Below, one piece after another: positions 1 through 64,000 of a DNA stretch of 64,000 nt. Made by a program: the position numbers and the translations under genes. Position 1 is the stretch's first letter; each line of letters begins with the position of its first letter. The notes under the pieces are model-generated. The model was not told where the DNA came from and made no database searches. It saw only the letters and a list, made by a program, of their open reading frames with translations. The DNA lies in the NCBI RefSeq assembly GCF_004375085.3, contig NZ_SNAQ03000010.1:1-64000 (forward strand), given 5' to 3'. This stretch comes from Lewinella sp. W8. GTDB lineage: Bacteria > Bacteroidota > Bacteroidia > Chitinophagales > Saprospiraceae.

Positions 1-89
1 TCTTGACCAAGTAGGGGCTTACCACTTTTAAGATGGTCTGCTAACAGCTTTTGGAGATCCGCTGGTAATTTGTCTTTTGCGCTTTTCAT
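1..89 (-). CDS. IS256-type transposase, N-terminus only (runs off the window)
   Basis: The reverse strand encodes 29 residues from an ATG at 87-89 to the window edge. They include LLADHLKSGKPLLGQ, which resembles the N-terminal stretch of IS256 (mutator) family transposases, where a K-x-L-x-G-x-D-G segment follows a short helix. The element-end-like sequence just upstream (104-126) supports this reading. Only the start is visible, so intactness cannot be judged and the family call is tentative. Confidence 0.45.
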   Translation of the reverse strand, partial: MKSAKDKLPADLQKLLADHLKSGKPLLGQ

Positions 90-128
90 TCTTAAAGATA
101 GTAGACACACTTACTTGAACAGTCTCTC
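1..128 (-). mobile_element. Terminal part of an IS256-like insertion sequence
   Basis: Positions 104-126, read on the minus strand, begin GAGACTGTT and end AGTGTGTC. The same pattern (GAGACCGTT ... AGTGTGTC) occurs at 17137-17159, upstream of a second transposase remnant in this window. This looks like a 23-bp terminal inverted repeat, placing the element boundary near 126-128. The other end lies outside the window. Confidence 0.45.
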
Positions 129-252
129 TTAATTTAAGAACGGCCTACTTAGGGAGCAAGCCTTTTTCGGGCATATCATCATCAAGTGATACGATTCACC
201 ACTTTAAACTTTCATTCCGAGCGGTCAACCCTTCTTATCAAGCGAGGATACC
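129..252. other. Spacer with no recognisable gene
   Basis: AT-rich sequence between the IS-like end and the tandem array. I see no open frame with family resemblance, no RNA gene and no clear terminator. Confidence 0.5.
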
Positions 253-602
253 CCTAGTACCTGTGCCCCAACCTCTACATCAAACATCAAACATCCTCCC
301 CGGGGAACTACCGTCCTAGTACCTGTGCCCCAACCTCTACATCAAACATCAAACATCCTCCCCGGGGAACTACCGTCCTAGTACCTGTGCCCGAACCCCT
401 ACATCAAACGTCAAACATCCTCCCCGGGGAACTACCGTCCTAATACCTGTGCCCCAACCTCTACATCAAACATCCTCCCCGGGGAACTACCGTCCTAGTA
501 CCTGTGCCCCAACCTCTACATCAAACATCAAACATCCTCCCCTGGGCACTACCGCCCTAGTACCTCCGCCCGAACCCCTACATCAAACGTCAAACATCCC
601 TA
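253..602. repeat. 62-bp tandem array, six units, abutting the ftsK stop codon
   Basis: Units start at 253, 315, 377, 439, 494 and 556. Units 1, 2, 3 and 5 are 62 bp. Unit 4 is 55 bp, having lost one ATCAAAC step. Unit 6 is cut off by the end of ftsK at 600. Each unit begins CCTAGTACCTGTGCCC and ends GGGGAACTACCGT. Units differ by scattered substitutions. There are no variable spacers, so it is a direct tandem repeat rather than a CRISPR. The array lies immediately 3' of ftsK and would be transcribed with it if no terminator intervenes. Confidence 0.95.
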
Positions 603-3092
603 CCCTCTATTCCGTAGATCATCAATGAACCGCGTCAGTTCTGTCTCGTCGTAGACGAGGACTTCCCGGGGCTTACTGCCCTGAGCGGGACCCACGATGC
701 CGAGTTGTTCCATCTGGTCCATGATGCGGCCGGCGCGGTTGTAGCCGAGTTTGAGGCGGCGCTGGATCATACTGGTGGAACCGTGCTGCTGGGAGATGAT
801 GAGGCGGGCGGCATCTTCGAACATATCGTCCAGATCGGCGTAACTCAGGTGGCCGGCGCCGCTCATTTCCTCGTCGGTATTGTACTCCGGCAGGAGGTAG
901 GGCTCCACGTAGCCGCGTTGCTTGCCGATAAAGTCAATCACCTGCTCCACTTCGGGGGTGTCAACGAAGGCCCCCTGGAGGCGGACGATGTCTCCTCCAT
1001 TGCTGAGCAGCATGTCACCCCGGCCGATCAACTGATCGGCTCCGCCGGCGTCCAGGATGGTCCGGCTGTCTACTTTGGCGGTTACCTTAAAGGCAATCCG
1101 GGCCGGGAAGTTGGCCTTGATGACGCCGGTAATGATGTTCACCGACGGGCGCTGGGTGGCGATCACCAGGTGAATGCCCACTGCACGCGACAGCTGCGCC
1201 AGGCGGGCGATGGGCATTTCAACTTCCTTGCCCGCCGTCATGATCAGGTCGGCAAATTCGTCGATGACCAGCACGATGAAGGGGAGGAATTTGTGCCCCT
1301 TTTCCGGGTTGAGCCGGCGAGCAACGAACTTCTCGTTGTACTCCTTGATGTTCCGGGCGGCGGCTTTCTTGAGCAAATCGTACCGCTGGTCCATCTCGAT
1401 ACAGAGGGAATTCAGAATGTGAATCACCTTGGTAGTCTCGGTCGTGATGGGCTCGGTCTGTCCGGGCAGGAAGGCGAGGAAGTGACTTTCCAGCTTGGCG
1501 TAGGGGAAAAGCTCCACCTTTTTGGGGTCGATCATCACCAACTTGACCTGACTGGGGTGCTTCTTGTAAAGCAGCGACATCACGATGGAGTTGATCCCCA
1601 CCGATTTACCCTGACCGGTGGCACCCGCTACGAGCAGGTGAGGCATTTTTGCCAGGTCAGCCACGAGCACTTCGTTCTTGATCGTTTTACCCAGCGCCAG
1701 GGGAAGGTCCATCTTGGCGGTGCGGAACTTCTCGCTTTCCAAGACCTCCCGCATGCTCACCATTTGGGGATTTTTATTGGGTACTTCAATACCGATGGTC
1801 CCCCGGCCGGGAATGGGCGCAATGATCCGGATGCCGAGGGCCGCCAGCGACAGAGCGATGTCGTCTTCCAGGTTCTTGATCTTGGAGATTCTGACCCCGG
1901 GCGCGGGAACAATTTCGTAGAGGGTGACCGTGGGGCCGATGGTGGCCCGAATCTTGGTAATCTCAATTTTGTAATTGAGCAGCGTCTCAATGATCTGGTC
2001 CTTGTTGGCTTCGAGTTCGGCCCGGTCCACCTCGTGTTTTCCGGAGCTGCGGTCTTCCAGCAGCATCATGACCGGCTTCTCGTAGCTGGGTAAATCCAGG
2101 GTGGGATCGTAGGGTTCGCTGTGGTCCTTGTTCTCTTCGGTGGCGGCCAGTTCCGTATCGGGGCCTTCACCGGCACCCGCCACGATGAGGTTGTCACCAC
2201 CCACCGCCAGGGGGTCCGGCTGAATGATCTCGGGCATTTCCACTTCCTCCAGTGGCATGGCCATCTGGTTGCCGGGCAACTGCTCAATGCCCCGGTCCGA
2301 GGGGAGGGCAGGCTCGTCCATGGAAATCTCAAAATCGCTGCCGTCACCGGGGGCCAGAGAGGGGGGCGTATTTTTTGGCGTGGCCGCAGGTGCCGTGCTT
2401 CCGGTAGTGGCCGCGGCCTTAGCGGCGGTAGGCTCAAAGGGCTTGGGGCGTGGCTTGCCCCAGAACCGGACGCGCTCACTGAAGTGGTCAACGATGTCGT
2501 TTTGGATCTGCCGGGGTGAGCCGTTGAAGTCGATCCGGGCCTCAAACACCAGGTAAAGGCCTACCAGGGTAAGCAGGAGCAAAATCACCCCAAACCCTCC
2601 GAGAACCCCCGTCAGGTGGCTGACCAGGTAACGCCCTACGCCACCGCCCAGGGGGAATTCCGTCAGGGCGCCAAAAGCAAATTCGAATAGTACCGCCAGG
2701 CCAATGGTGGCCAGCATAATCTTTACGAAGAGGTTGGCCATCTTCCGCAGGGGCAGGCGCCGCAGGAAATTCAGCCCCATTCGCCAGATGAAGTATACCA
2801 CCAGGTAACTCGGGAGCCCGAACAGGTAGTACATGTACCAGTTGGAAAGGTAGGCGCCCAGACGACCCAGGGCATTGTCGACCGTTGGGCCGTCATTGCG
2901 CAACAACTTCCAGTTGAAGCGCAGAACACGGTCCTGATCCACCTTCCAGTTGAAGAGGTGGGAGGTAAAGGCCACAAAAAGGAAGATGGCAATGAAAATC
3001 AGGAGTAACCCGAAGAGCTTGGGAATACGCTCGTCGTTCAGCCCCATCTTGAGACCTAACTGGTTCGGGTTTTTCTTCTTTGCTCTGGCCAT
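600..3092 (-). CDS. ftsK: DNA translocase FtsK/SpoIIIE family
   Basis: 830 residues, the usual length for Bacteroidota FtsK. Four N-terminal membrane spans (roughly residues 26-46, 88-110, 120-140 and 150-185) anchor it at the septum. A Pro/Ala/Glu-rich linker follows (about 210-330), then the RecA-like motor. Walker A GATGQGKS is near residue 490 and Walker B LVIDEFADL follows. The C-terminal winged-helix gamma domain (last ~65 residues, with QQHGSTSMIQRRLKLGYNRA) would recognise polar chromosome sequences. The protein pumps the chromosome terminus through the closing septum and activates XerCD dimer resolution. The ATG at 3092 gives a basic lead-in before the first span. It seems monocistronic and ends in a 62-bp tandem array. 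Confidence 0.95.
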   Translation of the reverse strand: MARAKKKNPNQLGLKMGLNDERIPKLFGLLLIFIAIFLFVAFTSHLFNWKVDQDRVLRFNWKLLRNDGPTVDNALGRLGAYLSNWYMYYLFGLPSYLVVYFIWRMGLNFLRRLPLRKMANLFVKIMLATIGLAVLFEFAFGALTEFPLGGGVGRYLVSHLTGVLGGFGVILLLLTLVGLYLVFEARIDFNGSPRQIQNDIVDHFSERVRFWGKPRPKPFEPTAAKAAATTGSTAPAATPKNTPPSLAPGDGSDFEISMDEPALPSDRGIEQLPGNQMAMPLEEVEMPEIIQPDPLAVGGDNLIVAGAGEGPDTELAATEENKDHSEPYDPTLDLPSYEKPVMMLLEDRSSGKHEVDRAELEANKDQIIETLLNYKIEITKIRATIGPTVTLYEIVPAPGVRISKIKNLEDDIALSLAALGIRIIAPIPGRGTIGIEVPNKNPQMVSMREVLESEKFRTAKMDLPLALGKTIKNEVLVADLAKMPHLLVAGATGQGKSVGINSIVMSLLYKKHPSQVKLVMIDPKKVELFPYAKLESHFLAFLPGQTEPITTETTKVIHILNSLCIEMDQRYDLLKKAAARNIKEYNEKFVARRLNPEKGHKFLPFIVLVIDEFADLIMTAGKEVEMPIARLAQLSRAVGIHLVIATQRPSVNIITGVIKANFPARIAFKVTAKVDSRTILDAGGADQLIGRGDMLLSNGGDIVRLQGAFVDTPEVEQVIDFIGKQRGYVEPYLLPEYNTDEEMSGAGHLSYADLDDMFEDAARLIISQQHGSTSMIQRRLKLGYNRAGRIMDQMEQLGIVGPAQGSKPREVLVYDETELTRFIDDLRNRG

Positions 3093-3347
3093 ACAGTAAG
3101 TAGGAAAAAAACGCTTAGAGTTGGAGGGTTGCGGGGCTCAAGGCCAAGATTGAACGGGCCAAAATGAGGTAAATTCCCAGAATAACCAACAAACACTTAC
3201 CGCGAAAATAAGGAAAGTAGGTCACTTTCCCCTTTCGGCTGACTTTGGCACCGCCGCAGTGTAGGGGAATGGACCGGTAAAAACGGAACCCTCCGGGAGT
3301 GGGGAATGATTTACGATCCCTCCCGAGAAAAAATTATCCCCACTCAG

Positions 3348-3776
3348 TCAGTCGGTTAGGCGGCGGATCAAACCAACCGACAGGTTCAGCAGAAAGAGGA
3401 ATTGACTAATTACTACCGCCACCACCAGGACCGAAATCACGGCGTTGATACGGGCAAAAAACCGGAAGTCACCCAGGCTGAAGTAGGAAGATAGCATGAT
3501 CCCCACGCCAATGGCCAGAAAAAATAGCACGGTGAGAAAGAGATGGATGGCGGTCATCCAGGGCACCAATCGCAAGCTGCGGGCGAGCCAGTATACCAGA
3601 CCAATAATAAAGAGAACCATGGCCAATAAAAGACCAAGGTGCACCGAAGCACTTACGAAGTAGGTATCATGGAGCTGAAAATCAACGATTGAGCGCGCCG
3701 AAAGGAGCGGGAGTACGAATACGATCGGTGCGGCGACCCAGGCAAAGCGGTAAGGTCGATTGGATGGGGCGAACAT
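3348..3776 (-). CDS. Small membrane protein with a cytochrome-oxidase-subunit-I-like HDTYF motif
   Basis: 142 residues with four predicted membrane spans. Residues 34-48 read FQLHDTYFVSASVHL, close to the helix VII-VIII region of haem-copper oxidase subunit I, where an HDTYYVVAHFHY-type sequence carries haem/copper ligands. Here the second half (AHFHY) is replaced by SASVHL, so the haem ligands are not conserved and no complete oxidase is possible at this size. It could be a COX1-derived fragment protein or a small unrelated family. No neighbouring respiratory genes were seen. Confidence 0.6.
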   Translation of the reverse strand: MFAPSNRPYRFAWVAAPIVFVLPLLSARSIVDFQLHDTYFVSASVHLGLLLAMVLFIIGLVYWLARSLRLVPWMTAIHLFLTVLFFLAIGVGIMLSSYFSLGDFRFFARINAVISVLVVAVVISQFLFLLNLSVGLIRRLTD

Positions 3777-3822
3777 CAGGCGAAGGGTTTGTCCCCCAAG
3801 ATAAGACAGATGCCCGATTTCG

Positions 3823-4254
3823 CTATTCCTGTTTGGGCCGCATTTCGCGGAAGAAGATTTTACTCACAATCTTCCATTCCCCGTCAATCTTGAGCAAATT
3901 CATGTAGTCAATAAAGCGGAAGGTAGGATAGTCGATTTCCAGTCGTGCCGAAGCGGCGTTGCCGTTGATTTCAATGGAGGATACCCGCGTTTGTCGTTTC
4001 GAGGGTGGTCCGGGCTTCATCCCCTTGCGGAAGAATTCCACGGCGTTGACCGAAACGTGCTCTCCCTCTCCGTTGATGAACTGCATACTTGCTTCCGGAT
4101 GAAAAGCTTTCTCCAGGGTGGCAAAATCGTTGTTGGTGCCGCCGTCGAGGTAATACCGGACGGCCTGCTGTACGCCGGCATAATCCTGGGCGTTTTGTGC
4201 GGCCAGATTGCCGAAGGTGAATAAGGTGGCGAAGGCGAGGAAAATTCTGGTCAT
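3823..4254 (-). CDS. Secreted NTF2-fold protein (putative lumazine-binding / SnoaL-like)
   Basis: 143 residues. The N-terminus (MTRIFLAFATLFTFGNLAAQ) is a signal peptide, so the protein is exported to the periplasm or cell surface. The rest matches the short NTF2-like cone fold: an N-terminal helix with QAVRYYLDG, the FHPEASMQF strand, and a C-terminal LKIDGEWKIVSKIFF strand pair. Family members include ketosteroid-isomerase-like and Lumazine_bd_2 proteins, many of unknown substrate. It lies 46 bp upstream of the small membrane gene at 3348-3776 and may share a transcript. Function is not determined. Confidence 0.7.
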   Translation of the reverse strand: MTRIFLAFATLFTFGNLAAQNAQDYAGVQQAVRYYLDGGTNNDFATLEKAFHPEASMQFINGEGEHVSVNAVEFFRKGMKPGPPSKRQTRVSSIEINGNAASARLEIDYPTFRFIDYMNLLKIDGEWKIVSKIFFREMRPKQE

Positions 4255-4388
4255 GATGGTGGTGTTGGTGATGGTTACCTACGAGGGTAGGGCACAGTAA
4301 GGAATCTTACCGTTCCTAGTCCATCACGAAAAGACCTGATTTGGCGCGCAGGGTTGCATGCTTGGGGCGCGCATACCCTTTTCCTCGG

Positions 4389-5879
4389 TTAGGAGCGCTT
4401 ACTCCTTCTCCCGCCTCGCCGCTGATGATGGCCGCCCTGCTTTTTCTTCCAGCGTTTGCTGGGCACCAGGGGGCGGGGGTAGTCCACGCCGATCTTTACG
4501 CCCAGTCGGGATTGGTCCTGATCGCTCAGTTCATCGGGGGTATGGACCTGATCCTCGGAGAGAGTTGATAACTCCGGGCACCATAGTTTCACGTAGTCAC
4601 CGTTGCCGTCGTAGCGTTGTGCCTGACTGAGAATGTTGAAGTAGCGGTCTTCCCTGGGATCGGAACCGACGCCAGCCACGTAATTCCAGTTGCACCAGTT
4701 GCTCGTCACGTCGTAATCGACGAGCTGACTTTCGAAATACTCGGCGCCCATGCGCCAGTCGATGTTCAGGTCCTTGACCAGGTAGCTGGCGACGTTTTGC
4801 CGTCCGCGGTTGCTCATGAAGCCCGTCCGGGCAATTTCTCGCATGTTGGCGTCGATGAAGGGCGTACCCGTAGTACCGTCCACCCAGCGCTGAAAGGTCT
4901 CCTGGTCCTTGCTCCAGGCCCGGCTTTCTCCCTTGGTTCCCCCCTTGTGGAAGATCGCGTTGCCGTGCTTTTTGCCCATGAGGCGGAAGAAGTCGCGCCA
5001 GAGCAGTTCAAAGATGACCCAGTAAGTACTCTTGTTGGCTCCGTTCTTCTCTTCGTATGCCTTGATTTCCCAGTAAATTTTCTTTGGGGACAGGCAGCCG
5101 TACGCCAGCCAGGGGCTGAACTTGGTGCTGTAGTCCGCGCCGATCAATTCATTGCGGGTTTCCTTGTAGGTAGCCACCGCATGAGAATCAAAAAGGTAGT
5201 ACGCCAGGCGGTCCAGTCCGGCAGTTTCTCCACCCTCGAACTGAATGGCCGCCCGCTCATCACTGGGGGGCTCTGAGATGCCAAAATCACTTAAGGAGGG
5301 AAGTTCTCCGACGTCGGGAAGCCCACTGGGGTCGAAGCTGATGCGCACCGGAGTGGGAATCGGTTCCCGTACCGGGGTGATTCTTTCCGTCTCTTTCCGA
5401 AACTGGGTAAAGACGTCAGGGGTCTGGGTGATGGGGAAGGGCAGGTCCGCCGTGTAGTAGAGGAGCTTACCGCGGGAATAGTAGATTTCCCGCCCGATGG
5501 CCCAGAGATTTTGCTCCAGGTTGGATTGCACCCGGCGCTCTTCGTCCATTCGTTCCCGGTTACAGAATACCCAACTTGCCCGGGATTCGATGGTGAGGTC
5601 AACGATCACCTCTTCGGGTTTACCAACCCTGATGATGAGATCCGCGCCCCTTTTTCGCAGATTCTTCCGTAAGTCGGCGACCGCTTCCAGGACAAACTTC
5701 GCCCGGTGGCCGCCCATCTTCGGGCAACCCGTATGGGGCAGCGTGCCCCGCCACACCCGGGGGTCAAAAACGTACACGGGCAGCACTTCATCGGCGTGCT
5801 TCATGGCGTCGGCGAGTGCTTCGTTATCGTGTAACCGAAGGTCCCGACGGAACCAGACAATGGCGGTACGTTTCTTCAT
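4389..5879 (-). CDS. Cryptochrome DASH / deoxyribodipyrimidine photolyase family
   Basis: 496 residues. The N-terminal alpha/beta antenna domain starts TAIVWFRRDLRLHDNEAL, and a C-terminal FAD-binding helical domain follows. The segment TSNWCNWNYVAGVGSDP followed by REDRYFNI is the cry-DASH signature and separates it from class I CPD photolyases. Cry-DASH proteins repair cyclobutane dimers, mainly in single-stranded DNA, using blue light, FAD and usually MTHF. The last ~20 residues form a Lys/Arg/Gly-rich tail (KKKQGGHHQRRGGRRSKRS), probably nucleic-acid binding. It appears to be a single-gene unit. Confidence 0.92.
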   Translation of the reverse strand: MKKRTAIVWFRRDLRLHDNEALADAMKHADEVLPVYVFDPRVWRGTLPHTGCPKMGGHRAKFVLEAVADLRKNLRKRGADLIIRVGKPEEVIVDLTIESRASWVFCNRERMDEERRVQSNLEQNLWAIGREIYYSRGKLLYYTADLPFPITQTPDVFTQFRKETERITPVREPIPTPVRISFDPSGLPDVGELPSLSDFGISEPPSDERAAIQFEGGETAGLDRLAYYLFDSHAVATYKETRNELIGADYSTKFSPWLAYGCLSPKKIYWEIKAYEEKNGANKSTYWVIFELLWRDFFRLMGKKHGNAIFHKGGTKGESRAWSKDQETFQRWVDGTTGTPFIDANMREIARTGFMSNRGRQNVASYLVKDLNIDWRMGAEYFESQLVDYDVTSNWCNWNYVAGVGSDPREDRYFNILSQAQRYDGNGDYVKLWCPELSTLSEDQVHTPDELSDQDQSRLGVKIGVDYPRPLVPSKRWKKKQGGHHQRRGGRRSKRS

Positions 5880-6009
5880 AATGGTATCGTATTACGGGCA
5901 AGTTTGTAACGGCACCCCTCGCCGTTGGTTGCGAAAAAACCAGGATTCTACCCACCGATTTGACAATGCCGTGATGGTCCCGTCATCCCGTGGCCCACGG
6001 GCCGCGGAT

Positions 6010-8148
6010 TTACTCGGGAGCGCCGTATTCCCGCTGGTAGGGCTCGTACTGCTTCAGGTATCGCGGTACCGAAAACCGGGGACCGTAACGTTCCTCCAAT
6101 TCTCCGCATCGGTGCACGAAATCCTCCACGCCATAGGTCTCCAGATACTGTAAAACGCCACCGGTGTAGCCGGGGAATCCCCAGCCGTAAACACTGGTAA
6201 GGTTGACGGCCGCTGGTTCCGTAACGACCTTCTCCTGAAGGCACCAGCCGGATTCAATCACCTGGCAGAAAAGGAAGCGATCCTTCATCCGTCGCCGGTC
6301 GTAGTCCGTTTTGGTGACCGGAAAGTGTTTGCCCAGGCCCGACCATAATCGCGGGGCCTTGCCGTGCGCGTATTCGTAGAAACCGGCCTGCTTGCCTTTA
6401 CCTCCCCGTTCCAGATCCTTCAACATGGTTTTCAGCGCGGGCACGGCGGGGTGCTGCTGATACTTATCTCCGTAATGGTCGGCGGCCTGCTGTTCGTAGC
6501 GCATCACCAGCTTGAGCCCCAGTTCGTCGGCCAGGGCGAGGGGGCCGGTGCGCATACCGGCCTGGCGACCGAGGTTTTCGATCAGGGCGGCGGGGTAACC
6601 CTCGTTGAGCATGGTCACTCCCTCCAGGATGTAGGTGTTCAGCACCCGGGCGGCGAAAAAACCCCAGGTATCCTTTACGATGATGGGGACCTTACGGATC
6701 GCCAGGGCAAAGTCAAAGGCGCGGGCAATGGTTTCCTCGCTCGTTTTGGCTCCACGGATAATTTCCACCACGGTGGTTTTCTCCGCGGGAGAAAAGAAGT
6801 GGATGCCCACGTAATTGGCGGGCCGAAGACTCTCCTTTGCCAGTTCCGTGATGGGAATGGAAATCGTATTCGTGGCGAATACCGAGTATTCGTCCAATTG
6901 TTCTTCCGCCTCCCGGGTGACTTTGTGTTTCACCGATTTATTCTCAAAGACGGCCTCCACCACAATGTCGCAATCCCGAAACTCTTCACTCTTGTCCGTC
7001 GTGGTAATTCGGCTCAGCAATTCCTCCCGCTCCGAAGGCTGGAAAGTTCCCCGGTCAATGTATTCGTCAATGCGTTCGACGACGTAGTCCCGGCCCCGAT
7101 CGGCAATGGGCTGGCTGACGTCCTTCAGAACGACCTCCAGTCCGTTACGGACGCACAGGAAGGCAATGCTGGACCCCATCTGCCCGGCGCCGATAACGCC
7201 CACCCGCCGCGGACGGAACCTGCCGTATCCCCGTGGCCGGCCCTTGCCCCGACGAACGGCCTGTTTGTCGAACCAGAAAGTAGAGATCATACTCTTACTC
7301 ACCGTCCCCGTAGCCACCTGGGCGTAATAGCGGCTATCGAGCCGATAGGCGGTTTCAAAGTCTACCTTCGATGCTTCGGCCAGCAAGTCCAGGATGGCCC
7401 GCTTGGCGGGGTAGAGGTCGTTGGTGTCCGCCGACAGCCGGGCGGTCAGAAGGCGAATCCGGTGGCCCAGGTTGGGGTCGGCGGCCGTGCCGCCGGGAAT
7501 CTCCTGGGAGGGGTCGTCCCACGGCCGCCGCGTGGGCGGATTGCCGAGCAGAAAGGCCTTGGCCTTCCGAATCAGTTCGTCTTCGTTGGCCGCAAGGTCA
7601 TCGATGATGCCCACTTTAAGGGCCTCCTGCGGACTGTACCGCCGGCCCTCCATCAGCAGCGGATAGGCCCGCTCGATGCCGAGCAGCCACATCAGGCGGA
7701 TCGCGGCGCCGCCACTGGGAATCAGCCCGATCTTCACTTCGGGGTGTCCGAGCCTCATTTTGGGGTCGGCCAGGGCCACGCGGTGGTGGCAGGCCAGGGT
7801 CAGCTCGAAGCCCGCGCCGATGGCGTTGCCGTTGATGGCCGCCACCACGGGGACTCCGGGCTCTTCAATGTCCCGCAGGAATTGTTTCAGTTGCTGCGAA
7901 GCCTCGAAGGCTTCTTTGGGATCCGTCAACTCCAGCAAATATCCCAGGTCACCCCCCTCTAAAAAGGTATCCTTGGCGGAGGTGATGATCACTCCCCGCA
8001 GCCGACCAGCTTCTTTCTCTGCCTTCAGGTGCTTGATCACCGGTGCAAAGGCCGCCACCAGTTCGTGGTTCAGCAAATTGTCTTCCCGCCCCGACATGTC
8101 CAGGAGCAGGGTAACGATGTTATCCGTGTCTTTGCGGTAGTAGATCAT
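6010..8148 (-). CDS. fadJ: Fatty acid oxidation multifunctional enzyme, FadJ-like (enoyl-CoA hydratase / 3-hydroxyacyl-CoA dehydrogenase)
   Basis: 712 residues. The crotonase domain (about 1-195) has both catalytic glutamates, E115 in GAGFE and E137 in HPEVKIG; their 22-residue spacing matches FadJ rather than FadB. The Rossmann motif GVIGAGQMG is near residue 318, and the dehydrogenase His-containing segment GIHFFSPAEK and C-terminal dimerisation domains follow. It would hydrate trans-2-enoyl-CoA and oxidise the resulting 3-hydroxyacyl-CoA with NAD+. It begins 4 bp after the stop of the thiolase-like gene, so the two form an operon transcribed from near 9372. All FadJ catalytic residues that I can place are present, unlike its partner. 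Confidence 0.93.
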   Translation of the reverse strand: MIYYRKDTDNIVTLLLDMSGREDNLLNHELVAAFAPVIKHLKAEKEAGRLRGVIITSAKDTFLEGGDLGYLLELTDPKEAFEASQQLKQFLRDIEEPGVPVVAAINGNAIGAGFELTLACHHRVALADPKMRLGHPEVKIGLIPSGGAAIRLMWLLGIERAYPLLMEGRRYSPQEALKVGIIDDLAANEDELIRKAKAFLLGNPPTRRPWDDPSQEIPGGTAADPNLGHRIRLLTARLSADTNDLYPAKRAILDLLAEASKVDFETAYRLDSRYYAQVATGTVSKSMISTFWFDKQAVRRGKGRPRGYGRFRPRRVGVIGAGQMGSSIAFLCVRNGLEVVLKDVSQPIADRGRDYVVERIDEYIDRGTFQPSEREELLSRITTTDKSEEFRDCDIVVEAVFENKSVKHKVTREAEEQLDEYSVFATNTISIPITELAKESLRPANYVGIHFFSPAEKTTVVEIIRGAKTSEETIARAFDFALAIRKVPIIVKDTWGFFAARVLNTYILEGVTMLNEGYPAALIENLGRQAGMRTGPLALADELGLKLVMRYEQQAADHYGDKYQQHPAVPALKTMLKDLERGGKGKQAGFYEYAHGKAPRLWSGLGKHFPVTKTDYDRRRMKDRFLFCQVIESGWCLQEKVVTEPAAVNLTSVYGWGFPGYTGGVLQYLETYGVEDFVHRCGELEERYGPRFSVPRYLKQYEPYQREYGAPE

Positions 8149-8152
8149 GGCG

Positions 8153-9367
8153 TCAGGCTAGGCGTTCGATAATGGTGGACACGGCCAGTCCGGCACCGGC
8201 GTCAATGGTCAGGCTGCCGAGCGCCAGGTCCCGCCGCTCCAATTCGTCCAGTAGGTGACAGAGCATCATGCCGCCAACGGCGCCCAGGGGTTCGCCGAGG
8301 CTGATGGCCCCACCCAGCGCATTGTACTGATCGTCCGATAGGTCGAGCTCCCGCTGGAAGCGGATGGCGGGCGCCGCAAAGGACTCATTGAATTCCCACA
8401 GGTCGATATCCTGGCGTTCCAGCCCGGCCTGGCCGAGGGCCAGTTCCGCGGCGTTAAGCCCACCCGTCAGGAGGGTCGCATCCACGGTGCTCAGGGCTAC
8501 GGCCCGGATGCGGGCGCGGGGCTTGAGCCCCAGCGCTTCTCCCGCCGCCGCGTCCCCGAGGAGGCAGAGCGCACAGCCGTCGGCGGCCGGACTCGTATTG
8601 CCCGTGGTGTGCAAATGGGTAACGTGATCCACCAGGGGAAAACGATGCAGCGCCATTTCGTTGAAGCCTGCCAGTCCCATTTCGGCAAAGCGGGGAGACC
8701 GTTCGGCCAGCGCCTCCAGGTTCAGATCGGCGTCGGGGAGGGTGTCGTGGTCCAGAATGACCAGTCCGTTGACGTCATAAATCGTTTCGAGGCTCTTACT
8801 GAAGTGGCCCGCTTCCCGGGCCGCCAGGGCTCGCCGGTGGGAGCGGAGCGCAAATTTATCGAGGTCTTCCTGACTCAGGCCGTAGGTGCTGGCCACGAGG
8901 TCGGCGGCAACCCCCTGGGGGATGTAGTGGCTGTTGATCACCGTCGCCGGATCGTTCATCATGGGGCCACTGTTCAGGTAGGTCGGTACCCGACTCATGC
9001 ACTCCAGTCCGCCGGCGATGATGGTCTTTCCGTACCCCGCCGTGATCCTGGCGGCGGCCAGGTTGATGGCCTCTAGGCCACTGGTGTTGAAGCGGTTGAG
9101 CTGCAGCCCACCCCGGGCTTGGGCCCAGCCGGCCTTCAGGAGGGCGGCCCGGGCAATATTGTAGCCCTGATCTCCCGCCGGGGTATTGACGCCCACCACA
9201 AAATCATCGATGGCGGCGGGTAGGTCGGGGCGGTCCGTCCGGCGCTGAAAGGCCTGCAGGCACTGGCTGAGCAGGTCGATGGGCTTGACTTCATACAGAT
9301 CAGCGGTACCCTGGCCACGGCCACGGGGACTGCGCAGAACATCGTAAATGAAAGCTTGGGTGGGCAT
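8153..9367 (-). CDS. Thiolase-fold protein lacking all three thiolase catalytic residues
   Basis: 404 residues from the ATG at 9365-9367; an upstream extension to 9391 would overlap the promoter. The fold is clearly that of a degradative thiolase: NRFNTSGLEAI, AGGLECMSRVP, NESFA, GGAISLGEPLGAVGG and a C-terminal glycine loop are all in order. However, the nucleophilic Cys of NR(Q/L)CSSG is Asn94, the His of GHPLG is Glu359, and the Cys of the C-terminal CxGxG loop is Asp389. I checked the codons AAC, GAA and GAC in the DNA. Normal thiolysis through an acyl-Cys intermediate is therefore not expected. It precedes fadJ by 4 bp. It may be a structural subunit or may catalyse different chemistry, as known for some thiolase-fold aldolases. 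Confidence 0.88.
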   Translation of the reverse strand: MPTQAFIYDVLRSPRGRGQGTADLYEVKPIDLLSQCLQAFQRRTDRPDLPAAIDDFVVGVNTPAGDQGYNIARAALLKAGWAQARGGLQLNRFNTSGLEAINLAAARITAGYGKTIIAGGLECMSRVPTYLNSGPMMNDPATVINSHYIPQGVAADLVASTYGLSQEDLDKFALRSHRRALAAREAGHFSKSLETIYDVNGLVILDHDTLPDADLNLEALAERSPRFAEMGLAGFNEMALHRFPLVDHVTHLHTTGNTSPAADGCALCLLGDAAAGEALGLKPRARIRAVALSTVDATLLTGGLNAAELALGQAGLERQDIDLWEFNESFAAPAIRFQRELDLSDDQYNALGGAISLGEPLGAVGGMMLCHLLDELERRDLALGSLTIDAGAGLAVSTIIERLA

Positions 9368-9371
9368 GCGA

Positions 9372-9379
9372 CAAAGGTA
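9372..9379 (-). promoter_or_regulatory. -7 promoter element of the thiolase-fadJ operon
   Basis: TACCTTTG on the minus strand matches the Bacteroidota consensus TAnnTTTG exactly and lies only 4 nt before the ATG at 9367. The message would be leaderless or nearly so. No clear -33 TTG was found at the usual distance. Confidence 0.55.
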
Positions 9380-9639
9380 GTCAGGCCACACCGAGTAGCC
9401 CAGCGCGGACTACCCAATATTTTTTCTCCCCGGTATATTTGCTACCGAAATGAAAAAACTTCCTTCTCCCGTTCTACCCACAGCATCTCCACGAACGATC
9501 TAAGGGACTAACGAACCAACAGACCAAAAGACTAACCGACCAACTCCCTCCCCGTCGACATAATCCCCCAATTCGTAGATATAACTTTCTCCTTATCTTT
9601 TGGGCACCGTTATTTGGGGCCAGATAACCTCTAATAAAG

Positions 9640-9963
9640 ATGCCAAAGACAAAACTAACCCCCTTTAGTCGCCTCCTGTTGTTCCTGCTGATCTTCGTGC
9701 CGATCGCTTACGTGGGCGCCAGTTACTACAACGGCGAAGATCCCGTGGCCAACATTAAAAAGGTACTGGGAATGGACCAATCCAACGCGGCTGCTACCGA
9801 ATACACGGCACCTGCGACCACGCCCAATTCAGGCAGCTCCGAAACGGGAACTACTACCTTTGAAAGCGTACAGAAACTGCGGGAAGAAAACACCCGTTTA
9901 CTGCGTGATCTGGCGGTTGCCCGGGAGGAACTTGCCCGTTGTCAGGCCAAAAATGTAGAATAG
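9640..9963 (+). CDS. Small single-span membrane protein with coiled-coil tail
   Basis: 107 residues. Residues 10-28 (SRLLLFLLIFVPIAYVGAS) form one membrane span or uncleaved signal anchor. A Thr/Ser/Ala-rich linker follows, and residues 78-103 (VQKLREENTRLLRDLAVARE) are strongly coiled-coil. No known family is recognised. The next gene starts 4 nt after its stop with a GTG, so the two are probably co-translated and may act together. Confidence 0.65.
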   Translation: MPKTKLTPFSRLLLFLLIFVPIAYVGASYYNGEDPVANIKKVLGMDQSNAAATEYTAPATTPNSGSSETGTTTFESVQKLREENTRLLRDLAVAREELARCQAKNVE

Positions 9964-9967
9964 GACG

Positions 9968-10855
9968 GTGGAGCGATTACGCTACGGAATACACGAATTT
10001 TTCTATACCCTGCTCGCCTTTCCGCGGGCCTGGCGCTTCATGGTCAACCAACGCCTGTGGGTAGGCCTGAAGGACTACGGCTGGGTGGCGCGCTTCCTCG
10101 TTTTCGTCGGGGTTCTGCTGGGCGTGACCATGATCAACGAGATCGTGGAGTGGTTCTCGAGCCACGAAAACGAACCGCTGGCGGCCATGATGATCGGAGC
10201 CGACAGCCTGTTGGTCCGCCTGTTTAACTTCATGGCGGAATCCATGTCGAGCGGCGCCCTGAACTGGGTGACCCTCGTCCTGCTCGAAGTGGTGATCTAC
10301 CACTTTATGCGGCGGACGCTGCAAATCATCCTCAAAAAGAACGTCGAGAAAGCGCACACCTTCCGCCCCTTCTTCGACGCCCAGCTTCGGATGATTAAGG
10401 TGTCGTTGCTGGCCCTGGTCGTGCAGTCGGTCATCCTGGGGATCGCGGGAATTTTCCTAAGCGGTTCCCTGGAATCCCTCTTTGCCGTTGGCGTGGAATC
10501 CATGCTGCTGGGCTACGCCATTGCCGATAATTACAACGAACAGTTTGGGCTCACCATCGAGCAGAGTGCCCGTAACCTGCGGATGAATTACCTGGGCATT
10601 TGCCTCGGCCTCGGTATGCCGCTCTTCCTCATGCTCAAGGTTCCCGTGTTCGGCACCATCCTCGGGCCGCTGGTTACCTCGGTGGCCGCCGCCATCGTGT
10701 TGCGGGAGAAGAGCGACCTGCACATCGTGGGCTATCAGATGAGCGAAAAGGAACGGGAAAAAGAGAACAAACGCCTGGCCAAAGAGCACAAAAAAGCGGT
10801 GAGGAAAGCCCGCCGGAAGGGGCTGCCGATGCCGCCGGTGCCGGAGCAGGTGTAG
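9968..10855 (+). CDS. Multi-span membrane protein, EI24/CysZ-like in outline
   Basis: 295 residues beginning with GTG, 4 nt after the preceding stop; no closer start fits. About five to six hydrophobic spans are visible, including VARFLVFVGVLLGVTMI near residue 40, ALNWVTLVLLEVVIYHFM and LLALVVQSVILGIAGIFL. The arrangement LGYAIADNYNEQFG, followed by a two-span hairpin and a basic C-terminal tail, resembles EI24/CysZ-type proteins, but this is a weak call. The Lys/Arg-rich tail (about residues 255-290) would be cytoplasmic. It is probably co-expressed with the upstream coiled-coil protein. Confidence 0.6.
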   Translation: MERLRYGIHEFFYTLLAFPRAWRFMVNQRLWVGLKDYGWVARFLVFVGVLLGVTMINEIVEWFSSHENEPLAAMMIGADSLLVRLFNFMAESMSSGALNWVTLVLLEVVIYHFMRRTLQIILKKNVEKAHTFRPFFDAQLRMIKVSLLALVVQSVILGIAGIFLSGSLESLFAVGVESMLLGYAIADNYNEQFGLTIEQSARNLRMNYLGICLGLGMPLFLMLKVPVFGTILGPLVTSVAAAIVLREKSDLHIVGYQMSEKEREKENKRLAKEHKKAVRKARRKGLPMPPVPEQV

Positions 10856-10987
10856 GGAGCAAGAATATTTATTTGGGCGCGGAGCGTGAAGCGAAGCGGA
10901 ATACTCGGCTAAGCCGGTGCTGGTGCCAAGAAATCGGTGAGGCGCTAAGTAGGGAAAGGGTTCGTGTATCCTATGAATTAAGGCTTT

Positions 10988-11437
10988 ATGATTAAAGAGA
11001 GTTTTAAGAGCAGAAACGGGAAGTCATATTCCTCTAGTTACTACGACTACTTTAGCTTAGACTACGTTAAAAACTTAATCGCGGATGAGGAGACTACTTA
11101 CGAGGAGGAGTTAGGACAATTATTTCCTTCATTCACCGGAGCTGAGGTTTATTCACTTAGAAATGGTGGTTTTCTAATATCCCAACCAGATTGTGCTTCA
11201 ATCTATCCAGACCTGGAGACCTTCAGTGCCTGGATTTTGGAAAGCAAACAGTATAAATTCTTAGTAAAAGACCGGAAGAATCCCTTCATAATTGAGGATC
11301 GAATAGCGGAAGTATTAATTGAAACTGCGGTAATTGAGAAGGATCCTGAGGACACCAGGGTAGTATACGTTCTCATGGGGAAAGGAAAAGTGATTTTTGA
11401 TGAAACCGAGAATGTTTATCAATTTGTTCCTGGATAA
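10988..11437 (+). CDS. Unrecognised AT-rich orphan protein
   Basis: 149 residues, no signal peptide, acidic. The base composition is visibly more AT-rich than the flanking genes, and many codons end in A or T. This suggests acquisition from elsewhere. No motif is recognised; the N-terminus is polar and Tyr/Ser-rich and the C-terminal half looks like alternating beta strands. A degenerate tRNA-like / GIY-YIG-associated repeat lies just downstream (11475-11545), as near other acquired DNA in this window. Small orphans in such places are sometimes immunity or addiction proteins, but nothing here shows that. Confidence 0.55.
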   Translation: MIKESFKSRNGKSYSSSYYDYFSLDYVKNLIADEETTYEEELGQLFPSFTGAEVYSLRNGGFLISQPDCASIYPDLETFSAWILESKQYKFLVKDRKNPFIIEDRIAEVLIETAVIEKDPEDTRVVYVLMGKGKVIFDETENVYQFVPG

Positions 11438-11474
11438 TCCCAGAATTTCCCCTGATCGATATTCACCCATATCG

Positions 11475-11545
11475 TAGCACTTCAGCGTCGAACTGGCCAC
11501 CTTCCCGCCGTCGCAGGGCGCGCGTGTCGCGCTCCTCATTTGACA
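11475..11545 (-). repeat. Degenerate tRNA-derived repeat, probable remnant of a GIY-YIG module
   Basis: This stretch aligns with 19530-19597 and 19942-20010, sharing AGCAtTTCgGaGTCGaAC, a CCTTCCCGC-GTCGC-GG block and, with the first of these, a CTC/ATTCATTTG end. In the intact copy, CATTTGG is the end of the GIY-YIG coding region, so the CATTTGA here looks like the last trace of such a gene. Confidence 0.55.
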
Positions 11546-11636
11546 GAGGACACAGGAAAAGTTCTATCCACCAGCAGCATCTGACGCTTTTACGGCAGTA
11601 AACGGACTACATTCGCACAACGAGGACCGCAGGCAA

Positions 11637-13808
11637 ATGAAGAAATTTGGAACTTTTGGCGGTGTTTTCACGCCTACGCTACTGACCATTCTCGGGGTAA
11701 TCATGTACCTGCGCCTGGGGTGGGTAGTCGGTAATGCGGGACTACTGGGCGCCTGGCTAATCATAATTTTGGCGTTTGCCATCACTTTGTGCACGGCTTT
11801 GTCCATGTCGTCCATTACGACGAATACCCGGATCGGGGCGGGCGGTGCTTACGCCATCATTTCCCAGGCCCTTGGCCTGGAGGTGGGGGGCAGCCTGGGG
11901 ATTCCGAGATACATTTCTCAGGGCCTCGCCGTAACCATGTACATTTTCGGCTTTCGGGAGGGGTGGCTTTCTATTTTTCCGCAGCATCACGCCTTTTTGG
12001 TGGACCTCCTGGTCTTCATTTTACTGTACGCGATTGCCTACAAGAGTGCGGATCTGGCGATCAAGACCCAGTACATCATTATGGGGATCATCGGCCTGTC
12101 GTTAGTCTCCATCGCCTTAGCGGCGGGTTTTGGGTCCATGCAGTATACCACGGCGGAGGCGGCAAGGTTCGGGACTTACGCCGGGGTTGCAGCGGAAGGT
12201 TCCGAAAAATTCTGGTTGGTTTTTGCCGTGTTCTTTCCCGCGGCAACGGGTATCATGGCGGGGGCAAACATGTCGGGCGAATTGATTGATCCCCGGAAGT
12301 CGATTCCGGTAGGCACCCTGTGGGCGATTGGCGTTAGCTTCCTGATTTACATGGTCCTGGCCTACTGGGTGGCGCGTTCTGCTTCCGAGGCGGAATTAAT
12401 CGGTAACTACAACATTATGATCGAGCGCTCCTTTTTCCCGCCCCTGGTCATCGCGGGGGTGTTGGGCGCTACCTTTTCCTCGGCGCTGGCGTCCATCATT
12501 GGCTCTTCCCGAATTCTGTACGCCATGGGCCAACACCGGGTATTACCGAAGGGGGAGTGGCTGGAGTATCAGAACGAAGCGGGGCAGCCGCGGAATGCGA
12601 TGATTGTGACCGGGGTACTGATTTTTGCCACCATGTTGCTGCGTGACCTTAATGCCGTGGCTCCCCTGGTGACCATGTTTTTCCTGATCACCTACGCAAT
12701 GCTCAACATCGTGGTGATCATCGAGCAAAAACTCGGCCTAATCAGTTTCCGGCCTCAGTTCAAGGTGCATCCCCTGATTCCCATTGTCGGATTAGTGGGT
12801 TCGTTACTGACGATGTTCATCATCAATCCTATGATCAGTTTGGTATCCTGGGCCCTGATGATCTTCGTATACGGAGTGCTGAGCCGCCGCAAACTGGAGG
12901 TAAAAATTGAGGACGTCCGTAGTGGCCTGTTTACTTCTTTCGCGGAGTGGGCGGCCAAGCATACTTCCGGAAATGCTTTCCCGCAGGAACGATCCTGGAA
13001 GCCAAACCTGTTGGTGCCCGCCACCGACGGGGCCTCCGTCCAGGGGGCTTTCTCCATCATCAAAGATCTCGCGTATCCCAAGGGTGGAGCCGTCTTGATG
13101 GGCATCGGACCGGGAAGGGGGAAACGGAAAGACCTGGACGAAAAACTCCGGCACTTGTCGCAGGCTTTCCGCAAGGATAATGTCCACTCTTCGGTTGCGA
13201 TGATGCAGACTACGTCCTACGCGACCGGGGTAAACCTGGGCAATCAGGCGTTGATGGCGTCTTACTTTCGTCCGAACATCGTTTTCCTCAATCTGCTGGA
13301 GCCTCCGGAAGTAGTGGCTGATTACTCCGCCATCATTACGGAGGCCGAGCGTTTAGAGCTCGGGGTTATTCTGTACGCCCCCCATCCGCGGGCCATGCTG
13401 GGGCAGCAGCAGGCGATCAACGTCTGGATGCGACCCCAGGGGCCACAGTGGAAGGTCGCCCACGCTCACCAAACGCAGGACCTGGCCTTACTGCTCGCCT
13501 ACAAACTAAAGCGGAACTGGAATGATGCGCACATCCGGATGATGACCGTCATTGAGGACGAAGAAGATCGGCCAAAGGCCCAGGCATTCCTCCACGAAGT
13601 GATTGAGTTGGCCCGCCTGCCGATTGACGAGACCCTGGTCGCCGTGGGGGACTTCAAGACCCACCTGGAAGAAGCGCCCCTCGCGGACATTAATTTACTC
13701 GGCATCACCCCGGGGCGCGACATCGATGCTTACCGGGAGATCGCGGTCATGGTCGATACCACCTGTTTGTTTGTCCTGGATTCTGGGCACGAGAATATTT
13801 ATGCTTAG
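11637..13808 (+). CDS. SLC12-type cation-chloride cotransporter / APC superfamily permease
   Basis: 723 residues. The N-terminus MKKFGTFGGVFTPTLLTILG is typical of the SLC12 (Na-K-Cl cotransporter) branch of the APC superfamily. About 12 membrane spans occupy residues 10-430. A soluble C-terminal domain of ~290 residues follows, as in eukaryotic SLC12 proteins, with LLVPATDGASVQGAF and a segment (ARLPIDETLVAVGDF) near the end. The likely role is coupled movement of cations and chloride, or of an amino acid, across the inner membrane; the substrate cannot be read from the sequence. Monocistronic. Confidence 0.85.
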   Translation: MKKFGTFGGVFTPTLLTILGVIMYLRLGWVVGNAGLLGAWLIIILAFAITLCTALSMSSITTNTRIGAGGAYAIISQALGLEVGGSLGIPRYISQGLAVTMYIFGFREGWLSIFPQHHAFLVDLLVFILLYAIAYKSADLAIKTQYIIMGIIGLSLVSIALAAGFGSMQYTTAEAARFGTYAGVAAEGSEKFWLVFAVFFPAATGIMAGANMSGELIDPRKSIPVGTLWAIGVSFLIYMVLAYWVARSASEAELIGNYNIMIERSFFPPLVIAGVLGATFSSALASIIGSSRILYAMGQHRVLPKGEWLEYQNEAGQPRNAMIVTGVLIFATMLLRDLNAVAPLVTMFFLITYAMLNIVVIIEQKLGLISFRPQFKVHPLIPIVGLVGSLLTMFIINPMISLVSWALMIFVYGVLSRRKLEVKIEDVRSGLFTSFAEWAAKHTSGNAFPQERSWKPNLLVPATDGASVQGAFSIIKDLAYPKGGAVLMGIGPGRGKRKDLDEKLRHLSQAFRKDNVHSSVAMMQTTSYATGVNLGNQALMASYFRPNIVFLNLLEPPEVVADYSAIITEAERLELGVILYAPHPRAMLGQQQAINVWMRPQGPQWKVAHAHQTQDLALLLAYKLKRNWNDAHIRMMTVIEDEEDRPKAQAFLHEVIELARLPIDETLVAVGDFKTHLEEAPLADINLLGITPGRDIDAYREIAVMVDTTCLFVLDSGHENIYA

Positions 13809-13878
13809 GAGGGGCATTGGTGCCGTGACAAAGCAGCTTGTTTCCGTGGGGAATGGTGGGTGAATAGGGCCTTGCCGC

Positions 13879-13966
13879 AAAAGCAAAAGCCCGTTCAACT
13901 TTCGTCGAACGGGCCTTTAGTGGAGAATGCCGGAGTCGAACCGGCGACCTCTTGCATGCCATGCAA
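13879..13966. repeat. Left 88-bp attachment repeat of the tRNA-Ala island
   Basis: Identical over 88 bp to 20015-20102. It contains the tRNA terminator hairpin (GCCCGTTC ... GAACGGGC, 13889-13914) and the 3' half of tRNA-Ala from the discriminator base through the anticodon stem. The identity stops at 13966/20102, where this copy continues into island sequence. The tRNA copy here lacks its 5' half and cannot be functional. Confidence 0.9.
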
Positions 13967-14044
13967 TAAAGGACTTGATAAATAATTGATAGTCAGTAAG
14001 TTAATCACAAGGATGTCTTTGCCATTTTAAGAATCTTTGCCACT

Positions 14045-15283
14045 ATGATTAACGTTTATCTGAGGTTAGACACCTCCACGAAGCTCAAAAAAAGTGGGAA
14101 TCACCCCGTCGTTTTGATGGTCACCTGGGGAAACAACGTAAGACGCAAGAGACTTAAGGGCTTCTCTTGCAAGAAACAATCCTGGGACTTTGACCGCAAC
14201 CGTTTCCTTCATTCTGAGCGCAAAAATGACCTGCTCGATGCCTACGAGAAGAAGGCTCGGAGGATTGCGGACTACATGGACGAATGGGACTACAACCACT
14301 TCGTCAAGGAGCTGAACCGCTCTGAGGAAAAGAAGGAGCAGAAGTACAAAAGGCTTCTTGCTTACTTGAAGGAACTGGAAGAGTATTACTTCGAGAACGA
14401 CCAAGTAGCCTACGCCAACGACTTCAAGGGGCTTTCATCCTTTCTCAACAAATGCTTCACCAAGGACATGCGGCTACAAGACTTTGGGGATCGTGAGCTG
14501 AAGATCATTCTCAAGGAAATGGATAAAAGAGGTATCAAAGGTTGGAACTATCTCAAAACGCTCAAAACGGCCCTTTGTGAAGCGATGCAGAAAGGCTACC
14601 TGAAGCCTGAGGAATGCCCGATCAAAACACAGTATTCACCAATTGGGTATAACATCAACAAGCGTCAAGCTAAGACATCGGGTAGGTCAAACAAGAACAG
14701 GATTAAGGACATGACTGAGGAGGAAAAGGAAATGGTGGTAGACTTCTACTACAAGGCCGACATCCCTCCCGTGGAAAAGAAGCATTTGGCATACTGGGTG
14801 TTAGGGTACAAACTCTTTGGGGTCAACTTCATCGACTTAGCGCACCTTAAATGGTCTGACATCAATAATCAATATTGGAAGTACAAAAGATCAAAAACAG
14901 GGGTTGGTAGTGCTAGTGGAAAGCCTGTACCCGAAGAGGCTATGAAGATTCTTAAAGAGTATGATTCGGGCGGGAAGTATATTCTGGATGTACTGAACGG
15001 CTACGAAGACAGTGCAGAAAGTAAGCATGTTAGGCTTCGTAATTATTCCTCAAATCTGAGAAGGTCTTTGAGAAGGGTGTCTAAGCGGATCAACTTCACG
15101 GATGATAGGTACATCACTTGGTACACGACAAGGTATACTTCGATCACACTGACTATTGAAAAGGGAGTCGATCTTAATGTGGTCTAGACTTTGGCTGATC
15201 ACTCCTCGATCAAGACTACTTCTAAGTATGTCGGGCTTGTGAGGGACAGGAATAAGTTGAAGGATGCTATGGATTTGTTGTAG
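14045..15283 (+). pseudogene. Tyrosine recombinase (island integrase) interrupted by an amber codon
   Basis: The reading frame from ATG 14045 has the phage-integrase layout: an N-terminal Arm/beta domain, a SAM-like core-binding domain (about 120-200) and the catalytic domain with the second conserved Arg in WYTTRYTS. A TAG at 15185-15187 stops translation after VDLNVV, at residue 380. Reading through gives TLADHSSIKTTSKYVGLV and a stop at 15281-15283. That segment carries the conserved H-S-S and the catalytic Tyr of the SKYV motif. The truncated product lacks the nucleophile and should be inactive. Everything else looks intact, so the loss is probably recent. Lower confidence attaches only to whether the stop is a real mutation or a base-call error. 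Confidence 0.88.
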
Positions 15284-15508
15284 AATAAGCTTTTACCTTA
15301 TTCCATCATAAAACAGACCTCATTTGAAGAGTCATCATTATTCATATCAAGAGATAGCTGCGGGTAGAAAATAAACTAGGTAGAAATTTTAATTATCAAA
15401 TGTACAAACTGTTTTATGTATACCCTTCTTTTTAAAGTCGCAATATTTTATGAACAAAAGGAAAATGTGTAGATTTGACTACTAACCTGATACAACAAAA
15501 ATACTTTT
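15284..15508. other. AT-rich spacer, likely promoter region of the pentapeptide gene
   Basis: No open frame or RNA gene is recognised. The sequence is very AT-rich and directly precedes the plus-strand gene at 15509. No convincing TAnnTTTG element could be fixed. Confidence 0.4.
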
Positions 15509-17074
15509 ATGATTAATCAAATAATTATTTGGTTCAATGCAATAAGTAAAAACATAAACAAGGATTTTATCAAAGGAATATCTATTGGATTAATCCTTAT
15601 GATGTTCTACACCGTATACGATGCATTTGAGACTGCTGAGTTTATAGTAAAGCCAATGATTTTTACTGGAGTAGGATTAGTAACTGCTATTGTTATGGCA
15701 AGCATCTATATCGATAAGAATAAGGAAATATTTAAGAAATATGTAGAGGATAACGTTGATGATTTCATTGAAGATGAGCAGAGAGTAATTATAGAAGTTG
15801 TTGAGGCAACAATGAGTCCTCAAAGGGCCAAAAAGGTACCTAAAGCACTGAAAAAAAGTAAATCGCTAAAGGCAATAGCTAAATTATCGCCGATAGTAGC
15901 TGGGCTAATAGCTCGCTTCTTCGCATTAAGTACACTGCTAAGCGTACTTGGGGCAACTGTAAGCTTAGCATTATTTCTAGCCACCTACATGCAAGTAAAG
16001 CACTTAGAAATACAAAACGATCTAATTTCAGCACAAAATAAAAAGATTGACGTACAGAACAATCTTGCCGAGGCTACACGAAGGGCTGCTTTGATATATG
16101 AACTGACCGCAGTTTTAGATGAGATTGATGAAGAGCTAGATATACTTGAAAAAAAAAGAATTAAAGAGAAGATAAATATTAAATCACTAAAATTGGATAC
16201 AGTAGATTATGAATATGAAGAATATTTAGAAAAGCTTGGACTTGTTAAGAACACTTTTTGGGGCTATTTTAACACTGAGAGATATGAAAATGAAATTTCT
16301 TCTAGATTAGTTGGTCGAATTATTGCTCTTTCAAAAGTCCTTAGACCATATAGACAACTTAGCAATGATACTACCCTAAGCACGTATCTTTCCCCTGAAA
16401 GAGGGCAGCTACTAGTTTCTTTAGTCGAGTCTAGTTTGAATTTCAATTCACTAACGAATGGTGATTTTTCCTTTATGGCTTTAGCTAATTTAGAAATTGG
16501 CTCTCCGGATTTTGTGTCAGAAGATTATATGCGAAGTAAAATTAAAGATTTAAGATATCTTAAAGCTCAAAATTGTAATCTTAGCAATGTCATTTTTTAC
16601 AAAACATCATTCAGCAACAGTGATTTTAGTGAAGGCTCACTTGTGGATGTAGAATTCAATGAAAATGACTTAAGCAGCGTCGACTTTTCTAGTACAAACA
16701 TTGTAAACTCAAAGATGACACATAGCTATATATATCAGCTGTACCTAAACGATGCATACCTTGACGGTTTAATAATCGAAAACAGTTTTCTATATGGATA
16801 CGGCGCGCCTTTATTAGTAGATAGTACTTCTAATCCAATAATTTTCAAAAATAGTTTTGTTGACTCTTTGGCTTTAGATGGGCTAAGAAAATTTTTCGAT
16901 ATAGGCGAATTGGAAATTACACTAGTGAAAGAAGAAGAATCAAATAGAATCATTACAGATGAGGAAGAAGAGTACTTAAATACACTTACAAGCTATGACC
17001 ATATGAGAGAAGAAATGAAAGTAGGCATGTTTAAGGTAAATGGGAAAGTAAAGGTAAATAAATCTCTATACTAA
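15509..17074 (+). CDS. Membrane protein with coiled coil and pentapeptide-like repeats
   Basis: 521 residues, AT-rich codon use. Hydrophobic segments lie at about residues 23-44, 47-69 and 126-165. A charged coiled-coil stretch (about 165-225, with ALIYELTAVLDEIDEELDIL) follows. Residues 349-430 show pentapeptide-like spacing, for example CNLSNVIFYKTSFSNSDFS, which predicts a right-handed quadrilateral helix. Pentapeptide domains act as scaffolds or DNA mimics; membrane-anchored versions are mostly uncharacterised. It lies between the island integrase and the IS remnant, so it is island cargo. No catalytic motif was found. Confidence 0.7.
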   Translation: MINQIIIWFNAISKNINKDFIKGISIGLILMMFYTVYDAFETAEFIVKPMIFTGVGLVTAIVMASIYIDKNKEIFKKYVEDNVDDFIEDEQRVIIEVVEATMSPQRAKKVPKALKKSKSLKAIAKLSPIVAGLIARFFALSTLLSVLGATVSLALFLATYMQVKHLEIQNDLISAQNKKIDVQNNLAEATRRAALIYELTAVLDEIDEELDILEKKRIKEKINIKSLKLDTVDYEYEEYLEKLGLVKNTFWGYFNTERYENEISSRLVGRIIALSKVLRPYRQLSNDTTLSTYLSPERGQLLVSLVESSLNFNSLTNGDFSFMALANLEIGSPDFVSEDYMRSKIKDLRYLKAQNCNLSNVIFYKTSFSNSDFSEGSLVDVEFNENDLSSVDFSSTNIVNSKMTHSYIYQLYLNDAYLDGLIIENSFLYGYGAPLLVDSTSNPIIFKNSFVDSLALDGLRKFFDIGELEITLVKEEESNRIITDEEEEYLNTLTSYDHMREEMKVGMFKVNGKVKVNKSLY

Positions 17075-17136
17075 CCAATGCACCATACAAAATACTCAAT
17101 AGTGATATGGTGATTTTAAGTAAATATGTAGTGGCA

Positions 17137-17416
17137 GAGACCGTTGCAAAAAGTGTGTCACGAAGTAAACCCATAACTTTCCTAAACACACTGAGTCATG
17201 AAGTATAACAATGAATTTAATATGGAAAGCTTCCGTAAGGAAGCGATTGCCAAATTATAGGCTGGAGAAGGCTTGTTGGTGAAGGGCGGAGCCTTCACGC
17301 CTCTTCTCAACGCTTTTTTGGAGCAAGCCCTGGAGGGTGAAGAAGAAGATCATATTGCAGAGGATACACTGTTGCCTGGTGACGACTTATTAAGGCTAGC
17401 TCTAATTGGTAATTAA
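17137..17416 (+). mobile_element. IS256-family insertion sequence remnant
   Basis: An inverted-repeat-like end at 17137-17159 (GAGACCGTT ... AGTGTGTC) matches the IS end at 104-126. It is followed by the first ~70 codons of a transposase and then breaks off. No right end is recognisable before the convergent gene at 17402. Confidence 0.6.
17198..17416 (+). pseudogene. Truncated IS256-family transposase
   Basis: ATG at 17198 starts MKYNNEFNMESFRKEAIAKL, followed by an in-frame TAG, then AGEGLLVKGGAFTPLLNAFL and EQALEGEEEDHIAED. This corresponds to the conserved IS256 N-terminus with its (K/G)-L-x-G-K-x-G-x-x-x-P-L-(I/L)-K block and ALEGE-x-x-x-H motif. The frame then diverges and ends at 17416. 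The catalytic DDE domain is absent, so the gene is dead. It overlaps the 3' end of the gene at 17402 by a few bases. Confidence 0.75.
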
Positions 17417-17965
17417 AACGCCTATAAGCAGTCCAATTCCTACGCCACCAATTCCTACGCCTATTTTTTCTAGGGTAGTTGCTCTTTTCAAGCTTTCAGT
17501 TAGATTGATAGACTGGTCTAATAAGTTGTTAGCATTCTCTAGCGTTTTGTTATTCTGAGTTAAAGACTGAATAGTGAGCTCTAGTGAATTGTTTGCTGAA
17601 TTAAAAATTTCATCATTAAGATTGTCCGATTTTGAAAGTATTTCAACTAGTTGCTCAGATACTCTTTGATTATTTAAGATGATTTGTCTGAATTCTTGAA
17701 TGAGCTTTAATTCAAAGACTCTGTCATTCGACATTGACTTCTCTAAAGTTTCATATGTTCTGAACAGTAACGGACTAAGAATGAATATTGAATCGGTTTC
17801 ATTGATAAGTAAATCACCATCAAATTTTGTTGAGTTTAAAGCACCTGGAGCAGAAAACGATTGAGGGACAATTAGAGTATCTGAATGAATTTTATCCTGT
17901 GAAAAGACTGTTCCACATGGAAATAGAAAAAGAGAAAAAATTGTTAGGATGGTTGGGTTAATCAT
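17402..17965 (-). CDS. Exported coiled-coil protein with C-terminal membrane span
   Basis: 187 residues. A signal peptide (MINPTILTIFSLFLFPCG, cleavage near VFSQ) leads into a polar region. Residues 85-165 are heptad-rich (NNSLELTIQSLTQNNKTLEN). A Gly/Ile/Val-rich span closes the protein (about 167-187, GVGIGGVGIGLLIGVLITN). The frame overlaps the end of the upstream gene (17958-18350) by 8 bp, so the two are translationally linked. No family is recognised. The arrangement of two overlapping small envelope proteins behind a muralytic enzyme is reminiscent of spanin pairs in phage lysis cassettes; this is inference only. Confidence 0.6.
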   Translation of the reverse strand: MINPTILTIFSLFLFPCGTVFSQDKIHSDTLIVPQSFSAPGALNSTKFDGDLLINETDSIFILSPLLFRTYETLEKSMSNDRVFELKLIQEFRQIILNNQRVSEQLVEILSKSDNLNDEIFNSANNSLELTIQSLTQNNKTLENANNLLDQSINLTESLKRATTLEKIGVGIGGVGIGLLIGVLITN

Positions 17966-18350
17966 TTTTGATCGGATTTTCTTTGTTTTTCTGAGATAGA
18001 AGGTCTAGTGTTTTTTCTATTTCGTTTTCAAATTCAATCGCTCTTTCTTCTAAGGTAGTTAGCTTTTCAAGCGCGTTCTCGTTACCTCTTTTAATCGTCA
18101 ACAAGCCTGAGTCCCTTGCTTCTCGAAGCTTTTTTATATCTTCTTCGTAAGCTCTAATCTCTGACTGTAATGCACTTAAGCTTTTTATGGCCTCTGTGTT
18201 TATACGTTGAGCCTCTTTAATTTGTGTTTTTGTCTCGTCTAGAGATTGAATTATAGTCGAGAAGTCGCCCCTTGATATGAACATAAAATACAGTGTTCCA
18301 AGTCCAACAATTAGGAGTAATATTAGCAGAATATCACTTAAACTCTTCAT
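17958..18350 (-). CDS. Single-span membrane protein with long coiled coil (spanin- or holin-like in outline)
   Basis: 130 residues from the ATG at 18348-18350 (MKSLSDILLILLLIVGLG); a longer form starting at 18383 adds 11 residues and is less likely. One membrane span (about 6-27) is followed by an almost unbroken heptad pattern through residue 125 (SALQSEIRAYEEDIKKLREA). N-terminal anchor plus periplasmic coiled coil is the architecture of inner-membrane spanins (Rz). It lies downstream of the GH46-like gene and overlaps the next small gene by 8 bp. Confidence 0.6.
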   Translation of the reverse strand: MKSLSDILLILLLIVGLGTLYFMFISRGDFSTIIQSLDETKTQIKEAQRINTEAIKSLSALQSEIRAYEEDIKKLREARDSGLLTIKRGNENALEKLTTLEERAIEFENEIEKTLDLLSQKNKENPIKND

Positions 18351-18435
18351 TCTAATGAAATTGTAATTAAACAGGCGTAGCATATTTTCATCCTGGCTAC
18401 AAATATTAAGGCTATTATTTAACCCTCTAATTGTG

Positions 18436-19119
18436 TTAAGATATAGCTACTCCATTTGTGTTTATTTCGGCGGAAAGACCCCAATTGTTTGATTCTATCT
18501 GAGTCAAGAGGCATTGAGTTCTGTATATAGTTTTTCTTAGAATTGGTCGGTTGTGTTTGGCAAGCCAGTTATGCCTTGTTTCAACATATTGCTTTATCCA
18601 GACCTTTTCCCTCCCTCCATTAACAGGAGGATATTCAGAAAACCTCTTTCTTAAAAAATTAAATATTCCTCCAGAATGAATGAAACTATCATAAACCACT
18701 AGTAGGCTAAGATTTTCTTTAAACCCATGACCTTCAAACCAAATTTTTGCTGGTTGGTAATAGTAACGATCAAAAAACTCGTCTTGAGCAGTTCGCATAA
18801 CGGGATCATTGTTAGCTGCTTCTTTCAACAAAGACCGAAATCTTTGATCATGCCTAAGTGAAGGAATTTTGCCAATTTTGGCTAGGTATTCAGCAAATGC
18901 AGAAGCATAAATCCCGTTTTTTGAAATATACATTTCAATGAGTCTTCCTAAATTCCCAAACTCAGTTGTTTGACTTCTTCCATAAGTTATTTGATAAATT
19001 GCTTTTCCATCTATACGAGGGCCATCTTTGTATACGGCTATAGCATCGTATTTTCCAACTTTGGTGCCTGTTTCGAACACATTAACTATCTCCTGAATCT
19101 TCTTTTTATTGATGGGCAT
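18436..19119 (-). CDS. GH46 chitosanase-like / lysozyme-fold hydrolase without signal peptide
   Basis: 227 residues. The order of conserved blocks follows GH46: an N-terminal helix with FETG (position of the general acid Glu), the beta region YGRSQTTEFGNLGRLIEMY, then the helix AQDEFFDRYYYQPAKIWFEG, YDSFIHSGG and YVETRHNWLA. GH46 enzymes cleave beta-1,4 bonds in chitosan and share the lysozyme fold; relatives on mobile DNA could act on peptidoglycan. There is no export signal, so the enzyme would need a holin-type route or lysis to reach the wall, as phage endolysins do. It is the first gene of a three-gene minus-strand set on the island. Confidence 0.75.
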   Translation of the reverse strand: MPINKKKIQEIVNVFETGTKVGKYDAIAVYKDGPRIDGKAIYQITYGRSQTTEFGNLGRLIEMYISKNGIYASAFAEYLAKIGKIPSLRHDQRFRSLLKEAANNDPVMRTAQDEFFDRYYYQPAKIWFEGHGFKENLSLLVVYDSFIHSGGIFNFLRKRFSEYPPVNGGREKVWIKQYVETRHNWLAKHNRPILRKTIYRTQCLLTQIESNNWGLSAEINTNGVAIS

Positions 19120-19496
19120 ATCATAAGTGTTTTAGTTAAGTTAACTAATAACTAGTAAGTCAACTCTAACCAAGGTGTTACTTCAAATATACAAACTTTT
19201 AAATCTATTTAGGCGGTTTGTGACTAATCAACGCTATAATGCGTAATATTTAAAGGCGTTCTTTTGGGGAAATGTGCTTAAAACGGGCTAAGCTTTGTTC
19301 AAAGATGCCGGAATATTTATCTTAACCAGAACCGAAGCGACCTACCTACCTGATACTTTAACTAAGCCTATAAGATTGTACTCGAACGAGCCTCCCAACG
19401 CTATAATGAAGCCCCCTTTATAATGGTGCTCCTGCTGCTTTAAAAGCTTAGGCGAAGCAATCTAAAACTAGTACAGCTAATCAGCAAACACGACAA
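19120..19496. other. AT-rich island spacer, no intact gene
   Basis: The AACGCTATAATG string occurs twice (about 19229 and 19399), suggesting remnants of duplicated DNA. Otherwise no open frame with family resemblance and no RNA gene is seen. It includes the probable promoter region of the GH46-like gene. Confidence 0.4.
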
Positions 19497-19547
19497 AAGA
19501 AACACCTTGCTTACTGGGTTTTAGAATACAAGCATTTCGGAGTCGGA
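19497..19547 (+). pseudogene. Fragment of a second integrase of the same family
   Basis: In one frame this reads KKHLAYWVLEYKHFGVG, which aligns with KKHLAYWVLGYKLFGVN of the island integrase (catalytic domain). It stops abruptly inside the tRNA-derived repeat at 19530-19597. It therefore looks like the scar of an earlier related integrase joined to a tRNA-end repeat. Confidence 0.7.
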
Positions 19548-19597
19548 CCGGCGACCTTCCCGCTGGCGCGGGACGCTCGAGTTGCGCTATTCATTTG
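19530..19597 (-). repeat. tRNA-derived repeat downstream of the GIY-YIG gene
   Basis: Imperfect copy of 19942-20010, reading AGCATTTCGGAGTCGGAC then CGGCGACCTTCCCGC and a GCGGGACGCTC block. It overlaps the last codons of the GIY-YIG gene. The T-arm and anticodon stem of a tRNA are recognisable on the minus strand, but no complete tRNA can be folded. Confidence 0.65.
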
Positions 19598-19871
19598 GAA
19601 GGAGGAACGGATTAGCAATGTACCCATCAGCTAATTCGCGCAGATAGTCTTTTGATTTGCGTCGCTTGATCTGAGTTTCTCGTTGATAGGCAACACTTGC
19701 ATTATCAAACCGCTCCAAATAAACAATCAGCCACGGGCTACCGGATTTTGTGCTTTTGGAGCGACCAGTTTGGTGCCGCTGAAATCGATCGGCTAACTGA
19801 CGGGTATACCCAACGTAAAATCTATCCTTACTGGGGGAGTAGAGCACGTAAACGAAGCAGCTCGATTTCAT
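19587..19871 (-). CDS. GIY-YIG endonuclease domain protein
   Basis: 94 residues, a single GIY-YIG domain of the UvrC/YhbQ-like small type: YVLYSPSKDRFYVGYT carries the two namesake strands, followed by the Arg of RQLADRFQRH and the Glu of YQRETQIKRR. Such short proteins occur in many copies in Bacteroidota genomes, often next to tRNA or rRNA genes. Here the gene sits between two imperfect tRNA-3'-end repeats (19530-19597 and 19902-20010), and the downstream repeat overlaps its stop. That suggests a mobile, homing-like unit that targets tRNA ends rather than a housekeeping repair enzyme. Nuclease activity is not shown. Confidence 0.85.
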   Translation of the reverse strand: MKSSCFVYVLYSPSKDRFYVGYTRQLADRFQRHQTGRSKSTKSGSPWLIVYLERFDNASVAYQRETQIKRRKSKDYLRELADGYIANPFLLPNE

Positions 19872-19901
19872 GATGAATGGGTTTTAAAAGGGTCTTGGAT
19901 T

Positions 19902-20010
19902 AAAAACAAAAGCCCGTTCAACGCGAAGTCGAACGGGCTTTAAGTGTAGCATTTCGGAGTCGAACCGGCGACCTTCCCGCTGTCGCGGGACGCTCTGGTT
20001 GAGGCTCATC
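19902..20010 (-). pseudogene. Pseudo-tRNA with its own terminator
   Basis: The terminator hairpin GCCCGTTC ... GAACGGGC (from 19911) has the same layout as that of tRNA-Ala next door. The minus strand then shows a T-arm (GCCGGTTCGACTCCGAA) with mispaired stem, an anticodon stem CCCG/CGGG with only six loop bases and no U33, and a broken D-arm. It cannot fold into a functional tRNA and has no matching acceptor stem. It forms the upstream flank of the GIY-YIG gene. Confidence 0.6.
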
Positions 20011-20014
20011 CAGT

Positions 20015-20131
<117 letters not shown>

Positions 20132-20161
20132 GATAGAGCTGCTTAATTGGTTAAGCGGACG

Positions 20162-20192
20162 CAAAGATATATTGCAATTGGTAAATGCACAA
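20162..20192 (-). promoter_or_regulatory. Promoter of tRNA-Ala
   Basis: Minus strand TATCTTTG (20162-20169) fits TAnnTTTG exactly. A TTG at 20190-20192, 20 nt upstream, fits the -33 element. It lies about 32 nt before the tRNA 5' end. Confidence 0.7.
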
Positions 20193-20391
20193 GCAAGGGC
20201 GAAAAGTTTCTTCATTTTTGTGAACAGCCTCGGAGAGTTTTTTGAAAAACTTAACGCCGATCATGTACCCATCCGGGGGGCAGTGGCGTCTTAAGGGGGA
20301 TTGTAATCCCAAGAATCACCGGTGGAGCGGTGGGGAAACCCACCCTCCACCCGTTAACAGCTCGTTAACCGGCCGACCCCGGTTTTTGGGC

Positions 20392-20399
20392 TATATTTG
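20392..20399 (+). promoter_or_regulatory. -7 promoter element of the DUF1573 gene
   Basis: TATATTTG matches the Bacteroidota -7 consensus and lies 12-21 nt before the two candidate start codons. No clear -33 TTG is seen. Confidence 0.55.
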
Positions 20400-20420
20400 T
20401 GCACATAAATAATGATCCAC

Positions 20421-20915
20421 ATGAAAAGAATTATCCTATTTTTCGCCCTGGTAGCCACCTTTAGCGCAACGGCTCTGGCCCAGAACAACGCCGCTGCTCC
20501 CGTTGATGCAGTAGAAGAAACCACCGAAGTCCAGCAGGACGGTCCCCAGATGTCCTTTGAGGCCATGGAGATCGATTACGGTAAAATCGAGCAGGACTCC
20601 GACCCCTACCGCGTATTTAAGTTTACCAACACCGGTACGGAGCCGCTGCTGATCACCAACGCCCGTGGTTCTTGTGGATGTACGGTACCCAGCTACAGCA
20701 AAGCCCCCGTGGCTCCCGGTGCAACCAGTGAGATTAAAGTACGCTACGACACCCACCGTCTCGGTCAGTTCCGCAAGCGCGTAACCCTGACGACGAACGT
20801 TGGCGACGAGCCCATCATCCTGACCATCAAAGGTCTGGTGGAAGCCAAGCCCGCCAAGCCCGAAGCCGTACCCGCCGGTGAACAGGGTATGTTCAACAAC
20901 GGTGGCGGCAAGTAA
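20421..20915 (+). CDS. Exported DUF1573 domain protein
   Basis: 164 residues from ATG 20421, which gives a clean signal peptide (MKRIILFFALVATFSATALA); an ATG at 20412 adds three residues. The mature part is a single Ig/ASH-like DUF1573 domain: FEAMEIDYGKIEQDSDPYRV, then FKFTNTGTEPLLI, the conserved SCGCTVP and KVRYDT. DUF1573 proteins are abundant exported proteins of Bacteroidota with unknown molecular role. A Gln/Ala-rich linker precedes the domain and a Pro/Ala-rich tail follows. The gene ends in a strong terminator. Confidence 0.85.
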   Translation: MKRIILFFALVATFSATALAQNNAAAPVDAVEETTEVQQDGPQMSFEAMEIDYGKIEQDSDPYRVFKFTNTGTEPLLITNARGSCGCTVPSYSKAPVAPGATSEIKVRYDTHRLGQFRKRVTLTTNVGDEPIILTIKGLVEAKPAKPEAVPAGEQGMFNNGGGK

Positions 20916-20940
20916 TTCTTGCTTCCCTCCTTGAAACACT

Positions 20941-20980
20941 AAGCCCTCCGCCGTAATTGGCGGGGGGCTTGTTGTTTTTG
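20941..20980 (+). terminator. Intrinsic terminator after the DUF1573 gene
   Basis: AAGCCC-T-CCGCC pairs with GGCGG-G-GGGCTT around a GTAATT loop and is followed by GTTGTTTTTG. It ends the DUF1573 transcript. Confidence 0.75.
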
Positions 20981-21004
20981 CCCCACTTTTCCGATAATTG
21001 TACC

Positions 21005-21628
21005 ATGATCCACCCCTACCGCCAACGTAACCTGCAGCAAGTCGCCGACCGACTGGGCTTTTCCTTTCTCGAAAATGACGACTGGGGCCTGGAAGGGCAG
21101 TTGAAGGACTTCCGCCTCTTTAAAAAGGGGTACAAGGGGGAAGTGAAGCGGATTCTGCGGAAACAAGACGGACTGATGGAATTCGACATCTCCATCTTCG
21201 ATTACCGCTACAAGAACTGGACGGGCTCCGGAGACGATAAGTACACCTACCAAACGGTCTTCTTCCTCCAGAGCGCCAAGCTCTCCCTGCCCGAACTCCT
21301 CATGCGCCCCGAAACCCTGGGGGACAAGTTCCTGCAACTCCTTGGCGTCAAGGACATCAACTTCGTGCGCTACCCCAAATTCAGCGGGCAGTACGTCCTG
21401 ACCGGAGACGACGACGAGTTTATCCGCCATCACTTCACCGATGAAGTACTGGAATACTTCACCATCAACAAGGGATGGACGGTGGAAGGACTGGGCTTCT
21501 ATCTGCTCATCTACAAGTCCGGCACCCTCATGCCCAGTGCACAGGTGGAAGAATTTTTTAAGCGCGGACAGCAGATTTACCAGCTTCTGACCGACGAAGA
21601 TGCCCAAAATCGCATCTTCGGAACGTGA
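21005..21628 (+). CDS. Conserved-looking soluble protein of unknown function
   Basis: 207 residues from ATG 21005 (MIHPYRQRNLQQVADRLGF); an upstream start at 20957 would run through the terminator region and is less likely. No signal peptide or span. It looks like a mixed alpha/beta protein with repeated aromatic strands (FDISIFDYRYKNWTG) and a C-terminal helix EEFFKRGQQIYQLL. A distant relation to DUF3137-type proteins is possible but not demonstrable by eye. Its stop overlaps the GTG start of the LytTR regulator (GTGA), so it is co-translated with it. Confidence 0.6.
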   Translation: MIHPYRQRNLQQVADRLGFSFLENDDWGLEGQLKDFRLFKKGYKGEVKRILRKQDGLMEFDISIFDYRYKNWTGSGDDKYTYQTVFFLQSAKLSLPELLMRPETLGDKFLQLLGVKDINFVRYPKFSGQYVLTGDDDEFIRHHFTDEVLEYFTINKGWTVEGLGFYLLIYKSGTLMPSAQVEEFFKRGQQIYQLLTDEDAQNRIFGT

Positions 21629-22473
21629 TCTGGCACAACAACCCCCTAAAACGCCCCTTTCCCGATCGGGAATTCTCCCGCGCCACCGTCCTGGGTATGG
21701 CACGGGTGGCCCTCTTTGTCTTCCTCGCGCTGTTCCTGCTGCGTCCCTTTGGGATGCAGGTGGAGGGGGACCGTTTCCTGACCTGCCTCGGCTACGGCCT
21801 CGTAACCTTTCTGGTGGGCACCGCCTACGCCTACGTGACCACCCGCTTGCTGGGGTGGAATAAGTCCGGCCCCAACTGGACCTTGGGCAAATGGATCATC
21901 GACGCCGGCCTGCTCCTGGCCTGCATCGCCGTCGGCAACTTTCTTTTTTATAACCTGACGGTGGACTGGCGGGCCATGGACTTACTGGCACTCGTCTACA
22001 TTACCATCCCCACGGTCCTGATCGGACTCTTCCCAATCGCCTTCAGCGGGATGGCGGTGCAGATGCGCGCGGAGCGGGAAAACCAGAAGGTGGCCGGCGA
22101 AATGCAAATTGCCACCCTACGAAAATACGCTCCGGCCTCCACCAGGCTGGTCGACCTCGGAGAAGGCCAACTGCTGCTGGACCCCGAATCCATTCTTTTC
22201 TGTGAGGCCCGGGGAAATTACCTGCGCTGCGCGTACCTCCAGGAGGGAAAGGGCACCGAACAGACCATCCGGGCCACCCTGAGTAGCGTGGTAGAAAAGC
22301 TGGACAATACCCCCATCGTGCGCTGCCACCGGTCTTTCGTCGTCAATACGCACCTGATCGCCCAGGCCAGCGGGAACGCCCAGGGCCTCCGGCTCAAAAT
22401 GCAGGGCTGGCCGGAGGAAGAAGTCTCCGTTTCGCGGACTTACGTTAAACCGCTGCGGGAGAAAATCGGCTGA
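21625..22473 (+). CDS. Membrane-anchored LytTR transcription regulator
   Basis: 282 residues beginning with GTG that overlaps the previous stop by 4 bp. Four membrane spans occupy about residues 24-150. A short cytoplasmic helix and a LytTR DNA-binding domain (about 175-282) follow, with ILFCEARGNYLRCAYL, IVRCHRSFVVNTHLI and VSVSRTYVKPLREKI. Such proteins bind direct repeats as dimers and probably sense an envelope or small-molecule signal directly instead of through phosphorylation, since no receiver domain is present. The co-translated upstream protein may be its partner. Confidence 0.85.
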   Translation: MIWHNNPLKRPFPDREFSRATVLGMARVALFVFLALFLLRPFGMQVEGDRFLTCLGYGLVTFLVGTAYAYVTTRLLGWNKSGPNWTLGKWIIDAGLLLACIAVGNFLFYNLTVDWRAMDLLALVYITIPTVLIGLFPIAFSGMAVQMRAERENQKVAGEMQIATLRKYAPASTRLVDLGEGQLLLDPESILFCEARGNYLRCAYLQEGKGTEQTIRATLSSVVEKLDNTPIVRCHRSFVVNTHLIAQASGNAQGLRLKMQGWPEEEVSVSRTYVKPLREKIG

Positions 22474-22597
22474 GTCCTGATTACTGGAATTGCTGTCTGT
22501 CCCCGCGCCTTGTCACTGATCACTCAGGCCTTGTCATTCGTCCCGGGGCCTTGAATGTACTGGGGGTGACGGCCACCTTTGGGGAAACGTCAATATC

Positions 22598-23296
22598 ATG
22601 GACCTCCTCGTAAAGTACCTACTGATCGCCCACGTGACCGCTGGCTTCAGCAGTTTGGGGTTATTCTTTATTCCCATCCTTGCCCGCAAGGGCGGCAAAT
22701 GGCATAACCTGGCCGGACGCTGGTACGTCCGGGGCATGTGGGCCGTAATGGTGACCGCCAGTCTCCTCTGCATCATTCGCTTCGGGCAGGGCCAGACCGT
22801 AATGGCTCTTTTCCTCGGCTTTCTGGCCCTGCTGACCAGCCGTCCACTCTACTACGGCATCGCCGTACTCCGTAACAAGCGCGGGCCTTCGGCCCGCATG
22901 CAATTCATCAGCGACGCCCTGGTGTTGGCCCTGGCCATCGGAGGACCGGCCCTGATCGGTTTTGGCTTCGGGTGGTGGGGACCGGGGGGACACCCACTCC
23001 TGATCATCTTCGGCACCCTGGGTACGGTCCTGGCCCTCCCCAGCTTTTACGACCGCCTGCGGGGACACCAACGTCCCTACAATTGGTTACACGAGCACCT
23101 TTCGGGCATGCTGGTCTCGGCCATCGCCGCCTTTACGGCCTTCTTCGCCTTTGGTGGAAGGGCCCTCTTCGGTAGTGCCTTCGGGGGGAACACGGAGGTG
23201 ATTTTTTGGGTGGCCCCTACCATCATTGGGGTAGCCATCATCCGCTGGTACAAGTGGAAGCTGGGTGGCGTGGCCAAGAAGTCGGCGGCTGGCTAA
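22598..23296 (+). CDS. DUF2306-like multi-span membrane protein
   Basis: 232 residues with about seven membrane spans. The opening LLIAHVTAGFSSLGLFFIPI and KGGKWHNLAGRWYVRGM are typical of DUF2306-type proteins; the conserved His residues (H12, H36, and H in WLHEHLSGML) sit at membrane edges and could bind haem or metal. Function in the family is unknown. It stands alone, 124 bp after the LytTR gene. Confidence 0.7.
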   Translation: MDLLVKYLLIAHVTAGFSSLGLFFIPILARKGGKWHNLAGRWYVRGMWAVMVTASLLCIIRFGQGQTVMALFLGFLALLTSRPLYYGIAVLRNKRGPSARMQFISDALVLALAIGGPALIGFGFGWWGPGGHPLLIIFGTLGTVLALPSFYDRLRGHQRPYNWLHEHLSGMLVSAIAAFTAFFAFGGRALFGSAFGGNTEVIFWVAPTIIGVAIIRWYKWKLGGVAKKSAAG

Positions 23297-23652
23297 TTAT
23301 TTCTATTCTATGTGCTGTCGCTCAGCTATTCGCCGAGATCTGGTCTTTTTCCAGAGCGATTATTCTAACTTTTTGCAACGGTGTGCAGGTGCCAGGGAAC
23401 TGGGCAAGGCGCCATGTTTTCTGCCTTCCGGGTTCCGGGAAAATATCACCTAGGTCGTACTTCTACATATCTACGACGCAGGCGCCCCGGGAAGCCTCGT
23501 TTTGTCGTACTTCTACATATTTACGACAACCAGCAACCAGCAACCAAGTCACACCCCTAAACCCCGTGATGCATCGGATGACCCTTCGCGTTTCGCTAAG
23601 ATATCCGATGAACGCTGCTTCCTTCTTCCTTCTTTTCTCTTCCTTCTCCTTC
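23297..23652. other. Intergenic region with two 24-bp repeat units
   Basis: No gene is recognised. Two near-identical 24-bp units start at 23454 and 23504, exactly 50 bp apart, and match the array at 62.6 kb in reverse orientation. A CAGGTGCC-type motif lies at about 23386-23393, and a CAACCAG repeat at about 23527-23545. Confidence 0.6.
23454..23527. repeat. Pair of 24-bp units with 50-bp period
   Basis: Each unit reads GTCGTACTTCTACATAT then (C/T)TACGAC, with GTCGTA/TACGAC as inverted ends. The spacer between them (GC-rich) is unrelated to the spacers of the 62.6-kb array, although the 50-bp step is the same. Confidence 0.8.
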
Positions 23653-25380
23653 CTACCACCCAATACTCAATTCACTCTCCCGGTAGCCAATCCGTTGCGC
23701 CACGGCCTTGAGCGTGTCTCCGCGGGTGTAGTCGATGGGTTCGGTATATACCTCCCAGGTATTGCCCGACTCCGCTCCGGGAGGGACGATCTGGTAGGCA
23801 ATCCGGGCGCCGGGTGTTTTGCTGGTCAGGACGAAGCGGCCAATGCTGTCCCGGCGGAGTTGCACCCGACCGGTCTGCGGCATCTCTTCCCCTCCGCTCC
23901 AGAACCGATCCACCAGCTCGATTTCGGGGATTTCTCCAAGATCACCCACCCGGGCCAGCCAGTTGTCGAGTGCTCCGCGAAGCTTAACCAGCTTATCGGC
24001 GTATCGGGGATCGGTGGCCAGGTTTTGTAACTCGTGCGGGTCCTCGTGGGTGTCAAATAGCTCCTCGGTGGGCTTGGATTTGCGGAACCACTGGGCCTGG
24101 GCGTCGGTCAGCTCCCCGGCGTCGCGCAGCCGCAGTAACTCCTGCATGATGGGCATCTGTTCACGGTAGGCCAGCGGCAGGTAGTACCCCTTTTCGGGAT
24201 AGTAGTTGCGGATGTATTTGTAGCGCCGGTCCCGGGCGGCCCGCTTCCGGTCGTAGTGCTCGTCCAGCCGGTCGGAAGCCCCAAAAACGTAGTCCCGGGG
24301 CGGAGCGGCCGCCGGTCCCAGAATGGCCTGCCCCTGCAAATAATCGGGTAGGGGAATATCACAAAGACTGAAAACGGTTGGCGCCAGGTCCACAAAACTG
24401 AAGAGGATGGAGTCAACCTCTCCCGCCCGCCGATCGTCGGGCCAGGCCACGATCATCGGTACCCGGAGACCACTGTCGTAAAGCAAGCGCTTTTGGCGGG
24501 GCAAAGGTCCTCCGTGGTCACTGTAGAAGAAAATGATGGTATTGTCCAGTAACCCATCCGCTTCCAGTTGGTCCAATAGGAAACCCACCTGCTGGTCCAT
24601 GATCTGGATGTTACTGTAGGCCCGCCGGACGTCCGTCCGGGCAATCTCGGTATCGGGCAAGTAGGGCGGAATGGGCAGTTCCGCGTCGGCCGGGACGGTG
24701 AGGGGCGGACGACCTTCGTCCGCCAGCACATCCCCCCAGCGGTACACCGTCGCCGTGTCCCGCTCGAAGCCGGGCCGGAAGCGGAGATTCCCCTTTCCGG
24801 TCATCCAAATCTGACTTTCGTGGGTGATCTCCATGTTGAAGATGCTGAAGAAGGGTTGATCAGGGTCCTCCCGGTGCCGCCAATGGGCCCGCGGACCAAT
24901 ATCGTCCCAGGCCGTTTTCGGGTGCTCGAACTGATAATCGGTCTTCTGGTTGTTGCTGGCAAAGTATCCGTGCTCCCGCATGATCTGAGACATCATCTTC
25001 ACCTCGGGTGGCGGGAGGGCTCCGTAGGGCTTCAGCCCCACCTTGGCCAGAATTTCCGCGTTCCACTGGGTACGCATATTGTGCCCACCAATACTGATGG
25101 GGTACATGCCGGTGGCGATGGCGTTTCTGCTGGGCGCACAAACCCCCGCCACCGAAAAGGTATTCGGAAAGCGTACCCCGCGTGCCGCCAGGCGACTCAG
25201 GTTGGGGGTCTCAATGGTACTGTCACCGAACATCGGGAGGATCGGACTGATGTCCTCACAGGTGAGCCAAAGAATATTGGGACGGCGGTCCGTTGCGGTG
25301 GCCGCCTCGGCGGCCGGTTCCGTGGGTAGACACCCGACGAGCAGTAAGCCGGTGAAGGCGAGAAGAAGAATACGATCCAT
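23653..25380 (-). CDS. Sulfatase (arylsulfatase-like lipoprotein)
   Basis: 575 residues. Lipobox LLVGC near residue 18 marks an envelope lipoprotein. The sulfatase signature lies near residue 80, CAPSRNAIATG, in which the Cys would be converted to formylglycine. Metal-binding Asp/Glu residues follow the start (LTCEDISP) and recur at YSDHGGPLPRQKRLLYD. The C-terminal ~80 residues form a small extra domain. Such enzymes strip sulfate from polysaccharides or glycans at the cell surface. No dedicated maturase or glycan cluster is adjacent. A near-consensus -7 element (TATTTTAG) lies just upstream, next to the MITE-like repeat at 25393. Confidence 0.9.
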   Translation of the reverse strand: MDRILLLAFTGLLLVGCLPTEPAAEAATATDRRPNILWLTCEDISPILPMFGDSTIETPNLSRLAARGVRFPNTFSVAGVCAPSRNAIATGMYPISIGGHNMRTQWNAEILAKVGLKPYGALPPPEVKMMSQIMREHGYFASNNQKTDYQFEHPKTAWDDIGPRAHWRHREDPDQPFFSIFNMEITHESQIWMTGKGNLRFRPGFERDTATVYRWGDVLADEGRPPLTVPADAELPIPPYLPDTEIARTDVRRAYSNIQIMDQQVGFLLDQLEADGLLDNTIIFFYSDHGGPLPRQKRLLYDSGLRVPMIVAWPDDRRAGEVDSILFSFVDLAPTVFSLCDIPLPDYLQGQAILGPAAAPPRDYVFGASDRLDEHYDRKRAARDRRYKYIRNYYPEKGYYLPLAYREQMPIMQELLRLRDAGELTDAQAQWFRKSKPTEELFDTHEDPHELQNLATDPRYADKLVKLRGALDNWLARVGDLGEIPEIELVDRFWSGGEEMPQTGRVQLRRDSIGRFVLTSKTPGARIAYQIVPPGAESGNTWEVYTEPIDYTRGDTLKAVAQRIGYRESELSIGW

Positions 25381-25392
25381 GTGGCTAAAATA

Positions 25393-25577
25393 AGAGCTTG
25401 TTTAGACTTTAGTAATCGACCTTCATTTGGCCTTTTTTGGCGCTAGCTTCGTTGGTAAAATCCTCATTTAGCGCTGCTAAACTCCGGTTTCGCTTCGCGG
25501 CTACTTCGTGGTTCCCGCCTTGCTACCACCAAAAAAATCTCAAATTCGGCCAGACGACCAAAATCGAAACAAGCTCT
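25393..25577. repeat. MITE-like element, 185 bp
   Basis: Ends are inverted repeats: AGAGCTTGTTTAGA at the left, and the right end read on the other strand begins AGAGCTTGTTTCGA. The interior has TTGGCCTTTTTTGGCG at the left and a GGCCAGACGACCAAAATCG-like right arm. A degenerate relative lies at 44580-44733. No coding capacity. Confidence 0.65.
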
Positions 25578-25663
25578 AAGTGAATATCCCGGCCAAACGG
25601 AACTACCCGGCACCTGCACCACGTTGCCCCAACTTTTTCCTCCGCTTCACACGGTAACGGCCA

Positions 25664-26599
25664 TTAGTCCTTCCCCTGACACTGCTCCCGCAGTTTTCCG
25701 GCGCTGACCAGATACAGGTTGGCGTTTCCGGCGCTAGCTTCCTTCGTCCGGCGATTGCTGGTGAACAGCAGGTAGGCGCCGTCGGCCGTGACGAAGGGGC
25801 CGCCCTCGTTGGCGGCGGTATTCACGCCGGGGACCTCCACGGCCTCCGTCCAGCTGCCGTCTTCCTGCTTGCACGAGCAAAAAAGGTCGGTATCCCGGCG
25901 CCCCCGGGCACGACCCTCCATAACCGCGAAGGTGGCGTCGGGCGAAACGTAGAGGTAGGAAATAAAAGTTTGATCCGAGGGGTCGGGAATGCTGTTGTCC
26001 AGCCGAATGTCTTGGTCGGAAAGACGGGGCAAAACGTAGCGGGCACCGCCCCGGTAGGGCTGCCGAAAGGAGTAAAAATAGAGTTGCCCGCTATCGTCCA
26101 TGGCCGGACCGAATTCGTCCTGACCCACGGTGGGTTCTTCGTCGGTATTTTGGGAGGGAACCGCGAGGAATTCCGGCTGGCTCCATCCCGTCGCGGTTCG
26201 ACGCGATTGCCAAAGGTTGATGGCGTTGCTGGGGTCCTCCGGCGTCGGTCGCCTGGAATCAAAAAGCAGGGTGTTGCCGTCGGGAGATAAGTAGGGGGCG
26301 GCATCCCGATACTGACCGGAGATGTTGATGATTTCCGGCCTGGTCCACGCTCCGTCCATCAGCTTGGACCGGTAAATGGTTTAGTCAAAGACACCGGGCG
26401 TTCTTCGCATGAAGTAGAGCTCATTTCTCGCCGGATCGAATGTCGGACTGTATTCTCCCATCTTGGTGGATACCAGCCCGGGCGCAATGAGGTGGACTTC
26501 GTCGTCGGCGTAGCGGTGCGGGAAACCATTGGCCGTCGGGCCTTCGGGTTGGACGGGAGAAAAGATACTGAACAGGGTAATTAGGATGACGTATTGCAT
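25664..26599 (-). pseudogene. PD40 (TolB-like beta-propeller) protein split by an in-frame stop
   Basis: The frame from ATG 26597-26599 (MQYVILITLFSIFSPVQPEG) encodes a signal peptide and PD40 blades: YSPTFDPARNELYFMRR, then a TAA at 26381-26383, then TIYRSKLMDGAW and YLSPDGNTLLFDSRRP. The reading frame is unchanged across the TAA, so a single substitution (for example from CAA or GAA) interrupts a protein of about 310 residues. PD40 proteins are exported propellers, often in envelope complexes. The downstream part could be translated alone from ATG 26359, but without a signal peptide. Confidence 0.75.
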
Positions 26600-26829
26600 T
26601 AGGGGGGGATTTGGTTGTGGCCAGAACGATTGCCGTGGCGAGGGCCTAAGTGACATCCGGGGTGTTTGGTTCATCCATCGACCGATCTTATGATTCCGGT
26701 AAGAACTCCAGGCAATGATCTCACTTCCCGGAAGCATGATGTTGCCACTTTGCTTCCCCTGCAGTAAGCGCTCACTTGTCTCCGGAGAAAACATGAATTA
26801 TTTTACCCCCAAATAATCCCCTTCTACCC

Positions 26830-27426
26830 GTGCAAAATCTGCAATTCCCCCTCACCTTCAACTTCAAGATTACGCTGGTTACGCCCAAGTTTACGGTGCA
26901 CGATTCCCTGGGGCGTTCCGTCGCCTTCGTGAAGCAGCAGGTCTTTAAGCTGCGGGAGAATATTCGGGTATTCAGCGACGAGTCGGAGCGGGAAATGATC
27001 TACAAAATCAAGGCCGATCGGTGGTTGGACTGGAACGCCAGCTACGCCTTTACGGACGCTGCCGGACGGGAATGCGGGCGCATTGCCCGCCGCGGCGCAC
27101 GTTCGCTCTGGAAGGCCCATTACGACCTGATCGACGAAAACGGGAACCAGGATTTAAGCATCCAGGAAGACAACGGCTGGGTGAAGGTCCTGGACGGGAT
27201 GCTCGGCGAAATCCCCATTCTAGGCTTTTTGACCGGCTACTTTTTCAACCCCTCCTACAACATCACCCGACCCGACGGAAAGCTGGTTGCCGTCTTCACC
27301 AAACAACCGGAATTATTGGGCCGAACCTTCACCCTGGAACAGAAAGCTCCCTTCGAGGAAGGAGAAGCTACCCGCATCCTACTGGGTACCATGATGATGG
27401 TGTTACTGGAGCGGGATCGTGGATAG
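26830..27426 (+). CDS. LURP-one / tubby-like domain protein
   Basis: 198 residues starting with GTG at 26830 (MQNLQFPLTFNFKITLV); no ATG fits better. Consecutive strand-rich motifs KFTVHDSLGRSVAFVKQQ, KLRENIRVFSDE and LIDENGNQDLSIQEDNG match the LURP-one-related (DUF567) 12-stranded barrel around a central helix, related to tubby and scramblase folds. Members bind phospholipids or have unknown roles. No signal peptide. Convergent with the TonB receptor gene. Confidence 0.75.
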   Translation: MQNLQFPLTFNFKITLVTPKFTVHDSLGRSVAFVKQQVFKLRENIRVFSDESEREMIYKIKADRWLDWNASYAFTDAAGRECGRIARRGARSLWKAHYDLIDENGNQDLSIQEDNGWVKVLDGMLGEIPILGFLTGYFFNPSYNITRPDGKLVAVFTKQPELLGRTFTLEQKAPFEEGEATRILLGTMMMVLLERDRG

Positions 27427-27434
27427 CAGGGGCG

Positions 27435-29981
27435 CTACAGAGTATAGCTAGCACTTAGCCCCACGTCAAGGCCCGCGGCAGAAACGCCGCTGGAGAAGGT
27501 CCGGTAATGCCGGTCGAGCAGGTTTTCGGCCTTGAGGCGTAGCGCCCAGCGGGACGATGGACGGTATTCGGCGTAAACGTTGGCGGTCCACCACCCGTAC
27601 GTTCCCGCAAATGCGCCGGTTATCGGGTCGACGGGACTCAGCTCCAAATTGTCGGAGGTACCGGTGCGGTCGAGCGTGTAGCCCGTTCGGGCGGTACCGC
27701 TGATGCTGCCGACGGCATAATCTTCCGGGGCTTTGGCCAGCTGGTAGCGGAAGCGCGTTTCCAGGGTCCACTTGGCCGCCCGGTAGGTCAGGGAGGTGGT
27801 GCCGTAAGCGGGAGGAATGTGGTCCTGGGGCAGTTCAAGTACCGCGCCGTCCGGCGGCAGCTGCTTCCGCCGGCCGCGCAGCCAGTGGAAGTTGGAAGCC
27901 AGCCGGAGCTTCTTCCGCACGTCCCACCGGAAACCCAGGTCGAAGCCGTACACCCGCGCACTTTCGGCGTTGACGTTGGTCTGGGTACGGAGGGTGTCTC
28001 CCCGGCTGACGAAGAAATCCTCCCCGCTGGGCAGGGTGCCGTCGCGACGGACGATGGCCTGGTTCAACCACGTATGGTAAAGGCCGCCGGTAAGGAATAG
28101 CCGCCCCGTGGCGTCGGCCCAGCTGTAGCCCGTTTCGAGGGTGTTGGAGCGTTCGGGAGAAAGGTTGGGGTTGGGGACCAGAATGAAGCCGTTGCGCTCA
28201 CGGAACTTGGCAAAATCGTCGATGTTGGGGGCCCGAAAGCCCTGGGAAAATTGCAGCCGCCACTGATTACGGACGCCGTTGTACCGCAAGCCAAGTGCTC
28301 CGGTCATGGCCTGGTCAGCATTGGTAATCCCCGCCAGGTAAGCTGCGGGCCAGTCGATCGGGTCATCGGTACCGAAGGTGGCCCGCAGTCGCTGCCAGCT
28401 GGAGCGCAGTCCGCCGCGCAACAGCCAGGACGGGGCAAAGTGGTAGCTCAGGTCGCTATAGGAGCCCAGGGTGGTCAGGGAGCTTCCGCCGGAGGGGTAG
28501 CGGCTGTTCAGCCCGGAAATACGCTCTCCCGATCCGGTAATGTCGGTGAGAAAACCCTGGCTGTCCACCTCGTCGTGTCGCGCATCAATGCCGTAGCGGA
28601 GCTCCAGTTTGCCGAGGTCCTTAACGAAGTCGATCTGCAGATTGTGGGAGTATACGTCCACGAGACTGTTTTCCCGGAGGGGGTCCCCGAACCGCCGTTG
28701 CAGCCGATCCTCCTCAATGAACTGGGTGCTGATGAGGTAATTGGCCACGTCGTAATATTTGGTGGCTCTCCGGTCGGTGAGTCGGGCACTGCCCATCAGG
28801 CGGGTTTGGGGGCCGTAGTCCCATTCGGCCCACCGCAACTGACCGTCCCGGCGTGCCGTGAGGGCATCATACCGGGGGATATTGGAGCTGGTACTGTACT
28901 GCAGATTAAGGTCCAGTTCTAACTGCTCCCGCAAGCGGAAGCGGAACTTCTGTAGGAGGTTGGCCTGACGGTAGCCGGTGCCTACCTGCACTTCCGGCCG
29001 GTCGTTAGGCACCACCTGGTCCTGGCCGTTGATCCGTTCGACGAATTCATTGCGTTCGCCGAAGGAGGGAAAGCGACGGGGCCTTTGGGCGCCGGAGCGC
29101 AGGTGCGAGGCATCGGCGTAGGACAGCTGGGTGAGTCCCGCCCAGCGTTTTCCCCCGTATTCCAGCCAACCCACGCCACTTTGCGTGCTAGCGGCCGTGG
29201 CGTAGCCGAGGGTAATTCCTCCGGAAACCTGGTTTTTGCTCGTTTGGTAGCGGGGGCGTCGCGTCCGGAAATGGACCACGCCGCCGATGGCGTCGCTGCC
29301 GTAGGCCAGCGCCCCGGCACCGTAGATCAACTCCAGTTGCTCGAGGGCATTCGGATCGACGGTAATCGCGTTTTGCAGGTGCCCGTTGCGATAAATGGCG
29401 TTGTTCATCCGTACCCCGTCCACCACCAGAAGTACCCGGTTGGCCTCGAAGCCCCGAATCACGGGGCTCCCGCCCCCGAACTGGGATTGTTGCACGAAGA
29501 CCCCACTCAGGTTGGCCAGGGCGTCGGCACTGGTGCGGCTCTGCAGCCGTTCGATCTCTTCGCCGGTGACCACCTCCGTGGCGTAAATCAGGTTGGGAGA
29601 AAGTTCGTCGCGCCGCCCGACGATCACCGGAGTTTCGAGGGTGATGGAGAGCGGCGAGAGTTCCAGAAGGTAATTCCGGTTGGCCAGTTCCTCGAGGGTG
29701 ATCATGGTGGTGGCCATCGCCGTATACTGGGCGATCAGGGTATCCTGACGTTCAATTTGTGGGGGGAGGATCACCCGGCCGTCAAGGTCGGTGGTCAGGA
29801 AAATGCTTTTTGCCGGCACACTCAGCGTAGCAAAGGGAAGTGGCGTTCCGGTGTCACTGCGCAGATATGCCGCCTGCTGTGCCATCAACCCGGAAGGGAG
29901 GGCCAACAGCAGGAATAAAGTCCCGAGCATAACCATCATTTCTCCCGGCCGCATTCGGGCCGGGCTGACGAATGAGTCCAT
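27435..29981 (-). CDS. TonB-dependent outer membrane receptor
   Basis: 848 residues from ATG 29979-29981; a TTG at 29999 or ATGs further in are possible. A signal peptide with LFLLLALPSGLMAQ precedes a short carboxypeptidase-regulatory-like domain (ATLSVPAKSIFLTTDLDG). The plug follows with GVFVQQSQFGGGSPVIRGFE and VLLVVDGVRMNNAIYRNGH, and a 22-strand barrel ends in ASYTL. It takes up a siderophore, cobalamin or similar ligand using TonB energy; the ligand is not evident. No SusD partner is adjacent, so a polysaccharide locus is unlikely. It starts 22 bp after the T9SS cargo gene and may share its transcript. Confidence 0.92.
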   Translation of the reverse strand: MDSFVSPARMRPGEMMVMLGTLFLLLALPSGLMAQQAAYLRSDTGTPLPFATLSVPAKSIFLTTDLDGRVILPPQIERQDTLIAQYTAMATTMITLEELANRNYLLELSPLSITLETPVIVGRRDELSPNLIYATEVVTGEEIERLQSRTSADALANLSGVFVQQSQFGGGSPVIRGFEANRVLLVVDGVRMNNAIYRNGHLQNAITVDPNALEQLELIYGAGALAYGSDAIGGVVHFRTRRPRYQTSKNQVSGGITLGYATAASTQSGVGWLEYGGKRWAGLTQLSYADASHLRSGAQRPRRFPSFGERNEFVERINGQDQVVPNDRPEVQVGTGYRQANLLQKFRFRLREQLELDLNLQYSTSSNIPRYDALTARRDGQLRWAEWDYGPQTRLMGSARLTDRRATKYYDVANYLISTQFIEEDRLQRRFGDPLRENSLVDVYSHNLQIDFVKDLGKLELRYGIDARHDEVDSQGFLTDITGSGERISGLNSRYPSGGSSLTTLGSYSDLSYHFAPSWLLRGGLRSSWQRLRATFGTDDPIDWPAAYLAGITNADQAMTGALGLRYNGVRNQWRLQFSQGFRAPNIDDFAKFRERNGFILVPNPNLSPERSNTLETGYSWADATGRLFLTGGLYHTWLNQAIVRRDGTLPSGEDFFVSRGDTLRTQTNVNAESARVYGFDLGFRWDVRKKLRLASNFHWLRGRRKQLPPDGAVLELPQDHIPPAYGTTSLTYRAAKWTLETRFRYQLAKAPEDYAVGSISGTARTGYTLDRTGTSDNLELSPVDPITGAFAGTYGWWTANVYAEYRPSSRWALRLKAENLLDRHYRTFSSGVSAAGLDVGLSASYTL

Positions 29982-30003
29982 CAAAGCCACGCTTGTCAAG
30001 TGA

Positions 30004-32181
30004 TTACCTTATCAGACTAAACTGTCCTTCCCGGATTTCGGTTGCGTCAGCGTTCGGATATCGAAACGCCATCCGGTAGAGGTATACGTCCGAATTCTGT
30101 GGGATGCCATTGACGGAGCCATCCCAGGCCTGGTCGGGGTTCGTACTCTCAAAGACGACCTGCCCCCAACGGTTGTAAATGATCAGGGTGTAATCCGTTG
30201 GGGAGCAGTTGGTGTACAGCCGGAACAAGTCGTTGGTACCGTCACGGTTGGGGGAAAAAATTTCCGGGATCTCATCTTCACAATCGCATTCTTCGGTGAA
30301 GGTAAAGTCCGCAAACAGGCGAATACTGTCACCGCACTCTCCGATGACGTCCACGAAGTATTCCTCGTCCGGCAAGAGGTTCACGTCCAGCGTTTCCTCC
30401 GTACTGCCGTCAAACCACTGGATCAGGGCCAGTTCGTCCCGCCCCTGATTGAGGACCGACAGTTGAACGTCATCTCCCGCGCACACCTCCCCGGTGGGAC
30501 CGTCAATGGCCAATTCGGCGGCAAACCTTGGGGCGATGAAATCCAGCACCGATGCCGAACGCACGGTTCCACAACTGGCAAATCCGGTAATGCTCACGTT
30601 GATGTTCGGGGAAGCCAGGGGAGCTTCAATGGTATCGGTGGTGAAAATGAAGGGGTCGGGAGTACCGGGAAGACTGATGGTCCAGCGAATACTGTCGTAT
30701 CGGTTGGGACCCGCAAAACGCAGGAGTAAAAAATCTCCGTCACAGCCCCGGTCTACCTCGTCGAGGATCCGGAATCCGATCGTCAGTTCTTCCACCCGCT
30801 GGCAATCGACGGTGGGCTGACAGCCGCCCGTAACGGTCACGCAGTAGGTGCCGGGTACCGAAACCGCTAGCGAATCAGCGGTACTGCCGTCAGTCCAGAG
30901 AAATTCCGTGCCGGCTTCCCGGGGACGCAAAGTCAGCGAGGAATTCGGGCAGAGGTCCACCATCAGGGTGTCCAGAAAAAGGGTATCCTGTACGACGGGG
31001 CGCTTGAAAATGGCGTCGACGAATTGGGGCGGTGAAAACGACGCAAACTCATCGCCGTTTTCTTCCGTCAGATCGAGTACCAGGCGGTTAACTACGGGGA
31101 CCGGACTGGACACACATTCGATCTCACTCAGTCCATAGCGTTGTTCTAGCCCCAGATTTTGCTCCAGAAAGTAGATGTTACCGTTGGGCCCGATCTGGAA
31201 GGGGCCCGCCTGCAATACCGTCACGGCAGGGTCTTCCTCCAGCCGCGCCACGTCAATCTTGGTGAAGTCTTGCATGTCGTAGCGAACGATGAGTTCGCCG
31301 AGCACGAAACTGCCCTCGGTGGTGTACAGGTACCGACTGTCGGGGGTAAAGGTGACCGCCACGTCGGAGATGTCGGGGAGATTGGCCAGGGTGTTGCCTA
31401 CCTCGCCCGTGCTGGGGTCGAATTCGTAAATGAAGCCGTTGTTGAACAGCAACGATCCGTCGGGGGAGAATTTGATCTTTCCTTCTACCGGATTGGGAAC
31501 GGAAACGGGAGTGGGGGTACCCACGCCGTTAGCCGTCAGCGGGGTGACGACAAAATTGAAGTCTCCCTGCGGGGTAATGTTCTGACAAATGATCCAGTAT
31601 CCTTCTCCGTCGGCCATGGGCGTCGCGTCCAGGCCTTCGTAACTGGGGGTAAAGATTCGCTGATCCGCAAGGACGACTTCACCCAGTCCGCCGTTTAGCG
31701 ACATGTCGATGGTGAAATAGGATAGTCCTCTTCCGAGGGGCTGACCGGGAACGCTGCCTCCGATGTTGAATTCCGTTTCTTCCATCGTGAAGAGATAGTA
31801 GAGGTCCGGATTATTGCCGGGCGCGGGCATTGCGATGGCACTCTGGCGGGCGCTGAATCCACCGCCTTCTTCCCCGCGCATATCGTACATGACTTCGTGG
31901 TTGCGGTTCCAGATGGTGCCACCATTCTGGCCACTCATGCCCGGCGGGCGTCCACCACCGTTGGTGTAAAACAACAGGTTGCCCAGCGTATCACTCAGGG
32001 ACACGACGCCTTCAAATCCTACGATGGCGGAAGGTGGATTGAGCACTGGCTGGCCGTCAACGAAGCGGACACTGATTTGGGAACCGAAGTGCCAGTTATT
32101 GGCTTGTGCGGGCTGGGCCAACAGCGCAGCGGGTAAGCAACCGATGGTTACCAGGGCGAGTACCCGGCAGAATAGATTCAT
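30004..32181 (-). CDS. Secreted protein with type B T9SS sorting domain
   Basis: 725 residues from ATG 32181 (MNLFCRVLALVTIGCLPAAL), a signal peptide; longer starts lack one. The N-terminal ~400 residues are propeller-like (IKFSPDGSLLFNNG, VTFTPDSRYLYTTEG). Ig-like repeats with paired Cys follow. The last ~85 residues are the gliding-motility/T9SS type B C-terminal domain: EIFSPNRDGTNDLFRLY, LIIYNRWGQVVFES and DVYLYRMAF. It should be exported by Sec, then passed through the type IX system and kept at or released from the cell surface. Directly upstream of the TonB receptor gene. Confidence 0.9.
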   Translation of the reverse strand: MNLFCRVLALVTIGCLPAALLAQPAQANNWHFGSQISVRFVDGQPVLNPPSAIVGFEGVVSLSDTLGNLLFYTNGGGRPPGMSGQNGGTIWNRNHEVMYDMRGEEGGGFSARQSAIAMPAPGNNPDLYYLFTMEETEFNIGGSVPGQPLGRGLSYFTIDMSLNGGLGEVVLADQRIFTPSYEGLDATPMADGEGYWIICQNITPQGDFNFVVTPLTANGVGTPTPVSVPNPVEGKIKFSPDGSLLFNNGFIYEFDPSTGEVGNTLANLPDISDVAVTFTPDSRYLYTTEGSFVLGELIVRYDMQDFTKIDVARLEEDPAVTVLQAGPFQIGPNGNIYFLEQNLGLEQRYGLSEIECVSSPVPVVNRLVLDLTEENGDEFASFSPPQFVDAIFKRPVVQDTLFLDTLMVDLCPNSSLTLRPREAGTEFLWTDGSTADSLAVSVPGTYCVTVTGGCQPTVDCQRVEELTIGFRILDEVDRGCDGDFLLLRFAGPNRYDSIRWTISLPGTPDPFIFTTDTIEAPLASPNINVSITGFASCGTVRSASVLDFIAPRFAAELAIDGPTGEVCAGDDVQLSVLNQGRDELALIQWFDGSTEETLDVNLLPDEEYFVDVIGECGDSIRLFADFTFTEECDCEDEIPEIFSPNRDGTNDLFRLYTNCSPTDYTLIIYNRWGQVVFESTNPDQAWDGSVNGIPQNSDVYLYRMAFRYPNADATEIREGQFSLIR

Positions 32182-32320
32182 GGGAAGGGATGATTGTCGG
32201 GGATACCCCAAAATTACGGCAAGGCCGGCCACCGTCACAATCAATCCTTGATTGCCGGCAAGAATTGTCAATCCTGATACAAAGGTAAGGATACTGCCAG
32301 CAGCCGTAGGTTCGGATGCC

Positions 32321-32890
32321 TCAGAGGGCCGTGGGCGAGGGTTGATCCCCCTCGTCGGCCTCTACCACAACTTTTTCCGCGGGGGCCTCGGCTGCAGGCT
32401 CCTTCTCGGGTTGCTTCTTGAACGCGAACGGAATCATGATGAACATACCCGCCATGATGGCCATGTCGGCCACGTTGAAGATACCGGTCTGAAGGCTGCC
32501 CACTTTGAGGTGAAGCATGTCAACCACGTGCCCGTACAGTAAACGGTCAACGATGTTGCTGAGTCCACCCCCGACGATGAGGGCCAGGGCAACGGTTTGC
32601 CAGCGGTTGAGGTCTTTTTCCCGGAAGATGTACCACAGGAGGCCAATCAGGAGGATGGCCGGAAAGGCATTCAGCAGCAGGGGACGCAGGATCGGGCCGA
32701 GCTCGGACCCCAGCGACAGAAAGGCACCAGTATTGCGGGCAAAGGTGAGCCGCAGGATGTCGTTCAGATAAAACTGGTCGGGCTGCCCCTGAAGCATATT
32801 CGTGGCCAGGTACTTCGTCCACTGGTCCAGGCCAACGGTAATGGCTACCACGGATCCTACGGTGAGGAGACGAGTTTTAAAATCTTTCAT
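32321..32890 (-). CDS. lspA: Lipoprotein signal peptidase
   Basis: 189 residues, four membrane spans. Catalytic Asp residues are in GGGLSNIVDRL and FNVADMAIM, the two conserved LspA blocks; the substrate-side DQWTKY and FARNTGAF motifs are also present. It removes the signal peptide from diacylated prolipoproteins at the inner membrane. The C-terminus is extended by ~30 Glu/Ala/Pro-rich residues compared with typical LspA of about 160, a cytoplasmic tail of unknown meaning. The neighbourhood contains many lipoprotein genes, but no obvious operon. Confidence 0.93.
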   Translation of the reverse strand: MKDFKTRLLTVGSVVAITVGLDQWTKYLATNMLQGQPDQFYLNDILRLTFARNTGAFLSLGSELGPILRPLLLNAFPAILLIGLLWYIFREKDLNRWQTVALALIVGGGLSNIVDRLLYGHVVDMLHLKVGSLQTGIFNVADMAIMAGMFIMIPFAFKKQPEKEPAAEAPAEKVVVEADEGDQPSPTAL

Positions 32891-32936
32891 CAGGAGTAGT
32901 TAGCGGCCGGGGGCCGGAGGGGGGTAAAGTTCGGGG

Positions 32937-34292
32937 TTATTTCGTAGAAAATATCTCAGCTAGCTTGTCTTCCAGGGCTTTCCCCCGCAGGTTGCGGGCC
33001 AGGATTTTACCTTCCTCATCCAGAAGTACCGTTTGCGGAATGCTGGATACGCCGTACTGTTTGGCGTATTTGCTTTGCCAGCCCTTGAGGTCGGAAATAT
33101 GCAACCAGGTCAGTTTGTCGTCCTCGATGGCCTTCACCCAGCGGTCTTTGGTGCGGTCCAGGCTCACGCCGAGAATCTCGAAGCCCTTGTCCTTGTACTG
33201 ATTGTAGAGCCGCACGACGTTGGGATTTTCCCGGCGGCAGGGGCCGCACCAGCTGGCCCAAAAGTCAATGAGTACTACTTTTCCCCGCAGGTCATCCAGC
33301 GCGATCTGATCTCCTTCCGGGCTTTCACCGGCAAAGGTGGGCGCGACGGCACCGATGGCAAAGGTGCGCAGGTTGTCGACCTGGGCGATGATGGATTTCA
33401 TCGGGGTAGGGTAGGTTTCCGCGAACCGCTCCACCATCGCCTCGGCAATGATGGCCGCAGCGGGGTGTTTGGCGGCCGTGAGGGCGGACAGCCCACCGTT
33501 CATGGCGAACAACTGGGCCTTGCTGCCCGCGGGCCAGCGATCATAGCCGGCCATTAAGATCTCAGCAAGCTGTTCGGAGCGGATAGCCCGGGCCAGGGTG
33601 TTGGCGTAATTGCGGTTCCCCTCGTAGGTCCAGGGCAGTTCGTTGTAAACGGGATCCTGGTAGTCGACGTACTGGAAGTAGGTGTTGACAAAATAATCCA
33701 GCTCGTTGGTGAAGCGGCCTGCGTTTTCGTTCAGGAAACTCAGGTAGGTATTCATGGAGGCTACCTGCGCCAGCAGGGGACCATTAGTCTTGGCGTCTTC
33801 CAGGAGCTGCTTCTTTTCCTGATCAATGGCGGCGAGTTCCGCAATTTTTGCGGCTACGGTAACGGAATCCTGCTTCCGGATGGCCATTTGGTAGCCACGC
33901 ATGGCGGAGGAGAATTTCTGGTTCTGCCGGGTAAATTCGCCCTTCAGCTTGCCGTAGGCAATGTTGGCGGGCGATTTGCGGACTTTGGCCACCCGCATGC
34001 GACCACAAATACCGGAAACATTAATGGAGTCCTCGGCGCCGAGGATGATGGCCAGGGCGTCATCGGGCTTGCTGCCGACGTAACGGAAAATGGGACCTTC
34101 GGTCGCTACGTCTACCGTCCAGTTACCGTCGTCGGTAGCCTTTAGGGACTGAAGCTTTTCCATCCCTACGCCATTAAATGCGTACAGGTTGAGTTGCTTG
34201 CAGCCGGTGGCTTCAACGGTGAGGTTGGTGGTCCGCTGCGCCATCAGGCAGCAGGGAAAAAGGAGGATAAGGGAGAATACCAAATGCTTCAT
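32937..34292 (-). CDS. TlpA-like thiol-disulfide oxidoreductase with DUF4369-type N-terminus
   Basis: 451 residues from ATG 34290-34292 (MKHLVFSLILLFPCCLMAQ), a signal peptide. A GTG six bases upstream would overlap the -7 element. The N-terminal domain (about 20-130) resembles DUF4369, common in Bacteroidota thioredoxins. A helical middle follows, then a TlpA/AhpC-TSA domain with VVLIDFWASWCGPCRREN, the CxxC near residues 347-350, and SSIPQTVLLDEEGKIL. It reduces or shuffles disulfides of exported proteins, for example in cytochrome maturation. It may share a transcript with lspA, which begins 46 bp downstream. Confidence 0.9.
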   Translation of the reverse strand: MKHLVFSLILLFPCCLMAQRTTNLTVEATGCKQLNLYAFNGVGMEKLQSLKATDDGNWTVDVATEGPIFRYVGSKPDDALAIILGAEDSINVSGICGRMRVAKVRKSPANIAYGKLKGEFTRQNQKFSSAMRGYQMAIRKQDSVTVAAKIAELAAIDQEKKQLLEDAKTNGPLLAQVASMNTYLSFLNENAGRFTNELDYFVNTYFQYVDYQDPVYNELPWTYEGNRNYANTLARAIRSEQLAEILMAGYDRWPAGSKAQLFAMNGGLSALTAAKHPAAAIIAEAMVERFAETYPTPMKSIIAQVDNLRTFAIGAVAPTFAGESPEGDQIALDDLRGKVVLIDFWASWCGPCRRENPNVVRLYNQYKDKGFEILGVSLDRTKDRWVKAIEDDKLTWLHISDLKGWQSKYAKQYGVSSIPQTVLLDEEGKILARNLRGKALEDKLAEIFSTK

Positions 34293-34297
34293 TGCCA

Positions 34298-34305
34298 CAA
34301 AATTA
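34298..34305 (-). promoter_or_regulatory. -7 promoter element of the TlpA-like gene
   Basis: TAATTTTG fits TAnnTTTG exactly and ends 5 nt before the ATG at 34292, implying a leaderless or nearly leaderless message and supporting that start. Confidence 0.55.
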
Positions 34306-34514
34306 CGAAATTGGTCGGTGGAAGACTCACCAGAAACGGTCCTTAATGGGTAAGCTGACGTCCTTACGGCGATTTTTCCCGGGTACTCGTCGGCAAAGTC
34401 AAACCGGGGAGGAGGTACCCACGTTTACTTTTTACGGTTCCTGATTAACTTGGCGACCCGGGTAAACGGGAACCATCCGGCATATTGCTAACAAACCACC
34501 TTGTCCAAAGATTT

Positions 34515-35000
34515 ATGGCTTCACCACGTTCTCCTTTCGATCGTTCACCCCTTGGCGGGATTGGCGGATTCATCATCGGCCTGGTCGTCCTTTACGTGCT
34601 CTTTAAGCTGGCCAGCTGGTTCTTCAGCTTATTGTGGTGGGCGGCACCGATCATCTTCATCGCCTCCCTGATCATTGATCACAAGGTCTTTCTCGGATAT
34701 GTCGGCAGCATTAAACGCCTCTTTGAGCGCAACTGGCTGATGGGCCTGGCCGCCGGCGTATTGAGTATCGTGCTGTTTCCCATTGTAGCGGCCTATTTGC
34801 TGGGCATGGGGCTGTTCAAGAAGAAACTCCGGGAAAGAGCCGAGCAGGCCGACGTTCGCCGCAACGGAGAATGGGCGGAATTTGAAGACGTTTCCGAAGA
34901 TTCCATGGACCTGGAGATCCCCTATGAAGAACTCCCTCCGCCACCGGAACCCGAAACCCGCAAGGGCCGCGATACGAACTACGACGAGCTCTTCGAGTAG
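34515..35000 (+). CDS. Small membrane protein of unknown function
   Basis: 161 residues from ATG 34515 (MASPRSPFDRSPLGGIGGF). Three hydrophobic segments are visible (IIGLVVLYVLFKLASWFFSL, IIFIASLIIDHKVFLGYVG, LAAGVLSIVLFPIVAAYLLG). The acidic Pro-rich tail has DLEIPYEELPPPPEPETRKG and would be cytoplasmic. No family is recognised. It ends 24 bp before the GT2 gene on the same strand and is probably co-transcribed with it, so a part in envelope glycan synthesis is possible. Confidence 0.6.
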   Translation: MASPRSPFDRSPLGGIGGFIIGLVVLYVLFKLASWFFSLLWWAAPIIFIASLIIDHKVFLGYVGSIKRLFERNWLMGLAAGVLSIVLFPIVAAYLLGMGLFKKKLRERAEQADVRRNGEWAEFEDVSEDSMDLEIPYEELPPPPEPETRKGRDTNYDELFE

Positions 35001-35024
35001 CCCCTAATTTTTAACTTTCTTCCG

Positions 35025-36173
35025 ATGGCCGACTACCTTGCCCTGGCCGCAATGAGTCTGGTGCTGGTCTACACTTTCTGGCAACTGAACAACTTCCGGA
35101 AATGGCAGGAGACCGGTAAATTGGTGGAAGATCGCACCGGAGGCCCCTGGCCGTTTCTGACGCTCATCATTCCCTTTCGCAATGAAAGGGAGCATCTGCC
35201 CGACCTCCTGAAGGATTTACGGGCCCAAGACTACCCAACGGATCGTTGGGAAGCCATCTTTATTGACGACTTTTCTACGGACGGAGGAGCTTCCTTTCTG
35301 GAGGAGCGTACCGACGAGCACATCCACCTGTTGCACCTGGTGGATGCACCGGACGCCCTGACGACTATCGCCCACAAAAAATCGGCCATCACCCTGGCCA
35401 TTTCCCGCAGCCGTGGCCAGGTCATGGTAACCACCGATGCCGACTGCCGGTGGCCTTCCGACGGCCTGACGCGGATTGCCGGGGAATTCCGGTCGGGGAA
35501 GGAGGTCGTGCTGGGGCCGGTATTGATTGATCCGGTGCGGGACATCTGCGAAGGATATCAGGCCCTGGACCTGATGGCCTATCAGTTTCTGACCCGCGCC
35601 AGTATGCGTGGGGGCGCACCGATTCTGGCCAATGGCGCGCACTTTGCTTTCCGTAAGGAGCTTTTTCTGCGCGTGGGTGGCTACGCCGGGGTAGATCACC
35701 TTCCCTCCGGCGATGACGTGTTGTTGTTGCATAAGTTTGCGCTCGAGCGCCCCCGGTACGGGTACGTGCCGGGGACTCCCGTGATGACGCGGCCCGTCCG
35801 GGGCTGGAGGAACCTCTGGCGACAACGACTGCGCTGGGCGGGAAAGGCCGGCAACTACACCGAGCCTCGGTTGAAGTGGGCGCAGGCCCTCAGTTACCTG
35901 ACCAGCCTGAGTCTGGTGGTGGGCACCCTGGGGACGCTCTGGCACCCGCGGTCCCTCGCCATCGTATTGATCGCCTGGATCCTTAAGGCGCTCGTGGACG
36001 GCTTTTGCCTCGACCACATCGCCCGTCACTACGGACAGCGTGACCGGATGCGGTGGTACCCCACCACGGCACTGATTTATCCCATTTTTCTGGTGGCGGT
36101 GGGCACGGCGGCGCTGCTGGGCCTTCGGGCCGACTGGAAGGGCCGCAAAGCCGATGGGTTGCCGGGGAATTGA
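35025..36173 (+). CDS. Glycosyltransferase family 2, membrane bound
   Basis: 382 residues. N-terminal span (ALAAMSLVLVYTFWQL), then the GT-A domain opening FLTLIIPFRNEREHLPDLL with IDDFSTDG. The DxD-like VTTDADCRWPSDG lies near residue 138, the acceptor-site region YAGVDHLPSGDDVLL follows, and the (Q/R)xxRW motif is RQRLRWAGKAG. Three C-terminal spans complete the layout of processive or lipid-linked GT2 enzymes. It transfers a sugar from a nucleotide donor to a membrane or surface acceptor not identifiable here. Probably co-transcribed with the preceding small membrane protein. Confidence 0.88.
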   Translation: MADYLALAAMSLVLVYTFWQLNNFRKWQETGKLVEDRTGGPWPFLTLIIPFRNEREHLPDLLKDLRAQDYPTDRWEAIFIDDFSTDGGASFLEERTDEHIHLLHLVDAPDALTTIAHKKSAITLAISRSRGQVMVTTDADCRWPSDGLTRIAGEFRSGKEVVLGPVLIDPVRDICEGYQALDLMAYQFLTRASMRGGAPILANGAHFAFRKELFLRVGGYAGVDHLPSGDDVLLLHKFALERPRYGYVPGTPVMTRPVRGWRNLWRQRLRWAGKAGNYTEPRLKWAQALSYLTSLSLVVGTLGTLWHPRSLAIVLIAWILKALVDGFCLDHIARHYGQRDRMRWYPTTALIYPIFLVAVGTAALLGLRADWKGRKADGLPGN

Positions 36174-36174
36174 G

Positions 36175-36182
36175 TAAGTTTG
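36175..36182 (+). promoter_or_regulatory. -7 promoter element of the T9SS cargo gene
   Basis: TAAGTTTG fits TAnnTTTG and lies 24 nt before the ATG at 36207, directly after the GT2 stop codon. Confidence 0.5.
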
Positions 36183-36206
36183 TGCACTACCCCAGAACCG
36201 ACGTTT

Positions 36207-38066
36207 ATGCCCCCGAAACAACGATGCCTCCTTTTCCTATTATTGCTTTTGAACGGTACGGTGTGGGGGCAAATCTGCGGCGGAAACCTGGGCGAAAACA
36301 TCTTTGACGCCGGTGATTTTGGGTCCGGTACGGATAATATTCTGGTGCCCGACCCCGGCATTGCCCCGGGTTTCATCTACGAGACCAATCCGCCGCCCTT
36401 CGACGGCTTTTACACCATCACCAACAATACCGGTGCCTGGGAGAACCTTTACGGAGACTGGCTGGCCATCGGCGACAACAGCGAAGATCCTTTCGGGTAC
36501 ATGATGGTGGTCAACGCCAGTTTTAATCCCGGACTGTTCTACGAACAACGGGTGGATAACCTCTGCGAAAATTCGGTGTACGAGTTTTCCGCCGACGTCA
36601 TCAACCTGTACCAGACGGGGAGGAACGGCATCCGCCCCAACATTTCTTTCCTCATCGACGGAGTGAATTTTTTCACCAGTGGCAACATCTCCGAAGACGA
36701 GACCTGGAAGACGTACGGCTTTACCTTTACCACCGGTCCGGGCCAAACTTCGGTAACCCTCTCTCTGCGCAACAACGCCCCCGGAGGAATCGGTAACGAC
36801 CTGGCCATCGACAACATCAGTTTCCGGGCTTGTGGCCCGGAAGCCCTCATCCTTCCGCTGGAAATCAGCAACATCTGCGAAGACGGCGACCCCATCACCC
36901 TGGACGCTACCCTCAACGGAGATCAGTACGACAACCCCGCCATTCAGTGGCAGGAAAGTACGGACGGAGGAGACCGGTGGACCGACATCCCCGGCGCTAA
37001 TTCCTTCTTGTATACGCACACCAACGTGGCGACCGGAGATTACTACTACCGCTACCTGTTGGGGAATGGGGTGACCAACCTCGCCAATCCCAACTGTCGG
37101 GTAGTGTCCAACGAAAAGGTAGTTCGCGTGGTCCCCAAAGCGTATTCCGTTACCGATACCATCTGCGCGGGGCGAAGCTTCGCGGTTGGCAACCGGACCT
37201 ACGACCAATCGGGCACCTACGTGGACACGCTGGTCTCCTCCATCGGTTGCGATAGCATCCTTACCCTACGACTGACGGTGGTAGAAGACCCGGGGCTAAG
37301 CCCCGACTTCAACCTGACGGATCCCAGCTGTTCCTACACCACCGACGGCAGGGTAGAGCTCCTTTCGGTGGCCAACGCCACTTTCCCATTGAGATTTACG
37401 TTTGAAGACAGCCTGTTCCTGGGACCCCGGGCCTTTTCCGGACTGCCCGCCGGAACTTATTCTTATTCGGTGGTGGACCGCTACGGCTGTGAGGCCATTG
37501 GCACGGTGGCGCTGCAACTACCCTTTCCCTTCGTCGTTGACCTGGGCGCCAATCAGGTGGCGGAGCTGGGGCAAACGGTGCGCATCCCGGTATCCTCCAC
37601 GGAACCCATCGCGGAATACGGTTGGAGCCCGGCCGAATTGATAGACTGTCTCCCAGCTTGTGATCAGGCACTGATCGTCCCGCCGGAGGCCCTGACGGTG
37701 GCGCTGACCGCCACCTCCGCGAACGGTTGCGTTACCGAAGATTCTCTGCGGATCTCGGTGGTAAAGAACCGACGGGTTTACTTCCCGACCGGATTTTCGC
37801 CCAACGGCGATGGCGTCAACGATTTCTTCACGCTTTTCGGGGCCACTCCGGGAGTGGAAAGCATCCTGAGCCTGGAAATCTATAACCGTTGGGGCGTGCA
37901 GGTATTTTCTCAGACCAATGCAGCCGTGAATGATCTCGCGGCGGGTTGGGACGGAAACCTTAACGGAACACCCGCGGCGATCGGCACCTACGCCTACCGG
38001 GCGGAGGTCCGCTTTCTGGATGGATTTACGAAACAGTATCGGGGAAGCGTCGTCCTCCTGCGCTAG
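36207..38066 (+). CDS. Secreted protein with type B T9SS sorting domain
   Basis: 619 residues from ATG 36207 (MPPKQRCLLFLLLLLNGTVWG), a signal peptide. The N-terminal ~200 residues form a jelly-roll-like domain (EFSADVINLYQTG, LSLRNNAPGGIGNDLAIDNI). Ig-like and SprB-like repeats follow (ICAGRSFAVGNRTYDQSGTY, DRYGCEAIGTVALQL). The C-terminal type B T9SS domain contains VYFPTGFSPNGDGVNDFF and LEIYNRWGVQVFS. It is exported through the type IX system and displayed or released at the cell surface. A promoter lies between it and the GT2 gene. Confidence 0.9.
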   Translation: MPPKQRCLLFLLLLLNGTVWGQICGGNLGENIFDAGDFGSGTDNILVPDPGIAPGFIYETNPPPFDGFYTITNNTGAWENLYGDWLAIGDNSEDPFGYMMVVNASFNPGLFYEQRVDNLCENSVYEFSADVINLYQTGRNGIRPNISFLIDGVNFFTSGNISEDETWKTYGFTFTTGPGQTSVTLSLRNNAPGGIGNDLAIDNISFRACGPEALILPLEISNICEDGDPITLDATLNGDQYDNPAIQWQESTDGGDRWTDIPGANSFLYTHTNVATGDYYYRYLLGNGVTNLANPNCRVVSNEKVVRVVPKAYSVTDTICAGRSFAVGNRTYDQSGTYVDTLVSSIGCDSILTLRLTVVEDPGLSPDFNLTDPSCSYTTDGRVELLSVANATFPLRFTFEDSLFLGPRAFSGLPAGTYSYSVVDRYGCEAIGTVALQLPFPFVVDLGANQVAELGQTVRIPVSSTEPIAEYGWSPAELIDCLPACDQALIVPPEALTVALTATSANGCVTEDSLRISVVKNRRVYFPTGFSPNGDGVNDFFTLFGATPGVESILSLEIYNRWGVQVFSQTNAAVNDLAAGWDGNLNGTPAAIGTYAYRAEVRFLDGFTKQYRGSVVLLR

Positions 38067-38119
38067 CGCAAAAAAAGGTTGCGCACTACCAGCAACTAGA
38101 CTAACCAGCAACCAGCACC

Positions 38120-38737
38120 CTACTTATCCGAGCCCGCCGCTTCCGGCAGCTCGTAGCTGATGTCGAAATCGTCGAGGACCATATCCAGAATCCGGTCTTC
38201 GCCGACGGTGTATTTCTTTTTCAGGTGGTGACCGTAGAAGACGGCGAAGGTTGCCCAGTAGCGGGCCGTCAGCCCGCCGCGGAGGTCCTTGATCAGGTCG
38301 TATATCGGTACGTCCAGCTCCCGCTCGATCATGGCGATGAGGACTTTACCCTGGGTTTTGGACATCTTTTTCAGCGGGTCTTCAAACTTCTCCTTCAGTT
38401 CTTTCTGGAGGTTTTTGATGTATTTGCGCCGCTCGCGGTTCGACATATTCTGGGTGATGTACTCCGTTTCCCGGAAGATCCGGATGGCGTCCACCGCATA
38501 GGGGTAAGCACGCTGGGCGTAGATGCGGTACCGGCGGTACTGCTTGTATTCTTCGTCGGAATTGAAGACTTCCGGAGAGCTTACCGATACGTCTTCCAGC
38601 TGCGCCAGAATCAGGGTATCCCCACAGTCGTCCACGGTGTAGGGGTAGTATTTTCCGTTCACTTTCGTGTAGCCGGTTTGGGCGAGGACGCAGGTGCCCA
38701 GCGTTACCAAAGCGAGCAAGGTGAGTAGGATACGCAT
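38120..38737 (-). CDS. Exported DUF4294 protein
   Basis: 205 residues. Signal peptide MRILLTLLALVTLGTCVLAQ, then the DUF4294 layout: NGKYYPYTVDDCGDTLILAQ, YRRYRIYAQRAYPYAVDAI and a basic helix RERRKYIKNLQKELKEKFED. It closes with GKVLIAMIERELDVPIYDLI. This family is confined largely to Bacteroidota and has no assigned activity. It stands alone between the T9SS cargo and the EAD11-like pair. Confidence 0.85.
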   Translation of the reverse strand: MRILLTLLALVTLGTCVLAQTGYTKVNGKYYPYTVDDCGDTLILAQLEDVSVSSPEVFNSDEEYKQYRRYRIYAQRAYPYAVDAIRIFRETEYITQNMSNRERRKYIKNLQKELKEKFEDPLKKMSKTQGKVLIAMIERELDVPIYDLIKDLRGGLTARYWATFAVFYGHHLKKKYTVGEDRILDMVLDDFDISYELPEAAGSDK

Positions 38738-38824
38738 GGATAAGAAGCTCTGTTTCTGTTGTATAGAATGCTTTTCGGGGTCTTCTGGGTGTGGTAAAGG
38801 TGTTAAAATATACCAAGAGTTTGG

Positions 38825-39799
38825 CTATCGCTGAGAAATCAGGGTACCAACGGTATTCAGGGCATTGTAAAATTCTTCACCGGGGTCAAGGGTTCCATCA
38901 TCGCCCATTATCCTTCGATAGTTGCGGGTATACACTGAAGTAATCGGGGAGCCTTCCTTTACGTCCCAGGCTGCGATACCGACTTCTGCTGGCATATATT
39001 CCAGGTCTCCGTTGATGTTTATGATGACGATTACGTCGTAAGGGCAATTCTTGGGAAAAAAGCTGGGCAATTCGGGGACTTTATCGAGACCATCAAAGTA
39101 CATCTTCGACACCAGGGAGGACTCGTGAAATTTACGCTTAAACCCCGTGGCGGTTGCCCGACCTTCCCAATCGGCAAATTTGATTACCTGACGGGTAAAT
39201 GATTCACTAAACTCCCCAAACCCAAGGCCTTCGGTGAAATAGACGGCCACTGCAATCTCACGATCGTCCGTGTTTTTCATGAAGTATTCTGAGCTTTCGT
39301 CCTCGAAGGTCAACAGGTCATCATAGATTTTTTTCCCGGTAGGATCCGTCTTTTCCTCCGGAGCGTCGTCCTCCTTCCCCTCGGTATTTGTTTGGGTGGT
39401 GTCGTTGTCCGGGGTGGCGGGAGTCGGTTGTCCGTCGCGAATGCCCCAGATGACGATGATGGCCAGCAGCAGGATACTTGCGGCCCCAATCACTATTTTT
39501 CCCGGAGAGAGCGATTTTTTCGCGGGTGACTGAGCGGTGGCGGGTGGCGCGGATTCCAGACGGTCAACATAACTCAGCAGGTCGCCGGTGAGTCGGGACT
39601 TTTCTACCGCAAGGATGTGTCCGTGCTCGCTGTTGCTTTCTTCTTTACGCAAAATTTCGGTCCACCGGCGGCGCAGGTTTACCAGGTCATTCCGGGACAC
39701 CGACGAGGCGGCGTGTTCCGATAGCGCTTCGAGGGCCCCGTCGATGTTGTTCTCGGCGATGAGGTTACGGATGGCGTCAAAAGATGGGAGAGGGGGCAT
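38825..39799 (-). CDS. Membrane protein with N-terminal EAD11-like domain
   Basis: 324 residues. Residues 6-82 (IRNLIAENNIDGALEALSEH ... LRRRWTEILR ... DLLSYVDRLE) match the helical pattern of effector-associated domain 11, an adaptor domain of bacterial conflict and signalling systems. One membrane span (residues 102-120) follows, an acidic Thr/Asp/Glu linker, and a C-terminal ~190-residue domain of no known family (YVFTEGLGF-type strands, PYDVIVIININGDLEYMP). Topology predicts the EAD11-like domain in the cytoplasm and the C-terminal domain outside. It lies 51 bp downstream of a paralogue of the same architecture on the same strand and has its own TATATTTG element. Confidence 0.65.
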   Translation of the reverse strand: MPPLPSFDAIRNLIAENNIDGALEALSEHAASSVSRNDLVNLRRRWTEILRKEESNSEHGHILAVEKSRLTGDLLSYVDRLESAPPATAQSPAKKSLSPGKIVIGAASILLLAIIVIWGIRDGQPTPATPDNDTTQTNTEGKEDDAPEEKTDPTGKKIYDDLLTFEDESSEYFMKNTDDREIAVAVYFTEGLGFGEFSESFTRQVIKFADWEGRATATGFKRKFHESSLVSKMYFDGLDKVPELPSFFPKNCPYDVIVIININGDLEYMPAEVGIAAWDVKEGSPITSVYTRNYRRIMGDDGTLDPGEEFYNALNTVGTLISQR

Positions 39800-39822
39800 T
39801 AAAACTTACCTGGAATGATGGA

Positions 39823-39830
39823 CAAATATA
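39823..39830 (-). promoter_or_regulatory. -7 promoter element of the gene ending at 38825
   Basis: Minus-strand TATATTTG (CAAATATA on the plus strand) fits TAnnTTTG and lies 23 nt before the ATG at 39799, in the short gap between the two EAD11-like genes. Confidence 0.5.
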
Positions 39831-39850
39831 GGCCAATGGTCAGCGAATCA

Positions 39851-40972
39851 CTATTGCTTCAGCGCCCATAGTTTTTTGTTGGCGAACTCCCGCAGCACTT
39901 CCGTAGTGGTGTAGAGCACGTCCTTGCCGGGAAAGCCCGATCCCGTCTTTACCTCCACATTCTCGCGCACATTGTGCGCCGTTTGGGTGGAGAGGTCAAA
40001 GAGGCAAACCCGAAGCTCCGCCCGGTTGAGCTTGACGTTGCGCAAATCCACCATGATTAGGTAATTGGCCCGTTGGGGTGAAAGTCGGGCATCGGAGCGA
40101 TCTCCCCGGGTCATGATGGTATTGCGGAGGCTGTTGGTGTGAAAGCCGGAGAGCAAAACGTCAGGGCTTACGGTCACCCTGAATTTTTCCGTAAGGTAAG
40201 TCGACATCTCTTTCGTGATCCGGTCCACGTATTGCGTGGCGCCGGAGCCCTTATTGTAGTAAAAAGCCAGTCCGGCGTTGACTTTCTTACCGGCACTCAT
40301 GAATTCGTTCCCCCGAAAGAGGGCCAGATTGGCCTTCAGGATATCCGGGTTTACGGTCAGGGGGCGATCAACGTCGAGAACGGCCCGGTCCTGCAGCTTT
40401 TCCGCCAGGGAAGGATCGATGGTAATGCTTGGGGTGCCCCGTTCGTCCGCAGGATTGGTTGCTTCCTTGCCGGGAGATTCTTCCGTGGGGGCTGGCCGCC
40501 GGGGATCGCGCTCGCTTACCTCCGCCTGCGTGGGCTTCCCGGGATTGTTGTTGGATAATTTTTGCGATATCCAGTACGCGGAAAAAGCCAGCAACAGGGC
40601 CAGGGCGGCTCCCAGGACCCAAACCACCGGTTTGGCTTTTTTGGGAGCCGGCGGTCGGGGGGCAGAAGCAGACGTTGCAGTTTCTTGGGGTGGCGACGGT
40701 GGTAGTTCGGTGGTCGGGATTTCCGCCTGATGGCTGGCCACTTCCATCCGGTCCAGCAGAGCAATCAGGTCTTCGATGACCTGATTCTCCTCCACCCGCA
40801 TAATGTGTTCGTGCTGAGACTGGTTGAGGGCCTGGGTTTCCAGTACCCGCCACCGCCGCTGCAGGAGCAGCAGGCTGGTCCGAAACTCCCCCGTAGGCCC
40901 CAGATTATCGGTTGCCTCCAGTGCTTCCGGAATGCTGTTTTCTACAATCAGTTGTCGAATGTCTTCGTACAT
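39851..40972 (-). CDS. Membrane protein with N-terminal EAD11-like domain (paralogue)
   Basis: 373 residues. Residues 4-76 (IRQLIVENSIPEALEATDNL ... LQRRWRVLETQ ... HIMRVEENQVIEDLIALLDR) align with the N-terminus of the neighbour at 38825-39799, including the RRW, EHxxxVE and DLxxxxDR(M/L)E positions. A membrane span (116-135), a Pro/Thr-rich linker and a different C-terminal domain (about 200-373, LRNTIMTRGDRSDARLSPQR and YLIMVDLRNVKLNRAELRV) follow. That end resembles exported lipoprotein or LPP20/CsgG-like domains only in outline. N-terminus cytoplasmic, C-terminus outside. Likely function: linking an outside sensor or effector to a cytoplasmic EAD-dependent partner; not established. Confidence 0.65.
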   Translation of the reverse strand: MYEDIRQLIVENSIPEALEATDNLGPTGEFRTSLLLLQRRWRVLETQALNQSQHEHIMRVEENQVIEDLIALLDRMEVASHQAEIPTTELPPSPPQETATSASAPRPPAPKKAKPVVWVLGAALALLLAFSAYWISQKLSNNNPGKPTQAEVSERDPRRPAPTEESPGKEATNPADERGTPSITIDPSLAEKLQDRAVLDVDRPLTVNPDILKANLALFRGNEFMSAGKKVNAGLAFYYNKGSGATQYVDRITKEMSTYLTEKFRVTVSPDVLLSGFHTNSLRNTIMTRGDRSDARLSPQRANYLIMVDLRNVKLNRAELRVCLFDLSTQTAHNVRENVEVKTGSGFPGKDVLYTTTEVLREFANKKLWALKQ

Positions 40973-41036
40973 GGCAGTAAGTTACAAGTTTCATGCACAA
41001 GACACCAGCCTTTAACCCGTCAGCTCCGGAGAGTAC

Positions 41037-42806
41037 TTACTGATTTTCTTCGAAGGTCACCTTCAGGTTGAGTTCTTCCAGCTGATCCTCGTCTACCCGC
41101 GCCGGCGCGTCGATCATCACGTCACGTCCCTGATTGTTTTTGGGGAAGGCGATGAAGTCCCGGATGGAACTCTGGCCGTTCATGACCGCGCAGAGGCGGT
41201 CAAAGCCGAAGGCAATACCGCCGTGGGGAGGGGCACCGTATTCGAAGGCTCCCATCAGGAAGCCAAACTGCTCTTCGGCCTCCTCCTGGGTGAAGCCAAG
41301 CAATTTGAAGTTTTTCTCCTGCAGGGCGCGGTCGTAGATCCGGATGGAACCACCGCCGATTTCGGCGCCGTTGATGACCAGGTCGTAGGCGTCGGCTTTG
41401 AGGGACTTCATCGTTTCGTGGTCGCCGGTGAGCATCCGCTCCACTTCTTCCCGCTTCGGACTGGTGAAGGGGTGGTGCATGGCGTGAAAGCGCTCGCTTT
41501 CTTCGTCCCATTCCAGCAGGGGGAAGTCTACCACCCAGAGTGGCTTGAAGCTTCCTTCCGGAATCATGTCGAAGGATTCGGCGACGTGAAGACGGAGGTT
41601 ACCCAGTTGCTTCCGGCTCTTTTCGTCTTCTCCACTGATGACCAGCAGCAGGTCGCCAGCCTGGGCGCCACACTTTTCGGCCCAGGCGGCCAGGGCCTCC
41701 TGATCGAAGAATTTGTCGACGCTGGATTTGAAGGTGCCGTCGGGATTACACTTGACGTAAACCAATCCTTTGGCACCGATCTGGGGGCGCTTGACCCACT
41801 CGGTGAGCTTGTCGATTTGCTTGCGGGTCAGGTCCGCCTTACCGGGCACCGCGATGCCCACCACCAACTCGGCGTCGTCGAATACCTTGAATCCCTTCTG
41901 CTGGGCGACGTCGTTCAGCTCCACGAGTTCCATGCCGAAGCGGAGGTCCGGTTTGTCGGAGCCGTACCGCCGCATGGCGTCGTCGTAGAGCATCCGGGGG
42001 AACTTCCCGAGTTCAATGCCCTTGAGTTCCTGAAAAACGTGGCGGGTGAGGCCTTCGAAGGTGTCCAGGATTTCATCCTGGGTCACGAAGGCCATTTCAC
42101 AGTCAATCTGGGTGAATTCCGGCTGGCGGTCGGCCCGCAGGTCTTCGTCGCGGAAGCACTTGACGATTTGGAAGTAACGATCGTATCCCGCAACCATCAG
42201 CAGCTGCTTGAAGGTCTGGGGGCTTTGCGGCAGGGCGTAAAACTGCCCTTCGTTGAGGCGGCTGGGGACCACAAAGTCACGGGCGCCTTCGGGCGTTGAC
42301 TTGATCAGGAAAGGGGTTTCTACTTCTACGAAGTTTTGTCCTCCCAGGTAGGCCCGCACCGCCAGGGCCAGCTGGCTGCGAAAAATGATGTTGCGCTGCA
42401 GGGGGCCGCGCCGCAGGTCGAGGTAGCGGTACTGCATCCGCAGGTCGTCTCCGCCGTCACTCTCGTCTTCGATGGTGAAGGGGGGCGTTTTGGCCCGGTT
42501 GAGAATGATCAACTCCCGGGCTACGATTTCCACGTCACCGGTGGCCCGGTTGGGGTTTTTATTGGTCCGCTCGCGTACTTCACCGTTTACCTGGATGACC
42601 CACTCCCGGCCAAGCTTTCGTGCACGTTCGGCGAGCTCGGCGTGGTCGTCCTGATCAAAAACGATCTGGGTGATCCCGTAACGGTCGCGAAGGTCCACGA
42701 AGGTCAGACCACCAAAGTCGCGACCAATCTGGACCCAGCCGCTCAGGCTGACTTCTTTACCGACGTCGGTCAGGCGGAGTTCACCGCAATTGTGCGTACG
42801 AAACAT
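41037..42806 (-). CDS. aspS: Aspartyl-tRNA synthetase
   Basis: 589 residues, the normal bacterial length. N-terminal OB-fold anticodon domain ([20 protein letters not shown]), class II motif 2 ([20 protein letters not shown]), the bacterial GAD insertion (about 285-420), and motif 3 ([15 protein letters not shown]). It charges tRNA-Asp with aspartate. The ATG at 42806 is preceded by TACTTTTG. Single gene; the neighbours are unrelated. Confidence 0.97.
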
Positions 42807-42826
42807 GCTTTTGAAGTTTAGGCCCG

Positions 42827-42834
42827 CAAAAGTA
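42827..42834 (-). promoter_or_regulatory. -7 promoter element of aspS
   Basis: Minus-strand TACTTTTG fits TAnnTTTG and lies 20 nt before the ATG. A TTG at 42860-42862 is about 25 nt further upstream, a little far for a -33 element. Confidence 0.55.
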
Positions 42835-42915
42835 AAGCGGAATGTTCACAGAATGGAACCAATTCGGGGAAAGGTTTCGGTTTTCCTTACGGGAGGAAAG
42901 CGGCGGGGCTTTTCG

Positions 42916-44394
42916 TCAGGGTTTGCGACGCCAGACGCGAAGTTTCTCTCCGATCGTATCGTAGGGCTCAAACTCCTCAAAGAGAATTTCGGTGAGGGGC
43001 GTGTCGGCCCATTCATCTTCCGTGCGCCCGACGAGGAAGGTCAGTTTGGGGTTGTCCAGCAGTCGCTGGGCTTCGGCCCGCTCGTCAATCTGGAAAGCCC
43101 GAACGTGGTGCGGCAAAAAGAGGAGGGAGGAGTGGACGTAGGGAGTGGGAACCCGGCGGTCCAGCAGGTGGTAGGTGATCTGAAATCCATTCAGGGGTAG
43201 AAAGGTTTCTCCCGGCCCGAGTTGGGCTTGCAGGTACTGGACAATTTCTTCGGGCTGGTCTTCCTTGTGCTCGTACTTGAAGAAGAACACGGTACCCAGC
43301 ACCAGTGCGAAGGTGGTGATTATGGCCGGCGCCCAGCGCCGCAACTTTTCGGACCGTAGGAAGCCGAGCGACCGCATGCCCGGCAGCCACCACATGGCGG
43401 CCATCAGGCTGAGGACGGGATGTAACTGAATCTGGTAATGACCAAAGCGTTTTCCCGGGGTGATGACCATCAGGGCCACCAACAGGCATTGCAGGAGCAG
43501 GAAGGTGCCCCAAATTCGGGTGGGATGCGTGGCTTTTTGGCGAAAAGCCTGCACCAGCGCTGCGCCGCCCAAAATGACGAAGGGAATGAACCGGGCTACG
43601 TAATCCAGCAGAAACAGCAGCCGCAAATGCCAGGCGAGTTCCACGGGATAAGCCCGGCTAACTTCCCAGCTGTAGAAGACGAATTCTTCCAATAATCCCA
43701 GGGAAGCGTAATAGTAGTAGACGCCGACAAGCGGAAGCGCAAAGCCGAGCAGCAGCGTGATGCCGTTGCCGAACATGGCCCCCCATTTTCCCCGACTGCC
43801 GTAGTGCCAAACCAGGAACAGTCCGATGGCCAGCGACTCGGCGGCCACGAAGGGTTTGATCACCACGGCCATTCCGAGCAGGAGGCCGGCCAATGGCCAG
43901 TGCCAGGCGGGATGGTCTTCTTCAGGGCGACGGACCCGCGGCGCAACCGCCAGCGCAACGGCGGCGATCGTCAGCACGTTGAAGTAAATTTCCGTGTTGG
44001 GACTCAGCCCGTAATAGGTGAAAATGGTGCAAACGAAACAGTAGATGATACCCGCCGCCAGGCCCGCCCGGGAGCTTCCCGTAGCTCTGCGCGTACCCCA
44101 GTAAAGGCCCCAGCCGCCGAGGGCGACGAACAACGAGGCGGCCAGCCGGAGTGCGGGAATGCTGCCCCCCGTGATTTTAATCAGGGCCGCATAGATCCAG
44201 AATATTCCGATCGGTTTGGTGTCGATGACGTCCTTGAGGTAGGTTGCTCCCCGCACCAGTTCTCCGGCAATGACGATGTAGGTACTCTCATCGTGATTGA
44301 TCACGGAATGAAAGAAGGAGCCCCACCGCAGGGCGATGGAAAATAAAACCAGAGCCAACAGACTCGCCCAGGGATTTGCGTGAAGGTTGCGCAT
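42916..44394 (-). CDS. GT39-like membrane glycosyltransferase (ArnT/PMT superfamily)
   Basis: 492 residues with about ten to eleven membrane spans. The first periplasmic loop has NHDESTYIVIAGELVRG, where DE is the conserved catalytic pair of GT-C enzymes, and YLKDVIDTKPIGIFWIYAAL follows as in GT39/83 proteins. A C-terminal periplasmic domain (about 400-492) is present. It transfers a sugar from a polyprenyl-phosphate donor to a protein or lipid. Substrate unknown. Transcribed alone from a promoter next to its ATG at 44394. Confidence 0.82.
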   Translation of the reverse strand: MRNLHANPWASLLALVLFSIALRWGSFFHSVINHDESTYIVIAGELVRGATYLKDVIDTKPIGIFWIYAALIKITGGSIPALRLAASLFVALGGWGLYWGTRRATGSSRAGLAAGIIYCFVCTIFTYYGLSPNTEIYFNVLTIAAVALAVAPRVRRPEEDHPAWHWPLAGLLLGMAVVIKPFVAAESLAIGLFLVWHYGSRGKWGAMFGNGITLLLGFALPLVGVYYYYASLGLLEEFVFYSWEVSRAYPVELAWHLRLLFLLDYVARFIPFVILGGAALVQAFRQKATHPTRIWGTFLLLQCLLVALMVITPGKRFGHYQIQLHPVLSLMAAMWWLPGMRSLGFLRSEKLRRWAPAIITTFALVLGTVFFFKYEHKEDQPEEIVQYLQAQLGPGETFLPLNGFQITYHLLDRRVPTPYVHSSLLFLPHHVRAFQIDERAEAQRLLDNPKLTFLVGRTEDEWADTPLTEILFEEFEPYDTIGEKLRVWRRKP

Positions 44395-44398
44395 GGCG

Positions 44399-44406
44399 CA
44401 AAGGTA
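44399..44406 (-). promoter_or_regulatory. -7 promoter element of the GT39-like gene
   Basis: Minus-strand TACCTTTG fits TAnnTTTG and is only 4 nt from the ATG, implying a leaderless message. Confidence 0.55.
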
Positions 44407-44485
44407 GCATCGCCGCTTTTCTTCCGCACTAGGAGTAGGTGTTCCGTGAATTAATCATTTGGCAATCAAGTCCTTGAATTTTTTA

Positions 44486-44513
44486 GTAGCGGCAGGTAAT
44501 TACCTGCCGCTAC
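44486..44513. repeat. 28-bp perfect palindrome
   Basis: GTAGCGGCAGGTAA is followed directly by its reverse complement, with no loop. No T-run follows on either strand (TTTTTT lies just before it on the plus strand), so it does not look like an intrinsic terminator. A second hairpin, GCGATTCC-GCA-GGAATCGC, lies at 44535-44553. Confidence 0.9.
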
Positions 44514-44579
44514 CGTTTGCCCCGTTGAACTGCCGCGATTCCGCAGGAATCGCTGATGAAACCTTACGGAACAGCCTGG

Positions 44580-44733
44580 TACTAAGAGTCAGTACTCGAC
44601 CTCCAGTTGGCCTTTTTCGGCGGTGGCTGCGCTGGGAATATCCTAACTTAGCCCTGGGCTTTGGTCTTCCCGCCTGGCCATTATCTAAAAAGGCTCAAAT
44701 CCGGCCAGAAGGCCAAAACCAAAACAAACTTTA
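44580..44733. repeat. Degenerate copy of the MITE-like element
   Basis: Shares TTGGCCTTTTT-GGCG at the left and a GGCCAGAAGGCCAAAACC-AAAACAAACTT right arm with 25393-25577, plus the CCCGCCT-GC centre. The terminal repeats are worn. Confidence 0.55.
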
Positions 44734-44764
44734 CGTTGACGGGGAATTACCCGCTGCGGCGGAC

Positions 44765-47700
44765 TCAGGTGGTCGGAAGGGGCCCGAGGGCCGCCGTGGG
44801 AATACGGATGGGGGACGACGGCATGGGCTCTTCTCCATAATTGATGTGGAGGGTCACCCGGGTTCCCGTGTACTCCTGGTCCGGGTAGAGGTCTTCGGTA
44901 AACAGACTGATGGTGACCGTATCGTCCGTGGCCAACAGCGCCTGCCGCTCCTTCAGAATCTGCGTGGCACGGGAGATGTGTTTTTTATCGGCGGAATTTT
45001 GCTTGATCTCCTCCGCCGCCCGCCGGCCGATGCCGTTATCCGTAACGGTACAGACGATCATGTCTTCATATTCCCGGGCCCGGTAAATGGCAATCGTCAG
45101 CTCGCCCGTATCCGGCAGGTTAAAGAGTCCGTGGGTGATGGCGTTTTCGACGATGGGCTGCATGAGCAGGGAGGGAACATCATCGTATCCGGGCTCGATG
45201 TTGGGGTCCAGGAGTAATTTGAAGGAAAACTTTCCGGGATGCCGCAGCTGTTCCAGTCTCACGTACCGCTTTAGCATGCTGACCTCAATTTCAATTTTTG
45301 TAAAGCGGGAGCGGCTGGATTCGAGGAACTGCCGCATCAGGAGGGTGAAATCCCTCAGATAGTCTGCGGCGACCTGGCGGTCTTTTTTCAGAATGTAGCG
45401 GCGAATGGAGTACATCGCATTGGCCAGGAAGTGAGGGTTGAGCTGCTGCCGCAGGGCGCGAAGTTCCAGTTCGAGCACCTGTTGCTCGTGGGCCTTCTTC
45501 TCGGCCATCTTCCTTTTCTCCTCCCGAAGCTTCCAACGGTAGTAGGCCGTGGCGGCCAGCACGGCCAGTACCATCAGGAGGGCGTAAAACCAGTACTCTG
45601 CGGTCCAGTGCTTTCTCACCCGGATGGGGAAGGAAATGACTTCCGGTGCCTGCTGGCCGCGGGCGTCAAAGGCCCGCAATTCGAAGGTGTAGTACCCCGG
45701 TGGCAGGCGGGTGTAGCGAACGGTGGGGTTATCGTTGATGGGCGTCCAGTCGGGGTCGTACCCCCGTAACCTGGTCTGATAACTCACCTCCCCCGGGTCA
45801 CGGAAATCGGGTAAGCTTAATTCGAGGGTGAAGTAGATTACGCTGGGGGCAATGGAGAGCCCTTTGGTCGGCACCCTGGACAGCGGTAGATAGATTTCCT
45901 GCTCCTCCTTTTCGTCCAGGATATTCATCCCGGTAATCAGGGCGCGGTGGGGGCTGGGGGGAGGAAGCAGGGAGTCCAGGGAGAATTCCGTAAACCCGTT
46001 GATGGTGCCGGCGTACCAAAGGTCGCTGGCTTCATTGTAGAAGAGGGAAGGCGTATTGAATTCATTGGAGGGCAGGCCGTCCTTTTCGTTGAATACGTAG
46101 GTCATGCCTTCCGGCCCTCCGTGGAGAACCAGGCCGTTAAAGGTGGAGATGAGCAGGTAATCATCTTTTGTTAGGGCGGCGGCAGCAACATCATCGCTGG
46201 GGAGGGGGATAAAGAAGGAGGGTTCTTCCCGGCGGTTTTGGCTAATCCCGCCCACCAGGGTGAATTCTTTGGTGGCCGGCTCAAAAAGGAAGAGTCCCTC
46301 GCTGAGGGTGCCAACGAGTAGATTGCCATCCTTTATGAGGACGATTTCCAGCACGTGGGTCGTGCGGAGGTTGTCGAAAACGTGTTTGGTGAGCAACTCC
46401 GAATCGAGGTTGTATTCGTAAAGTCCCACCGACGAAGCGATCCACAGTGTGTTGCGAGTGCTGTCAAAAGTGGCCTTTCGGATGCTACCCGCCAGGGCCT
46501 CTTCCCCGTGGGGGAGGATGGGCGTAAACACTTCGCGGGTAAGGTCGAAGAACAGGAGTTTTCCCAGGCGCAGGTCGCGAGCATCCTCCAGGGCCAGGAT
46601 GAACTCTCCCGGCCGGTTGGTGAGTTGCAGGCCGCGGATTTTTTGGTTCAACACCGGTGCTTCCCACCTTTTCCAGCTATCGTCGGCGGGCCGGTAACGG
46701 TAGAGGTGGGTGGTATCCAGGCTCCCCAAACGACAGTTGTGCCCGTAAATGTCTCCCCGGTAGTTGATCAACTGGGTGCCGCAACCAAATTGGTTCACCA
46801 CCCGATTTTGATTATCCCGGATGAGCATGGTGTCAATTGAACCATCCCTGATGTTCAGGCGCGGCCACCAGGGGTCTTTGGAGTCTTTGTTGGTGTATAC
46901 GTTACCTCGATTATCCGCGGCGAAGCCGCGGATAATGTGGCCAAACCGACCGGGCGTGATTTGTTGCTCAAAGTAATTGGTGAAGATCTTTCGGTTGGCA
47001 CTCGTCAGGTCAATGATGTACAGGCCGAAATAAGAGTTGACGCGAATCTGCTTCTCAAAATTGGTGCCCGACAAAGAAGTGAAACTGGAGTCGATCTGAA
47101 GCTGCCATCGCCAATCCCGGACGGAGTCGTCCCGGATTTTGATCATGTCCTTTACCCAGCGGTTGGTGATGTTGGCGAATAGCAGGTTCCCCACGGCATC
47201 CTCGGCCGAAAAATTAATGATGCGCCCGGAGGGTAGGGCGGAGATGGGATCAAAGGATCGACGATACTTCTTTTTGCGATAAAGCTCCCCGTCCTTACTG
47301 GCCCAGACGGTCCCCGAAGCATCCTGGTGGAGTAAGTCGAAGGGAGGTGAAAAAGGAAGTTTGGCCACTCCGGGCACGCCACCGTGTTTGTAAATAACCT
47401 GGTTGGTTTCCGGCCGGTAGATGGAGAAGCTCCGCTCATCAGCGTACAGCAAGCGGTCGCCCAGCTGAATTTCGCGGTACAGGGAATGGACCTGGCGTAG
47501 TTCACCCTCCACCGAGAATTTGAAAATGCCGGCACCGTTAGCAAAGTATAGTGGTTGATGGTCGCGGTGGAACATGCCGGCAAAGACTCCCGGTCGTAGT
47601 CCCGATAGCCGCACGCCGTGGGCGGTAAAGTCTTGCGGATTGAAAATCTCAATGGAATCCGGATAGTTGAGGGGTTGGCAGATCAGAAAGCCCCGGTCAT

Positions 47701-47989
47701 CAAAGTGGAGGGGACCGACAAACTGTTGGGGATGTTCGGTGAATTCTACGAAGCGATGCCCGTCGAAGCGGGACAGTCCGGCATCGGTGGAGAGCCAGAT
47801 CAGCCCATTGTCCTGTTGGGTGCTGGCCTGTACCGTGCGGTGTGGAATGCCCTGCTCCAGGCTGAAAAAGTGGTGAATGGTGTCGGACTGAGCAACACCG
47901 GATGCGCCTCCGCAAAGCAGGAGGCACAGGAAAGCCGGGATCAGGAAATGGCCCGGTGGACAATATCTAGTGGTGTTGCACTTGGGCAT
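44765..47989 (-). CDS. Two-component sensor: propeller + Y_Y_Y + LytS-type histidine kinase
   Basis: 1074 residues from ATG 47987-47989, which supplies a signal peptide (FLIPAFLCLLLCGGASGVAQ). A Reg_prop/two-component-regulator propeller region (about 40-710, e.g. GIPHRTVQASTQQDNGLIWL and DAGLSRFDGHRF) is followed by a Y_Y_Y domain (716-776), one span (about 796-816) and a coiled-coil linker. The LytS-type His_kinase motif QQLNPHFLANAMYSIRR lies near 846-860, and an HATPase domain near 950-1045. The sensor would read an extracellular signal and phosphorylate the divergent LytTR response regulator at 48079. The gap of 90 bp suggests shared regulation. Confidence 0.9.
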   Translation of the reverse strand: MPKCNTTRYCPPGHFLIPAFLCLLLCGGASGVAQSDTIHHFFSLEQGIPHRTVQASTQQDNGLIWLSTDAGLSRFDGHRFVEFTEHPQQFVGPLHFDDRGFLICQPLNYPDSIEIFNPQDFTAHGVRLSGLRPGVFAGMFHRDHQPLYFANGAGIFKFSVEGELRQVHSLYREIQLGDRLLYADERSFSIYRPETNQVIYKHGGVPGVAKLPFSPPFDLLHQDASGTVWASKDGELYRKKKYRRSFDPISALPSGRIINFSAEDAVGNLLFANITNRWVKDMIKIRDDSVRDWRWQLQIDSSFTSLSGTNFEKQIRVNSYFGLYIIDLTSANRKIFTNYFEQQITPGRFGHIIRGFAADNRGNVYTNKDSKDPWWPRLNIRDGSIDTMLIRDNQNRVVNQFGCGTQLINYRGDIYGHNCRLGSLDTTHLYRYRPADDSWKRWEAPVLNQKIRGLQLTNRPGEFILALEDARDLRLGKLLFFDLTREVFTPILPHGEEALAGSIRKATFDSTRNTLWIASSVGLYEYNLDSELLTKHVFDNLRTTHVLEIVLIKDGNLLVGTLSEGLFLFEPATKEFTLVGGISQNRREEPSFFIPLPSDDVAAAALTKDDYLLISTFNGLVLHGGPEGMTYVFNEKDGLPSNEFNTPSLFYNEASDLWYAGTINGFTEFSLDSLLPPPSPHRALITGMNILDEKEEQEIYLPLSRVPTKGLSIAPSVIYFTLELSLPDFRDPGEVSYQTRLRGYDPDWTPINDNPTVRYTRLPPGYYTFELRAFDARGQQAPEVISFPIRVRKHWTAEYWFYALLMVLAVLAATAYYRWKLREEKRKMAEKKAHEQQVLELELRALRQQLNPHFLANAMYSIRRYILKKDRQVAADYLRDFTLLMRQFLESSRSRFTKIEIEVSMLKRYVRLEQLRHPGKFSFKLLLDPNIEPGYDDVPSLLMQPIVENAITHGLFNLPDTGELTIAIYRAREYEDMIVCTVTDNGIGRRAAEEIKQNSADKKHISRATQILKERQALLATDDTVTISLFTEDLYPDQEYTGTRVTLHINYGEEPMPSSPIRIPTAALGPLPTT
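46910..46936. repeat. Perfect hairpin inside the sensor gene
   Basis: ATTATCCGCGGC, a GAA loop, and its exact reverse complement. It encodes IRGFAADNRG on the minus strand and lies in the propeller region. Confidence 0.85.
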
Positions 47990-48078
47990 AGCGGAAGCAG
48001 AGGGAATACTGGGAAGGCAGAAAACTAACCACAAAATAGGGGGATATTGAGTATTTTCGTCCAACAAGCACTATCAAA

Positions 48079-48828
48079 TTGACCGCAATACTCGTTGACG
48101 ACGAAGCTGCCGCCCTGGCCGAGCTTCAATCCTTGTTGGATGAATTTTGTCCTACGGTAAACGTGATGGACACCGCAAATTCGGCGGCGGAGGCCCTGAG
48201 GAAGATTGCCGCCATCGAACCCGATCTCCTTTTTCTTGACATCCACATGCCCAAGGAAACGGGCTTTGATCTGATCAAGCAGTTGCCCAAAGGGAACCGG
48301 CCGGAGGTCATTTTCGTGACGAGTCTGGAAGCCTATGGGCTGGAGGCCATTCGCTCCAGTGCCATCGGGTACGTGATGAAACCCATTGAGCTCAAGCATT
48401 TATTACGGGCGGTCCAGTTGGCGGAGGAGCGGGTGAGCCAGAAGAACAGTGCCAAACGCCTGGACGTCCTGCTGGGCCATCTGGCCCAGCCCACGGGGGG
48501 AAGTCTGCCCATCGGCATTCCCACCGAACAGGGCATTGATTTTTTTCCCGCCGACGAAATCGTCAACTGTATCGCCGAAGATCGGTACACACGCATCCGG
48601 CTGACACGGGAACGGGATATTCTGTCTAGCTACAGCATCGGGGAGTTTGTCAGGATGCTCGAGCCCTTCGGCTTTTTGAACGTGCATCGCGCCCATTTGG
48701 TCAATCGGATGCACATCCGAAAATTTGATCGTTCGGGTTTCCTCATCATGGCCAATAAGGACGAGGTGCCCGTCAGTCGCCGTCGCCGCCCCCACATCTT
48801 GAAGATTCTGCAGGAAAATCGGGTGTGA
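48079..48828 (+). CDS. LytTR-family response regulator
   Basis: 249 residues from a TTG start at 48079 (MTAILVDDEAAALAELQSLL); no ATG in frame fits. The receiver domain has the acidic pair DDE, phospho-Asp near residue 54 (LLFLDIHMP), the Thr/Ser site FVTSLEAYG and Lys in YVMKPIEL. The LytTR DNA-binding domain (about 145-249) has INCIAEDRYTRIRLT and FLNVHRAHLVNRMHIRKF. It is the partner of the divergent kinase at 44765-47989 and probably regulates nearby surface functions by binding paired 9-bp sites. Confidence 0.9.
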   Translation: MTAILVDDEAAALAELQSLLDEFCPTVNVMDTANSAAEALRKIAAIEPDLLFLDIHMPKETGFDLIKQLPKGNRPEVIFVTSLEAYGLEAIRSSAIGYVMKPIELKHLLRAVQLAEERVSQKNSAKRLDVLLGHLAQPTGGSLPIGIPTEQGIDFFPADEIVNCIAEDRYTRIRLTRERDILSSYSIGEFVRMLEPFGFLNVHRAHLVNRMHIRKFDRSGFLIMANKDEVPVSRRRRPHILKILQENRV

Positions 48829-48941
48829 AATAGGCCGGAAAATTCCGGAAGAAACCGCTTTTGCGGCATCGGAAATACTCCATTAAACGATCAAATAACC
48901 GTTCGTGCTACGAGATCAACCGCTCGTGGAATGGAGGTGGT
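48829..48941. other. Intergenic region, nothing recognised
   Basis: No gene or structured element is recognised before the small RNA promoter. A short AACCG/CGGTT-type inverted repeat occurs but has no further support. Confidence 0.4.
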
Positions 48942-48968
48942 TTGGGGTAGGCTAGTCGTTTACATTTG
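48942..48968 (+). promoter_or_regulatory. Promoter of the candidate small RNA
   Basis: TTG (48942-48944), 16 nt spacing and TACATTTG (48961-48968) give a near-consensus Bacteroidota promoter. No start codon follows at a sensible distance for an ordinary gene. Confidence 0.65.
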
Positions 48969-48974
48969 CAGCAA

Positions 48975-49140
48975 GAGTTTTCGTGAATCCATTATTTGTC
49001 GATTTGGCTATTGACCCACCTTCCTGGATTTAAACTCCGTTGAGAGAACGCTATGAACACTTAATGATCCCAGAAGAACACCACGATAGCCAATTGACTT
49101 GGCCCGATTGTCAACTGACAATTGGGCCGTTTTTATTTAG
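48975..49140 (+). ncRNA. Candidate structured small RNA (about 165 nt)
   Basis: A promoter at 48942-48968 and an intrinsic terminator at 49101-49137 frame the region, which contains no plausible open frame. Positions 49004-49011 (TTGGCTAT) pair perfectly with 49086-49093 (ATAGCCAA), closing a domain of about 75 nt, with one further G-C and one wobble pair inside. The size and the long closing stem are in keeping with 6S-type RNAs, which in Bacteroidota are divergent, but I cannot match it to a known RNA family. SRP RNA, RNase P RNA and tmRNA consensus blocks are absent. Confidence 0.5.
49101..49137 (+). terminator. Intrinsic terminator of the small RNA
   Basis: GGCCCGATTGTC pairs with GACAATTGGGCC around AACT (12-bp stem, one G-U pair), then GTTTTTATTT. 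Confidence 0.85.
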
Positions 49141-49273
49141 GGGCTTCCCGGTCGGAGGAGGAATTTACTGATGGCCAAAGGCAGGTGCCGGGGGTATACC
49201 GGGGGCCGGCCCATGGGTTTTGCAGTCGTAGGCCGAGGCGGATGGCGAGGATGGCATCCCCGGCGGCAACAGC
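49141..49273. other. Short spacer before proB
   Basis: GC-rich, no gene recognised. The proB -7 element follows at 49274. Confidence 0.4.
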
Positions 49274-49281
49274 TATCTTTG
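49274..49281 (+). promoter_or_regulatory. -7 promoter element of proB
   Basis: TATCTTTG fits TAnnTTTG and lies only 4 nt before the ATG at 49286, implying a leaderless message. Confidence 0.55.
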
Positions 49282-49285
49282 CGGC

Positions 49286-50047
49286 ATGTACAAAAGTCTT
49301 GTGATCAAAGTAGGCACCAATGTGCTCACCCGCCCGGACGGCCGACTGGACGTGACCAACATCAGCCACCTGGTGGACCAGATCGCCCTGCTGAAAAAAA
49401 ATGGGGTATCGCTGGTGTTGGTCTCTTCCGGAGCCGTCGGCGCCGGCATGGAGTTGCTGCCCAGCCTGGTGACCGAGGATGAAGTGGCCCGCCGGCAGGT
49501 ATTTTCCGCTACCGGACAGGTCCGACTCATGGAGCTTTACCGGCAGCTGTTTGCCGGCCACGACCTGGTGTGCGCCCAGGTGCTGGCCACGAAGGGCGAC
49601 TTTCGAGACCAGCGGCATTATGACAATATGTACAATTGTTTCCGGGGATTACTTGGGGATCAGATTGTCCCGGTGGTCAACGAGAATGACGTGGTGGCCG
49701 TCACCGAGCTGATGTTCACCGATAATGATGAACTGGCCGGCCTGGTGGCCCGGATGCTCCGGGTCGAAGCCCTGGTAATTCTTTCCAGCGTGGATGGTCT
49801 ATATGACGGTCCGCCGGAGGACGAAGCGAGTGCACTCATCCGGTTGGTGGAGGCCAACGACAAGACCGTCATGGAGTTTGTCCAGGAGAAAAAGTCATCG
49901 CGGGGTCGTGGTGGCATGGCCACCAAACTGAAAATTGCCACGAAAACCGCCCGCGAGGGCATTCCGGTCTATCTGGGGAACGGCCGCCGGCCGGGTATTC
50001 TGAACGCCCTGGAGGCGGCCTCCTGGCCGGGAACCATCATCCGCTAA
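49286..50047 (+). CDS. proB: Glutamate 5-kinase
   Basis: 253 residues, an amino-acid-kinase domain without the C-terminal PUA domain (the shorter form found in many Bacteroidota). Motifs: VIKVGTNVLTRPDGRLD, LVLVSSGAVGAGMELL, VVNENDVVAVTE and SSRGRGGMATKLKIA. It phosphorylates glutamate in the first step of proline biosynthesis and is usually feedback-inhibited by proline. proA is not adjacent within the window. Start chosen because of the -7 element directly upstream. Confidence 0.93.
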   Translation: MYKSLVIKVGTNVLTRPDGRLDVTNISHLVDQIALLKKNGVSLVLVSSGAVGAGMELLPSLVTEDEVARRQVFSATGQVRLMELYRQLFAGHDLVCAQVLATKGDFRDQRHYDNMYNCFRGLLGDQIVPVVNENDVVAVTELMFTDNDELAGLVARMLRVEALVILSSVDGLYDGPPEDEASALIRLVEANDKTVMEFVQEKKSSRGRGGMATKLKIATKTAREGIPVYLGNGRRPGILNALEAASWPGTIIR

Positions 50048-50186
50048 GGTCGGGATAAAGGACGTGCCTGCGTCGAAAGGGAAGATTTATGTGGTCTCGT
50101 CCACGCTTCCTTGCCCTTTTTCGTTATTTCTTTGCACCTGCGGTCCCTCGCCCCCGCAACATACCCCCGAGGAACAAGTAATCTTT

Positions 50187-51689
50187 ATGAACAGTCTGCG
50201 CCCCCTTTTATACCTGATGGCACTCTGCTGCACGCTGGTGATGGCCTGCGAAGTGGAAACGGAATTTGTGACCGGTGAGCAGGTCGAACTACGTTTCAGC
50301 ACCGATACGGTGACCTTCGACACGGTTTTTACCGCCCGGGGAAGCGCCACGCGCTCCTTCAAGGTGTACAACGACGGCGAGCAGCCCGTCAAGATTGATC
50401 GGGTGCGGGTCGGACAAAGCTCCGGCGTCAATTTCATCTTCAACGTGGACGGGTTTCAGGGCCCCGAAGCCGAAGACGTCATCATTTGGGGAGAAGACAG
50501 CATTTTCATTTTTGTGGAAGTCTTCGTCGACCCCACCGACCCCGAGGAGGTGAGCCCCTTCATCGTGGAAGACGCCCTGATCTTTGAGACCGGCAATGCC
50601 GTGGAAGAGGTGACCCTGATTGCCTTTGGGCAAAACGCCAACTACATCAATGGATTCAATCGCGGGGAGTTTTTCCGCATCACCTGTGACAATGGCGTCG
50701 CCGTGCTGCCGCAGGAGTTACCGACGGTGGTTTACGGTTCGATGTTCATTGACAGTTGCGTCGTGCAGGCCCTGCCGGGGACCCGACTCTACCTTCACGG
50801 TGGGGTGCAACGCAACGAATTGATTGGGGGCAGCGGCATCTTTAACGACGGCTTCATTTTTACCCAGCCGGACGGAAGTCTTCAGTTGTTGGGCACCCTG
50901 GAAAACCCCGTCATCGTCCAGACGGATCGGCTGGAAGAAGAGTTCGCCGACGACCCGGCCAAATACCGGGGATTAATCCTCGGGCCAGGGAGCGAGAATA
51001 ATGTCCTGGAAAATGCCCAGTTGTTGAATGCCATCGTTGGGATCACCATCGATAGCGCCGCGGAGGTGAGGGTGGAAAACAGCATCATTGCCTTTTCCGG
51101 TGGTCCGGCCATTTCGGCCTATCAGTCCGACGTGACGGTCCGCAACTCGCTGTTTCATTCCAACTTCGGCAATACGGTGCAGTTCGTCAAGGGCGGCACC
51201 CTGCGGATGCAGCATACGACCATCGCAAACTACGGCGTGGACGCCAGCGGGCTGGTGCTGACCAACTTCGATTGCGACGAAAACGGAGAGAATTGTGTGT
51301 TCTCCCCGATGGTGGCCAGACTGGAGAACAGCATCGTCAGCGGCTCCCGGGCCAGTGAGATTATTCTGGTGGATATCTTTCAGGGGGAGGAACCCACCAC
51401 TTTTGACGTCCAAATCGATAATTCCGTGGTGCGCACCGACAGTCGGTTCCTGACGGACCAAAACGGGCTGTACGCGGACTTCTACGAAACCATCTGCCAG
51501 AATTGCGTTAACCTGGAATTCAGTGACCCGCTGTTCGTCTCCATCGAGGAGGACGACTACGCGCTGGACTCCCTCAGCGTGGCCCGGAACCTGGGCGTTT
51601 TTCTCCCGGCCTTACCCCAGGACTTGCGGGGCAACCAGCGGGATACCGAAAGCCCGGATGCCGGTGCTTTGGAGTGGCAGCCGCAGTAG
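50187..51689 (+). CDS. Lipoprotein with right-handed beta-helix
   Basis: 500 residues from ATG 50187 (MNSLRPLLYLMALCCTLVMAC), with lipobox VMAC. The first ~120 residues form an Ig-like/DUF1573-like domain (ATRSFKVYNDGEQPVKIDRV). Then a parallel beta-helix region (about 220-440) contains NNVLENAQLLNAIVGITIDS and AEVRVENSIIAFSGGPAI. The C-terminus DLRGNQRDTESPDAGALEWQ is typical of this family of choice-of-anchor/parallel-helix lipoproteins. It should sit on the outer membrane or inner leaflet; ligand unknown. A longer start at 50064 lacks an export signal. Confidence 0.8.
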   Translation: MNSLRPLLYLMALCCTLVMACEVETEFVTGEQVELRFSTDTVTFDTVFTARGSATRSFKVYNDGEQPVKIDRVRVGQSSGVNFIFNVDGFQGPEAEDVIIWGEDSIFIFVEVFVDPTDPEEVSPFIVEDALIFETGNAVEEVTLIAFGQNANYINGFNRGEFFRITCDNGVAVLPQELPTVVYGSMFIDSCVVQALPGTRLYLHGGVQRNELIGGSGIFNDGFIFTQPDGSLQLLGTLENPVIVQTDRLEEEFADDPAKYRGLILGPGSENNVLENAQLLNAIVGITIDSAAEVRVENSIIAFSGGPAISAYQSDVTVRNSLFHSNFGNTVQFVKGGTLRMQHTTIANYGVDASGLVLTNFDCDENGENCVFSPMVARLENSIVSGSRASEIILVDIFQGEEPTTFDVQIDNSVVRTDSRFLTDQNGLYADFYETICQNCVNLEFSDPLFVSIEEDDYALDSLSVARNLGVFLPALPQDLRGNQRDTESPDAGALEWQPQ

Positions 51690-51765
51690 GCGTTTGCCGG
51701 CGAGAAACTGAACCAAATGGGATAAATTGCTGCTCGTTTAGGGAAATCGGGCAACTAAATATTTG

Positions 51766-51773
51766 TACTTTTG
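51766..51773 (+). promoter_or_regulatory. -7-like element upstream of hmgA
   Basis: TACTTTTG fits TAnnTTTG; it lies 47 nt before the hmgA ATG. No clear -33 TTG is seen. Confidence 0.4.
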
Positions 51774-51820
51774 TTGCCAAGACAACTATCGGTTGATTAT
51801 ACCTCCCAAAATCCTTCCTT

Positions 51821-52981
51821 ATGCCCATTTATCATCGTCTGGGGAATTTGCCGCCGAAGCGTCACACCATTTTTGAAAAGCCCGACGGCGGACTGCACTA
51901 CGAGCAACTATTTGGAACGATTGGCTTTGACGGCATGTCATCGCTGCTGTATCACCTGCATCGCCCGACCATGGTCAAGCAGGTAGGGGAGAGTGTGGAC
52001 AAGCGGCCCCAGGTGGCCGTTGAGCGAAACATGAAGTCGCGGAAACTTCATGGCTTCAAGGTGGCTCCCGTAGATGATTTCCTCGATTCCCGGGTGCCGG
52101 TGCTGATCAATAGTGACGTGCACGTGAGCCTGGCGGCGCCGCGACATTCGATGACGGACTACTTCTACAAAAATGCGGATGCCGACGAGCTGCTGTTCGT
52201 GCACGAAGGTAGTGGGACACTGAAGAGTATGTTTGGGGAGGTACCCTTCGTGCCGGGAGATTACGTCCTGATTCCGCGGGGTGTCATCTATCAGATGCAC
52301 TTTGATACCGAGGATAACCGCCTGTTGATTACGGAGTCCTTTCATCCGATCTACACCCCGAAGCGTTACCGCAACCACTTCGGGCAGTTACTGGAACACA
52401 GCCCGTTCTGCGAACGGGATTACGTGCTGCCCCGAAACCTCCAGGCCCACGATGAAATGGGGGATTTTCTAATCCGCATCAAGAAGCAGGGGCAAATTAC
52501 GGATTACGTCTACGCCAGTCACCCCTTTGACGTGGTGGGCTGGGACGGCTACAACTTTCCCTTCGGGTTTTCGATCCACAACTTTGAGCCGATCACCGGT
52601 CGGGTACACCAGCCGCCCCCGGTGCACCAGACCTTCGAAACCAAGGCCTTTGTGGTGTGCAGTTTCTGTCCCCGACTGTACGATTATCACCCCAAGGCCA
52701 TTCCCGCTCCCTACAACCACTCTAACATTGACTCAGATGAGGTGCTGTACTACGTCGATGGAGATTTTATGAGTCGCAATGACATTGGGCCGGGAGTGAT
52801 CACCCTGCATCCGGGGGGTATCCCCCACGGACCACATCCGGGAGCCTATGAGCGCAGTATCGGCAAAAAGGACACCGACGAACTGGCCGTCATGATTGAT
52901 ACCTTCAAGCCACTACAAATCACCCAGGCAGCCCTTGATCTGGACGATGGCGTCTACTGGAAGAGCTGGATGGAACATTGA
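51821..52981 (+). CDS. hmgA: Homogentisate 1,2-dioxygenase
   Basis: 386 residues of the short bacterial form. Fe(II) ligands of the C-terminal cupin can be located: His in YNHSNIDSDE with its Glu/Asp partner (about residue 300-306), and the two His of TLHPGGIPHGPHPG. The N-terminal half contains YHLHRPTMVKQVG and VPGDYVLIPRGVIYQ. It opens the aromatic ring of homogentisate in tyrosine/phenylalanine breakdown, giving maleylacetoacetate. The other genes of the pathway are not seen in the window. No start other than ATG 51821 fits. Confidence 0.93.
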   Translation: MPIYHRLGNLPPKRHTIFEKPDGGLHYEQLFGTIGFDGMSSLLYHLHRPTMVKQVGESVDKRPQVAVERNMKSRKLHGFKVAPVDDFLDSRVPVLINSDVHVSLAAPRHSMTDYFYKNADADELLFVHEGSGTLKSMFGEVPFVPGDYVLIPRGVIYQMHFDTEDNRLLITESFHPIYTPKRYRNHFGQLLEHSPFCERDYVLPRNLQAHDEMGDFLIRIKKQGQITDYVYASHPFDVVGWDGYNFPFGFSIHNFEPITGRVHQPPPVHQTFETKAFVVCSFCPRLYDYHPKAIPAPYNHSNIDSDEVLYYVDGDFMSRNDIGPGVITLHPGGIPHGPHPGAYERSIGKKDTDELAVMIDTFKPLQITQAALDLDDGVYWKSWMEH

Positions 52982-53108
52982 TGGTCTGTTGGTTCGTTGG
53001 TATTTTAGTCTGTTGGTAATTTAGTGCGTTAGTATTTCAGTCTGTTGGTATTTTAGTTTAGCGGGGGTAAGCTTTAACTTCTAACAGACTAACAGACTAA
53101 GATTCCAC
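52982..53108. repeat. Short degenerate direct repeats (TCTGTTGGTATTTTAG)
   Basis: TCTGTTGGTATTTTAG-like 16-17 bp steps occur about four times, and an AACAGACTAACAGACTAA stretch closes the gap. Similar AACCAACAGACCAAAAGAC runs lie at 9511-9545. It is low-complexity intergenic sequence; no gene. Confidence 0.6.
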
Positions 53109-53882
53109 CTACCCGTTACTCCGTTGTTTCAGGGCATCGGCGCGCAGCCGGCGGAGGAAGGGACTGGCGAAGATGAAGTCTTCGAGTACCTGGTTATCAC
53201 TTTCCAGTACCTGACTTTTGTTTCCGTGCCAGGCGATCAATCCGTTTTTCAGTAGGATGATGTTGTCTCCAATGCCCATCACCGAGTTCATGTCGTGGGT
53301 GTTGATGACGGTGGTGATGTTGTTGCGGTTGGTGAGGTCGCAGATGAGTTCGTCGATCAGGATGGAGGTTTGGGGGTCCAGTCCGGAGTTAGGCTCATCG
53401 CAGAAGAGGTATTCAGGTTCCAGGACCATGGCCCGCGCAATACCGACGCGCTTTTGCATACCACCGGAAACCTCCGAGGGGAAGCGATCGTTGATGCCTT
53501 CCATGTTGACCATTTCGAGGCATTCGTCCACGCGTTTCCGCTTCTCTTGGGCGGTCATCTTGGTGAACATATCCATGGGGAAGCGGATGTTTTCTCCCAC
53601 GGTCATGGAGTCGAACAGGGCGTTGCCCTGGAAGAGCATGCCCACCTTCATCCGAATGACCCGCAATTCTTTGGGGTTGAGGGCATAAAGGTCCGTATCT
53701 CCATAAAAGACCTTACCGGAGGTTGGGGTGAACAGTCCGATGAGCAATTTGAGCAGTACGGTCTTGCCCGCTCCGGAACTACCGATGATCAGGTTCGGCT
53801 TGCCCGCGTAGAACTCGGTCGTGATTCCCTTGAGGACTTCATTGCTGCCAAACGTTTTCGTGATGTTTTCCGTGCGTATCAT
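53109..53882 (-). CDS. mlaF: ABC transporter ATPase, MlaF-like
   Basis: 257 residues. Walker A IGSSGAGKTVLLKLL lies near residue 33, the Q-loop is MLFQGNALF, the signature VSGGMQKRVGIARAMV, Walker B LFCDEPNSGLDP and the switch His TVINTHDMNS. This matches MlaF of the Mla/MCE system, which moves phospholipids between the inner and outer membranes. The permease MlaE lies 14 bp upstream on the same strand. MlaD/MCE and the other partners are not next to it. The C-terminal extension EDFIFASPFLRRLRADAL is typical of MlaF. Confidence 0.9.
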   Translation of the reverse strand: MIRTENITKTFGSNEVLKGITTEFYAGKPNLIIGSSGAGKTVLLKLLIGLFTPTSGKVFYGDTDLYALNPKELRVIRMKVGMLFQGNALFDSMTVGENIRFPMDMFTKMTAQEKRKRVDECLEMVNMEGINDRFPSEVSGGMQKRVGIARAMVLEPEYLFCDEPNSGLDPQTSILIDELICDLTNRNNITTVINTHDMNSVMGIGDNIILLKNGLIAWHGNKSQVLESDNQVLEDFIFASPFLRRLRADALKQRSNG

Positions 53883-53896
53883 ACGGGGAGGTCCTT

Positions 53897-54643
53897 TTAG
53901 GTCAGCAAGAGCGCAATGATGAAATCAAACAGCAGGATGAGCACGTTGGAGATCACCACTGCATTGGTACTGGCCTGGCCCAGTTCGATGCTACCGCCCT
54001 TAACGTAGTAGCCCAGGTAACAGCTTACGGAAGTGAGTAGAAAGGCAAATACACTGGCCTTTACGAACATCATGAAAACGTAGCGGGGAACGAAGAAGGA
54101 GCGCAATCCCAGCACGTATTCGGTGTGCGAAATGGTGCCCGGTAGTACGGTGGCGATGTAGCCACCGATGATGGAGATAAAGGCAGAGATGGCCACCAGG
54201 AGGGGAATGACGATCACGGCGGCCACAATTTTGGGCATGATGAGGTAGGCCGCGGTATTCACGCCCATGATTTCCATGGCGTCGATGTGTTCCTTTTGGC
54301 GCATCCCCCCGATTTCGGCGGCCAGATTGGAGCCAACCTTTCCGGCCAGTACCAGGCAGGTAATGGTGGGGGCCATCTCGATGATGGTGATATCCCGAAC
54401 GATATAACCGATGTAGTAGGAGGGGACGAAGCTGTCGCCCAACTGATCGGCAAACTGCACGGCCGTTACCATACCGATGAAGACGGAGATCAGAATGACG
54501 ATAAAGACCGATCCGACGCCGATGGCGTCCATCTGCCGCATGGTCTCCTTGTAGTACATGGAGAACCGCTCGGGACGGGCGACGGCCGATTTGAGCAACA
54601 GGAAATACCGGCCAACGCTATAAAATATTTTCTCTAGGAGCAT
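53897..54643 (-). CDS. mlaE: ABC transporter permease, MlaE-like
   Basis: 248 residues with five to six spans and the MlaE signature region: the basic N-terminus, then GVGSVFIVILISVFIGMVTA, AGKVGSNLAAEIGGMRQKEH and IDAMEIMGVNTAAYLIMPK. The ALVLAGK(V/I)G-type loop carries the conserved EIGGMRQKE. It forms the membrane part of the phospholipid transporter and is encoded directly before its ATPase, so the pair is co-expressed. Confidence 0.9.
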   Translation of the reverse strand: MLLEKIFYSVGRYFLLLKSAVARPERFSMYYKETMRQMDAIGVGSVFIVILISVFIGMVTAVQFADQLGDSFVPSYYIGYIVRDITIIEMAPTITCLVLAGKVGSNLAAEIGGMRQKEHIDAMEIMGVNTAAYLIMPKIVAAVIVIPLLVAISAFISIIGGYIATVLPGTISHTEYVLGLRSFFVPRYVFMMFVKASVFAFLLTSVSCYLGYYVKGGSIELGQASTNAVVISNVLILLFDFIIALLLT

Positions 54644-54743
54644 AAAGAGTTTCTCGACACGCTCTGTAACGTGATGGCAGAGACATAGGTTTTGCGGGCG
54701 GCGAAAATACTACAATCCTCGGGGCTTCTCCGCCAGAAATGGC

Positions 54744-56075
54744 CTATTCCTTCAGGCTAACGGCTTCCTGGGGGCTGGATTCGGAAGAATCCTGGGAGAC
54801 ATCGAAGTAGTACGCCACCAGTCCCGCCACCACGTTAAGCAACCCGAGCAGGCTTTCCAGGGGTTGGTTGATGAGTAGGTAGCCCAAGGACCAGGCGCTA
54901 AAGGCCAGAAAGATAATCTGCGGGATCGGGTAACCGGGAGAGGCGTAGCCGGCAGCTTTCGGCTGCCGTGACCGGAGGAACAACAATCCGGCTACCGCCA
55001 GAAAGGTAAACAGTTGCAACACGAATCCGCTGTAGAGCAATACCCGCTCAAAGCTGGAAGTAAACACGAGGAACAGGCTGATCCCTCCCTGTAGCCAGGT
55101 GGCCCGCAGAGGGAGACCTCCCCGCGACAGCTGGCCGAAGGTGCGCCACAGCTGGTGCTGATCCCCCATGGCCCGGACCACCCGGGGGCCAACCCAGATC
55201 ATGGCCGAAATGCCCGTCAACAACAATACACCGATCAACAGACTGACGTACTCCCCGACCTGCCGGCCGAACATGGCTTCCGCGGCGACCTGAGCGACGT
55301 CGATCTGCCCCGTCAGGGCGGCGGCTCCGGCCTGCTTCAGGAAGCCGTATTGCAGGAGGATAAATAGGCCCGTGACCAGCAGGGTGCCCACCACCAGTGC
55401 CCGGGGCAGATTTTTGCGGGGATCCTTGATCTCTTCCACGATGTAGGCCGCGGCGTTCCAGCCGGAAAAGGCGTAGAAAACGCTGATGAGGGCCACGGCG
55501 GCACCGGGAGACCACAGCATATCGATGCTTTCCATACTCCAGGAAACCTCGGCGCTGGCCGGCGCCGGCAGAAGGATGCCGGCCAGTCCCAGGCAAAAGA
55601 CCAACAGCAGTTTCATGCCCGTGAGCACGTTCTGGAGACGGCTCGATTCCCGGGTGCCGAAACTGTGGGCCAGGGAAAGGAGCACAATGCTGCCCACGGC
55701 CGTCAGCATGGGAGACCAACCGGTCCAGACCGAGAGGTACTGCCCCACGGCCATGGCCGAAAGAGCCACTGCGGCCGCGAAACCCACGGTAAGACTGACC
55801 CAGCCGCTTAAAAAGCCGGCCAGGGGATGGAAAATTTCACTCAGGAAATGGGCCTCACCACCGGATTTCGGCAGTCGGGTGCCCAGCTCAGCGTAGGATA
55901 CGGCACCGCACCAGGCCACCAGCCCACCGATGCCCCAGAGCAACAACAGGACCAGGCCGGAGGAAATCCATTCCAGCTGGAGCCCGAGGGTAGTAAAGGC
56001 CCCGGTACCAATCATGTTGGCCAGAACGAGCGCCGTGGCACTCTTCCATCCGATTTTATCCGCACGGCTTCCCAT
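54744..56075 (-). CDS. APC-family amino acid permease
   Basis: 443 residues with 12 spans. It has the first-helix motif NMIGTGAFTTLGLQL (the G-S/A-G ion/substrate site of the LeuT fold) and helix 6 region VFYAFSGWNAAAYIVEEIKD. That pattern places it in the APC superfamily, probably moving amino acids or organic ions with a proton or by exchange. The substrate cannot be assigned. Monocistronic, with a Ser/Glu-rich C-terminus. Confidence 0.87.
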   Translation of the reverse strand: MGSRADKIGWKSATALVLANMIGTGAFTTLGLQLEWISSGLVLLLLWGIGGLVAWCGAVSYAELGTRLPKSGGEAHFLSEIFHPLAGFLSGWVSLTVGFAAAVALSAMAVGQYLSVWTGWSPMLTAVGSIVLLSLAHSFGTRESSRLQNVLTGMKLLLVFCLGLAGILLPAPASAEVSWSMESIDMLWSPGAAVALISVFYAFSGWNAAAYIVEEIKDPRKNLPRALVVGTLLVTGLFILLQYGFLKQAGAAALTGQIDVAQVAAEAMFGRQVGEYVSLLIGVLLLTGISAMIWVGPRVVRAMGDQHQLWRTFGQLSRGGLPLRATWLQGGISLFLVFTSSFERVLLYSGFVLQLFTFLAVAGLLFLRSRQPKAAGYASPGYPIPQIIFLAFSAWSLGYLLINQPLESLLGLLNVVAGLVAYYFDVSQDSSESSPQEAVSLKE

Positions 56076-56445
56076 AGGGAAAAGAAACTCTTTTCAACAC
56101 TTAAAGCTGTTACGAAAGCCCGGGCGTAACCTTATTTTAACGTATGCTAAGGTGGAGTGGGCGCCATACGTATTTTCGGGACGAGCACCGATTCAACGTT
56201 TCCGGAGCCGGTAAGGGAATGAAATTTAAGCAAGGGGCGCAAGCGCGGGTGCCAGGCTTCTGGGCGGGAGCAAGAGTTGTGGGGAAGAAAGAAGGTCTTT
56301 AACTAAATTTCCCTGCACTTCACCCTGGATCATTGCACCTGCGTCCGCGACAAAAGGTCGAGATCCTCATGCTCTGCCGGCGATTCGCCGCCTTGTTATG
56401 AAACCGGTGATCCCGATGGGTCTGGTGGGACTTGGAATCATTCTG
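56076..56445. other. Intergenic region, no gene recognised
   Basis: A GCGCAAGCGCGGGTGCCAGG motif and a TTGCACCTGCGTCCGCGAC motif occur (about 56228 and 56334), related to the CACCTGCGCCCC-type motif found at other intergenic places. No open frame with family resemblance was found; the plus-strand frame starting at 56398 shadows the PAP2 gene. Confidence 0.5.
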
Positions 56446-57192
56446 CTAATTCCCCACTTTATGCAGGGAGGGTACCGTCAGGGCGATGGCCGTACCGGCC
56501 ACAAAACCAACCAGGACGTCAGTGAAAAAGTGGCGACCGGCACGCATCCGACCGTAGGCCACCGTAGCCGGAATGAGGGCTGCCGTGGCCCAGACCAACG
56601 GACGGGCCTTACTGTCCGGGTGGAGATCGCTGTATAATTTGGCCGTGGTAAAGCTGAAGTAGGCCGAAGTGGCCACGTGCCCCGAAAAGAAGGAGTACCG
56701 GCTCGATTTCCGCATCTTGGTATCGAGGGGAGCATCCGGATTATAGTTGTAGGGTCGGGGGCGCTTGGCGAGCACTTTGGTCAAATTGATGAGGCCACTG
56801 TTGATGAGTGCGCCCTGGAAAACGACCAGCGCCATGTCGTCGAAATTATCCCGACCAGGTTCGTCGAGCAGCAGCAGGAAGGGGCTAGCAAAACTGGTGA
56901 CCAGCAGCTTGTCGGTGAACTCATCGGCGGGCAAGGAAAGGTGCCGGGTAGAAAACCGGTCAATCCCCCAAATGCGTTCCAGGTCCAGCATCTTGATGTC
57001 TTCTTCCGTCATGGGCTTGACGCGGCGATCGAGCATAACCGAGCTGACCGTCAGGCTTCCCCCGATGCCCAAAAGCACGGCATTGGTGCTGCCGCTGGGG
57101 TCGTAGACCCTAAGTCCCTGGGCGGGTAGCAGCCCGCTGACCAGCAGGAGTAAAAGAAACAGGATGCGGGAGAAGTACAATCTTTGGGACAT
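56446..57192 (-). CDS. PAP2-family membrane phosphatase
   Basis: 248 residues. Signal peptide or first span at the start (LYFSRILFLLLLLVSGLLPAQ). The three PAP2 motifs are in order: KVLAKRPRPYN near residue 142, FSGHVATSA near 167, and GRMRAGRHFFTDV near 215, supplying the Lys/Arg/His catalytic set. It removes phosphate from a lipid phosphate or undecaprenyl pyrophosphate at the outer face of the membrane. An N-terminal extension of ~70 residues with MLDLERIWGIDR is seen in Bacteroidota PAP2 proteins. No operon partner. Confidence 0.87.
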   Translation of the reverse strand: MSQRLYFSRILFLLLLLVSGLLPAQGLRVYDPSGSTNAVLLGIGGSLTVSSVMLDRRVKPMTEEDIKMLDLERIWGIDRFSTRHLSLPADEFTDKLLVTSFASPFLLLLDEPGRDNFDDMALVVFQGALINSGLINLTKVLAKRPRPYNYNPDAPLDTKMRKSSRYSFFSGHVATSAYFSFTTAKLYSDLHPDSKARPLVWATAALIPATVAYGRMRAGRHFFTDVLVGFVAGTAIALTVPSLHKVGN

Positions 57193-57278
57193 AAATAAAG
57201 GTTCTATTCGGTGTGAAGCTTAAAGGTAACCTACCCGGGCGGTTAGCCCGATAGATTGGGGGATTCCCCGGGATAAAA

Positions 57279-58241
57279 CTACTGAAGGGGTAGTCCTAAT
57301 GAAGCGCGTCGGGGAGCATCCTCCCGGCCGTTGAGGTTCCAGTATGCTTCCATCACCTGATGGGTGAGTATGGCCCGGGTGGTCAGCCGTTTTCCCCGGC
57401 TAGAGTAATTTTCCTCCCACCCCCGAATCACGTAGGGGCTTTCGGCATCAAAGACAATCTCGACGGTTCTTTCCTGGCTGGGATACTCAATTACGTAGGC
57501 CTTCAGGGGAGCATCAGATGTGTATTCCGACCCCGAGTAATCCTTGATGGAGAGCTTCGCCTCCGCCGCCCGGTAGGGCTTGTGGGTCATCAGGAGGTAG
57601 GCCGTGCCGGGAATAACCGAAAAGGTACCCGTAGGGAGGCCCTCCCAACCCATTCTGATTCGGTTGAAAATTTCGTCTTCCAGGAAGTCGGCATTGAGGT
57701 TGTTGTTCTGATCATTCTCCCGCTCGAAGTAGGAGCGCAATTGCTGTTTCCAGACCTTGTCTTCGTCGTAGTTCAGCTGGGTGAACGTCTGTCCACACCA
57801 ATCCTGCAGACTGGTGGTGACCTTTAATGTGTGGGGTTGCTTGTCGGTAGCCGTTGGGGTAAACACCGAGCTCATGATGGAGTAATCGTATAGTCCCGTC
57901 GTAAAGCGGCGGAACATATTTGTCTTGATGATCGGGGCAGAGTTGGGGTTGGTGTAGTTATCGTTTTTCACCTGCTTGTCCGTGAGGAAATCTTCCGACA
58001 CGAAAATCAGGGTTGCCTGTCCGGGGTGCACCTCACCGTAACGGATTTGCTCCAGTTCGTAGGTGTTTAACTCAGCCTTCCCCTGGTACCAGTACTCGGG
58101 CAGCACCCCACTAAAGTGGCCCGGGGACATTTCCGTTGTTCCGGATCGGGAGGCCAGGCTGGCCTGGTTTACGTTGTCGGCGGGCGCCTCACACCCGAAG
58201 AGGAGAAAAAGAATAAACAGGGGAAGGATCAGCTTTCTCAT
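57279..58241 (-). CDS. Lipoprotein of unknown function
   Basis: 320 residues from ATG 58241 (MRKLILPLFILFLLFGCEAP) with a lipobox LFGC; longer starts add a non-signal extension. The mature part contains PEYWYQGKAELNTYELEQIR and YGEVHPGQATLIFVSEDFL, then FRRFTTGLYDYSIMSSVFTP and a beta-rich C-terminal half. These blocks recur in a Bacteroidota lipoprotein family, but I do not know an activity. It is divergent from the PorE-like gene at 58489, with a hairpin (58421) between them. Confidence 0.65.
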   Translation of the reverse strand: MRKLILPLFILFLLFGCEAPADNVNQASLASRSGTTEMSPGHFSGVLPEYWYQGKAELNTYELEQIRYGEVHPGQATLIFVSEDFLTDKQVKNDNYTNPNSAPIIKTNMFRRFTTGLYDYSIMSSVFTPTATDKQPHTLKVTTSLQDWCGQTFTQLNYDEDKVWKQQLRSYFERENDQNNNLNADFLEDEIFNRIRMGWEGLPTGTFSVIPGTAYLLMTHKPYRAAEAKLSIKDYSGSEYTSDAPLKAYVIEYPSQERTVEIVFDAESPYVIRGWEENYSSRGKRLTTRAILTHQVMEAYWNLNGREDAPRRASLGLPLQ

Positions 58242-58420
58242 ACTTGCGCAACAAGGATTTTGTGGGGGAGGTTTTGTCTGCCCGAAGAATAGTTCAGGCA
58301 TGAATATGGACCGTTTTCGTGGGGTTGGCGAATACGCATCTGCCCGTAAAATGGGGGTGATTCCCAAAAAAGTACCTACATTAGCGCCGATAGTTTACTA
58401 ATGCACTCATTTTATCTTGA

Positions 58421-58455
58421 GGCCCCGCTTTTGGCGGGGCCCAAGCTTTTTTTGG
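58421..58455 (+). terminator. Terminator-like hairpin in the leader of the PorE-like gene
   Basis: GGCCCCGC pairs with GCGGGGCC around a TTTTG loop, followed by CAAGCTTTTTTTGG. It has the form of a plus-strand intrinsic terminator, yet no plus-strand gene precedes it, and the PorE-like gene starts 34 nt later. It could be a transcription attenuator or the end of a short leader RNA. Confidence 0.6.
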
Positions 58456-58488
58456 AGGCATGAATGCTATTCTTAAAGCCCACGGATC

Positions 58489-60498
58489 ATGCTTAGACAC
58501 CTGCTGCTGACCGTTCTCCTTTTCTCTCTTTTCATGCCAGATGCCGGGGCGCAGCGACGCGATAACCTGGAGCAGGCCATGGAGGCCTACGAAGATGGTG
58601 TCAATTTTTTATTAGCGGGGAAGGCTAAGAGAGCTTCCAAATCTTTTACCCAGGCCGTCCGGCTGGATACGGGCTTCGTGGCGGCCTACCGGTTCCAGGG
58701 CATTGCCCTGGAATTACTGGGGGATTACCCGGGAGCAGCATCGGCCTATCAGGAAGTACTGAACCGTAACCCCTACTTCTCCCGGCTGCTTTACTACCAG
58801 TTGGGCATGGCCTATTATCGAATGTCCCGCCCCAAAATAGCCCTCCATTACCTCGAACAATTCCGGGATTTGCAGGAGGAAAATATTGGAGTATTTGGCC
58901 GCAATGGAGAAGAGGAAGCCGAAGAAGAGGCCCGGGTGTTGAAGCGACTGGAGGGAGATATCCGCTCGGCCAAAATCACCCAGGACAGCAGTCAGTTCAT
59001 CAACGTGACGGAGATTAGTAACCTGGGGCCTCCCATCAATTCTCCCCGACTTGATCTTTTTCCATTCTTTAGCAGTGACCGCAAGGAGTTGATTTTTACC
59101 CGGAGGGAGAGTTACGTCGGTGATGAGGATTTTCTTCGGGGGCGTCGGCGCGACCTGGCGGGTAATTTCACGATTGCTCCCTTCGTCAGCGTAGACAAGA
59201 AACTGGGGGAAGGAATGCTGAGTATCGTTCGCGATGGCGAACGCATTTACTTCACCGTTTGCTCGAAAGAAGACCAAGGTGGCGGCTGTGATTTGTTTAC
59301 GGGTATTCTGCGCAACAATAAGATTCAGTTGGTGGAGCCGCTGCCGGAGTACGTCAATTCTCCGAGCTGGGACAGCCAGGCGGCCATCAGTTGTGACGGG
59401 CAACAGCTTTTTTTTGCCAGCTTTCGCCCCGGTGGGGTAGGAGGAAGTGATATTTATACCTGCCATAAAATGCCGGATGGCAGCTGGTCGGAACCCAAAA
59501 ATTTGGGGACGGGGGTAAATACTCCCTACGACGAAGAGGCTCCCTTCCTGAGTGACGATGGGAATACGCTCTACTTCACCAGCAACGGGCATTATTCTCT
59601 GGGCGATACTGACATCTTCATGAGCTGGTGGGACCGGGTGGAACAACGATGGACCCGGGCCATCAATTTGGGGCCGCCGGTGAACGGCCCCCACCGGGAG
59701 CTGGGTTTTCACCTGAGTTCCGATGGACAAACCGGCTATGTGGCCAGCGATCGCCCAGGAGGACTGGGGGACCTAGACATCTACACCTTCAAGCTGGCCG
59801 ACCGGCTGAGCAGCGAGCCGGTCACCTACGTTTCCGGCTACGTTACGGATAGTCTTACCGGCACGCCCATTCCGGACTTTCCCATCCCAGTTGCCGACGG
59901 AGCCACCTATTACACCAATGATCAGGGACGGTTCTTTATCTGTGCTCCCTCGGATGGGGTGCTTCCCCTTTCGGTCGACCACCCCGATTATCTTCCCTAC
60001 CAGCGCGACTTCGCAATTCCTAGCTGGGAAAACCTAAAACCCTACCGCATCGACCTGTTGCTCCAAAAGGAATACGTACCGCCAGTAGCAGAAGAGGTGG
60101 TGGAAGAAGAGGAGCCGGAACCCAAAGATTCGGTGTCTTACATTCCCCGCCTGGTCAAGCCCTCTCCCTACATTGTCCGCTTCAATTTTGATGATGCCAG
60201 CCTCACCGTCCGGGAGATTGAGGGCATCGAAAAGTTTGTCGAACGCATGAAGGGAAAGAACATTGATGAGATCATCATTACGGGCTATACGGACGACATT
60301 GGGGATAAGGGATACAACTATAAGCTGAGCCAGCAGCGTGCCAAGGCCGTGGGTATTCATTTGCAGGGGGCTGGTCTGAAGGCAAACGAAATAAATATTG
60401 TTGGACTGGGAGAAATTCAGGGCGCCCTTCAGCGGGCACTAAACCGAAAAGTTGAAATTCAGGTAACGTATACGGAGTTGATAGAAGTAAGAAATTAA
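58489..60498 (+). CDS. PorE-like T9SS protein (TPR, PD40, regulatory, OmpA domains)
   Basis: 669 residues. Signal peptide (LLLTVLLFSLFMPDAGAQ), TPR repeats (about 25-130, EQAMEAYEDGVNFLLAGKAK), PD40 propeller (180-430, LSDDGNTLYFTSNG), carboxypeptidase-regulatory domain (441-525) and OmpA C-terminal domain (from about 558, IVRFNFDDASLTVREIEGIE with the peptidoglycan-binding Asp/Arg region). This order is that of PorE, a type IX secretion component anchored to peptidoglycan. Together with the T9SS cargo in the window it points to an active T9SS. An intrinsic-terminator-like hairpin lies in its leader. Confidence 0.85.
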   Translation: MLRHLLLTVLLFSLFMPDAGAQRRDNLEQAMEAYEDGVNFLLAGKAKRASKSFTQAVRLDTGFVAAYRFQGIALELLGDYPGAASAYQEVLNRNPYFSRLLYYQLGMAYYRMSRPKIALHYLEQFRDLQEENIGVFGRNGEEEAEEEARVLKRLEGDIRSAKITQDSSQFINVTEISNLGPPINSPRLDLFPFFSSDRKELIFTRRESYVGDEDFLRGRRRDLAGNFTIAPFVSVDKKLGEGMLSIVRDGERIYFTVCSKEDQGGGCDLFTGILRNNKIQLVEPLPEYVNSPSWDSQAAISCDGQQLFFASFRPGGVGGSDIYTCHKMPDGSWSEPKNLGTGVNTPYDEEAPFLSDDGNTLYFTSNGHYSLGDTDIFMSWWDRVEQRWTRAINLGPPVNGPHRELGFHLSSDGQTGYVASDRPGGLGDLDIYTFKLADRLSSEPVTYVSGYVTDSLTGTPIPDFPIPVADGATYYTNDQGRFFICAPSDGVLPLSVDHPDYLPYQRDFAIPSWENLKPYRIDLLLQKEYVPPVAEEVVEEEEPEPKDSVSYIPRLVKPSPYIVRFNFDDASLTVREIEGIEKFVERMKGKNIDEIIITGYTDDIGDKGYNYKLSQQRAKAVGIHLQGAGLKANEINIVGLGEIQGALQRALNRKVEIQVTYTELIEVRN

Positions 60499-60609
60499 TT
60501 TAATGGGTGTAACTTTAAGGAGATTTATGCGTCTACAAGTTGACTGTACCGAACTTTTCCCCGGCTATTTCATGTAAATAAACCAACGACTTACAACGAT
60601 ATACCAATC

Positions 60610-61002
60610 ATGAAATATCTTATTACACTATGCCTGGCAGTTGTGATGACTGCTGGTTTGACGGCCCAAACCGAAAAGCCCGCTTACTGCGAAGAGGGTC
60701 CATCCACTTACGGCAGCGTCGCCGCGATTCCTGGAGGAAGTACGGCTCCTCCCTTACCGCGCTTTTCCACCACTCCGACCAAAGAATACAAAATTCAGGT
60801 AGCCATTCTCCGGTATACCGACCCGGCAGAATATCCGTTTCACCCCAAGCTGGTGGCCCGCTATCGTCCCTGCGAAGAGGTTTGGGTCATTGAGAGCCGG
60901 GAAAGTTTTTCCAACAAAGCGGACGCCGTCGCTCTGCAAAATGAGCTCAAGAAACTGGGCTATGAAGGTGCCTATCTGACGGAACTACTGGGGTATCAGT
61001 AA
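60610..61002 (+). CDS. Small exported SPOR-like protein
   Basis: 130 residues. Signal peptide MKYLITLCLAVVMTAGLTAQ, a Pro/Ser-rich linker, then a C-terminal ~70-residue SPOR-like fold: YKIQVAILRYTDPAEYPFHP, EVWVIESRESFSNKADAVAL and QNELKKLGYEGAYLTELLGY. SPOR domains bind denuded glycan strands of peptidoglycan at division sites. It lies 111 bp after the PorE-like gene and could be part of the same cell-envelope group. Confidence 0.75.
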   Translation: MKYLITLCLAVVMTAGLTAQTEKPAYCEEGPSTYGSVAAIPGGSTAPPLPRFSTTPTKEYKIQVAILRYTDPAEYPFHPKLVARYRPCEEVWVIESRESFSNKADAVALQNELKKLGYEGAYLTELLGYQ

Positions 61003-61152
61003 CCGGCTGGCCGGTGCTGGACGCGAGGGGTTTGATTAATTTCAAAAGCCCTTTTCTTCTCGCTGATAATCCATAACTTTGTGGTCCGTTGGCATTAGCC
61101 CGGAGAATAATCGATAAAAGTGACCCTTGTCGGTCAATAACCGCCCTGTACT

Positions 61153-61668
61153 ATGCGATTCTTGTGCTTGTTGTTCTGCTTTACTCTTTTTGTTGCCTGT
61201 GCTAACGAAGGCCAGGAAGTAGCCACCGAAGAAACTGAAATGACTGCTGAGGCGGTTGAGACGTCAAACATTTTTGGCGAACCCTTCGAAGCCTCTGAGA
61301 TCATGGCCGTCAATGATTTCTCTCAGAAGGTCGCCATGGAGGGACTGACGGATACCCTGGAAACCACGCTGCGGGGCACGGTAAACGAAGTTTGCCAGAA
61401 GAAGGGATGCTGGATGACCATTGCGGCCGGTGAAGAGGAAATGATGGTCCGCTTCAAGGACTATGGCTTCTTCATGCCGATGGACATCAGCGGCCGTGAA
61501 GTCGTGATGCACGGTAAGGCCTACGTGGAGGAGACTCCGGTAGACGAGCTGCGTCACTACGCCGAAGATGCGGGCAAAAGCGCCGAAGAAATCGCGGCCA
61601 TCACGGAACCCAAGCGGGAAATGAAATTCCTGGCTTCCGGCGTGGAATTGCTTGAGGCCAGCAAGTAA
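61153..61668 (+). CDS. DUF4920 lipoprotein
   Basis: 171 residues. Lipobox LFVAC near residue 16, an acidic linker, then the DUF4920 domain with FGEPFEASEIMAVNDFSQKV, TLRGTVNEVCQKKGCWMTIA and VRFKDYGFFMPMDISGREVV. The two conserved Cys of CQKKGC suggest metal or thiol chemistry, but the family is uncharacterised. It is 35 bp upstream of cysE on the same strand and probably co-transcribed. Confidence 0.8.
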   Translation: MRFLCLLFCFTLFVACANEGQEVATEETEMTAEAVETSNIFGEPFEASEIMAVNDFSQKVAMEGLTDTLETTLRGTVNEVCQKKGCWMTIAAGEEEMMVRFKDYGFFMPMDISGREVVMHGKAYVEETPVDELRHYAEDAGKSAEEIAAITEPKREMKFLASGVELLEASK

Positions 61669-61703
61669 ACTTGCGGCGACCTTCGGGTGTACTGGAAGGT
61701 GCC

Positions 61704-62507
61704 ATGAATGATCATTTTCTCCGCGAGCGCTTCGCGGACCACCAGCGGACCAACAACCTTCCCTCTCCTCGCTTAATCGCGGAGTGGTTGGAGGGGTTAC
61801 TGCAGTTCCTGTTTCCCGAATACAGCCCGGTCCGGTTTGCCACAGAACGTGCCTTCCGGCTGCACTACCAGACAAATGACCTTAAACTGGTCACCATTTT
61901 GGATGGCCTGCACGAGGATCTCCCCAACACGGCGGAGCACATCCGCCGTACCTTTGAAGATCAGCTTCCGGAAATATATGCTCGGCTCAGGGAAGATGGT
62001 GAAGCCATCCTGGCGGGAGATCCCGCGGCACTTACCCTGACGGAAGTCATCAGTACCTACCCCGGCTTTTATGCGTTGGCGGTGCACCGCATTGCGCATG
62101 CACTTTGCGGGCTGGGGGTGCCTCTGGTGCCAAGGATGCTTAGTGAAATTGCGCACAGCAAAACGGGCGTAGAGATCCATCCCAAGGCCAGTATTGGTCA
62201 TCGCTTCTGTATTGATCATGGCACCGGCATCGTCATTGGCGAGACGGTGAACATTGGTGACGACGTAAAAATGTATCAGGGCGTTACCCTTGGTGCCCTC
62301 AGTGTCCGGAAGGATATGGCTCGTACGAAGCGGCACCCCACCATCGAGGATGGTGTCGTTATTTATGCGGGAGCTACCATTCTGGGGGGAGACACCGTGA
62401 TTGGGGCTGGTTCCATTATTGGGGGTAACACCTGGTTGGTGAAGAGCGTTCCGCCCAATAGCCGGATATACTACAACTGGCGGGCGTCGGAGCCCGGGGC
62501 GGAATAG
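61704..62507 (+). CDS. cysE: Serine O-acetyltransferase
   Basis: 267 residues from ATG 61704 (MNDHFLRERFADHQRTNNLP); a TTG at 61671 would add 11 residues with no family resemblance. The N-terminal helical domain is followed by the left-handed beta-helix of hexapeptide repeats (about 150-250, GVEIHPKASIGHRFCIDHGT, VIGETVNIGDDVKMYQGVTL) and catalytic His residues in this segment. It acetylates serine with acetyl-CoA, feeding cysteine synthesis. The longer N-terminus is typical of the EpsC-type subgroup. Confidence 0.9.
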   Translation: MNDHFLRERFADHQRTNNLPSPRLIAEWLEGLLQFLFPEYSPVRFATERAFRLHYQTNDLKLVTILDGLHEDLPNTAEHIRRTFEDQLPEIYARLREDGEAILAGDPAALTLTEVISTYPGFYALAVHRIAHALCGLGVPLVPRMLSEIAHSKTGVEIHPKASIGHRFCIDHGTGIVIGETVNIGDDVKMYQGVTLGALSVRKDMARTKRHPTIEDGVVIYAGATILGGDTVIGAGSIIGGNTWLVKSVPPNSRIYYNWRASEPGAE

Positions 62508-62873
62508 TGGTTTACATAGACGGAAATGGATGTTCTACTGGCCCGCAGCCTTCCGTGGGCGACGGGGCGCAGGTGCCGGGGTAGATGGAATAAAGCAGGG
62601 GACTTAGGAATTTCGGGTTACCGAATTCATCGTAGGTATGTAGAAGTACGACAAAGTTGGGTTTGGGTCGCCGGATCCAACGTAGATATGTAGAAGTACG
62701 ACAAAGTTGGTTTTGGGCTGCCGGATCCAACGTAGATATGTAGAAGTACGACAAAGTTGGTTTTGGGTTGCCGAATCCAACGTAGATATGTAGAAGTACG
62801 ACAAAGTTGGTTTTGGGTTGCCGAATCCATCGTAGATATGTAGAAGTACGACTTTTTTCCGTCCTCAACTTTT
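62508..62873. other. Intergenic region holding a 50-bp tandem array
   Basis: No true gene. The inverted 19-bp motif copy GGCGACGGGGCGCAGGTGC is at 62558-62576 and the tandem array at 62617-62852. Apparent frames here arise only because 50 bp is not a multiple of three and the units cycle through frames. Confidence 0.8.
62617..62852. repeat. 50-bp tandem array, five copies of a 22-24-bp unit
   Basis: The constant element CGTAGATATGTAGAAGTACG ends at about 62650, 62700, 62750, 62800 and 62850, exactly 50 bp apart. The intervening 28-bp segments (AAAGTTGG-TTTGGG ... GG/AATCCA) are nearly identical, unlike CRISPR spacers. The unit matches the pair at 23454-23527 in reverse. Confidence 0.9.
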
Positions 62874-63203
62874 TCAATAAATGCCCCCAATACGCTCCCC
62901 GTCAGGAATTATCAAATCCAAAGAGTCGCTTGCAACCGTAAACGCCTCTTCGTTTAGTTGATATCCCGATTTCCCGGAGGGCAGCAATACGTGTTCGATG
63001 AAACCTAGCCGGTCTAATAAGTTGAGGTGCTGTTGTAGGGTTGGCCTGGTCAAAGGGATGCCTCCCACAAGCCCATTGTAATTGGTAGCGCCCTCCCTTA
63101 ATCGCTTAACCATGATGACTCGAGCCGGATGTGCCAGGGCATGCCCCAGCGTGGCTAATTGCTGAAATTCAGCAGAAAACGCAATGGATTTACTTTTTGC
63201 CAT
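62874..63203 (-). CDS. ArsR-type winged-helix transcription regulator
   Basis: 109 residues. The opening helix LATLGHALAHPARVIMVKRL and the recognition region TRPTLQQHLNLLDRLGFIEH give the ArsR-like winged helix-turn-helix, and LLPSGKSGYQLNEEAF closes the wing. No metal-binding Cys pair is visible, so it may sense something other than a metal or be controlled by oligomeric state. Its ATG is the only good start. It lies within an inverted 19-bp repeat pair (62558 and 63264). Confidence 0.8.
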   Translation of the reverse strand: MAKSKSIAFSAEFQQLATLGHALAHPARVIMVKRLREGATNYNGLVGGIPLTRPTLQQHLNLLDRLGFIEHVLLPSGKSGYQLNEEAFTVASDSLDLIIPDGERIGGIY

Positions 63204-63457
63204 TTTTAGGTGTTTTGCAATAAATATAAACAGAAAGTTTTAAATTCGCCCCCGATCCACGCTGCACCTGCGCCCCGTCGCCAACAACTGCCATCACGCC
63301 ACCGGCTTCATCCCCTGGTCAAATAGCTTACATCAAGTCCAACCTCAGGACCTTCAGGAGACTCCGCGGAAGGACCACCGCATTGTCAAAAGATTGTAGA
63401 ACGCGGCTCCCCGGAGTTGCTGTGCCTTACCTTCGCTACCGTAATAATCAGGCCAAC
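63204..63457. other. Divergent promoter region between the regulator and pdxJ
   Basis: Holds the second copy of the 19-bp motif (63264-63282, reversed). No gene is recognised. A weak TACCTTCG element lies at about 63428-63435 before pdxJ. Confidence 0.5.
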
Positions 63458-64000
63458 ATGATCAGACTTTCCGTAAACCTGAATAAGGTAGCGCTCATCC
63501 GGAACAGCCGTGGGGCTAATTACCCTGACCTGATACAGGTAGCGACCGATTGCGAACGCTTTGGAGCTCAGGGCATCACCATCCATCCGCGCCCCGACCA
63601 GCGTCACGCCCGCTACGACGACGTGGCGGCCCTGAAGGAAGTGGTTACCACCGAACTCAATATTGAAGGCTACCCTTCGGAAAAATTTCTGGAAGTGGTA
63701 TTGGCTCATCCTCCCCATCAGGTAACCCTGGTGCCGGACGCTCCGGGCCAACTGACCAGTGATCATGGCTGGGATACGGTCAATCGACGGGATGAACTGC
63801 GGCGAATCATCGATCCCCTGAAGGCTGCCGGAATCAGAACGTCCATTTTTGTGGACCCTAGTCCCGAAATTTTGGAGGGAGCCGTAGCTACGGGAACGGA
63901 CCGGATTGAATTTTACACCGGACCCTTTGCCCACCAGTACCCCCAAAACCCGCAGGCAGCCGTGGAGAAATTCACCAAAGCCAGTCAAATGGCAATGGAT
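63458..64000 (+). CDS. pdxJ: Pyridoxine 5'-phosphate synthase, N-terminal part (cut by window end)
   Basis: ATG at 63458 opens a frame of 181 codons to the edge (MIRLSVNLNKVALIRNSRGA). It contains TIHPRPDQRHARYDDVAALK, NIEGYPSEKF, VTLVPDAPGQLTSDHGWD and the RIEFYTGPFA phosphate-side strand, all PdxJ hallmarks, with the conserved catalytic His of IHPRPD and Glu in NIEG. PdxJ condenses 3-amino-2-oxopropyl phosphate and 1-deoxyxylulose 5-phosphate into pyridoxine 5'-phosphate (vitamin B6). The stop is outside the window. Confidence 0.92.
   Translation, partial: MIRLSVNLNKVALIRNSRGANYPDLIQVATDCERFGAQGITIHPRPDQRHARYDDVAALKEVVTTELNIEGYPSEKFLEVVLAHPPHQVTLVPDAPGQLTSDHGWDTVNRRDELRRIIDPLKAAGIRTSIFVDPSPEILEGAVATGTDRIEFYTGPFAHQYPQNPQAAVEKFTKASQMAMD

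Follow-up and report, generated by a model that had tools for sequence, protein, structure and literature searches.

The minus strand of the window, by which we mean the whole 64,000-nucleotide stretch analyzed here, carries a fadA-like gene followed by a fadJ/fadB-like gene (Table 1). The fadA-like frame has no internal stops and translates to 404 residues. Its start is placed at the ATG at 9367, and a GTG at 9391 represents a mechanical extension of the open reading frame. Among 17 relatives from the Neolewinella group, the equivalent position is ATG in eight and TTG in nine. The ATG of the alpha chain begins 4 bases past the fadA stop in the window; 9 of the 17 relatives show a 4-base overlap of the two genes, and the other eight have a gap of 14 to 291 bases.

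Table 1. Coordinates of the gene pair and of the fadA sites discussed in the text
Feature	Position	Strand	Remark
fadA-like gene, predicted thiolase-fold beta subunit (404 aa) of an MtTFE-type beta-oxidation complex	8153..9367	-	thiolase catalytic residues replaced
fadJ/fadB-like alpha subunit (712 aa), predicted enoyl-CoA hydratase and 3-hydroxyacyl-CoA dehydrogenase	6010..8148	-	downstream of fadA
Codon 94, AAC (Asn), replacing the nucleophilic Cys	9086..9088	-	HMMER alignment and codon
Codon 327, Asn of NEAF (here NESF), oxyanion-hole residue kept	8387..8389	-	alignments
Codon 359, GAA (Glu), replacing the His of GHP	8291..8293	-	HMMER alignment and codon
Codon 389, GAC (Asp), replacing the second catalytic Cys	8201..8203	-	HMMER alignment and codon
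Remodelled covering loop TYLN[SG]GPM, residues 129-138	8954..8983	-	canonical relatives mostly MGSDGG
CoA adenine loop, residues 205-225	8693..8755	-	degenerate in the N/E/D clade

Both thiolase domains are detected in window FadA (Pfam PF00108, 106 bits; PF02803, 90 bits). The top-scoring family is the acetyl-CoA C-acetyltransferase NF006090/PRK08242, at 439.3 bits and below its curated cut-off of 514. TIGR01930 names the protein an acetyl-CoA C-acyltransferase (271.1 bits, above the curated cut-off of 240.55) despite the missing catalytic residues, which is a warning for annotation. HMMER identifies the beta subunit of the M. tuberculosis trifunctional beta-oxidation complex (MtTFE) as the closest solved protein (354 bits). 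The AlphaFold model of FadA has an intact fold (pLDDT 94.8), and Foldseek aligns it with MtTFE beta at TM-scores of 0.94-0.97, with 44% identity over the full length. The best solved match of the alpha chain is MtTFE alpha (4b3h_A, 553 bits), the first matches beyond MtTFE, named 'fatty acid oxidation complex subunit alpha', reaching 322 bits; the window pair therefore resembles MtTFE. With MtTFE beta as its closest solved relative and a coupled TFE alpha gene at its side, FadA is, as far as sequence comparison can tell, a thiolase of the MtTFE-beta (FadA, Rv0859) type.

A FadJ-like gene adjoins the altered fadA in all 17 relatives and in all 21 genomes of the genus. Alpha-chain residues E115, E137, H450, E462, and N504 occupy the positions that we take to be catalytic from FadB motifs, and the catalytic residues are kept in the window and in 17/17 relatives. 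The original prediction had described the thiolase gene as coupled to an intact fadJ, and this is borne out in the window and in these relatives. Within the fadJ coding sequence, ARAGORN reports an antisense tRNA-Thr (cgt) at 7456-7545 on the plus strand, probably a false positive.

Catalytic residues and their distribution

HMMER alignment places Asn94 of FadA at Cys92 of MtTFE beta, Glu359 at the His of GHP, and Asp389 at the second Cys. The substitution of Asn, Glu, and Asp for Cys, His, and Cys, first read from the letters of the window, is thus borne out by translation and alignment, and the codons AAC, GAA, and GAC are confirmed. In thiolases, the acyl group is taken up by the first Cys, the oxyanion hole consists of the His and an Asn, and the base is the second Cys (PMC3406046). 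The residues now at 94, 359, and 389 would be unable to do these jobs in the known way. The catalytic residues are not lost entirely: three are replaced, but the fourth, oxyanion-hole Asn327, is still present in a motif that now reads NESF. M. tuberculosis FadA (Rv0859; PDB 4b3h, 7o4r) is alike in fold and in pairing with an alpha chain, but has Cys92, the GHP His, and the second Cys where window FadA has its Asn, Glu, and Asp; the covering and adenine loops are altered as well. The claim that every structural thiolase motif was kept accordingly fails, as TYLN[SG]G has taken the place of MGSDGG in the covering loop, and the loop that binds the CoA adenine has degenerated. Covering-loop residues T129, Y130, L131, and N132 are fixed in 19/19 aligned rows that share the three replacements (N/E/D). 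In the adenine loop, whose fingerprint we took from PMC11301753, constraint is gone at E209, R212, P213, and L223.

Alignment with thiolases allowed the sharing of N/E/D to be counted. A contig search of the family genomes finds it in all 17 Neolewinella-group relatives among the matches listed. It is also present in 21/21 genomes of the genus, the window's own included, each with one fadA copy (search at E 1e-70) and no internal stops in the gene. The two sets overlap, three pairs sharing the same protein. Codons vary synonymously among the 17 relatives (AAC 14/AAT 3, GAA 9/GAG 8, and GAC 14/GAT 3). Because both sets agree throughout, sequencing error is excluded, and with it a lone artefact in the window.

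The nearest relatives outside the genus group, among the matches listed, are 55-57% identical and have Cys-His-Cys. N/E/D was not found beyond the group: the 28 class-level relatives fetched (L180-L207) are all Cys-His-Cys, as are 4/4 at phylum level. In the class search, 50 of 395 genomes matched, two of them from the genus, and 28 of the other 48 were fetched; the class and phylum searches used strict E limits (1e-95, 1e-112), so altered, and hence weaker, relatives could be missed. The family search matched 119 of 248 genomes, and about 30 of the listed matches (36-44% identical, mostly from a second paralogue group) were left out.

The alignment comprises 135 distinct rows, of which 98 are C/N/H/C (positions 94/327/359/389), 19 are N/N/E/D, and 18 read otherwise. 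The 98 include the window genome's other thiolases (L002, L003). L153 counts among the 18 solely through truncation, and L154, which lacks position 94, was dropped by the length filter before rows were counted. The FadA tree was built from 133 rows (without L003 and L153) with the catalytic columns excluded. All trees are of the 'quick' kind with SH-aLRT support alone, and the first warns of meeting long branches (L086 with L156/L157). All 19 distinct N/E/D rows group together in a single clade (SH-aLRT 100). Its FadA stem measures 1.09 substitutions per site vs 0.31 in the canonical sister, a grouping with support of only 83; without the long and most divergent rows the values are 1.08 and 0.27. 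The partner tree shows no such burst (N/E/D stem 0.27, sister 0.30). These trees indicate a single origin of N/E/D, on a FadA stem that is long, while the partner stem is ordinary. Mean identity of N/E/D to canonical sequences is 53% for FadA, 58% for the partner, and 74% for a separate thiolase; across canonical genera the values are 64%, 60%, and 80%. Canonical relatives have 53 columns that are at least 99% constant, and six of these are changed in the clade (22, 94, 132, 351, 359, and 389). All three catalytic columns are among them, for which the hypergeometric chance is 0.0009.

Constraint on the altered pocket

Within the N/E/D clade, fadA has a median dN/dS of 0.118 (148 pairs) and fadJ one of 0.091 (144 pairs). 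The canonical value is about 0.04 for both genes, from few usable pairs (19 and 7), and all of these figures are rough since dS is high. Both genes thus appear to be constrained in the clade, though more weakly than in canonical relatives. It is barely conceivable that fadA is a decaying pseudogene or a sequencing artefact. Several altered relatives from other lineages come from single draft assemblies, and L049 (C/H/P) and L051 (S/H/C) could be errors; in the genus, however, the same triplet recurs in 21/21 genomes without internal stops, its codons vary synonymously among the 17 relatives, and dN/dS is near 0.12, results that refute decay or artefact here. The original prediction had suggested selection for a different role. 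Clade-wide N/E/D, purifying selection on fadA (dN/dS 0.118), and the intact partner support this, and of the roles it offered, a scaffold for the alpha chain fits best.

Within the clade, 41 of 49 columns in the four catalytic loops are invariant vs 157 of 355 elsewhere (Fisher p 2e-7). When the comparison is confined to columns that canonical relatives already conserve, this excess is no longer significant (30/35 vs 75/106, p 0.12), and part of the constancy of these loops is, on this comparison, ancestral constraint. At 51 positions where canonical rows agree to at least 60%, the clade is fixed (at least 18/19) on another residue, including V61N, A95T, 129-132, A329S, N351L, and T364V. The idea that such changes are concentrated in the active site is weakened by their distribution, 13/45 in the four loops vs 38/219 elsewhere (p 0.096). 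Constraint has been lost among canonically conserved columns of the CoA loops (6/19 vs 8/143 elsewhere, p 0.002), the limits of these loops having been chosen after the alignment was seen, with guidance from PMC11301753.

A pocket that was remodelled and then so strongly conserved makes new acid/base chemistry conceivable. N94, E359, and D389 together with the covering loop would form a new site whose substrate is what the dehydrogenase releases, or some related CoA ester, and whose reaction is hydrolysis, decarboxylation, or retro-aldol cleavage. The 51 fixed positions and the 41/49 invariant loop columns speak for such neofunctionalization, and there is precedent in the aldolases Sal and Ltp2, whose thiolase-fold sites were repurposed (PMC12329534). 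We nevertheless regard it as possible but unlikely: the fixed changes are not significantly enriched in the catalytic loops, the CoA loops have lost constraint, the aldolase Tyr motif is absent at the NEAF position, its presumed site, and sister lineages have lost their residues in unlike ways. Moreover, apart from the pair itself, no gene cluster recurs in more than 9 of 18 loci (counting ORFs of at least 90 aa in flanks of up to about 5 kb). The aldolase- or hydrolase-type chemistry on CoA esters that the original prediction offered as another role finds no support here, as the NEAF position reads NESF rather than the aldolase YDCY/YDHF, and the sister losses differ. This motif, which has no Tyr anywhere in the clade, is taken as the probable counterpart of the aldolase one from PMC3406046. 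The more specific proposal that the thiolase subunit was rebuilt once, around Asn94/Glu359/Asp389, Asn327, and the TYLN loop, so that in this genus the complex would follow hydration and oxidation of CoA esters with a third step other than thiolysis, seems rather improbable.

Residues 226-235, R[FY]xEMGLxGF, are near-invariant in the clade and correspond to the KAT225 loop of MtTFE, which adopts a different conformation with CoA and, together with alpha helix H9A, forms the lining of a groove (PMC11301753). FadA could on these grounds be a non-catalytic subunit that binds the acyl-CoA tail or an intermediate and gates or regulates the alpha chain. The adjoining adenine loop has degenerated, however, and a regulatory role of this kind is distinctly doubtful.

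Cysteines are newly fixed at C370 (19/19) and C265 (18/19), where canonical rows mostly have Gly and Ala. We considered whether either might have taken over as nucleophile, FadA remaining a thiolase. The model puts C370 and C265 in a helix and a strand, away from all four catalytic loops, and a moved nucleophile is rejected on this basis; Thr95 is shared with some canonical relatives (L033 and L035 read CTSG), and the His and the second Cys are gone too. Retained thiolase activity of this type is very improbable.

Losses in sister lineages and separate thiolases

Seventeen further rows (17/135 aligned) carry other replacements or a deletion at the catalytic positions, among them D/H/G, R/F/(D or T), C/Y/S, C/H/A, C/Q/C, and a deleted loop. 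Parsimony yields 12 changes of state on the full tree, eight of them forced by starred branches, and eight changes without the long rows, seven of them forced; both counts include N/E/D. According to these reconstructions, other lineages of the family altered the catalytic residues of FadA independently and in different ways, which is new here. An alpha gene lies beside or near eight altered rows (L059, L073, L086, L109, L131, L155, L049, and L051, the last across a 1.3 kb gap). Its catalytic residues were read in five of them and are intact in four. L109 has Arg for the dehydrogenase His, so that this partner may also be decaying. L086 has the longest end branch of the altered relatives with a partner, and its model is predicted to fold (pLDDT 91.3); position 389 is D by tblastn and T in the multiple alignment. 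No FadJ-like partner is present in the fetched stretches of L084-085, L087-089, L130, and L156-157, which are therefore evidence for loss only and not for a retained complex. L125 sits at a contig end and is uninformative on the partner. Three genomes with altered FadA (G001, G018, and G023) have an ordinary partner and an intact separate thiolase; identities of FadA and partner to canonical rows are 44% and 64% in G023, 55% and 66% in G001, and 62% and 67% in G018.

We note that the pairs L084 (3416-4636)/L085 (G216, G057) and L156/L157 (G093, G180) read C/V/Y/S or have the nucleophile loop deleted, and sit on long branches. L087 (2515-3732), L088, and L089 represent a divergent FadA-like paralogue with C/A/H/S, which in L087 has a carotenoid-oxygenase-like ORF nearby, along with a further thiolase/ketosynthase-like ORF (both identified by eye).

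The window's genome encodes a canonical thiolase of 390 aa adjoining a HAD-ECH fusion gene (the ECH half read by eye), and also holds an AtoB-like thiolase (named by eye). The separate 390-aa-type enzyme, with C/N/H/C, is present in 5/5 N/E/D genomes checked. Pfam matches of strengths corresponding to both thiolases occur in 21/21 genus genomes, one of them partial. The separate thiolase is also found in 7/7 canonical genomes checked. The backup thus predates the loss and is permissive rather than specific, which weakens the idea that a backup thiolase explains the loss. Four genomes with altered FadA (G022, G136, G180, and G200) give no match to the separate thiolase at 1e-100, and two others (G160, G222) give only partial matches.

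A thiolase dimer probably retained for assembly

Probably, in our judgment from sequence data, thiolysis has moved elsewhere and FadA is kept as a dimeric core for assembly of the alpha chains. The pair would descend from a trifunctional beta-oxidation complex like that of M. tuberculosis, with window FadA as its beta subunit. Since neither the Cys that accepts the acyl group nor the His of the oxyanion hole nor the second Cys remains, thiolysis by the known mechanism would be lost, and the new Asn, Glu, and Asp would occupy the pocket left empty. TFE tetramers are built around the beta2 dimer (PMC11301753). If, as in known TFEs, the thiolase dimer is the core on which two hydratase/dehydrogenase chains assemble, this would account for the retention of FadA, and the pair would now be a bifunctional hydratase/dehydrogenase complex. 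Its 3-ketoacyl-CoA product would be cleaved by a separate canonical thiolase, most likely, from gene content, the 390-aa one. The recurrent and unlike losses in sister lineages favour dispensable thiolysis over a single designed new site. Against a scaffold stand the unusual constancy of the catalytic loops and their newly fixed residues, as a pure scaffold need not keep N/E/D everywhere.

Inactive thiolase-fold proteins are already known (TLP1 and SLP, and Sal/Ltp2 as aldolases), but in other branches. Thiolase-fold subunits without the Cys that are kept in complexes or given new chemistry also include the KS chain-length factor, PqsB, and KSQ, which are heterodimer partners or decarboxylases of the ketosynthase branch and not of beta-oxidation. 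TLP1 of M. smegmatis is like FadA in having a thiolase fold with catalytic residues not conserved, and is without thiolase activity; it differs in being monomeric, with an extra C-terminal domain and 15% identity to the Zoogloea thiolase, and is not termed a TFE subunit in the available part of PMC3406046. The steroid aldolases Sal and Ltp2 and T. brucei SLP likewise combine the fold with absence of the usual Cys nucleophile, but they are relatives of SCP2-type thiolases with a YDxF/Y motif; in Sal and Ltp2 the catalytic Tyr lies in YDCY/YDHF, and both pair with DUF35 domains (PMC12329534). Neither the YDxF/Y motif nor a DUF35 partner was seen with window FadA. MtTFE beta-C92A (PDB 7o1g, going by its title) is a TFE that has a crystal structure even without the beta nucleophile; it is a laboratory single beta mutant (with two alpha mutations), whereas window FadA is a natural triple replacement. 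In the literature searched (titles and abstract openings, subscription journals lying largely outside the scope), no TFE beta subunit naturally without its catalytic residues is described.

TFEs are a standard case in which substrates are proposed to be channelled from one active site to the next, three in all. A clade-wide loss of the third site with the other two intact, and with parallels in other lineages, would offer a natural test of whether assembly requires the thiolase dimer independently of catalysis. The same natural variant would test whether channelling to the thiolase matters.

Elsewhere in the window, 11637-13808 on the plus strand encodes a prokaryotic cation-chloride cotransporter (AA_permease and CCC C-terminal domains). 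The stretch 13900-19300 has 36.9% G+C between parts of 56-57% and may be a mobile insertion. It holds a recombinase-like ORF at 14045-15187 (by eye; Pfam gives only a sub-threshold match to another family), a pentapeptide-repeat protein, and a GH46-like ORF, with a tRNA-Ala nearby at 20056.
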